Origin: Phycisphaerae bacterium
Lineage (GTDB): Bacteria; Planctomycetota; Phycisphaerae; Tepidisphaerales; Tepidisphaeraceae
Direction of reading: 5' to 3'
Length of the DNA stretch: 32,484 nucleotides
NCBI GenBank assembly: GCA_014379105.1
Contig: JACMML010000095.1
Span: 1-32,484 of the forward strand
Made by a program: the position numbers and the translations under genes. Within the stretch, counting starts at the first letter, position 1, and each line of letters starts with the position of its first letter. The notes beneath the pieces were generated by a model. It was not told where the DNA came from and searched no databases. It saw nothing but the letters and a program-made list of their open reading frames with translations. Of this stretch, positions 1-32,484 are shown in pieces.

Positions 1-171
1 AGGAGATCGCGAGGGTATTCATAAAGCATGCGTAGATTAGCGAAAGACGGCCGTCTGTCATATGCCGGCGCTGACGGACCTGCGCGTCTCGTCATGCCCC
101 CGTTTTTTACTTCATCGACTTTGCAAAGCCGGCCAGGTGTGGACACACTTCCGAGCCGGAGCTTTGAACCC

Positions 172-537
172 ATGCCGAAGATTCTTCAAAATCATTACGT
201 ATTGGCGGTCCACAACGTGCGCGAGTCGGCGAAGTTTTATGTCGATGCCCTGGGCTTCGGCATTACCGCCGAACCGCCGGGTTGGATATTTGTGGCCAAG
301 GACAATTGCATGATCATGCTCGGCGAGTGCCCCGACGACGCGCATCCCAGCACGCTGGGCTGTCACAATTACTTCGCCTACCTCGTGATTGACGATGTCG
401 ATGCGTACCGCGGCGACCTGGAGTCAAAAGGCGTCGATTTTCTGTCCGCCGTCAGTGACAAGCCGTGGGGAATGCGCGAGTTCGGGATCAAAACGCCCGA
501 CGGGCATCGGATTATGATCGGGAAACGCATCGGATGA
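172..537 (+). CDS. VOC (glyoxalase/bleomycin-resistance fold) family protein
   Basis: A 121-residue single-domain protein of the vicinal-oxygen-chelate superfamily, whose members bind a metal or small ligand between beta-alpha-beta-beta-beta modules. The sequence shows the typical opening (HYVLAVHNVRESAKFYVDAL), a central FAYLVIDDVDAY strand and the closing PWGMREFGIKTPDGHRIMIG, which is how glyoxalase-like domains end. The frame is open upstream to 28, but the 48 extra residues do not resemble the family. The ATG at 172 has GGAG at 158-161, about 10 nt ahead, and gives the usual family length. The substrate cannot be told from sequence; many such proteins are annotated as glyoxalase-like without a tested activity. 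It stands alone: the next gene is on the opposite strand. Confidence 0.85.
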   Translation: MPKILQNHYVLAVHNVRESAKFYVDALGFGITAEPPGWIFVAKDNCMIMLGECPDDAHPSTLGCHNYFAYLVIDDVDAYRGDLESKGVDFLSAVSDKPWGMREFGIKTPDGHRIMIGKRIG

Positions 538-552
538 CTAGATCAGGATAAT

Positions 553-632
553 GAAATCGTCGCGGTCCACGAATCTGCACCAATGAACACGAATCAGGAA
601 TGGGCCGCAGATGACGCGGATATAAGACATGC
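553..632. repeat. Dispersed repeat-like spacer segment, copy A
   Basis: The 30 nt at 565-594 match 24709-24738 at 27 of 30 positions, 24 kb away in a different spacer, so this is a repeated sequence seen directly within the window. It is followed by a GCAGATGACGCGGATATAAG segment (607-626). No coding potential is seen. It sits between the VOC gene end and the convergent gene end at 649. Its partner copy at 24706-24783 forms a long hairpin, but this copy shows only one arm. Confidence 0.6.
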
Positions 633-648
633 TTTCTTTTATTGAATC

Positions 649-2031
649 TTACGGCAGCGGCGGTTGGGCTTCTTTGAGAAGTTTATCGAATCGGGCCTGA
701 TCCCCGATCATCTCAACGTGCCCGTCGGCGAAACCGACGTTCACCTGGCCTGGCCATTTATCGAAGGCTTCGTAGACGAGCAATCGCTGACCCGTGTTCT
801 TAATCAGATTTATCTTCGCTTCTACTGGTTTTACGTAGATGTACCCTGGCTTTTGATTCGGCGCATCGGGGTTGATCATCAATGTAGCGAAATTAGGCCC
901 CAACTGTGTCTTAAGATCTTCCATCGTTGCGGGAAGAGCTCCGCCGTTGCTGGCCGAGTGCAGATGTATGGCCATAGTGATTTGCCGGATATGGGTGGCC
1001 GACTGCACGCGCGTTGACTGCTGTTGAGCCATCCGCATTCCGAACACTCCTTGCCCGATCAAGGTGGAGGTGAGCCTTTTATCGAGCGTCACTGTCAATC
1101 GCTGGTCCTTCGCCTCGGGTCGCAGCGCGGGAATCAGGTCCTTCAACGCCGGCATCGCGAGCATAGCCGTCTGTTGCTGAAGGACCAGATCGAGTCCGGT
1201 GTTGGCGATGTCTTCAAGCTTCTGTGCGGCATCGGGGCTGATGGCTTCGATGATGATCGTCGTTGATTTATCCGGCCCGCTACCTGCGCGAATCGACGCC
1301 CACGCGATGCCGCGCGAGACGTCGGTAATCGGAGCGCCACCCATCTCCGCCGGCAGGGCAGGGACGGCGGTTTCCAGTTGTTTGCGAACCGCTTCGCCGG
1401 GGGCGATTGCGACGGTGATCGGCGCGTCGCCGGCGGACTCGAACGCCTTGACCAGCGCGGGATTATCAACCGGCGTGGCGGTCTTGATCCGATCAATCCA
1501 CGGCTTGCCCGCATGGACGACCGTATTACCGACCTCGGCCGATAGCATTTGCGGACGGCGCATCGCATTACCAGGGGGCGCGGCGGCGGGTTCGGCGCCG
1601 GTCAAACCAGCGGCATCGCCCGAATGCAGCAGGCCGCTGATTGCGCGCGTGTTTGCCCCGCCGGTGAACGGCACGATCATCACCGGGCCGTTCATCATCA
1701 GTTGGTTCATATCAAACAGGATGTAGATCTCCCGCCCGCCGGCGTCGTTCATTGCCTTGAGCCACTTCCGGGCAACCCCGGCGGCTTCGTGCAGCTTGGC
1801 GATTGCCTCAGGACGCTGCTGCTCGGGGATCATCGCGTTGGCTTGTAATGCCTCCACACCCTGCTTCTCAAGCTCCGCCAGATCAATGTTCGTCAGATCG
1901 GCATGGACGACTGCGATCGTGCTATCGCTCAGAAACGGCTTGATCACCTCAGCCGGCGTCGCCGCGCGGGTGGGGAACGGTAGCGTTAGAATCGCCAAAG
2001 CCAGGACGAAGCCGGTTATCCGAGTGCGCAT
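649..2031 (-). CDS. Exported protein with pseudopilin-like (DGHV) C-terminal domain
   Basis: A 460-residue protein starting MRTRITGFVLALAILTLPFP, a clear Sec signal peptide ending near TRAA. The ATG at 2031 has a strong GGAGG at 2040-2044; an upstream extension to 2097 is open but would bury the signal peptide. The middle (~residues 60-330) has no motif I recognise. The last ~110 residues resemble the globular domain of planctomycete pseudopilins: ATHIRQITMAIHLHSASNGG mimics the 'NLRQIGxAxxxYxxxNxG' stretch, and VGFADGHVEMI matches the DGHV motif also present in the two pseudopilins at 26182 and 27212. Unlike those, it lacks the FTLVE methylation helix, so it should be released to the periplasm or beyond rather than built into a pilus. 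It is last in a run of minus-strand genes, 94 nt after the L,D-transpeptidase. Function unknown. Confidence 0.8.
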   Translation of the reverse strand: MRTRITGFVLALAILTLPFPTRAATPAEVIKPFLSDSTIAVVHADLTNIDLAELEKQGVEALQANAMIPEQQRPEAIAKLHEAAGVARKWLKAMNDAGGREIYILFDMNQLMMNGPVMIVPFTGGANTRAISGLLHSGDAAGLTGAEPAAAPPGNAMRRPQMLSAEVGNTVVHAGKPWIDRIKTATPVDNPALVKAFESAGDAPITVAIAPGEAVRKQLETAVPALPAEMGGAPITDVSRGIAWASIRAGSGPDKSTTIIIEAISPDAAQKLEDIANTGLDLVLQQQTAMLAMPALKDLIPALRPEAKDQRLTVTLDKRLTSTLIGQGVFGMRMAQQQSTRVQSATHIRQITMAIHLHSASNGGALPATMEDLKTQLGPNFATLMINPDAPNQKPGYIYVKPVEAKINLIKNTGQRLLVYEAFDKWPGQVNVGFADGHVEMIGDQARFDKLLKEAQPPLP

Positions 2032-2125
2032 GGGGAATCCTCCGTAAAAGCGAAGCGTTCTGACGTATAATGTCCGCTGACACGTCCGCTCCGACATGGG
2101 GGAGGAAGTTTAACGCAATCAGGCT

Positions 2126-3307
2126 CTAGTCTACAACGGTGACCGTGCTTTTCCCCGTGATCAGCATGTCGTAGACGAGTTCGATGTCTTCGTTGAGCAT
2201 GCGGATGCAGCCCATCGATTTGCGCTGCCCGATGGACGCCGGTTCGATCGTCCCGTGGATTCCGTAGCTGGTTTTGCCCACCGCCTGCCCGCTGGCGCCG
2301 GTGAGCGCGATCCAGCGTTCGCCGAGCGGGTTTTTCGGGTCGTCCGGCTCGATCACGCGCGGGCCGTCGGAGCGGGGGTTGTAGTAACGGGGATTTTCCA
2401 GCTTGGTGTCGATGTTCCAAACGCCTGTAGGCGTCGAATCATTTTCACCCAAGCCGACGCGGAAGCGTTTAACGAACACCGATCCGGGCTCGGCGGGCTT
2501 GCCGATGTACACGTCGAGCGTGAAATCGGTCTTGTTCACCACCGCGTGGAACGGGCCGCGGACGATCTTCAGCGTCTTGCCCGACTGCAGCTTCCGCGGA
2601 TCGCTGATTCCATTCAGCCGGCCGATGAATTTCCAGGTGACGTCGTATTGCTGAGCGATCTTGGTCATCAGCTCCCCGGGCTTGACCACGTGCGCCGCGG
2701 CGAGGGGGTCGGAGATGAACTTGCGATTTGAAAAGACGACCGATTCATTGATCTCGCTGAGCCGGCGCAGCACGTCGTCATGATCGGCGGCCGAGAGTTT
2801 TTTGGTTTCCAGCGCGTCGACGAGGAGTTTGCGGGCGCCGAGCAGGTCATCGGCGCGACGCTTGACGTCCGCCTCTTCGATCAATGACTTCGGCTCCGCG
2901 GTCGATGCCGCGACCGGAGCCGCCAGCGGTCCGCCGGGGAGTTGGACTGGTGCGGCGGGCGATGTCTGGCGAGCAGATGCGGCGGGCATCGGTGCTGTTG
3001 GCGAAGTGGGTGGTGAAGCGGGCGCCGCGAGATCGGTGCGCGCCGCGGACGGCTTGGTGGTCGGTGTCGTAAACTTGAGTGGCGGCTGTCCGCCGGGCGA
3101 ATCAACACGAACAGCCGCCAATTTCAGGCCCGGATCCTTTGTCTGGGGAAGCTTGATATCCGTCGACAAGGCCTGCGCGACCGGCTCAGATTTCGACGCC
3201 GGCAACAGCGCGTAGACGACAGCCGTTACAAGAACAAGCGACGCGACGGTGATAGTGAATATCAACGGCCGGGAAACACGTGAACGAAAACGAAATCGAA
3301 AAGCCAT
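2126..3307 (-). CDS. LysM and L,D-transpeptidase (YkuD) domain protein
   Basis: A 393-residue envelope protein likely to cross-link or modify peptidoglycan by L,D-transpeptidation. It begins with a basic cytoplasmic tip and one membrane segment (PLIFTITVASLVLVTAVVYA), then ~100 residues of Pro/Ala/Thr-rich linker, a short alpha-helical stretch, a LysM domain (~206-251, starting AAHVVKPGELMTKIAQQYDV) and a YkuD domain to the C-terminus. The catalytic signature is intact: HG at ~351 and SMGCIRM with the nucleophilic Cys at ~367. The ATG at 3307 has GGAGG at 3313-3317; the in-frame ATG at 3319 overlaps that ribosome site and is less likely. The gene follows the formyl-THF cyclo-ligase by 57 nt. 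Planctomycetes do make peptidoglycan, so such an enzyme is in keeping with the proposed host. Confidence 0.93.
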   Translation of the reverse strand: MAFRFRFRSRVSRPLIFTITVASLVLVTAVVYALLPASKSEPVAQALSTDIKLPQTKDPGLKLAAVRVDSPGGQPPLKFTTPTTKPSAARTDLAAPASPPTSPTAPMPAASARQTSPAAPVQLPGGPLAAPVAASTAEPKSLIEEADVKRRADDLLGARKLLVDALETKKLSAADHDDVLRRLSEINESVVFSNRKFISDPLAAAHVVKPGELMTKIAQQYDVTWKFIGRLNGISDPRKLQSGKTLKIVRGPFHAVVNKTDFTLDVYIGKPAEPGSVFVKRFRVGLGENDSTPTGVWNIDTKLENPRYYNPRSDGPRVIEPDDPKNPLGERWIALTGASGQAVGKTSYGIHGTIEPASIGQRKSMGCIRMLNEDIELVYDMLITGKSTVTVVD

Positions 3308-3364
3308 GCGGACCTCCATGTCCGGTTGATGCGTCGATTGCCCTGCCAGTTTCTGAGGGTCAAA

Positions 3365-3976
3365 TTATCGAGCGATATGCGGCATCGCGACGCGTCGAAT
3401 CCCACGATCAGTTGCGAGCATACCCAGCGTGACATCGTGGTCAAGCATCGGAATGAAGGGAACGATCTGTTCTTCGAACGAAAGTCCGCATGAAACGCCG
3501 AGGAATTCGTGCTGCGCGAGGAAGATGTCGTAGAAGCCCATCCCGCGCCCGATGCGGTGGCCGTCTTCGGTGAAGCCGAGCCCGGGGACGACGACCAAGT
3601 CGATGAATGACAGCGGCACCGGGTTGCCGGCGACCGGTTCGCGGATGCCTTTGTCGGTGGTGCGCAGTTGATCGCTCGACAAGCTGGCGATCTCAACCGG
3701 GACCATGCGCTTGGCATCCCAGCTCACCTTGGGAACCACCACCGTCTTGCCGTGCTGCCAGGCGCGTAGCGCGAGCGGGGCGGTATCGACCTCCAGCGGC
3801 GTCGACAGGTACAGCATCACCGTCCGGGCGGCCTGGAATTCCGGCGTGGCACTGATCAGGGCGCACGCGGCGACACTCTTGGTGTGGCGCGACGCCGGCG
3901 TCATGTTGGCCAAAAGCTCGCGGAGAGTCCGGCGAATCTCGGCCTTGTTGAAGTTTTGCTTTGCCTCTTGGTCCAT
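3365..3976 (-). CDS. fau: 5-formyltetrahydrofolate cyclo-ligase
   Basis: A 203-residue cytosolic enzyme that converts 5-formyl-THF plus ATP to 5,10-methenyl-THF, returning a dead-end folate to one-carbon metabolism. The family signature is clear: KAEIRRTLRELLAN at the N-terminus, TVMLYLSTPLEVDT, VVVPKVSW, and the nucleotide/folate-binding LVVVPGLGFTEDGHRIGRGMGFYD (GRGMGFYD corresponds to the usual GxGxGYYD). The start at 3976 gives the normal family length. An alternative ATG at 4090 overlaps the rarA stop codon in an ATGA arrangement, which would favour translational coupling and add 38 residues (MNRGVPRRCVAGGLMGRNVV...) with no family counterpart. I cannot decide between the two; the catalytic part is the same. 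It lies between rarA and the L,D-transpeptidase gene. Confidence 0.93.
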   Translation of the reverse strand: MDQEAKQNFNKAEIRRTLRELLANMTPASRHTKSVAACALISATPEFQAARTVMLYLSTPLEVDTAPLALRAWQHGKTVVVPKVSWDAKRMVPVEIASLSSDQLRTTDKGIREPVAGNPVPLSFIDLVVVPGLGFTEDGHRIGRGMGFYDIFLAQHEFLGVSCGLSFEEQIVPFIPMLDHDVTLGMLATDRGIRRVAMPHIAR

Positions 3977-4086
3977 TCCTCGTAGCCATCCTGCGTGCCG
4001 CTTGAGAATCGACGAGTTTCGCCGAAATCGTACAACATTCCTGCCCATCAAGCCGCCTGCGACACAACGACGCGGCACGCCTCTAT

Positions 4087-5451
4087 TCATTTATCGGCAT
4101 CCGTCGCACCGGGGGTTTGGTCCGTTTCTCCTTGGCCTTGGCGAAGTTGATCCAGCCGCGATTTGACGGTCGCCTCATATCCTACGTTTTTGGGCCGATA
4201 ATAGTTCTTATCGATCCCCAGATAATCCTGCTGAATATGCCCCGAATCAGCATCGTGGGGGTATTGATAGCCTTTTCCATGCTCCAATCGGGCGGACCCT
4301 TTATAGTGGGTGTCGCGCAAGTGCTTTGGGACTGGAAGGGTACGGCCTTCCTTGGCGTCTTTCATGGCTGCCCAGATTGCCATCGCACTGGCGTTGCTCT
4401 TGGGCGCCATTGCCATGTAAATCGCGGCATGACCGAGGGTGAGCTGGCACTCGGGCATGCCGATTCGCTCGACGATCTCATAACACGCCGCCGCCACCAC
4501 CACCGCCTGCGGGTCGGCCATGCCGATGTCTTCGCTGGCGAGGATCGCGATACGCCGTGCGATGAATCGCGGGTCTTCGCCGGCCTCGAGCATGCGGGCG
4601 ACCCAGTAGATCGCCGCGTCCGGATCGCTCCCGCGCATCGACTTGATCAGCGCGCTGGCCGCATCGTAATGCTCGTCGCCGGTGCCGTCGTACGCGATCG
4701 CTTTGCGCTGCATCGATTCCTCGGCCACCTTCTGATCGATGCGAATCGGCGTGGCATTCCCCGCGTCATCGGTCAATTGCGACAGCGCCGCGACCTCCAG
4801 CGCCGACAGCGCCCGCCGTGCGTCGCCATCGCTCCATTCGGCCCATAAATCCAATGCTTTGTCGTCAATCTCGATTTTCAAATTCCCCAGCCCGCGCTCT
4901 TTGTCCGCGAGGGTGCGCAGCAGCAGGCTCTTGATATCGTCATTCGAAATGGCCTCGAATTGGAATATCTGGCTGCGGCTGACCAACGCCGAGTTGACTG
5001 CGAAGAAGGGGTTTTCAGTCGTCGCGCCGATCAGGATGATGAGCCCGGCTTCCACGTCGCCCAGAAGAATATCCTGCTGGGCGCGGTTGAAGCGGTGGAT
5101 CTCATCAAGGAACAGCACCGTGCGCTGCCCGCCATTGCCTAAGCGATCCTTGGCCAGATCGAGCACCTGGCGGACCTCTTTGACTCCGGCGCTGGCGGCG
5201 TTCATCTGCTCGAAGTGCGACTTGGTGTGCGTCGCGATCAGGCTCGCGAGGCTGGTCTTTCCGGTGCCGGGTGGGCCATAGAAAAGCACGCTCATCAGCC
5301 GGTCGGCTTCTAGCATTCGGCGGAGCAGTTTGCCCGGGGCTAGGAAGTGGGTCTGTCCGATAAATTCGTCCAGCGTGCGCGGCCGCATGCGAACGGCGAG
5401 GGGCGCGACGCTTTTGAGGTGCTTTTGGCGAGATTGGGCAAACAGATCCAT
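4087..5451 (-). CDS. rarA: Replication-associated recombination protein A (RarA/MgsA AAA+ ATPase)
   Basis: A 454-residue clamp-loader-like AAA+ ATPase acting at stalled replication forks. Visible elements are the N-terminal MRPRTLDEFIGQTHFL, Walker A GPPGTGKT (59-66), Walker B TVLFLDEIHRF (111-121), sensor-1 GATTENPFF, an arginine-finger region ALVSRSQIFQF, and the C-terminal tetramerisation part with VARMLEAGEDPRFIARRI and HLRDTHYKGSARLEHGKGYQYPHD, which is highly typical of RarA. Length is normal. No Shine-Dalgarno is seen before the ATG at 5451; a TAGACT box lies 6 nt upstream, so a leaderless or very short leader is possible. It is head of the minus-strand run and diverges from the heme operon with 73 nt between start codons. 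Confidence 0.97.
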   Translation of the reverse strand: MDLFAQSRQKHLKSVAPLAVRMRPRTLDEFIGQTHFLAPGKLLRRMLEADRLMSVLFYGPPGTGKTSLASLIATHTKSHFEQMNAASAGVKEVRQVLDLAKDRLGNGGQRTVLFLDEIHRFNRAQQDILLGDVEAGLIILIGATTENPFFAVNSALVSRSQIFQFEAISNDDIKSLLLRTLADKERGLGNLKIEIDDKALDLWAEWSDGDARRALSALEVAALSQLTDDAGNATPIRIDQKVAEESMQRKAIAYDGTGDEHYDAASALIKSMRGSDPDAAIYWVARMLEAGEDPRFIARRIAILASEDIGMADPQAVVVAAACYEIVERIGMPECQLTLGHAAIYMAMAPKSNASAMAIWAAMKDAKEGRTLPVPKHLRDTHYKGSARLEHGKGYQYPHDADSGHIQQDYLGIDKNYYRPKNVGYEATVKSRLDQLRQGQGETDQTPGATDADK

Positions 5452-5508
5452 CTATTCAGTCTAGCGACAGCGATTGCAAAACGTCTACGTGTTTTGATCG
5501 CGACCCGC

Positions 5509-5514
5509 TACAAT
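5509..5514 (+). promoter_or_regulatory. Possible -10 box (TACAAT) for the siroheme/heme operon
   Basis: TACAAT lies 10 nt before the ATG at 5525. Transcription from it would begin about 1-5 nt before the start codon, and there is no Shine-Dalgarno in between, so a leaderless mRNA is a reasonable reading. No good -35 match is found 16-18 nt upstream, which keeps confidence low. Confidence 0.3.
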
Positions 5515-5524
5515 CGCCACCCAT

Positions 5525-6160
5525 ATGGGGCATTCCTACCCGATACTGCTCGATGTCTCGACACGCAAAATCGTCATTGTCGGCGGCGGCCGGGTCGCGT
5601 CGCGCAAAGCGGCGAGCCTGATCGAGTGCGGCGCGACCAATGTCACCGTCATCTCGCCGCAGTTCGTCGCCGAGTTTCCCAGGCAGGTCATCAAGATCGA
5701 GAAGATCTACGAATCGGGCATGCTCGAAGGCGCCGCACTCGCATTCGCGGCGACGAATCGTCCGGAGGTGAACGCTCAGGTGGTGATCGACGCCCAGGCG
5801 CGCAATATCCTGGTCAACCGCGCCGACGCCGACGAAGAGGCGCCCGGAGACTTCGTCACGCCGGCAAAGTTTCAGGACCACAACGTGCTCCTCACCGTCT
5901 CGGCCGCCAGTGCGGCGCTGGCGGCGAGTATTCGCGACGCGCTGCAGCGACGCTGGGACCCGCGCTGGACTAAAATGGGTGAAGCGATGCAGACGCTGCG
6001 GCCGTGGGTGAAATCGCGACCGAGGCTCAGCATCGAGCAGCGCGGCGTGATCTTCCGGCTGATGGTCGGCAACGAGGCGATGGATATTCTAGACACCGGC
6101 GGCATCGACCGGCTCCGTGAATGGCTGATCGAAAAACACCCCGAGCTTAGCGATGGCTGA
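5525..6160 (+). CDS. sirC: Precorrin-2 dehydrogenase / sirohydrochlorin ferrochelatase (CysG N-terminal/Met8-like)
   Basis: A 211-residue stand-alone version of the CysG N-terminal half. It oxidises precorrin-2 to sirohydrochlorin with NAD+ and may insert iron to give siroheme. MGHSYPILLDVSTRKIVIVGGG shows the family opening and the Rossmann GGGxxAxxK fingerprint (VGGGRVASRKAASL, ~19-32). AALAFAATNRPEVNAQV and NILVNRADADEEAPGDFVTPA are the NAD-site and catalytic-Asp regions, and TVSAASAALAASIRDALQRR matches the TSGxSPxLAxxIR motif, although SGGxSP is degenerate here. The C-terminal helical part is short. No Shine-Dalgarno precedes the ATG. Its stop overlaps the next gene by 8 nt, and the order sirC - hemX - hemA matches the heme/siroheme clusters of Gram-positive bacteria. 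Confidence 0.92.
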   Translation: MGHSYPILLDVSTRKIVIVGGGRVASRKAASLIECGATNVTVISPQFVAEFPRQVIKIEKIYESGMLEGAALAFAATNRPEVNAQVVIDAQARNILVNRADADEEAPGDFVTPAKFQDHNVLLTVSAASAALAASIRDALQRRWDPRWTKMGEAMQTLRPWVKSRPRLSIEQRGVIFRLMVGNEAMDILDTGGIDRLREWLIEKHPELSDG

Positions 6161-6956
6161 TGCGCCCACGAATAGCCAACTCATTCTCTGCCTGGCGGGC
6201 GCGGCGTGGTTTCTGGCAAGCGTAATATTGTCCATCGGCAAGCCGACTCTTCGCGCGGTCTCCACGCTCGCTTCATTCTTCGGACTCGTGCTGGGATTCG
6301 CGGCGTTGATCAGCCACGCGGTGACACGCGGCAGTTGGGTGCCGCTGGAGGACAACTTCGAAGCGCTGCTCTGGCTGGCGCTGCTCACCGGCTGCGTGTC
6401 GATCTATCTTCAGCTTCGCAAAACCGTCGGCCGGGTAGATTGGGTGCTCTCGCCGATCGTGATCCTGCTGCTGGTCTCGGCGGCGGTCTTCGGCAAGACG
6501 ATGCCGCGGAATTATTCCCACGGACTCTGGATGGGCACGCACATCGCCAGCGTCTTCATCGGCCCGATCGCATTCGCACTCGCGGCCGCGAGCGGGGTGA
6601 TGTACCTGCTGCTGACGAAGCGCCTGCGGAATAAACACACGGTCGTCGATGCCCGATTCGGCAGTCTCGAACGGCTTGAGCGCATCACCTACACCGCGGT
6701 GACAATCGGTTTTGCATTGCTCACGATCGGGCTGATCACCGGCATCGCCCGCGCGGTTTCGGCCGACACGCGGCTCGGGCAGAACTGGTTCTGGCAACCC
6801 AAGGTCCTGCTCGCGACAGCGGCGTACGTGCTCTACGCACTGGTGCTGCACAGCCCGATCAACCCCGCATTCCGCGGCCGGCGGACGGCGATACTCAGTA
6901 TCGCCGGGTTCATTCTGTTGCTCGGAACGATCGGCGTCGTGCAGGGAATGAAGTGA
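6153..6956 (+). CDS. hemX: HemX/CcsA-family polytopic membrane protein
   Basis: A 267-residue integral membrane protein with about eight hydrophobic segments, among them LILCLAGAAWFLASVILSIG, LLWLALLTGCVSIYLQL, WVLSPIVILLLVSAAVFG, HIASVFIGPIAFALAAASGV and AILSIAGFILLLGTIGVVQG. It belongs to the CcsA/CcmC/HemX superfamily of heme-handling proteins. The WWD-type motif (usually WGxYWxWDPKE) is degenerate here: LGQNWFWQPKV at 6774-6806 has lost the Asp and Glu. That, and its place directly before hemA, argues for a HemX-like partner that influences glutamyl-tRNA reductase level rather than a cytochrome c synthase. It overlaps the preceding gene by 8 nt and lies 36 nt before hemA. The HemX role is inferred from context. 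Confidence 0.85.
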   Translation: MADAPTNSQLILCLAGAAWFLASVILSIGKPTLRAVSTLASFFGLVLGFAALISHAVTRGSWVPLEDNFEALLWLALLTGCVSIYLQLRKTVGRVDWVLSPIVILLLVSAAVFGKTMPRNYSHGLWMGTHIASVFIGPIAFALAAASGVMYLLLTKRLRNKHTVVDARFGSLERLERITYTAVTIGFALLTIGLITGIARAVSADTRLGQNWFWQPKVLLATAAYVLYALVLHSPINPAFRGRRTAILSIAGFILLLGTIGVVQGMK

Positions 6957-6992
6957 GAGCCGCCAACAGTTTTCCAGTGAGTGATTAGCGTT

Positions 6993-8291
6993 ATGCAACG
7001 TCTGCTTCTGATCGGTCTCAACCACACCACCGCCCCGCTTGAGGTGCGCGAGAAGCTGGCGTTTGCGCCGCAGCAGACGCTGTTCGCGCTGGCGGAACTG
7101 CAGAAGCGTCTTGACCATTGCGAGGCCGTCATCCTCAGCACCTGCAACCGGGTGGAACTTTATCTCGCCGGCCCGGCGCACATTGATCGCAACCGCGTCG
7201 TGCAGTTTCTCGCCGATTTCCACGACCTGCCGGAACACATCTTCGCGCCGCACCTCTACGAACTGCGCGGCCGGGTGGTGATCGAGCACCTGCTGTCGGT
7301 CGCCTCCAGCCTCGATTCAATGGTGCTCGGCGAAACGCAAATCCTCGGCCAGGTACGCCAGGCGTACGAGACATCACGTAGCGCCAATGCGACGGGTTCG
7401 CTGCTGAATCCGCTGTTTCAGCGCGCGGTGTCAGTGGGCCGTGAAGTGCTGACGCACACGCAGTTGGCCGAGGGGCGCGTCAGCGTTGCCAGCGTGGCTG
7501 CGGATTACGCGCGGCGCATCTTCGACCGGTTCGACGATAAAACCGTTCTCTGCGTCGGCACCGGGAAAATGACGCAGCTCGTACTGCAGAATTTCATTTC
7601 CCTCAGCGCCGGAAAACTGGTGGTCTGCAGCCGCGTACAGGAGCGCGCCGACGAGATCGCCCGCAAGTTCGGCGGCCGCGGCGTGGCGTTTTCTGAGATC
7701 GAACAACAACTGGTCGCCAGCGATATCGTCATCACGTCCACCGGCGCGCCGCACCCGATCATCACGCGCAAGCGCTTTGAAGGCCTGCTCAAGCAGCGCC
7801 GCTACCGGCCGATCTTCATCATCGATATCGCGGTGCCGCGCGATGTTGAGGCCAGCGTCGGCGATCTGGAAAACGTCTACCTCTACAATCTTGACGATCT
7901 GCAGGAGGTCGTGGGCAAAACCCTCAGCCTGCGCAGCGAGGCGGTCGAGCAGGCGCAGGTGATCGTGAGCCGGCACGTCGACGCGTTCCTGCAATGGCAC
8001 CGCCAGCGCGAAATCGGCCCGCTGATTGACGCGCTCTACAAGCGATACAACGAAATAGCCCGCGCCGAGTTAGAGCGGGCGACGGCACGGATGGAACTGG
8101 ACAGCGCCCAGCGCCAGCAGTTGGAGGAGGCGGTGCATCGCATGGTGCAGAAGATGCTGCATGACCCGGTCAGCCGGCTGCGCGAATCGCCCGAGCCCCA
8201 CGGGGTGAATACGGCGTACGTGCATGCGATCGAGCAACTGTTTAAGCTCGACCCGCAACCGACGGAGCGTGCGCCCGATGAGCAAACCTGA
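6993..8291 (+). CDS. hemA: Glutamyl-tRNA reductase
   Basis: A 432-residue cytosolic enzyme that reduces glutamyl-tRNA(Glu) with NADPH to glutamate-1-semialdehyde, the first committed step of C5-pathway tetrapyrrole synthesis. GLNHTTAPLEVREKL opens the catalytic domain; ILSTCNRVELYL holds the nucleophilic Cys (~51); SLDSMVLGETQILGQVRQAY is the family signature; VLCVGTGKMTQL starts the NADPH-binding domain; IIDIAVPRDVEASVG follows; the helical dimerisation domain runs to the end. The ATG at 6993 was chosen because proteins of the family begin directly with the LLLIGLNHTT strand; a GTG at 6981 is an in-frame alternative. It is the third gene of a compact operon and its 3' end overlaps the next gene by 14 nt. 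Confidence 0.97.
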   Translation: MQRLLLIGLNHTTAPLEVREKLAFAPQQTLFALAELQKRLDHCEAVILSTCNRVELYLAGPAHIDRNRVVQFLADFHDLPEHIFAPHLYELRGRVVIEHLLSVASSLDSMVLGETQILGQVRQAYETSRSANATGSLLNPLFQRAVSVGREVLTHTQLAEGRVSVASVAADYARRIFDRFDDKTVLCVGTGKMTQLVLQNFISLSAGKLVVCSRVQERADEIARKFGGRGVAFSEIEQQLVASDIVITSTGAPHPIITRKRFEGLLKQRRYRPIFIIDIAVPRDVEASVGDLENVYLYNLDDLQEVVGKTLSLRSEAVEQAQVIVSRHVDAFLQWHRQREIGPLIDALYKRYNEIARAELERATARMELDSAQRQQLEEAVHRMVQKMLHDPVSRLRESPEPHGVNTAYVHAIEQLFKLDPQPTERAPDEQT

Positions 8292-10173
8292 CACGCGACA
8301 ATCGCCGAACCGATGGCTCGGGCCTGCCGTCGCGATTGCACTTGTCGGCGCGGTGATTTTCCTGTTATGCGGCGGCTCGACGATCGTCGTCATCGCGTGG
8401 GCGCTGACGGATATTCCAATGGTCTGCGCGTGGCTGATCGCCGGGGCTGGGTATGGCCAGCTGGTTGTGCGCCCTCGAGATACGCTGCTGGGTTGGGTGA
8501 CCAAAGCCTCAGTTGGCATCGGTGCGATGGGGCTGTTGTTTCATGTAATGGGATTAGCGGGGCTGCTCGGGCGCATCTCGGTGATCACGATCGTCGCCGG
8601 CGGGATGGTGATTGCGATCGTTAAGTTCTTCCTGTGCCACGGGCTTCCAGCCCGTGATGCGGTTAGTAAACACGGGCTGGAAGCCCGTGCCACAGGACAT
8701 ACCTGGATCGCCTGGCTCGTACTGTCTCTGCCTCTGGGCATCGCAATTGTGTGCGCGTCGATCGCGCCGGGGCTTCTGTGGAATCCGCTCGATCCGCATC
8801 CGTACGATGTGATGTCGTATCACCTTCAGGTCCCGCGCGAATGGTACGACGCCGGGCGCATCATCCCGCTGACGCACAACGCCTTCAGCTTCTTTCCGAT
8901 GCTGATGGAGACGCATTACCTCGCGGCCATGCACGTGATGGGCGGGCCGTGGCGGGGGATGTACGTCTGCCAGTTCGTCTCCGTCGCCCACGGCGCACTG
9001 GCGGTGCTGGCGGTGGCGGGGGTGCTATTGGAGATGAAGGTTTCGCGCGCCACCGCGTGGTCGGGCGCGGTGATGACCGCGGGTGTGCCGTGGACGCTCA
9101 TGCTGTCGACCGTCTGTTACGTCGAATCCGGCGTGATGCTCTACACCGCACTCGCAGCCGGCTGGGCGATCATCGCGATGCGTGACGGCAAAGGATTTTG
9201 GCTCGCCGGCGCGTGCGCGGGACTGGCGTGTGGAATGAAATACACCGTGCTGGCGATGACGCTGGCGCCGATCTGCGGCGCGCTGTTGTCGATCGGTTTG
9301 ATCCGGCGGCAGAAATCGTGGATGCGCGGCGCCGTTCAGATCGGGATCGTGGCGATCGTGATCGCTGCGCCCTGGTTCATCCGCAATGCAGTATGGACGG
9401 GCAACCCGGTCTTCCCGCTGATGACCGGCGCGTTTGACCGGGCGCATTTCACTGAAGCGCAAGTCGACCGCTATGCCGCCGCTCATCGCCCGCCGGCCGC
9501 CGAGGCGGGGGCTGGACAGCGCCTGTCCGCCGGCTGGTCGCGTACGATCGCCGACCCGCAGTTTGGGTATCTCCTGCTTCCGGTCACCGCGATAGCCGGG
9601 GCGCTGATGATCAAGCGCCGCGATCCGGGCGCGGCGGCGCTGATCGGCATCATTGCGATGATGGCTGGGGTATGGTTATTCGCGACACATGTCGCGCCGC
9701 GATTCATCACGCCGCTCATCCCACTGGCCGCGATCCTCATCTGCCTAGCTGCTATGCATGCGCCTCGCGCGGGGCGCATCGCCGTCATCGCGGTTGCGGC
9801 GTTGCAGTTGTCGATCGGAATGAAGTGGCTGCTGCGCGAGTTGCAGGGCCCGCTGGAGTTCGCAAAGTTCGGATTGTTTCACGCGGACTACCTCTCGCTT
9901 GGCGAGCCACCGGATATCACCCAGGCTCGCGCCGCCGGGCAGACCGTGGCGCTGATCGGGGAGTCGCAGGCTTTCTACTACGTGTTGCCGTCACGGCAGC
10001 TCATTTATCGCAGCGTGTTTGACGTGAACATTCCGCCGGGCGTTTCCACCGAAGACGGCTGGCTCGGGGAGAGTGTTGAATCGCTCCGCGCCCGGGGGAT
10101 TCATGTCGTGATCAATCGGGACGAGCTCGAGCGGCTGTCACGGACGTACAGACATCTGGGTCAAAATCGATAA
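8278..10173 (+). CDS. Polytopic membrane protein, PMT/ArnT-like glycosyltransferase family
   Basis: A 631-residue protein with roughly twelve hydrophobic segments and a short soluble C-terminal part. The loop with DPHPYDVMSYHLQVPREWYD (after ~residue 175) resembles the first periplasmic loop of GT-C enzymes (dolichol-phosphate-mannose mannosyltransferase/ArnT type), where an acidic residue followed by YHL is conserved. ACAGLACGMKYT and APWFIRNAVWTGNPVFPL are also typical of that group. The substrate is unknown. The ATG at 8278 lies inside the hemA 3' end (14-nt overlap), implying coupled translation, although no link to heme is evident. Residues ~118-140 (LCHGLPARDAVSKHGLEARAT) are encoded by an inserted double-hairpin element that falls between two membrane segments and keeps the frame. 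Confidence 0.8.
   Translation: MSKPDTRQSPNRWLGPAVAIALVGAVIFLLCGGSTIVVIAWALTDIPMVCAWLIAGAGYGQLVVRPRDTLLGWVTKASVGIGAMGLLFHVMGLAGLLGRISVITIVAGGMVIAIVKFFLCHGLPARDAVSKHGLEARATGHTWIAWLVLSLPLGIAIVCASIAPGLLWNPLDPHPYDVMSYHLQVPREWYDAGRIIPLTHNAFSFFPMLMETHYLAAMHVMGGPWRGMYVCQFVSVAHGALAVLAVAGVLLEMKVSRATAWSGAVMTAGVPWTLMLSTVCYVESGVMLYTALAAGWAIIAMRDGKGFWLAGACAGLACGMKYTVLAMTLAPICGALLSIGLIRRQKSWMRGAVQIGIVAIVIAAPWFIRNAVWTGNPVFPLMTGAFDRAHFTEAQVDRYAAAHRPPAAEAGAGQRLSAGWSRTIADPQFGYLLLPVTAIAGALMIKRRDPGAAALIGIIAMMAGVWLFATHVAPRFITPLIPLAAILICLAAMHAPRAGRIAVIAVAALQLSIGMKWLLRELQGPLEFAKFGLFHADYLSLGEPPDITQARAAGQTVALIGESQAFYYVLPSRQLIYRSVFDVNIPPGVSTEDGWLGESVESLRARGIHVVINRDELERLSRTYRHLGQNR
8631..8696. repeat. REPIN-like double-hairpin element inserted in frame
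   Basis: Two 26-nt arms (8631-8656 and 8671-8696) are inverted copies with one mismatch, separated by 14 nt. Each arm is itself a hairpin: CACGGGCT-TCC-AGCCCGTG on the left and its inverse on the right. This is the architecture of a REP doublet (REPIN). The total length of 66 bp is exactly 22 codons, and all three bases-per-codon phasing of the host gene is kept. From memory, the CACGGGCTGGAAGCCCGTG core recurs in planctomycete genomes, but I could not check this here. Confidence 0.85.
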
Positions 10174-10187
10174 TTGATAAAACGAAC

Positions 10188-10218
10188 GCAGCCGCGACGA
10201 TTCGATCGTCACGGCTGC
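10188..10218 (-). terminator. Intrinsic terminator between convergent genes
   Basis: Arms 10188-10201 and 10205-10218 pair at 13 of 14 positions around a 3-nt loop. On the minus strand the stem is followed by GTTCGTTTTATC, so it fits best as the terminator of the gene ending at 10258. On the plus strand it lies 15 nt after the stop at 10173 and could stop that transcript too, but without a U-tract. Confidence 0.7.
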
Positions 10219-10257
10219 AGTTCCTCCCGCGTATCGGAGCAGTGATTGCAATAAAGA

Positions 10258-10959
10258 TTAGCGGCGCGCCATTCGACGGCGGGCGACCCAGGCCATCGCG
10301 AATCCGAGCGGGGCGACGACGACCGCGCCCGGCAACGGAACGGCGGCGGTCTGGATGGTGATTTCGCCTTCCTTCAGTTCGATCAGGCCGGCGAAATTTG
10401 GAGCGTTCGGGCTGCCCGCGGGGACGCTGAGCGTGGAAGTGAGTTCCACCTTGGCGTTGGTCCAGCCGGCCGGCAGATTGATCAGCGTCGAGCCGAAGAA
10501 GGTGCCTTCTTCGGCGCTCTGCGGCATCGAGGGGGTAAAGCTCAGGTTCTGTGAGAAGACCGCGAGCGTGGACAGGTTGGTCACCTTCAGCGTGCCGGTG
10601 GCATCGACACTGCCGCCGCCGAGCAGCGACCAGTCGCCGTTCAGTCCGGTGGAGATGCTCGAGAGCGTCCGGCCGGGCTTGGCGTTGAGGATGAACGACA
10701 GCGTATCGCTGACGATCGCCGAGCCTTCGGTGTTGGCCTGAAAGTTGGATGGGAAGAAGACGAATTTGTCATCGGCGACAAACGGGCTGTCGGCGGTGAA
10801 GCGGCCGTTGGCGGTCTGGCCGGCGGAATAGGTGGTGGTCGTTGAAGAGCCCGCCGGCGTCGTCCAACTGGTGGCGGCGGATGCCGCCGAGGCGAGCAAC
10901 GCGACCACTGTGAACGACTTGGCGATTGTAGTCAGCTGTTTTGAAATTGGGCGAATCAC
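10258..10959 (-). CDS. Exported protein with VPLP-type PEP-CTERM-like sorting tail
   Basis: A 233-residue secreted protein. The GTG at 10959 is preceded by GGAG at 10968-10971 with 8 nt between, and yields a proper signal peptide (VIRPISKQLTTIAKSFTVVALLASAASAA); the longer open frame up to 11070 would put 37 unrelated residues in front of it. The body is Ser/Thr/Gly-rich and beta-strand-like, without a known domain. The C-terminus AAVPLPGAVVVAPLGFAMAWVARRRMARR has the three-part layout of exosortase substrates: short VPLP motif, hydrophobic helix, arginine cluster. The expected fate is processing by an exosortase-type protease and display at the cell surface. No exosortase gene lies in this window. 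Confidence 0.82.
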   Translation of the reverse strand: MIRPISKQLTTIAKSFTVVALLASAASAATSWTTPAGSSTTTTYSAGQTANGRFTADSPFVADDKFVFFPSNFQANTEGSAIVSDTLSFILNAKPGRTLSSISTGLNGDWSLLGGGSVDATGTLKVTNLSTLAVFSQNLSFTPSMPQSAEEGTFFGSTLINLPAGWTNAKVELTSTLSVPAGSPNAPNFAGLIELKEGEITIQTAAVPLPGAVVVAPLGFAMAWVARRRMARR

Positions 10960-11285
10960 TGGTGCGTCTCCGAATTCTTGCCGAGCCTCAAAAAAATCCC
11001 GGGCCGGGCTTGCGGGGTTCGTCGCCGCGACAATTACGTCGAATCGCGGATGACACCTCTGATCTATCACTCATTCCAATCCGCGGGCGGAGATTTCAAG
11101 TCCGCGAGCAGTCCGATACCCAACTCGGCAGGGTCGCCTGCGAGCGATGGTCCGTCTCTGTCATCCTTGACGATTATCCCGGCACACTTTGAGGCACATC
11201 CGAAACTGTGCGCCGGGTGATTACATCGGATTGTTCCGAGTGATTGCTGGAGCTTAAAGCGCTGCAGCGCTGTCACTGAACGGTG
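10960..11285. other. 326-bp intergenic region
   Basis: Lies upstream of the VPLP gene and downstream of thiE. It holds a perfect 14-nt palindrome AGCGCTGCAGCGCT (11258-11271), 14 nt past the thiE stop and followed on the minus strand by TTTAAG, which is a weak terminator candidate. It also holds a bulged inverted repeat CCCGGCACA/TGTGCGCCGGG (11178-11217). I see no gene, and no clear promoter for the downstream gene. Confidence 0.45.
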
Positions 11286-12410
11286 TTATTGCATCAGAAG
11301 CGCTTTCAGCTGTCGAGCGACAGCCTCCGGATCATCTGCCACGATCACGGCCGAGCTTACTGCGATTGCCCTCAGGCCCGTTCGCAGTAAAGCGGGCGTA
11401 TTCTCGACATTAATCCCTGAAATCGCAACACTTGGCAATTGAATCGACAACGCCACCGCTTGCGCATACGACAGCCCCGTTATATTGGGTCGTGGTTTGG
11501 TTAAGCTGGGAAAGATGGGTCCTACACCGATGTAGTCCGCGCCGTCCAAAACCGCTTGCTGCGCCTGTTCGATCGCATCCGTGCTGACGCCGACGATCAT
11601 GTCCGGGCCGACGAGTTTGCGGATTTCACGCGCCGGCAGATCGTCCTGCCCGACGTGCACGCCGTGTGCGCCCGATAATATCGCGATGTCTGCGCGATCA
11701 TTGATGATGCAGATCTTATTGTTCGCCCGGCATAGCTCGACGAGCTTCACCGCGCGCCTCAGCAGTTCTTGTCCGCTCAGATCTTTTTCGCGCAGCTGTA
11801 TGCAATCCGCCCCGCCGGCGATTGCCGCCTCGGCGACTTCCAGCCAGGGACGACGGCAAATCGACTCGGTGATTAAGACGTACAGCCGCACATCGCGCAT
11901 CCGCTGGCGGCCGGGGGAGAGCGTGAGCAGGATCGATTTTTCGATGTCGTAGAAGCGGTAGCGGATCGCTTCGATACCCCCGCTATTGAGGGTGGGGCTG
12001 GGCGACGGGGAGGCGGAGCCTTCCGTTTCCCCAAGGGCTGTTGACCCATCGTGCCTCGACTCGCCCTCTGTCTCTATGGATGAGGGAGAAATCTTCATAT
12101 ATTCCTCGATCGTCCGCAGCGCCTCGCCAAGCCGTTTGCCCGCGGCTGTCACGACGGCGGCCAAAGATTCGCGCTCTTGCTCGGTTTCGGTTGTAATGTC
12201 CTTGCCCACGTCTGCGGAAGTATCGCGCGCCGAGACCGCGCGGCGTTGCAGGTCGGCGGTGGCAATTTGGAAGTCGTGACGCAGTTGCTTGAGTTGCCCG
12301 CTTAAACCCGAATGATTGAGCGTAAAGCGGGCATAATCCTCCAGGACTCGAAGCGCCTCGCGGGCCCGGTTACAGTTGGCGTCACAGATACGCAGGATTT
12401 GCAGTTGCAC
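11286..12410 (-). CDS. thiE: ThiD2-ThiE fusion: HMP-phosphate kinase domain plus thiamine-phosphate synthase
   Basis: A 374-residue two-domain thiamine enzyme. Residues 1-~107 (ILRICDANCNRAREALRVLEDYARF ... ALRTIEEYMK) match the ThiD2 domain, reported to phosphorylate HMP-P to HMP-PP without acting on free HMP. Residues ~165-374 are ThiE, which joins HMP-PP and thiazole phosphate: DCIQLREKDLSG, CIINDRADIAILSGAHGVHV, VGVSTDAIEQAQQA and GADYIGVGPIFPSLTKP are diagnostic. Residues ~108-145 form an unusual Ser/Glu/Pro-rich insert in the linker. The only sensible start is GTG at 12410; no Shine-Dalgarno precedes it, and a CTGACG-17 nt-TAGAAT promoter (12448-12420) places transcription start within about 3 nt of it, so the mRNA is probably leaderless. 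No room exists for a TPP riboswitch. Confidence 0.93.
   Translation of the reverse strand: MQLQILRICDANCNRAREALRVLEDYARFTLNHSGLSGQLKQLRHDFQIATADLQRRAVSARDTSADVGKDITTETEQERESLAAVVTAAGKRLGEALRTIEEYMKISPSSIETEGESRHDGSTALGETEGSASPSPSPTLNSGGIEAIRYRFYDIEKSILLTLSPGRQRMRDVRLYVLITESICRRPWLEVAEAAIAGGADCIQLREKDLSGQELLRRAVKLVELCRANNKICIINDRADIAILSGAHGVHVGQDDLPAREIRKLVGPDMIVGVSTDAIEQAQQAVLDGADYIGVGPIFPSLTKPRPNITGLSYAQAVALSIQLPSVAISGINVENTPALLRTGLRAIAVSSAVIVADDPEAVARQLKALLMQ
11976..12089. repeat. In-frame low-complexity insert in the ThiD2-ThiE linker
   Basis: These ~114 nt encode SPSSIETEGESRHDGSTALG followed by ETEGSASPSPSPTLNSGG. They separate EEYMKI from IEAIRYRFYDIEK, which in other ThiD2-ThiE proteins I recall are joined by only a few residues. 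The composition (Ser, Pro, Glu, Gly) is unlike the flanking domains. It could be a captured dispersed repeat or simply an expanded linker. Confidence 0.45.
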
Positions 12411-12419
12411 AGGAGCGTG

Positions 12420-12448
12420 ATTCTATGGATTTAGGCGAGGCTCGTCAG
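12420..12448 (-). promoter_or_regulatory. Sigma-70-type promoter for thiE, leaderless spacing
   Basis: On the minus strand CTGACG (12448-12443) and TAGAAT (12425-12420) are separated by exactly 17 nt; each matches consensus at four or five of six positions. The predicted start of transcription (~12411-12414) falls 1-4 nt before the GTG start codon. The promoter lies over the first codons of the divergent methyltransferase gene. Confidence 0.55.
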
Positions 12449-13444
12449 CGGGCGTTCAACAATGGTTTCAAATCCGCCGCAGACCAGTCCGCCCACCCGT
12501 GGCGGCCGTCGGACGGGTTGCCTTCCAATCAGATCATTCAGGGCAACTGCATTGACCTGCTCAACAGCCTTCCCGAGGCGTGGGTGGACCTGGTTTTCGC
12601 CGATCCGCCTTTCAACATCGGGTATCTCTACCGCGGCTATAACGACAAGAAGAGCGATGAAGATTACCTGGCGTTCTCCGAAGCATGGATGGCGGCGGTC
12701 TATCGGGCGCTGAAGCCAGGCGGGAGTTTTTATCTGGCGATCGGCGACGAGTTCGCGGCCGACCTGTGCGTGATCGCCCGGCGAAAGCTCGGGTTCCACA
12801 TGCGCAACTGGATCATCTGGCATTACACGTTCGGGCAGCAGACCAAGAAGATGTTCGCCAAGAGCCATACGCACATCCTCTATTTTACGAAGGAAAAGCC
12901 GGTCGCCGGACTGACGAACATCACCTTCAACGCCGACGCCGTCCGCGTCGCCAGCGCCCGCCAGACCACCTACGGCGACAATCGCGCGAATCCCAAAGGC
13001 AAATTGCCGGACGACACGTGGTTTCTCCGCCCGCAGGAGACCGCGCCGCACGCCTACTTCGAGCCCGGCTGTGACACCTGGAACATCAGCCGCGTCTGCG
13101 GCACTTTCGCGGAGCGCGAAGGCTGGCACGGCTGCCAGATGCCGATCGGCGTACTCGACCGCATCATCAAAGCCAGCAGCAACGAAGGAGATATCGTTCT
13201 CGACCCGTTCAACGGCAGCGGGACGACATGCGTCAGCGCGTCACTGCTGGGCCGCCGATTCGTCGGCATCGATCAAGGCGCGGAATACGTCGCCTACGCC
13301 CGCAAGCGCATCGAGCACGCCCTGACAGTCAGCAAAGGCCGCGGCGCGACGGTGAACGATAAGCGTCGCGAATCGAAGGTTGAGACTAAGACCGATGCGT
13401 TTGGACGGGCGCGGGTGAAGCGGAAGAAACGCGTGACGGCCTAG
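12425..13444 (+). CDS. Orphan beta-class DNA methyltransferase (N6-adenine type)
   Basis: A 339-residue S-adenosylmethionine-dependent DNA methyltransferase. The catalytic motif IV (FADPPFN, ~58-64) precedes the SAM-binding motif I region (DPFNGSGTT, ~260), the order that defines the beta class to which CcrM and HinfI methylases belong; DPPF points to adenine-N6. The start is fixed by AGGAG at 12411-12415, 9 nt before the ATG. The middle (~130-235) should be the target-recognition part. The C-terminus ends in a basic tail (RARVKRKKR). No restriction endonuclease or specificity subunit is nearby, so it is a solitary methylase that may act in regulation or replication rather than defence. Recognition sequence unknown. 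Confidence 0.9.
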   Translation: MDLGEARQRAFNNGFKSAADQSAHPWRPSDGLPSNQIIQGNCIDLLNSLPEAWVDLVFADPPFNIGYLYRGYNDKKSDEDYLAFSEAWMAAVYRALKPGGSFYLAIGDEFAADLCVIARRKLGFHMRNWIIWHYTFGQQTKKMFAKSHTHILYFTKEKPVAGLTNITFNADAVRVASARQTTYGDNRANPKGKLPDDTWFLRPQETAPHAYFEPGCDTWNISRVCGTFAEREGWHGCQMPIGVLDRIIKASSNEGDIVLDPFNGSGTTCVSASLLGRRFVGIDQGAEYVAYARKRIEHALTVSKGRGATVNDKRRESKVETKTDAFGRARVKRKKRVTA

Positions 13445-13456
13445 CCCGGGTTAGGC
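13439..13456. repeat. Near-perfect 18-nt palindrome after the methyltransferase gene
   Basis: GCCTAGCCCGGGTTAGGC spans the stop codon of the methyltransferase gene. Only one symmetric pair is mismatched. There is no following T-tract, so a classical terminator is not supported; it might be a protein-binding site or a weak RNA hairpin. Confidence 0.3.
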
Positions 13457-13521
13457 GTCGTGACAAACGCGTCATTCTGAATTTGCTTTCTTAGACCACG
13501 ACGGAGTGGTAAAATTCTGCA

Positions 13522-13779
13522 ATGACCGCGGATGCCATTTTTGCTCGCCTTCGTCGTCGGCCCTTCGTTCCTTTCCGGCTGATCCTCAGCAGTGGAACGA
13601 CATATGACATCGTGCATCCCGAGATGCTCTTTGTCTCAAAATCGGGGGTCACTGTTGCGATCTACGATAAGAGCCAATCACCATCACCCGAGGAGATTCC
13701 CGTTCGTGAGGCCTTGGTGTCATTTCTCCACATCGCCGCCACGGAAGATTTACCTCAACCGACGTCTCGCGCCGGATGA
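13522..13779 (+). CDS. Small conserved hypothetical protein
   Basis: An 85-residue protein: IFARLRRRPFVPFRLILSSG then TYDIVHPEMLFVSKSGVTVA. The pattern 'PFxPFRLxLSxGxxYxIxHPE' followed by a short VTVAIYD strand is one I recognise as a recurrent small protein of planctomycetes and related bacteria with no known function; it looks like a small beta-rich domain. No Shine-Dalgarno is near the ATG, but TAAAAT at 13510-13515 sits 6 nt ahead of it, the spacing expected for a leaderless transcript. It lies 77 nt after the methyltransferase and is convergent with the FAD oxidoreductase. Confidence 0.7.
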   Translation: MTADAIFARLRRRPFVPFRLILSSGTTYDIVHPEMLFVSKSGVTVAIYDKSQSPSPEEIPVREALVSFLHIAATEDLPQPTSRAG

Positions 13780-13863
13780 GTAACAAGCGGGCGCAAAGTA
13801 GGTGCGGAGCAACTGGAGAAGATCGTCGAGGCTTTGCTTCTCGGGATAGCGCGTTGTCGATCG

Positions 13864-15069
13864 CTACCGATCGAATCGAAACAATCCAGCCCGCTCATTA
13901 GTTTTCCCCAGAATCGCATCCCGAATAATCCCCGCCGCCAGGACGCTGAAGGTGATGCCGTTGCCGCCGTAGCCGAGTGCGAAGTGGCAGCCGGGCCATT
14001 GCTTGTCGCAGCCGATGAAGGGCAGGCCGTCGGCGGTTTCGGCGAACGTGCCCGCCCAGGCGAATTCCGGCTCGATCGTCACGCCGGGACGCAGCTCGGC
14101 GAACATTTTTAAGAGCAGCTTGATCTTCCTACCGATCAGCGCGTCGCGCTTCTGCGGATCGGCGGTGTTTTCGTCTTCGCCGCCGATGAGAACGCGGTTG
14201 TCGTCGGTCTGGCGGGCGTAGAAGTACGGATCGGCCGACTCCCAGATCAGTGCCCGCTCCGGCCAGGCGCTTGCGACCGCCAGCGGCTGACTTGCCAGCG
14301 CGTACGTGCTCTTGATCTGGCACAATTTTCGCAATCGCGCGAAGGTCTCGGGTGTCTCGTAGCCCATCGCGATGATCAGATGCCGGCACGTCAACTTCAC
14401 GCCTTCGTTGCTGACGAGAGTTTGCCGCGCGTCGCCCAATTCATGCGGCGTGACGTCGGCGGCGAAGACTTTGACTCCGCGCGCCACCGCGGCAGCGAGC
14501 AGCCCGTGCGTGAGCTTAAATGGATCAAGCTGCATGGCGGCCGGGGAGTAGATGGCCGCCGGGCGGTCGATGTCGAAGCGCTCCATCAACTCGCCACGAC
14601 TGAGCACGCTGGCATCAATGCCAATTGCCCGACGGGCCGCCGCCTCTTCCGCGAAGCCCGCGGCATCCTTGTCACGCCGGGCGAGAAAGACGCTCCCGGT
14701 CCTATGCAGGCCGCAATCAATGTCGTGTTGCGCGACTAAATCCGTAAGCTCGTCCAGAGCCTCATAGCTCGCCCGATAGGCCCGCTGAGCGCTGTCCAGC
14801 CCGTGCATCTTCGACAAATCAATCAACGTGGTATCGATCTCGTACTGAATCAGCGCCGTGCTCGCCGGCGTGCTCCCCTCGGCGACGCCGCGCCGATCGA
14901 CAACGACCGCCTCGACTCCCACGTCCGCCAATCGGCAGGCAAGCATTGCGCCGCTGACGCCGGCGCCAATGATTATCACGTCGCAGTGGACGTCGCCGCT
15001 TAGCGACTGCGGAACGACGCGCGGTGTGCTCAGAGATGGCCAGAGCAGACGACCCGTTTTTAAGTCCAT
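13864..15069 (-). CDS. FAD-dependent oxidoreductase (DAO/glycine-oxidase-like)
   Basis: A 401-residue flavoprotein of the D-amino-acid-oxidase superfamily, which oxidises amines or amino acids with FAD. DVIIIGAGVSGAMLACRLAD (30-49) is the FAD-binding Rossmann motif with GxGxxG. GVAEGSTPASTALIQYE is the second FAD contact region, and AWAGTFAETADGLPFIGC plus FALGYGGNGITFSVLAA at the C-terminus are the usual closing FAD/substrate motifs. The ATG at 15069 is preceded by AAGG about 6-7 nt upstream. The first 28 residues extend beyond the Rossmann strand, as in YurR/OrdL-type members. It lies 46 nt after msrA and is probably co-transcribed. The substrate is unknown. Confidence 0.88.
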   Translation of the reverse strand: MDLKTGRLLWPSLSTPRVVPQSLSGDVHCDVIIIGAGVSGAMLACRLADVGVEAVVVDRRGVAEGSTPASTALIQYEIDTTLIDLSKMHGLDSAQRAYRASYEALDELTDLVAQHDIDCGLHRTGSVFLARRDKDAAGFAEEAAARRAIGIDASVLSRGELMERFDIDRPAAIYSPAAMQLDPFKLTHGLLAAAVARGVKVFAADVTPHELGDARQTLVSNEGVKLTCRHLIIAMGYETPETFARLRKLCQIKSTYALASQPLAVASAWPERALIWESADPYFYARQTDDNRVLIGGEDENTADPQKRDALIGRKIKLLLKMFAELRPGVTIEPEFAWAGTFAETADGLPFIGCDKQWPGCHFALGYGGNGITFSVLAAGIIRDAILGKTNERAGLFRFDR

Positions 15070-15115
15070 CAGTTACCTTACGTGCGGTGCGGGCCGCGGT
15101 GTTGGCGACTCGGTT

Positions 15116-15577
15116 TCAGCACGCGCCGCCGTGCTTTTCATGATATCGCTGATGGCGTTCCTCGGCGCGAAAGAATGTGGACGCCGGCGTGATCTCGGTC
15201 TGGATCTCGCCACTGAGCCGTCCCGATTGCGACAAGCGATCGCGCGACTCGGCCGCCGCGACGCACTGCTCCTGGTCATGATAAAAAACCGCCGAGCGAT
15301 ACTGTGACGGTCCATTGCCGCGATGCCTGGCGCTCGGATTGTGGATCGACCAGAATACCTCGATTAGCTGGTCAAATGTCACGCGCGACGGATCGTACTC
15401 CACCTCCACCGCCTCGGCGTGGCCGGTCTCTTTGGAGCAGACGGATTCGTAAGTCGGGTTCGTGGTGGTGCCGCCGGTATAGCCGACGATCACCTCGATT
15501 ACGCCGGGCACTTTCCGGAACGCCGCTTCGACGCCCCAGAAACAGCCGGCCGCGAATGTGGCTTTGTTATTGTCCAT
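15116..15577 (-). CDS. msrA: Peptide methionine (S)-S-oxide reductase
   Basis: A 153-residue repair enzyme that reduces methionine-S-sulfoxide in proteins. [20 protein letters not shown] contains the GCFWG active-site motif with Cys at residue 12; [33 protein letters not shown] and [20 protein letters not shown] are the other family blocks. The ATG at 15577 gives the normal short form; the frame stays open to 15640 with 21 extra residues that look neither like a signal peptide nor like the family. I see no clear resolving Cys pair near the C-terminus except the final AC. It is followed by the FAD oxidoreductase after 46 nt. Confidence 0.95.
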
Positions 15578-15693
15578 TCCGGCACTGATTCTCGTGTATT
15601 CCAAAACGCCCGCCCAGAACACCGGACCTCGGGGCCTCAACTCGCAAGGGCGGACCGCAGAGCCGCGCGGCGAAGTGACTGTTCAACCGTCGC

Positions 15694-17328
15694 CTATTTG
15701 CCCGGTCGCGGGTAGTCATAGGTGAACGTATTGATATCAACGTATCCCGCGTCTGTATCATCATTGAAGCTAAAAAGCCCGATCCGGTCGCCGCGATAAT
15801 CGGACCAGCGGAGCTGATGCGGCGAACCGATGGGGACATAAGTTTTGCCGTCCAGACTGAATTGGGTTTGGGCGATGCCTTTATCATCCACAACAGATCT
15901 TAGCCATACACGATCCGCAGTGACGGCCGGTCCTTCGGTGATCGTGATCTTGTCTTCGTCTTTGCCCGTCTCCGCATTCTTCACGCGTGACTTGAGGTTG
16001 TGATAGACCGATCGCTTACCGTCCTTCTGCACGATGCCGACCATGCACCACAAGTCCGAAAAATGACACAGCCCCGCCTGCTGCCCGTCGGCTAGGTGTG
16101 ACACATCAAATTGCGCCGTGATTACGCCGCCGCTGGTGCCCATGATGCGCTGCGTCAGCGTGTTGCCTGCTTTGCGGAGATTGCCCGGGCTTAGCGGCTT
16201 GAACGCGTGCAAACGCAAAAAGCCCGGCCGCTCGGTGAGTGACCACTTGTCCTTACGCGGCTGATAGTTCCATTCCCATTGCGGGCCGAGTTTCGCGTCA
16301 GAAAAATCGTCGTCGGATTGCGGTGATGCGGCGGCGATTCCGTTAAGCGGCTTAGGCGCTTGCCACAAAACCGAACCCGCGTGCGGCGTCTTTCCACCGA
16401 TCGGTTTCCCCGGTACCGGCCAGCCGTCTTTCCATTCCACCGGGAGCAGGCTCACGACGCGCCCGTCGTAATACCCGCCGCGCCCGTGATGCGTCAGGAA
16501 CACCCACTTTCCGCCTGGCATCTCGATCAGCCCGCCTTGATTCGGCTCGCGCTCACGATCCGCGCCAGCGCCTTGTAGAAAAAGCTGCTTCTCATACGGG
16601 CCTTCGATGTTCTTCGATCGCATGAACGCGCCCGTGCGATTGCCGCCGCCGTCGATTTGATTGTGGAAGAGATAATACATGTCGCCGATCTTCCAAATCT
16701 TATTCCCCTCGCTGCCGTGATGCTTATCGAGCACGATACCGCCTGGAATGTCGATCGTTTTGCCGTCCGGGGACATCGGGTGCAGATATGTCCACCAATC
16801 GCGCCCGGGCGTGCTGAGCAGCAGATATGCCTTGCCATCATCCGTCCAGATCGGACATGGGTCGTCGCGATTCTTGATATCGGACACCTTATGCAGCGGC
16901 GACCACGGGCCGGCCGGGTTGGTCGCGGTGGTCATGAAGACGCCTTCATCCATCGTCGTGAAGAACATCCAGAACTTGCCGTCATGATGCCGCAACGCAC
17001 CGGCGTAGATTCCGCGGTTGTACCGATTCATCCGGTCCCAGTTCAGCTCCGGTCCGATCTGCGTCAGGTCGTCCACGCAGTGCCCGATGAATCGCCAACT
17101 CACCATGTCCTTGGAATGCATCACCGCCATGCCCGGCGAATACTGGAACGTGCTGGTGATGAGGTAGTAATCGTCGCCGACGCGGATGACGTCCGGGTCG
17201 GAAAAGTCTCCGGGCAGGATTGGGTTCTTATACGTCCCATCCCCCTGATCCCCCCACGGCGCGGCCGCCATCGCCAGGGAGGTCAGAACAAAAAATGAAA
17301 ACAGGAAAGCGGCTAAGCTTGGCATCAT
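15694..17328 (-). CDS. Secreted glycoside hydrolase family 43 enzyme (xylosidase/arabinofuranosidase type)
   Basis: A 544-residue exported glycosidase. A signal peptide (LAAFLFSFFVLTSLAMAAA) is followed by a five-bladed beta-propeller starting NPILPGDFSDPDVIRVGDDY. The three expected acidic residues are visible: the base Asp at ~44 (SDPD), the pKa-modulating Asp at ~155/156 (NRDDPCPIW) and the acid Glu at ~207 (HGSEGNKIW). From ~residue 345 a second beta-sandwich domain (PQWEWNYQPRKDKWSL, YVPIGSPHQLRWSDYRGDRIGLFSF) matches the C-terminal domain of beta-xylosidase-type GH43 proteins. Likely substrates are xylan- or arabinan-derived oligosaccharides. Start chosen at 17328; ATG at 17325 is equally possible. 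It follows the PEP-CTERM gene by 29 nt, suggesting co-expression. Confidence 0.93.
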   Translation of the reverse strand: MMPSLAAFLFSFFVLTSLAMAAAPWGDQGDGTYKNPILPGDFSDPDVIRVGDDYYLITSTFQYSPGMAVMHSKDMVSWRFIGHCVDDLTQIGPELNWDRMNRYNRGIYAGALRHHDGKFWMFFTTMDEGVFMTTATNPAGPWSPLHKVSDIKNRDDPCPIWTDDGKAYLLLSTPGRDWWTYLHPMSPDGKTIDIPGGIVLDKHHGSEGNKIWKIGDMYYLFHNQIDGGGNRTGAFMRSKNIEGPYEKQLFLQGAGADREREPNQGGLIEMPGGKWVFLTHHGRGGYYDGRVVSLLPVEWKDGWPVPGKPIGGKTPHAGSVLWQAPKPLNGIAAASPQSDDDFSDAKLGPQWEWNYQPRKDKWSLTERPGFLRLHAFKPLSPGNLRKAGNTLTQRIMGTSGGVITAQFDVSHLADGQQAGLCHFSDLWCMVGIVQKDGKRSVYHNLKSRVKNAETGKDEDKITITEGPAVTADRVWLRSVVDDKGIAQTQFSLDGKTYVPIGSPHQLRWSDYRGDRIGLFSFNDDTDAGYVDINTFTYDYPRPGK

Positions 17329-17357
17329 GCGTTCCAAGATATCATCGCCGCGCAAAT

Positions 17358-18089
17358 TCAAGTACCCCGACTTCCGGCGCGGCCACGCCGGCGCGTCATC
17401 GCGCCAGCGCACAGCGCGAGCAGCCCGATCGACGCCGGCTCGGGTAGCAGCGGCGTGAAGTTATCAAACGCCAACCCGATACCACTGGTTTTGGTTCCAC
17501 TGAATTGCAGGACGATGTGATCAAACGTCAGGCCCGTCGGCGCGTTGAGCGTAAATGCCCACGGCTTGCCATCGAGCGTGCTGTCGATTCCGTTGGGGCT
17601 CAGTGCGCCGGTAACCAGCGTCGAGCCGACGCCGATTCCCGATAGCGCCTTCACCTGCCATCGCTCCGACGCCTGGCTCGCACCGTCGATATCCCAGATC
17701 TCCCCGCCCGCGGAGCTGACCGGGGAGTTGTACGTGATCACCAAGTTCACCGGCGCACCGGCCGCGTCACCGCGCAGGAAAAAGTTCGCCAGCTGCGATG
17801 TGAATGTCGCCTCGGCGGTGTCGTCCAGTCCGGAAGTCTGATTGAAGAACCCGCTGGTCGGATCCAATCCGCCGCTGGCCTCCATGATCGGCAGCGCCGC
17901 ATCCGGCAGACCGTCCAGATTGGTGTCCAGCGCGAAACTGACGCCGAAGCTCGCCTGATACTGGTTTGAGATCGCCAGATTGTCGGTCGATGAGCCGCCG
18001 GGCAGTGTCTCAAAGTCGATGACTTGCGCCCCAGCAACGGCCGAGCAGAAAAATACGACAACGCCCCCAACCGCCAAACGAATCGACAT
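17358..18089 (-). CDS. PEP-CTERM sorting-domain surface protein
   Basis: A 243-residue exported protein. The ATG at 18089 has AAGGAG about 5 nt upstream and opens a signal peptide (MSIRLAVGGVVVFFCSAVAG). The body starts VIDFETLPGGSS and includes DTNLDGLPDA; these are common in beta-sandwich extracellular PEP-CTERM proteins. FDHIVLQFSGTKTSGIGLAFDNFT near the end is typical as well. The tail LLPEPASIGLLALCAGAMTRRRGR is a textbook PEP motif, hydrophobic helix and Arg cluster recognised by exosortase. Probably in one transcript with the GH43 gene 29 nt downstream. Ligand or binding role unknown. Confidence 0.88.
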   Translation of the reverse strand: MSIRLAVGGVVVFFCSAVAGAQVIDFETLPGGSSTDNLAISNQYQASFGVSFALDTNLDGLPDAALPIMEASGGLDPTSGFFNQTSGLDDTAEATFTSQLANFFLRGDAAGAPVNLVITYNSPVSSAGGEIWDIDGASQASERWQVKALSGIGVGSTLVTGALSPNGIDSTLDGKPWAFTLNAPTGLTFDHIVLQFSGTKTSGIGLAFDNFTPLLPEPASIGLLALCAGAMTRRRGRAGSRGT

Positions 18090-18377
18090 GTGTTCTCCTT
18101 CACGCGCTAAAAACCGTCGCCAGCCAAACCCGTCTCGCCAAAGACGGGGGATCGATGTGATCGCGATCAATTAGATCGAAATATTGCGTGCGAAGCCAGA
18201 AAAAAAGCGGGAAGCCGATTTCTCAGCGGTCATCTGTCACCGCGCCGCCGTTTAGCGCCGCCGCTTGCGGCGGGTGTTTCCGCCCCGGAATTTGCATTCT
18301 GCGTTTAGCTGTTTGGAGCAAACTACGATCAGAAATCGCAACAAATGCCCAGCGCCTGGCGAGAAAACTCAGTGCTT
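18090..18377. other. 288-bp intergenic region with a GC hairpin
   Basis: Separates the end of the metal ATPase gene from the start of the PEP-CTERM gene, both on the minus strand. It contains CCGCCGC-TT-GCGGCGG (18258-18273), a perfect short hairpin. No T-tract follows on the minus strand, so termination of the ATPase transcript here is only a possibility. No gene is seen. Confidence 0.35.
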
Positions 18378-20402
18378 TCATCGCAATAATCGCAAAGCAT
18401 TAAGTACGACAACGACCGTCGAGCCCTCGTGCAGCAGGACCGCCAAACCAAGACTCGTCTCCCCCATGGCCGCGAAGGGGGCGACGATGCAGATGACGCC
18501 TAGCGCGATGATCAGGTTCTGGATCACAATCTGGCGGGCGCGCTTCGCGAGCAGGAAGGCATCCGCCAATCGCGTGAGGTCGTGGCCCATCAGGACGACG
18601 TCAGCGGTCTCCATCGCAACTTGCGTGCCTGCTGCGCCGATAGCGATGCCGATCTGCGCCTTGGCCAGCGCCGGGGCGTCGTTGACGCCGTCGCCGATCA
18701 TCGCGACCGGGCCGTATCGGGTGGTCATGTCGTCGATCAGCGCGAGCTTCTGCTCCGGGAGGAGATTGGTATGGACGGACCTGATCCCCAGCGCCTCAGC
18801 CACCTTCCGCGCGGCGGCGGCATTGTCGCCGGTCAGCATGGCGACCTCATTAACGCCTGCATCATATAACGCAGCGATCGCAGCTTTGGCGGTGTCGCGC
18901 GGTTGATCAACCAACGCGATGAGCGCGACAGGAACATCGGAATCCACGACGACCACGAGCGTCGATCCCGCCGCGACCATCGCGTCATGGGACTGACGCA
19001 TGTGAGACGACCATTGATCCACCGGGCCGGCGATGCTCGGTTTGCCGACCTTGTACTGCTTCCCATCGATCGTCGCGGTCATTCCCAGCCCGGCCTGCTG
19101 CGCGACATCGCGCGCTTCGGGGAATGTAAGTCCGCGCGTCTTCGCGGCAGACACAATGGCGGCCCCGAGCGGATGATTCCCGTGCTGCTCGATCGCGGCC
19201 GCGATCGCCAGTGCAGAGTTCTCCGGTGCGGTGGATTCGTCCGTGCCCATCGCGACGATGATTCGCTCGACGGTCGGCCGGCCGGTGGTGAGCGTGCCGG
19301 TCTTGTCCATCGCGACCGCCTTGATGCCGGCGAGCGATTCGAGATGAGCGCCGCCTTTGATGAGCACGCCGATCCGCGCCGCCCGGGCGACCCCGCATAG
19401 CACGGCCGCGGGCGTGCCAATCGCCAGCGCGCACGGGCTGGCCGCCGTGAGAAACGCCATTGCGTTGTAGAAGGATTTTCCCCAGGTAATGGTGGTCAGA
19501 TAAGGGACCAATCCGATCAGCAGGATGGTGATGACAAAAACAGCAGGCACGTAATACCGCTCGATTCGGTCCGTAAAATGCTGCGTCTTTGATTTCTGCT
19601 GCTCGGCCTCTGCGACCAGCTTGATGATGCGCGCGATCGTGGACTCACTCACTGGCCGGAGCACCTCGGCAACAAGCCGGTTTTGCCCGTTGAGCGTGCC
19701 GGAGAAGATCTCATCGCCGATGGATTTGGAGACCGGTACGGATTCGCCGGTAATGGACGATTGGTCGAGTTCGCTCGATCCATCAATCAGCCGCGCATCA
19801 ACGGGAACCCGATCAAAAGGGCGGATGACGATGCGATCGCCGACGATGAGCCGCTCGGCTTTGACGGTGGACTCTGCGCCGGACTGATCGAGACGGATCG
19901 CGGTATCGGGGGCAAGCCGCGTGAGCGATTCAATCGCCTTTCGCGCGCGCCCGAGTGCGAGGTGTTCGCCGGCGGACCCGGCGCCGAAGAGGAAGAGCAG
20001 AAACGCGCCTTCTTCATACGCCCCCAGCGCGGCCGCACCGATCGCGGCCGCGAACATCAGGACATCCACATCAAGCCGATATCGGCGGAGGATCGAGATC
20101 GCCTGCGGAAATGTCCGCGTGCTGGCGCTGAACGCCGAGATCGCCAGCAGCGCGATTCGCAAACCCCACGGGCCGCCGAGGATGTACGTAAGCCAGCCCG
20201 CCAGCAGCGTGATGCCCGAGATCGCGATTAAAACGATCTCGTCATGCCGCATCAACCACGCCGCTGCCGAGCGATGTCCATGATCAGCGACTCCGTCCCG
20301 CGAAATAGGCCGTTGGCAGCGCTGTTCGCGAATACAGACGCCGCAATCGGCATCCCCGTGTTCGGAGCATTCGGCTTGCATGGGAAGTGGGACACGCGTC
20401 AT
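18378..20402 (-). CDS. P1B-4-type heavy-metal-transporting P-type ATPase
   Basis: A 674-residue inner-membrane metal efflux ATPase. Visible are the actuator motif SITGESVPVSK, the phosphorylation site DKTGTLTTG (Asp ~366), the nucleotide-domain HGNHPLG (HP motif) and the hinge MIGDGVNDAPAL. The membrane metal site is SPC (~322-324; DNA 19431-19439) instead of the CPC of Cu/Zn pumps, and the last helix carries HEGST (~658-662; DNA 18417-18431); together these define subgroup P1B-4, linked in studied members to Co(II), Fe(II) or Ni(II). No HMA domain is present; a short Cys/His-rich tip (ECSEHGDADCGVCIREQRC) occupies residues ~10-29. The start is uncertain: ATG 20402 was taken, ATG 20381 and a TTG at 20414 are possible. 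Confidence 0.92.
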   Translation of the reverse strand: MTRVPLPMQAECSEHGDADCGVCIREQRCQRPISRDGVADHGHRSAAAWLMRHDEIVLIAISGITLLAGWLTYILGGPWGLRIALLAISAFSASTRTFPQAISILRRYRLDVDVLMFAAAIGAAALGAYEEGAFLLFLFGAGSAGEHLALGRARKAIESLTRLAPDTAIRLDQSGAESTVKAERLIVGDRIVIRPFDRVPVDARLIDGSSELDQSSITGESVPVSKSIGDEIFSGTLNGQNRLVAEVLRPVSESTIARIIKLVAEAEQQKSKTQHFTDRIERYYVPAVFVITILLIGLVPYLTTITWGKSFYNAMAFLTAASPCALAIGTPAAVLCGVARAARIGVLIKGGAHLESLAGIKAVAMDKTGTLTTGRPTVERIIVAMGTDESTAPENSALAIAAAIEQHGNHPLGAAIVSAAKTRGLTFPEARDVAQQAGLGMTATIDGKQYKVGKPSIAGPVDQWSSHMRQSHDAMVAAGSTLVVVVDSDVPVALIALVDQPRDTAKAAIAALYDAGVNEVAMLTGDNAAAARKVAEALGIRSVHTNLLPEQKLALIDDMTTRYGPVAMIGDGVNDAPALAKAQIGIAIGAAGTQVAMETADVVLMGHDLTRLADAFLLAKRARQIVIQNLIIALGVICIVAPFAAMGETSLGLAVLLHEGSTVVVVLNALRLLR

Positions 20403-20485
20403 GGAACAAATCAACGGTAAGGGTGGAATCTGCGCGTTTCAATACGCTTTCTGAAATGTGGCTGCGACTCAGTCTTAGTGGATGC

Positions 20486-20558
20486 TTTGTATTTTGTGTT
20501 TGGATGTTTTGGGAAGAGACGCGACTGTCCAGTTCAACCTCCAAACACCAAATACAAA
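20486..20558. repeat. AT-rich inverted repeat, dispersed-repeat-like
   Basis: Arms 20486-20504 and 20540-20558 (TTGTATTTTGTGTTTGGA and its inverse) match at 18 of 19 positions around a 35-nt loop. The A/T-rich arms contrast with the GC-rich genome. Both strands of it read as short spurious peptides rich in F, C, I and W, of the kind I have seen in many predicted proteins from planctomycete assemblies; that is recollection, not a search. Confidence 0.65.
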
Positions 20559-20668
20559 ACACAAAAAACCACCCCAGATGGCGCATCTCCCGCGCCTCAA
20601 AGCGCACGACCTGCGCCGGATTCTGCGTTCAAAATGCCGATTCCGAGCAAGGACATCAGTTTCACTGC

Positions 20669-20685
20669 CTGGCACGCCGCTTGTT
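20669..20685 (+). promoter_or_regulatory. Sigma-54 (-24/-12) promoter for the flagellar cluster
   Basis: CTGGCACG-CCGC-TTGTT matches the sigma-54 consensus YTGGCACG-N4-TTGCW at all but one position (TTGT for TTGC). Transcription would begin near 20695-20698, about 30 nt before the ATG at 20726, which leaves room for the GGAGG at 20717-20721. Sigma-54 control of rod, ring and hook genes is well known in other flagellated bacteria. Confidence 0.6.
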
Positions 20686-20725
20686 AATGCCCTCTGTTGG
20701 TTACTCGTGCGCACATGGAGGTGCC

Positions 20726-20932
20726 ATGCAGGAAAGCGTGTTGAATCTCGGAGAGCAGATCGTCCTGGCCGCCCGGTTGGCGGCGATCGAGCATGTCCGG
20801 CAGGAGATGGAAGAAGGGGCGCGGCGGTCACAGCGGCTGGGGCTCGTCGGAGACGAGCCGGTCAGCCTCTGCTCGTTCACGCGGCAGCGCTGGCAGGAGT
20901 TCTTCCGCCGGGCGGATCAGGAGGCCGCATGA
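20726..20932 (+). CDS. Small protein of unknown function, first gene of flagellar cluster
   Basis: A 68-residue protein: MQESVLNLGEQIVLAARLAA, then an alpha-helical charged stretch IEHVRQEMEEGARRSQRLG, and SFTRQRWQEFFRRADQEAA at the end. No signal peptide or membrane segment is present, so it should be cytoplasmic and mainly helical. A strong GGAGG (20717-20721) precedes the ATG by 4 nt. Its TGA overlaps the flgF ATG as ATGA, so the two are almost certainly translated together. I do not recognise a family. Position and size would suit a chaperone or assembly factor for rod proteins, or a regulator, but that is only inference from context. Confidence 0.72.
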   Translation: MQESVLNLGEQIVLAARLAAIEHVRQEMEEGARRSQRLGLVGDEPVSLCSFTRQRWQEFFRRADQEAA

Positions 20933-21690
20933 TTTACGGCCTATATCTGTCGGCGACCGGCGTGGTCACCAATGCCCATCAGCAGGACGTAATCGCCAAC
21001 AATCTCGCCAATAGCGAGACCACCGGCTTCAAGCGATCGATGGCGCTCTTTGAGCAGCGCCGCGTCGAATCGCAGGTCGTCCGCGCCGCCGGCGGCAAAC
21101 CCAATATGCTCGATGACATCGGCGGCGGGCAGTTTCTCGCGCCGACGTTCGTCGATTTCACGCAAGGCCCGCTCGAGCAATCCGCCAACCAGTTTGATAC
21201 CGCCATCTCCGGTCGCGGGTTCATCGCGGTCGGCGACGGCAGCGGCGAGACGCGCCTTACCCGCGCCGGCGAGATGATGATCGACCGCGAAGGCAATCTG
21301 CTCACCGCGCAAGGCCATAAGGTGCTGGATAGCAACCGCACCGCCATCAATCTAAAAGGTTACGCCCAGCATGAGCTGGCGCTGAACAATAAAGGACAGA
21401 TCAGTCACGGCCGCGACGTGCTGGCGACGATCGGCCTGTTCGATTCCAGTGACACCGCCGCGCTGCGGCCGGTTGGTGAAAACCTACTGGCGCTGACCGG
21501 CGACGCGCGGCTTGTCCCGGCTAAAGGCGAGTTCCTCAGCGGTTTTGTCGAGCGCTCCAATGTGGATCCCGCCAATGAGTTGACCAAGCTCATGGAGACG
21601 CAACGCCTGCTGGAAGGCAACGCCAACATGATCAAATACCAGGACGCGACGCTGGCGAAGCTCGTGAACGAAGTCGGCAAAATCGGATAA
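20929..21690 (+). CDS. flgF: Flagellar basal-body rod protein FlgF
   Basis: A 253-residue axial protein of the proximal rod in the periplasm. The N-terminus IYGLYLSATGVVTNAHQQDV with IANNLANSETTGFKR is the flagellar rod signature, and the C-terminus GFVERSNVDPANELTKLMET with QRLLEGNANMIKYQD is the paired coiled-coil end. The length and the ISGRGFIAVGDGSGETRLTRAG centre suit FlgF/FlgG; it is shorter and more divergent than the next gene, which is clearly FlgG, hence FlgF. Start 20929 is fixed by the ATGA overlap with the preceding 68-residue gene; longer upstream reading would run into that gene. No cleavable signal peptide, as expected for export through the flagellar apparatus. Confidence 0.9.
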   Translation: MIYGLYLSATGVVTNAHQQDVIANNLANSETTGFKRSMALFEQRRVESQVVRAAGGKPNMLDDIGGGQFLAPTFVDFTQGPLEQSANQFDTAISGRGFIAVGDGSGETRLTRAGEMMIDREGNLLTAQGHKVLDSNRTAINLKGYAQHELALNNKGQISHGRDVLATIGLFDSSDTAALRPVGENLLALTGDARLVPAKGEFLSGFVERSNVDPANELTKLMETQRLLEGNANMIKYQDATLAKLVNEVGKIG

Positions 21691-21695
21691 AGGAC

Positions 21696-21728
21696 ATTTG
21701 CAAACTGCAGTTTGTAATTTGCGAATCT
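21696..21728. repeat. Palindromic repeat-like spacer between flgF and flgG
   Basis: CAAACTGCAGTTTG (21701-21714) is a perfect 14-nt palindrome followed by TAATTTGCGAAT. It fills almost all of the 42-nt spacer and is AT-rich against a GC-rich background. The pattern of alternating 'TTTGCA / GTAATTTGC' units resembles dispersed repeats that translate as 'FANYKLQFAN'; this likeness is from memory. Confidence 0.5.
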
Positions 21729-21732
21729 AAAC

Positions 21733-22542
21733 ATGGCCATTGCAGCACTCAATTCCGCCGCCACCGGCCTTCGGGCTCTTTCGACGCGCATCGACGTTGT
21801 CGCCAACAACCTCGCCAACGCCGAGACCACGGCGTTCAAACGACAGCGCGCCAATTTCGAAGACCTGATGTATCTCACGCTCAAGCAGCCCGGTGCTCAA
21901 AATGCCTCCGGCGAACTTGCGCCGGCGGGCATCTTTGTCGGCCTGGGCGTGCGCATCAGCAATACGCAGTTGGACCTCGAGCAAGGCTCGATGGAAAACA
22001 CCGGCCGCCCGTTCGACGTGGCGATCTCGGGGCAGGGATTTTTCCGCGTGAAAGTCGATCCAAACGTCGGCGATGGTCTGGCGTACACGCGCAACGGCAA
22101 CCTGTTCGTCAACAATGAAAACGAGCTGGTGCTCGGAATGGGCGACGGCTACAAGATCGACCCGCCGATCCAGATTCCCTCCGACGCGACCGAAGTAAAC
22201 ATCAGCGAAGCCGGGCAGGTGACGGTTCTGCGGCCGGGGCAGATCGAGAAGCAAACGGTAGGGCAATTGCAGCTCTATCAGTTCGTCAACCCGAATGGTC
22301 TGACGATCGTCGGCGGCAGCCTGTACCAGGAGACCGATAGCTCCGGGGCGGCGATCGAGTCCAAGCCCAATGAAAACGGCGCCGGCAAGCTGCTCCAGAA
22401 TTTCCTGGAAGGCAGCAATGTCGATCCTGTGAAAGAACTGGTGACGCTGATCAAGACGCAGCGCGCCTTCGAGCTCAACAGCCAGAGCATCCAGACGGCC
22501 GATCAGGCGCTGCAGACCATCGGCAACCTGCGAAGAATGTAA
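21733..22542 (+). CDS. flgG: Flagellar distal rod protein FlgG
   Basis: A 269-residue rod protein connecting proximal rod to hook. AIAALNSAATGLRALSTRID with VVANNLANAETTAFKRQRAN is the N-terminal rod motif; GIFVGLGVRISNTQLDLEQG and ISGQGFFRVKV are characteristic of FlgG; the end LEGSNVDPVKELVTLIKTQR with AFELNSQSIQTADQALQ is nearly the consensus C-terminal motif. Length is normal. No Shine-Dalgarno is seen before the ATG because the spacer is taken up by a palindromic repeat, so translation may depend on coupling or on an unstructured leader. It is followed by flgA after 31 nt. Confidence 0.97.
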   Translation: MAIAALNSAATGLRALSTRIDVVANNLANAETTAFKRQRANFEDLMYLTLKQPGAQNASGELAPAGIFVGLGVRISNTQLDLEQGSMENTGRPFDVAISGQGFFRVKVDPNVGDGLAYTRNGNLFVNNENELVLGMGDGYKIDPPIQIPSDATEVNISEAGQVTVLRPGQIEKQTVGQLQLYQFVNPNGLTIVGGSLYQETDSSGAAIESKPNENGAGKLLQNFLEGSNVDPVKELVTLIKTQRAFELNSQSIQTADQALQTIGNLRRM

Positions 22543-22573
22543 TCGGCTGAGCCGGACTGACCAGGAGCGAATG

Positions 22574-23800
22574 ATGCGCAACACACGAAAACAATCGCGG
22601 GCCCGAAGTACGATTCTGTTTATCATCGTCATCGCGCTGCTGGCGCAACTCTGCAGCAGCCAGCTCGCCCATGGCCAGCCGGCGCCGGTCGAGAAATTCA
22701 TCACCGCGGGCACATTCGCCAGCGGCGTTTCGGTCGAGCTGCGCGGCGAAGCGATTGTTGTCGGCGGCGAGGTGCGATTTCGGCAGATCGCCCGATGGTC
22801 GGACGCCGATAAACCCACGCTCGATCCGATCGGCGACCTTATCATCGCGCGCTTCGGCGCGGGTGAGCGGTATAAATCGATCGGCCTGACCGAACTGCGG
22901 ACACTCTTCACCGATGCCGGCGTCAACATCTCAACGCTCAACTTCGTCGGCCCGATGACCTGCGCCCTGACGCGCAGCGACCAGAAGCTGGAAGAAGGAA
23001 AAGCGATCGAACAGCTCGTGGCTTCAACGCACGCTGGTGCGACTGGTTTACCCCACGGCTCCGGCAACAATGTCGCCGCCAGTGAAGTCGCATTCGCCGG
23101 CCCGGCGACGATGCCCACCAGTAAAACTTCGATAAGCAGCGCGAGTACGGAAACTACTGATCGCTCGCTTCGCGAACTCCTGACCGCCGATCTCGCGCAG
23201 CGGGTCAACGTCCCTATAGAGTCTTTGCAGATCACCTTCAAAGGCCAGGACGACGGCGCACTGCGTCTTACCGAACGGCAATGCAGTTTCTCGATCGACG
23301 CGCAGCGCGCAAGCAACCTCGGCGAAGTCTCCTGGTACGTCCGCACGACGAATACCGACGGCCCCGCTGCGGGCACCACACGGACTTTCATCTCCGCGAC
23401 CGCTCGTGCGTGGCAGGATCAGCTGGTGGTCGCCAAGACGCTGGGGAGCAAGCAGCTGATCACTGAGGCCGATGTCGTGGAACGCCGAGCACTGGTGGAT
23501 CGCGTGAATGACGATCCGCTTCTGAAGCGCGACCAGGTGGTGGGGCAGGTGGCCGGGCGTGAGATTCGCGCCGGCACGGTCGTCACCGCCAAGCTCGTCG
23601 ACGCGGTGCAGCTTATCCGGGCCGGGCAGTTCATCACGATCGAGCACGCGACGGGCGCAGTGAAGGTAAAGATCGTCGCCAAGGCGCTGGATGCCGGCAG
23701 CTATGGACAATCAATCCGCGTGCTGAATCAGACGACGCGCGAAGTCATTCGCGTCACCGTCACCGGCCCGCAGCAGGCAGCGATGGTTGCGATCGGATGA
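22574..23800 (+). CDS. flgA: Flagellar P-ring assembly chaperone FlgA, enlarged form
   Basis: A 408-residue periplasmic protein that assists FlgI polymerisation into the P ring. A signal peptide (ILFIIVIALLAQLCSSQLAHG) is followed by an N-terminal FlgA-like domain (~40-150), a Ser/Thr/Ala-rich linker, and the SAF/FlgA C-terminal part: VVAKTLGSKQLITEADVVER, EIRAGTVVTAKLVDAVQLIR, GQFITIEHATGAVKVKIVAK, GQSIRVLNQTTREVIRVTV. It is nearly twice the length of enterobacterial FlgA (~220 residues) because of the N-terminal expansion. AGGAG at 22563-22567 favours the second ATG (22574; 6 nt spacing) over the first at 22571. Sits between flgG and flgH. Confidence 0.93.
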   Translation: MRNTRKQSRARSTILFIIVIALLAQLCSSQLAHGQPAPVEKFITAGTFASGVSVELRGEAIVVGGEVRFRQIARWSDADKPTLDPIGDLIIARFGAGERYKSIGLTELRTLFTDAGVNISTLNFVGPMTCALTRSDQKLEEGKAIEQLVASTHAGATGLPHGSGNNVAASEVAFAGPATMPTSKTSISSASTETTDRSLRELLTADLAQRVNVPIESLQITFKGQDDGALRLTERQCSFSIDAQRASNLGEVSWYVRTTNTDGPAAGTTRTFISATARAWQDQLVVAKTLGSKQLITEADVVERRALVDRVNDDPLLKRDQVVGQVAGREIRAGTVVTAKLVDAVQLIRAGQFITIEHATGAVKVKIVAKALDAGSYGQSIRVLNQTTREVIRVTVTGPQQAAMVAIG

Positions 23801-23858
23801 GTTTTGGTGGGCGTATCGCATTGGGCGCGGATTGGTTTGTTTTCGCGGAGTTCTAAGG

Positions 23859-24656
23859 ATGAGTCGATTCGCAAATCTAATAATTTCCGCAGCGATCCTG
23901 TTCGTGCCGGCCGTCGCGCCGGGGCAGCCGGTGTCATCGCAGTCCGCGCAATCCCAGTCCGCGCCGAGCGGTCGGGTGGTCGCCGAGCAACCGCAGGCCA
24001 ATCTTGGCGCGCCGCCTCCGAACCTCGGGGAGTTGATGCGCCAGAGCAACGGCTCGCTTTATCGCGCCGCCTCCATGGCGCCCAGTGACCCGCGCCTGAT
24101 CCGCCCGGCCGACGTCAATGTCTTTGCCGTCCCCACGCCCAAGCCCAAGACGCTGCAAAAGCACGATCTTCTCACGATCATCGTTCGCGAGGAAAGCCAG
24201 TTCACCAGCGAAGGCGCTACCGACAGCAAGAAGGAAGCCGGCTTTGACGCAAAGCTCGAACAAGTGCCGAAGTTCAACCTCGCCAACTTCGCGTTCCAGA
24301 ACGCGATCGGAACGGTTACGCCCCAGTTGAAAATGACCGGCACGCGCGACTACTCCGGAGAAGCCACCGTCGACCGCAAAGACTCTCTCAGCGCCCGCGT
24401 CGAGGCCGAGGTGGTGGACGTGAAACCGAATGGCACGCTGGTGATCCAGGCGCGCAAGCGGATCGTCACCGATGATGAAGAACAACTGTTCATCCTCACC
24501 GGCATCTGCCGCGTGCAGGACATTACGCCGGATAATTCCGTGCTGAGCACGCAACTGTTCGATCTGGATGTCCGAAAAACACACTCCGGCGCTGTCCGCG
24601 ACGGAACCAAGCGGGGATGGATCCCACGGGCCATCGATTGGTTGAATCCGTTCTGA
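23859..24656 (+). CDS. flgH: Flagellar L-ring protein FlgH
   Basis: A 265-residue outer-membrane ring protein of the basal body. DVNVFAVPTPKPKTLQKHDL, LLTIIVREESQFTSEGATDS, YSGEATVDRKDSLSARVEAE and VVDVKPNGTLVIQARKRIVT are the FlgH core, and the end GICRVQDITPDNSVLSTQL is diagnostic. The ATG at 23859 has GCGGAG 8 nt upstream; an ATG at 23787 lies inside flgA and has no support. The signal peptide MSRFANLIISAAILFVPAVA PGQ has no cysteine, so unlike the lipoprotein FlgH of enterobacteria it cannot be lipid-anchored. A Gln/Ser-rich stretch follows the signal peptide. Confidence 0.93.
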   Translation: MSRFANLIISAAILFVPAVAPGQPVSSQSAQSQSAPSGRVVAEQPQANLGAPPPNLGELMRQSNGSLYRAASMAPSDPRLIRPADVNVFAVPTPKPKTLQKHDLLTIIVREESQFTSEGATDSKKEAGFDAKLEQVPKFNLANFAFQNAIGTVTPQLKMTGTRDYSGEATVDRKDSLSARVEAEVVDVKPNGTLVIQARKRIVTDDEEQLFILTGICRVQDITPDNSVLSTQLFDLDVRKTHSGAVRDGTKRGWIPRAIDWLNPF

Positions 24657-24669
24657 TGAAATGCAATTT

Positions 24670-24815
24670 AAGCCACGGAAAGCACGATAATTCGGAGAAA
24701 AATACTTTGTCCACGAATCTTCACGAATCAACACGAATGAATTCTTTCTTATTAGTGTCCATTCGTGAAGATTCGTGGACAAATCTCTCTGTGTCCTCTG
24801 TGTCTCTGTGGCAAA
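24670..24815. repeat. Dispersed repeat copy B: long hairpin between flgH and flgI
   Basis: Arms 24706-24734 and 24755-24783 pair at 27 of 29 positions around a 20-nt loop. 24709-24738 matches 565-594 at 27 of 30 positions. Outer flanks 24671-24684 and 24798-24812 (GCCACGGAAAGCAC; CTCTGTGTCTCTGTGGC) are a weaker second inverted pair, so the element looks like nested palindromes. It takes up nearly all of the 181-bp spacer and would form a strong hairpin in the flagellar mRNA. Confidence 0.8.
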
Positions 24816-24837
24816 TATATTCTTGTAGAGGTTTGAC

Positions 24838-25893
24838 ATGAAGGTTCTGACCGCTGTTCTAGTCATCGCGATGCTGTTCGTGAGTTCTTCACAGGCGGCG
24901 CGGATTGCGGATGTGACTCGGCTGAGCAATCAGCGGACGAACGTCATCACCGGCTGGGGCCTGGTCTTTGGTCTCAAGGGGACCGGCGACGGCGGCGACT
25001 TTCTTCCCGCGATGCGGCCATTAGCGGAAATGCTTCGGCGGTACGGCAATCCGGCCAGCGTGATGGAACTTGGCGACGCCAAGAATGTCGCGATCGTCAC
25101 CCTCACCGCCACCATCCCCGCCACCGGCGCGCGCGATGGCGACAAGCTCGATGTCTACGTCACCAGCATCGGCTCTAGCGCCACGCTTCGCGGCGGACGC
25201 CTGTTCGTCACGCCGATGGAATTCAGATTTCGCGAGCAGAGCTTCCTGGTCGGCTGGACGCAGGGCGCAATCACGCTCGAAGATCCATCCACGCCCGCGG
25301 TCGGTGTCATCAAGAACGGCTGCGTGTTGGAAGGCGATTTCCCCAATGGCCGCGCCGATGCCAATGGGATGTTTCGTTTGATCATCGACGACCCGAGCGC
25401 GACGTGGACAATGAGCAGCAGCATCGCCAGGATCATTAACGATTCGGAGGACGGTCAGATCTGGGCGTGGGCGATCAGCGAAAAAGAGGTGGCCGTCCGC
25501 ATCCCGCCCGCCGAGCAGCAGCATCCTGACGGCTTCATCAGCCGCATCCAGCGTCTGCCGCTGCCGATCATCAATTCCGAGGCGCGGGTGATGATCAACC
25601 AGCGCACCGGAACAATCGTCGTCACCGGCGATGTGGAGATTTCCCCCGTCGTCATCAGCCATAAGGGACTGACGATCAGCACGATTCTCCCCGCGCCCCA
25701 GCCGACGACGCGAACGCCGGTCGTCCAGACCAAAGAGTTCGTCGCGATCGACACCACAAACACCGGCGGCGCCAAGCTGCAGGACCTGATCAACGCTCTG
25801 GACCAGCTCAAAGTGCCGGTCCAGGACCGCATCGACATCCTCAAAGAGCTCCACCAGACCGGGAAGTTGCACGCCAAGCTCGTGGTCGACTGA
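24838..25893 (+). CDS. flgI: Flagellar P-ring protein FlgI
   Basis: A 351-residue periplasmic ring protein that surrounds the rod at the peptidoglycan layer. A signal peptide (VLTAVLVIAMLFVSSSQAA) precedes ARIADVTRLSNQRTNVITGW and GLVFGLKGTGDGG, the FlgI opening. NVAIVTLTATIPATGARDGD, VTSIGSSATLRGGRLFVTPM, and the C-terminal GAKLQDLINALDQLKVPVQD RIDILKELHQTGKLHAKLVVD complete the family pattern. AGAGG at 24827-24831 is 6 nt before the ATG. It is slightly shorter than enterobacterial FlgI (~365). It ends the recognisable flagellar cluster; no flgJ, flgM or hook gene follows. Confidence 0.97.
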   Translation: MKVLTAVLVIAMLFVSSSQAARIADVTRLSNQRTNVITGWGLVFGLKGTGDGGDFLPAMRPLAEMLRRYGNPASVMELGDAKNVAIVTLTATIPATGARDGDKLDVYVTSIGSSATLRGGRLFVTPMEFRFREQSFLVGWTQGAITLEDPSTPAVGVIKNGCVLEGDFPNGRADANGMFRLIIDDPSATWTMSSSIARIINDSEDGQIWAWAISEKEVAVRIPPAEQQHPDGFISRIQRLPLPIINSEARVMINQRTGTIVVTGDVEISPVVISHKGLTISTILPAPQPTTRTPVVQTKEFVAIDTTNTGGAKLQDLINALDQLKVPVQDRIDILKELHQTGKLHAKLVVD

Positions 25894-26010
25894 TCTGACC
25901 CCGCTCCCTTCTAGGTAGCAGGAAGATGTGGTCTAGCCGCCTGAATCACTGGGAAAGTCCCCCAATCGCATCTTTTCGGCCATCTCCCATCTACCATCTC
26001 GCAACCGCTA

Positions 26011-26023
26011 TATTATATATAAT
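26011..26023 (+). promoter_or_regulatory. AT-rich -10-like box upstream of first pseudopilin gene
   Basis: TATTATATATAAT includes TATAAT (26018-26023) in an otherwise GC-rich spacer of 288 bp between flgI and the first pseudopilin gene. No good -35 hexamer is found at 16-18 nt. It would give a 5' leader of about 150 nt for the gene at 26182. Confidence 0.3.
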
Positions 26024-26181
26024 ATCTTGATGTCCAGATTGCAGAGTGTTAGACTCCACGACACTGAGTTTTCTGCGCCGAGTCGGAAGTCAGCGGAGGC
26101 CGACCCTGCGCCGGTGGATGTGTTTTCCAATATTGCGGCCAATTATGTTGCGCCGAGGCTTTGTGGTTTGCGGAGGGTGTC

Positions 26182-27027
26182 ATGAAAAAACAAAAAGCGT
26201 TCACGCTGGTGGAGCTGTTGGTCGTCATCGGGATCATCGCGCTGCTGATCTCAATCCTGCTCCCCGCGCTGAACAAGGCCCGCGCCGCGGCGATGAAGAT
26301 CAAATGCGCCGCCAATCTCCGGAGTATCGGGCAATCCGTGTTCATCTACGCGTCGTCGAATCGCGGCAAAGTCCCGCGGCATTCCGACTCGACTACGACC
26401 GAGGCTTCGAATTGGCCTTGGGATGTCAGCGACGACGTCCGCGATAAGCTCGCTCACGCCGGCGCCGCTTACGCGATAAAGAAGGCGGGCGCCACCCGCA
26501 AGATGTTTTACTGCCCGAGTTACTCAGACAATGATCAGGATTTCAACTGGGATTACGCTGGTGTTGTAACCGTCCTGGGCTACGTCTCCATGCTCCAGCG
26601 CAACCAATGTGCGATGAAAAACCCCGGTACGACCAAAATCTTCAACGCGCTGTTGGTAGACAGCATCACAAAACCGGATGTGATCATCGGCACCGCCACT
26701 AATCAGAGCATCAGCACCTATATCAACGACACCCCGGGGATAATTTACGCCGGCCCGCGCAATCCTGCGGACGTCGTTCTATTCGCAGACGCGACGGTTT
26801 CTACAGCAGGTACCACTCCGCGGAACTATTCGGTCGTAGCCTCATTTGGCTTGAAGTTTACCTCGCATTTCAACACTACAAGACGAATCCCCGAAGGCGG
26901 CAACCTCCTCTTCCTGGACGGCCACGTATCTTGGCGCGCCTGGAAGGAGATGCAGACGTTAAACACCGTTGGCGGAGTTCTTACCCCCCGGATTACCAAC
27001 GCAGGAATACGAGAATTCTGGTTCTGA
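26182..27027 (+). CDS. Pseudopilin with DGHV C-terminal motif, copy 1
   Basis: A 281-residue type II secretion/type IV pilus-like pseudopilin. KKQKA|FTLVELLVVIGIIALLIS is a class III prepilin leader with Glu at +5; the residue before the cut is Ala rather than the usual Gly. The following KIKCAANLRSIGQSVFIYAS and, later, PEGGNLLFLDGHVSWRAW are hallmarks of the large planctomycete H-X9-DG/DUF1559-like pseudopilin class. The protein ends in REFWF. The ATG at 26182 has GGAGG 6 nt ahead. It is the upstream member of a tandem pair; about 184 bp separate it from copy 2. Planctomycetes carry many such genes; what they display or secrete is unknown. Confidence 0.92.
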   Translation: MKKQKAFTLVELLVVIGIIALLISILLPALNKARAAAMKIKCAANLRSIGQSVFIYASSNRGKVPRHSDSTTTEASNWPWDVSDDVRDKLAHAGAAYAIKKAGATRKMFYCPSYSDNDQDFNWDYAGVVTVLGYVSMLQRNQCAMKNPGTTKIFNALLVDSITKPDVIIGTATNQSISTYINDTPGIIYAGPRNPADVVLFADATVSTAGTTPRNYSVVASFGLKFTSHFNTTRRIPEGGNLLFLDGHVSWRAWKEMQTLNTVGGVLTPRITNAGIREFWF

Positions 27028-27211
27028 TACCCCGCACTCGAATCGCGTCCGAACCCGAACACATAATTTTTAGTCTTGCTTTGCCGCACACCACAATGAT
27101 ACATTCAGCACGAAAGTAATCTGGCGCGTCCTAGAGTCTGGCCGGAGCAACGACGCACTTTCGTCGATAAGCCCGCTCAAGACGGCTACATATTTCCTGC
27201 GGAGGAAAGTC

Positions 27212-28087
27212 ATGAAGAATCGAAAACAGGGTTTCACACTCGTCGAATTGCTTGTCGTCATTGGCATCATCGCGCTGTTGATCTCGATTTTGCTGCCGGC
27301 GCTTGGCAAAGCCCGCGCCTCGGCGCTGAAGATCAAATGCGCCGCAAATCTCCGTAGCATCGGGCAGTCCATCGTGCTTTATGCAAACGGGAATGACGGC
27401 AAAGTTCCGATGCATTCGAATCCAGCGACCGCAGACGGCAGCGCGTGGCCATGGGATCTGGCGCGGGATGTTGCTGACAAAATCATTGGTGCAAAGCCGG
27501 ACCTCACCGCCGCGCAGGCGAGCCAAACAACCATCACACGCCGCATGCTGTATTGCCCGACTTACACCGATCAGGATCGTCTCAGTCTCTGGGAGCCATC
27601 GTTCAGTGCGACCATACGCGTCGTGGGATACGCATTCATGTTGAAGCGTGCCGGGACGGCAGGACTGAACAACCATCCAGTAAATCACGCTCCATGGGTA
27701 ACAAACGTGGGCAAGCAAAAGATTGATGCAAATACCTTTGCGAATCCTAACATCTACAAAGGCCCGCGTGAGCCTACGAAGATCGTCGTAGCCGCTGATG
27801 CGAACATGTCTGAACTCGATGGCGGCGGAGCGTCACGACACTTCTATGCCCAAGGCGCGGAATTTCACCGAAGCGCCCATTTCAGCACTCGGACGAAGTT
27901 ACCCGAGGGAAGCAACACACTATTCTTAGACGGCCATGTGCAATGGCGTTCCTGGGCGGAGATTCTTGCCGCCAACCCGACACGTGACGGGCAAGGCAAA
28001 CCTATCGCAGGTGGCGGGTCCGCCGTGTTCGGAGCGACTACCCCGACCATCAGTATTAATAACGAGAGGCCGGGCTTCTGGTTCTAG
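27212..28087 (+). CDS. Pseudopilin with DGHV C-terminal motif, copy 2
   Basis: A 291-residue paralogue of the preceding gene. KNRKQG|FTLVELLVVIGIIALLIS has the normal Gly at the prepilin-peptidase cut. The first ~60 residues are almost identical to copy 1 (KIKCAANLRSIGQS), the middle differs, and the C-terminal motif returns as PEGSNTLFLDGHVQWRSW, finishing in PGFWF. Shared short motifs in the variable middle are WPWD, MLYCP/MFYCPSY and GPREP/GPRNP. The leader region before the ATG (TGCGGAGG) is also shared with copy 1. This looks like a local duplication with the surface-exposed centre diverging faster than the assembly helix and C-terminal motif. Confidence 0.92.
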   Translation: MKNRKQGFTLVELLVVIGIIALLISILLPALGKARASALKIKCAANLRSIGQSIVLYANGNDGKVPMHSNPATADGSAWPWDLARDVADKIIGAKPDLTAAQASQTTITRRMLYCPTYTDQDRLSLWEPSFSATIRVVGYAFMLKRAGTAGLNNHPVNHAPWVTNVGKQKIDANTFANPNIYKGPREPTKIVVAADANMSELDGGGASRHFYAQGAEFHRSAHFSTRTKLPEGSNTLFLDGHVQWRSWAEILAANPTRDGQGKPIAGGGSAVFGATTPTISINNERPGFWF

Positions 28088-28130
28088 CTCGAACCGTTGC
28101 GGTCACACGACAGCCATCATCTGTTGAAAG

Positions 28131-28149
28131 GCAAAAGCGCATCTTTTGC
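28131..28149 (+). terminator. Weak hairpin after second pseudopilin gene
   Basis: GCAAAAG-CGCAT-CTTTTGC is a 7-bp stem 43 nt past the stop codon at 28087. The 3' side is not followed by a T-tract, so its role as terminator is uncertain. Confidence 0.35.
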
Positions 28150-28301
28150 GCCCTGATTATTCTGGTCCATGCTGTTACTGTTTGACCCGCCCCCGATGCG
28201 CGACTAAAAATAACTCGTCAGCATCGGCCACGGACGGCGAGTGAGTTGAATTTTTCTTTCTTATCCCCGTCCATGGCGCGCTTCTGAATTAGAAGTTGCC
28301 A

Positions 28302-28859
28302 ATGCTTCGGTTTTTCATCAATACGATCTCGTTCGCGTGTGTTCTGGTCCTCGGGACTTTGAATCTGGCGGCCGATCGTCCCGTCGAATCGCGCAAGATC
28401 ACCGTTCGCTCGGACCAAAAGCCGGCGGCGCCTGAAGTGACGCGCGTGGCAAGTACGCCAAATCTGATCATCCCTGACGTCCCGATCCATGACCGCCAGG
28501 TGGTTGAGCGGTCGACCGTCTCGGGCGCCTCCGTGCGGGCAACCCGCTATTTCTGGATGGAAGTCACCGCCTACTGCCCCTGCCGGCGCTGCTGCGGGCC
28601 GGCGGCGCATGGGGTGACGGCGTCGGGGTTGCCGGTGACGCACAATGACGGGCGATTCGCGGCCGCCGATACGCGCGTGCTGCCGTTCGGATCGAAGGTC
28701 GTCATTCCGGGTTACCAAGGATCGCGCGGATCGGCCGGAGTGCCGATCATCGATCGCGGTGGGGCGATCAAGGGCAATCGGCTCGACGTCTTCTTCCCCA
28801 CGCACGATGAAGCCCTGAACTGGGGCCGGCGGATGGTGCTGGTCGGGGTTGATGATTAA
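28302..28859 (+). CDS. Exported 3D-domain protein (cell-wall hydrolase-like)
   Basis: A 185-residue envelope protein. An N-terminal hydrophobic signal (MLRFFINTISFACVLVLGTL) is followed by ~65 residues of linker and a C-terminal 3D domain named after three conserved aspartates: YFWMEVTAYCPCRRCCGPAA HGVTASG, FAAADTRVLPFGSKVVIPGY, PIIDRGGAIKGNRLDVFFPT and ALNWGRRMV. The family has a double-psi beta-barrel related to lytic transglycosylases (MltA, Rpf/YuiC types), so a peptidoglycan-cleaving role is likely. The Cys-rich CPCRRCCG at its front is usual for this domain. ATG 28302 was chosen over the TTG at 28296; no strong Shine-Dalgarno is seen. Convergent with the repeat protein that follows. Confidence 0.87.
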   Translation: MLRFFINTISFACVLVLGTLNLAADRPVESRKITVRSDQKPAAPEVTRVASTPNLIIPDVPIHDRQVVERSTVSGASVRATRYFWMEVTAYCPCRRCCGPAAHGVTASGLPVTHNDGRFAAADTRVLPFGSKVVIPGYQGSRGSAGVPIIDRGGAIKGNRLDVFFPTHDEALNWGRRMVLVGVDD

Positions 28860-28916
28860 TCGCGGCCACCGAACTGCATCGGGGCAGTCACTGGCGTCGG
28901 ATTGATCGCGAAGAGG

Positions 28917-28931
28917 CGCCACCGAGTGGCG
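28917..28931. terminator. Short hairpin between convergent genes
   Basis: CGCCAC-CGA-GTGGCG lies in the 125-bp gap between the convergent gene ends at 28859 and 28985. A related GTGACGCC occurs at 28944-28951. No T-tract is present on either side; a bidirectional terminator or a small repeat are both possible. Confidence 0.3.
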
Positions 28932-28984
28932 TCGTCCACCCAAGTGACGCCTACCATTGCAAGACAGACAACCGAGTCAAATTT

Positions 28985-31900
28985 TTACGATCGCCGCCGC
29001 CGCAGCAGACCCATCGCCGCCATCCCCAGTGCGCCGAGCATCGCCGGTTCGGGAAGCGGGCCGGTCTGGGATGAAAAGCCGGTGTCGATCAGAGCGTAGT
29101 CCGAGCCATTGACCACGCCGTCGTAATTGACGTCGCCATAGAACCAGCCGCCCGTGCCGCCGCCGGAGAAGCCGGTGTCGGCCAGCGCGTAGTCGCTGCC
29201 GTTGACGACGCCATCGAGATTGATGTCGCCGCGCCAGGTGTATTTGACCAAGACCGACGCCGACGGATTCGGAATCGTGAAACCCGAGAGGCTCGTGACA
29301 ACTCCGCCGGTGGCGCCGCCATCGATCACACCCAGCATCTTGCCGCTCGATCCCCCGTCAACGGCCGCGCTGGCGATTCCCTTGCCGTTGCCGCCCAGGA
29401 CCGTCAGCCCTTTCTTAACCATCGCGAGCGTGGTGGCATAAGAGGTGGTGCTGGCGGTGTAGTCGATGACCAGATCGTTGTCATTCAGTTGCAACGTGCC
29501 GGCGTACCCGGTGCCGCCGTCGGATGCGATGTTCACCGCGTTCACCTTCGTCACGCCCGTCGAGAACCCGTTGGTTGTTACTGCGATCGTTGCATTGCCG
29601 GAGAGAGAGATCGAGCCTTGACGGATACCGGTGGCGGACGTCAGCGTTCCACCGGTGGCGATCAGCGTGCCGACTCCTGTGATTCCCGGGATTGCGCCCC
29701 CGGCGCCGGTGGAGAGGGCGCCATCGTTGAGGATTGTCGTTGTGCTGTTCACGGTTGAGGCGCGGAATGAGCTGCCCGCATTGAGGTCGATGATGCCAGC
29801 GCCCGTGGCCGTCAGCGGGGCGGGGGTTGCGGTGGCGGAGATCGCGTCGCCGACTTCGAGCTTGCCACTGGTCACAAGGTAGCCGGTGTGATTGAAGTCG
29901 TGCGCGCCGTTCACCTGTAGAACGCCGCCGCTGACGGTGGTCGTGCCCTGGTATCGGTTGCGGCCGGTGAAGATCTGCGTGCCGCTGCCGATCTTGGTGA
30001 CATTGGTGACCGTGCCGCCGCCATTGCTGATCGTGCCGTAGAAATCATAGACACTGCCGTTGAGCGTGCCGTCGCCGATGGTGAGCAGCTTGGTGCTGGT
30101 GCGGTTGTTGATGTTCCCGCCGCCGATGAGCCCGTTGATGGTCAGGTCGCGGCCATTCATTTCGAACTGGCCTTCATCCATCACGAGGTTTCCCTTGCCT
30201 GCGCCGTGAGGGAGGATGTTGGTGGCGGCGGTGGGGATGAGAATGCCCGCTTCGATGATGGTGTCGCCGGAGTAGGTGAGCGGGGATGTCTGGGTCATGA
30301 TCCATCGGCCGCCATCGATTTTTCGGAGGCTGGTTTTTCCGACCGACGGATCGCCGATCGCGAATTTCATTTCGCAATCGGAATTAACGCCACCGAACGT
30401 CAGCGTCCGATCGCCGGTGCCGGTCATGCCGATCGCGCCGGCGTTGGTGAACTTAAGCAGCCCCGCGCCGGCGCATTCAACGAGCCCGCCGTTCGGGCCG
30501 ACGCTGAAGAGCCGATCGTTGGTCGATGCTCCGCCGCCGTTGTATTGGAGCGTGCCGCCATCGATTACGAGCGTACTCGCCGATGCCGCACCGGCCGTGC
30601 CGCCCGGGCCCAGAGGGCTGTTCGTTCCCGCGGCCGCGATGCTGGAGATCGAGATCGCGCCATTCTTGATCGTGATCGGCCCGGTGAAGCTGTTCGCGCC
30701 CGACAGCGTAAGCGTACCCGTACCGATCTTGTTGAACGCCGCGCCGGCGACCGAACTGCTAAGCACGCCGGAATAGTTGGTATTTTGATTATTGTTGCCG
30801 ACGTTGACGGTTTCGCCGGAAAGGTTCCAGGCGCCTGAGCCTTTGAGTCCGCCGATATTGCCTGAAGTGACCGAAGCCAGATCGATCACGCCGCCGCCGG
30901 GCACCAGGTTGCTGTTCTGCAATGCGTCGGCGTTGGTCAGCCGCAGTATGCCGGCGGATAGATTCGTATCGCCGGTGAAGGTGTTGGCGCTGGATAGCGC
31001 GAGCGTTCCGGCGCCGGCTTTGGTCAGCGAACCAGCGCCGCCGAGCACCTGGCTGATCGTGAACGTGTGGGCGGCGGTGTCGACATTGATTCCGCCGTTG
31101 AAAGTGGACCAGTTGACGGCGTGCGTGTTGAGATTGGCGATCGCGCTACCGGTGATGCGCAGGATTCCGCCGTCAAAGGTGACAGCCCGCGTCGTGCCGC
31201 CGAGGTGGCTGGTGCCGGCGGTATCGCTGGAGATGCTCAGCGTGCCGGTCTTGAGGATGGTGCCGCCGGAGAACGTATTGGCGCCACTGAGCACGAGGAC
31301 GCCAGCGCCGGCTTTGGTGAATGAGCCGATGCCGCCGATCACGGAGCTGACAGTGAACGTATGCGCGGCGTCGGCGATATCAAAGCCGCCGTTGAAAGTC
31401 GACCAGTTGACGACATGCGTTCCCATGCTCGTCAGTGTCGTGCCGTTAATGCGGAGCCGCCCGCCTTGGAAGGTGATCGCACTGGTGGCGGTGTTTCCGA
31501 TGTCGGTGTCGTTGGTGATGCCGAGCGTGCCGGCGGTGAGTGTGGTGCCGCCGGTATACGTGTTGGTGCCGGTGAGATCGATCGCGCCGGTCCCCACCTT
31601 TTCCACCGAGCCGACGCCGATGCTGCTGGTGATATTACCGGCAAATGTCGAGTCCTGATTGCTCGCGCCCAGTGTCAGCTTCGTGCCTTTCACATCGACC
31701 GTCCCGGTCCCCGCGAGCCCGCCGACACTGGCGGCCAGGCCGTTGAGGTCGAGTGTGCCACCCGCGAGATTGACGGTGCTGTTCTGCAGCGCGTTGGCAT
31801 GGGTGATCTGCACGATGCCCGCGGAGATCGTCGTCTGCCCGGTGTAGGTGTTGGCGGCGCCGAGAACGAGCTTGCCAAGACCGAGCTTCGTGATCGAGCC

Positions 31901-32484
31901 GGTTCCGCCGATCGGCTGGCTCATCGTGATGACCGCCGCCGCCTGCGTGATGTCGATGGAGCTGGCATTGGTGAGCGTGGTGGTGCGGGCGAGCGTGGAG
32001 GTTGATCCGGTGGTGAGGCGAAGCGTGCCGCCGCTGAGATTCAGCGGCGCGTTGGTCGCACCGAGCTGCGCGGTGTTGGTCACGCTAAGCACGCCGCCGG
32101 TGATGGTGGTGCCGACGGTATGCGTGTTGGTGGCGGACAAGACCAGCGTGCCGCTGCCGGCCTTGGTGAATGACGTTCCGCCGATCACGGTGCCAAGTGT
32201 GAATGTGTGCGCGGGATCGGCGATGTCGAGTCCGCCGTTGAATGTGCTCCAGTTGATCGTATGGGCACTCAGTGACGTGATGCCGATGCCGTTCAGCCGC
32301 AGCAGGCCGCCATTGAAGGTGATCGGCGTGGTGGTTCCGCCGATATTATTGTGCGACGCGATCGCCAGCGTCCCGCCGACGAGCGTCGTTCCGCCACTGT
32401 AGGTGTTGCTTGCAATAGTCGACGCCGGATTTGCCGCCGAAGTCGGGGTAGAGGAGTTGGCGGGTGAGGGTCTTGGCAAAGGAC
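28985..32484 (-). CDS. Giant autotransporter-repeat (PATR) protein with dockerin repeats and PEP-CTERM tail, partial
   Basis: The C-terminal ~1165 residues of a surface protein whose 5' end lies beyond the window; no signal peptide is visible and the frame is open to the edge. It consists of at least nine autotransporter-associated beta-strand repeats (NTYSGGTTLVGGTL, NTYTGQTTISAGIV, NTFSGGTILKTGTL, NSFTGPITIKNGAI and others), which stack into a beta-helix. A longer ~98-residue module with NWSTFNGG...AHTF occurs three times (landmarks at 32232, 31386 and 31092). Near the end are two dockerin-type Ca-binding repeats, GDINLDGVVNGSDYALAD and GDVNYDGVVNGSDYALID, then LPEPAMLGALGMAAMGLLRRRRS, a PEP-CTERM signal. 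Expected to be exported and exosortase-processed; adhesin or cell-surface scaffold is the likely role. Confidence 0.92.
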   Translation of the reverse strand, partial: PLPRPSPANSSTPTSAANPASTIASNTYSGGTTLVGGTLAIASHNNIGGTTTPITFNGGLLRLNGIGITSLSAHTINWSTFNGGLDIADPAHTFTLGTVIGGTSFTKAGSGTLVLSATNTHTVGTTITGGVLSVTNTAQLGATNAPLNLSGGTLRLTTGSTSTLARTTTLTNASSIDITQAAAVITMSQPIGGTGSITKLGLGKLVLGAANTYTGQTTISAGIVQITHANALQNSTVNLAGGTLDLNGLAASVGGLAGTGTVDVKGTKLTLGASNQDSTFAGNITSSIGVGSVEKVGTGAIDLTGTNTYTGGTTLTAGTLGITNDTDIGNTATSAITFQGGRLRINGTTLTSMGTHVVNWSTFNGGFDIADAAHTFTVSSVIGGIGSFTKAGAGVLVLSGANTFSGGTILKTGTLSISSDTAGTSHLGGTTRAVTFDGGILRITGSAIANLNTHAVNWSTFNGGINVDTAAHTFTISQVLGGAGSLTKAGAGTLALSSANTFTGDTNLSAGILRLTNADALQNSNLVPGGGVIDLASVTSGNIGGLKGSGAWNLSGETVNVGNNNQNTNYSGVLSSSVAGAAFNKIGTGTLTLSGANSFTGPITIKNGAISISSIAAAGTNSPLGPGGTAGAASASTLVIDGGTLQYNGGGASTNDRLFSVGPNGGLVECAGAGLLKFTNAGAIGMTGTGDRTLTFGGVNSDCEMKFAIGDPSVGKTSLRKIDGGRWIMTQTSPLTYSGDTIIEAGILIPTAATNILPHGAGKGNLVMDEGQFEMNGRDLTINGLIGGGNINNRTSTKLLTIGDGTLNGSVYDFYGTISNGGGTVTNVTKIGSGTQIFTGRNRYQGTTTVSGGVLQVNGAHDFNHTGYLVTSGKLEVGDAISATATPAPLTATGAGIIDLNAGSSFRASTVNSTTTILNDGALSTGAGGAIPGITGVGTLIATGGTLTSATGIRQGSISLSGNATIAVTTNGFSTGVTKVNAVNIASDGGTGYAGTLQLNDNDLVIDYTASTTSYATTLAMVKKGLTVLGGNGKGIASAAVDGGSSGKMLGVIDGGATGGVVTSLSGFTIPNPSASVLVKYTWRGDINLDGVVNGSDYALADTGFSGGGTGGWFYGDVNYDGVVNGSDYALIDTGFSSQTGPLPEPAMLGALGMAAMGLLRRRRS
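29082..29231 (-). repeat. Tandem dockerin-type repeats inside the PATR gene
   Basis: Two copies of a ~54-nt unit (29178-29231 and 29082-29135) encode GDINLDGVVNGSDYAL and GDVNYDGVVNGSDYAL. The Asp/Asn spacing is that of the dockerin EF-hand-like calcium loop. Dockerins usually pair with cohesins; none is seen in this window, and in planctomycetes such pairs often sit just before a PEP-CTERM tail. Confidence 0.8.

Follow-up and report, generated by a model that had tools for sequence, protein, structure and literature searches.

REPINs have been described with a RAYT (REP-associated tyrosine transposase) in Pseudomonas fluorescens SBW25, where the REP feet of groups I and II are GTGG and GTGA (Bertels and Rainey 2011, PMC3116915). 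Intragenic REPs of the GTAG/CGTC type that lie in frame, with dimers coding for 20–30 residues and dnaE2 among their hosts, were described in 2013, and planctomycetes carry REPs (PMC3733652). An older precedent for palindromic selfish DNA in frame in functional protein genes is that of the Rickettsia palindromic elements (RPEs) (PMC10969869, PMC3733652), and enterobacterial small mobile sequences of 103–168 bp, which are MITE-like, also occur within genes and add residues to proteins (Delihas 2007, PMC2759123).

The element considered here lies in a window of 32,484 nucleotides (the whole stretch of DNA analysed), which is contig C198 of a 4.0 Mb draft genome of a Phycisphaerae bacterium of the family Tepidisphaeraceae (419 contigs, 81% complete). 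It resembles the SBW25 REPINs in being an inverted doublet of short palindromes that forms a single-strand hairpin, in its dispersed and mostly extragenic distribution, in the GTGG/GTGA feet and in a RAYT flanked by the same REP, here in a sister genome. It differs from them in core sequence, in that a few copies are intragenic and in frame, and in that the cognate RAYT was not found in the organism's own draft genome. Like the GTAG/CGTC REPs, the element of the window forms a dimer inside a genuine gene, is free of stop codons and keeps the frame (PMC3733652); unlike them, its foot is GTGG/GTGA, the orthologue alignment shows a loss of native loop beyond any lengthening, and relatives carry a whole RAYT in frame. 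The RPEs are about 150 bp long and belong to another phylum, no RAYT link is reported for them in PMC10969869 or PMC3733652, and the likeness drawn here is one of behaviour. The elements of Delihas 2007 are similar in contributing residues to a protein and, in the part of that report available, are described without REP doublet anatomy (PMC2759123). The element itself is therefore of a known type, in-frame REPs having already been published (PMC3733652; RPEs). The features of the locus are as follows.

8278–10173, + strand: host gene for a 631-residue multi-pass membrane protein; intact open frame, weak GT-C-type (ArnT/ALG9-like) fold match
8572–8640, + strand: predicted helix of residues 99–121, before the REP loop, its final residues REP-coded
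8630–8697: inverted repeat at its full extent, 4 bp beyond the element on each side, matching by extension
8634–8693: REPIN (inverted REP doublet), 60 bp or 20 codons, touching host residues 119–139
8634–8656, − strand: left REP unit, tag plus palindrome, reading GTGC CACGGGCTTCCAGCCCGTG on the + strand; tag GTGG with one change
8657–8670: spacer atgcggttagtaaa, 14 nt, open in the host frame
8671–8693, + strand: right REP unit CACGGGCTGGAAGCCCGTGCCAC, identical to the consensus
8695–8757, + strand: predicted helix of residues 140–160, after the REP loop (AlphaFold2 model)

The inverted arms (8630–8656 and 8671–8697) are 27 nt each, 96% complementary and separated by 14 nt, and both arms also self-fold as hairpins. 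The DNA folding energy of the whole element is −33.9 kcal/mol on the + strand and −37.6 kcal/mol on the − strand, with fold z values of −10.4 and −11.6, respectively. A first-pass annotation of this DNA had recognized the inverted arms and the hairpin within each, but its length of 66 bp or 22 codons does not hold: because the element was aligned to the consensus of its genomic siblings it is placed at 8634–8693 (60 bp, 20 codons), and the extra bases in the 66-bp span are flank that chances to lengthen the inverted repeat. Over the 46 arm positions the window copy differs from the genomic consensus by one base, whereas the host protein shares only about 50% identity with its nearest relative. 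The core gives four matches in the window (two sites, each on both strands), located only at this element, with 0.02 expected by chance, while an Rfam search of the window returned no match.

Counting the core across the genome, as had been suggested, revealed that it is not unique and that its identification as a REPIN, an inverted doublet belonging to a dispersed family, is sound. There are 30 exact copies of the core CACGGGCTGGAAGCCCGTG (none of the reversed control) and 105 half-elements with a CCAC foot at up to three mismatches (control, none); their surroundings contain at least 40 inverted doublets and 24 further sites where the partner is degenerate or absent. The consensus of the 40 doublets is GTGGCAYGGGCTTCCAGCCCRTG-N(3-27)-CAYGGGCTGGAAGCCCRTGCCAC, with one outlier of longer spacer. 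Doublets are mostly 57–68 bp long, most commonly 60–62 bp, and their spacers are mostly 11–22 nt and A/T-rich (36% GC). Almost all of the 80 arms have the CCAC/GTGG foot, which is neither GTAG nor CGTC. Stem positions 3 and 17 covary between C-G and T-A (47 C with 47 G, 31 T with 33 A over the 80 arms), and the hairpin is therefore what is kept. All six frames of the consensus arms are free of stop codons; since about half of shuffled arms share this property, it is permissive and reflects no special adaptation. The presence of this REP varies between genera.

This family is mostly extragenic, as REP doublets normally are: with the reading frame and codon usage of the two flanks as the guide, 2 of the 64 sites are intragenic, that of the window and another in purH. 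Several other frames that span REPINs in this genome were rejected as hosts on their non-coding codon use, and a further candidate (L138, G000:C370) was rejected because its frame connects sucC with the gene before it by way of a REPIN that is intergenic. At that locus the REPIN lies immediately upstream of sucC, a single open frame taking in the preceding gene, the REPIN and sucC.

Relatives of the host protein occur in each of the 26 family genomes examined. Pfam has no family for it, and its sole NCBIfam match, LIC_10190, is below the cut-off. An AlphaFold2 model built on 23 sequences has a pTM of 0.92, and the best fold matches of the model belong to GT-C glycosyltransferases, ArnT and ALG9 among them; with TM-scores of 0.37–0.48 on the query, these make the host function a lead only. 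Apart from residues 125–137, all of them REP-coded, no interior part of the model falls below a pLDDT of 50; these residues lie between helices 99–121 and 140–160. The open frame and the predicted transmembrane helices on either side confirm the earlier placement of the element in frame between two hydrophobic segments. The frame upstream (window 6981–8291) overlaps the start of the host gene and by eye looks like hemA (glutamyl-tRNA reductase).

Alignment of the orthologues alters the interpretation of the insertion. The first-pass annotation had supposed that they would lack the 22 residues and that the repeat had added a new loop; instead, every full-length orthologue has a loop at the REP site, of variable length and unrelated sequence. 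Measured from the conserved GLAG to PGxLW, the window protein has 72 residues and its nearest relative, to which it is about 50% identical, has 65, within an overall range of 61–73; the net gain over that relative is thus about seven. Without its 20 REP-coded residues the window loop would be 52 residues long, below that of any orthologue, which argues that the repeat took the native loop's place, and insertion without native loss would require an ancestral loop nine residues shorter than any seen. A simple insertion adding 22 residues is thus ruled out by the orthologue loop lengths. Judged from these alignments, the REPIN replaced or displaced native loop residues, either at insertion or through later trimming. 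Orthologues that shared the loop sequence with other codons would have pointed to selection on the peptide; their loops being unrelated, the comparison supports the view that DNA, not peptide, is what is conserved in the element. The nearest orthologue is too distant to date the insertion, and a scan of contigs for a closer relative yielded distant planctomycetes only.

Copies in frame in other genes were found in the same genome and in G023, a complete single-contig genome of the same family with 85 exact cores, where the doublets are mostly 98–108 bp long with the foot GTGA:

L005, G000:C47:12802–12850: second in-frame REPIN of the window's own genome, in purH, 49 bp, coding (C)GMGFQPMIHGLEARA(T)
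L170, L160 and L191, G023: in-frame copies in carB, a dnaE2-like polymerase gene and an HpnN-like RND transporter gene

The purH host matches NCBIfam PurH with 703 bits (cut-off 402). Its REPIN-containing loop has 52 residues, compared with 45–56 in orthologues and 45 in the nearest, and the REPIN stretch is disordered in the PurH model too (378–388). At the carB site of G023, 87 residues lie between two aligned blocks that are separated by 11 in E. coli CarB. The reading frame of the REP differs by host, giving HGLEARAT, GMGFQPM or TGWKPV, and a literature search for REP-coded peptides, covering papers outside subscription journals, found none. Two other long frames that span REPINs in G023 (L151 and L184) were rejected as hosts, being antisense frames. 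The dnaE2-like protein also contains further repeat-like insert peptides (RHEGTEARRHEG, PSCLRASVPP), which look like another repeat family.

A search for the RAYT, also suggested at the outset, gave a divided answer: no RAYT bordered by this REP turned up in the organism's own draft genome (81% complete), while the same core flanks a RAYT in the sister genome G023. The one own-genome RAYT above the NCBIfam cut-off (C196; L144:3297–3996) is bordered on both sides by GTAG-tagged REP units (GTAGCGGCCGCCGTCCCGGCGGC) of a second REP family, and is ruled out as the mobilizer of the window's REP because it carries that different family. A second match is weak and at a contig end (C347), with no inverted repeats nearby. 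In G023 the window's core is located, inverted, on both sides of a RAYT that has no gene of its own and lies in frame inside a DinG/YoaA helicase gene (935 residues).

We consider it very probable that the element is a REPIN that was copied by a RAYT-type process, entered the gene recently and in frame at a variable loop, cost the protein native residues and codes for a peptide that is tolerated. The two inverted GTGG-tagged REP hairpins make up a non-autonomous element, for whose copying a RAYT-type single-strand transposase is presumably responsible. The copy seems to have entered recently at a hypervariable loop between two transmembrane helices, which is probably cytoplasmic. It persisted because a length divisible by three, arms that are stop-free in six frames and a spacer that is open in the host's reading frame let translation continue across it. 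Native loop residues were lost at the time of the insertion or later, which left the net gain of about seven, and the REP-coded peptide is most likely tolerated and not selected. An origin of the palindrome at this site by chance or by peptide selection, with no mobile insertion, has next to no probability: 105 genomic relatives share the tag and doublet geometry against none in the control, orthologues have no similar residues, and the window and genome counts rule out a chance palindrome.

Two other explanations deserve more weight. The in-frame REPIN might have acquired a use, in that its loop or an mRNA hairpin alters the membrane protein, or the expression of that protein, and selection keeps it. 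The hairpin is indeed very stable, and the many in-frame REPs in repair and replication genes suggest non-random retention (PMC3733652), but the REP-coded residues are predicted to be disordered, the loop is conserved in no orthologue, the DNA is still a near-perfect match to the mobile consensus, and the frame read varies by host such that no common peptide is favoured. We therefore regard such a use as unlikely. Less probable still, and very doubtful, is an assembly artefact in which the draft was misjoined at the repeat or loop sequence was lost there. Short inverted repeats are difficult for short-read assembly, the genome is in 419 contigs and 81% complete, and loss of native residues would follow naturally from such an error; however, the flanks belong to one orthologous gene with order and frame correct, and in-frame copies also occur in the complete single-contig genome G023.

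The RAYT inside the helicase gene of G023 has counterparts in the family, all at one site, and in other genes from genomes of the same class:

L173/L238 (G023), L239 (G022), L240 (G027), L241 (G010): RAYT guests in dinG/yoaA, with complete RAYT domain, at one common site, REP-bounded
L242 (G028), L243 (G005), L252 (G003): RAYT guests in dinG/yoaA, with complete RAYT domain, REP-bounded, at the same site as that of G023
L201, L269, L270 (G013, G334, G350): RAYT guests in valS
L268, L273, L274 (G356, G466, G474): RAYT guests in leuS
L272 (G475): RAYT guest in ileS
L202 (G014), L275 (G490): RAYT guests in purH
L271 (G463): RAYT guest in gcvP
L203, L206 (G004, G009): RAYT guests in DUF1156 genes

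The dinG loop was compared between SATLxTG and GSPF across the genomes of the family. It is empty (41–77 residues) in 13 genomes, including that of the window, contains REP peptides only in two (98–99 residues), and contains a REP-RAYT guest in G005, G010, G022, G023, G027 and G028, where the motifs are 282–299 residues apart; in G003 the guest case is divided between two contigs. In three dinG cases the flanking REP is the abundant REP of that genome (the TTCCA type in G023, 85 copies; CATGGGCGTCTCGCCCATG in G022, 337 copies of the pattern; the CGTCCCG type in G010, 78 copies of the pattern), the other type being rare or absent in each. The profile for REP-associated tyrosine transposases (NF047646, cut-off 80 bits) is exceeded by nine guests and missed by three (P0002, 65 bits; L201, 64.3 bits; L203, 76 bits), and the purH guest of G014 (L202) has no NF047646 listing and was found with Pfam Y1_Tnp. 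The dinG guest aligns to TnpA-REP 4er8 across the HUH motif and the C-terminal part. Misassembly does not account for these guests, as G014 is a one-contig genome and the contig with the gcvP guest is 3.4 Mb long. The guests group together in a tree of 57 RAYT domains, requiring 6 changes compared with 17.7 for shuffled labels, in a sample that was partly picked for long frames and is biased accordingly.

We tentatively propose, as a reading with somewhat less than an even chance of being right, that RAYTs and REPINs of this planctomycete class live in frame in housekeeping genes, where stop-free REP-RAYT-REP units in dinG, valS, leuS, ileS, purH or gcvP would be translated as guest domains and spread REPINs, some of which, the window's copy among them, would again land in frame. 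The link from the guest RAYTs to the window copy runs through the core sequence shared with the sister genome and not through an own-genome RAYT. Such residence would be similar in logic to that of inteins and of other elements living in essential genes, with no splicing. A literature search for RAYT guests within genes, covering papers outside subscription journals, found no report. A study of the RAYT superfamily dropped proteins that were longer than expected, taking them for fused genes or faulty annotation (PMC6006769), and such guests may have gone unnoticed through that discarding. A RAYT in frame within dinG, valS, leuS, ileS, purH and gcvP is the less expected part of these results, and the replacement of loops also differs from earlier reports.

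The window element provides a clean, testable case of selfish DNA turning into protein, in which models and alignments show the site, the displaced loop and the tolerance of the host. Within a single family, the same site of the dinG loop occurs in three states, namely empty, with REP alone and with REP-RAYT-REP. The broader pattern carries more weight than the single element: if a transposase can live in frame in an aminoacyl-tRNA synthetase or a helicase, this would explain its protection from loss, its expression would depend on the host gene, and such residence would offer a route for new domains into essential enzymes.
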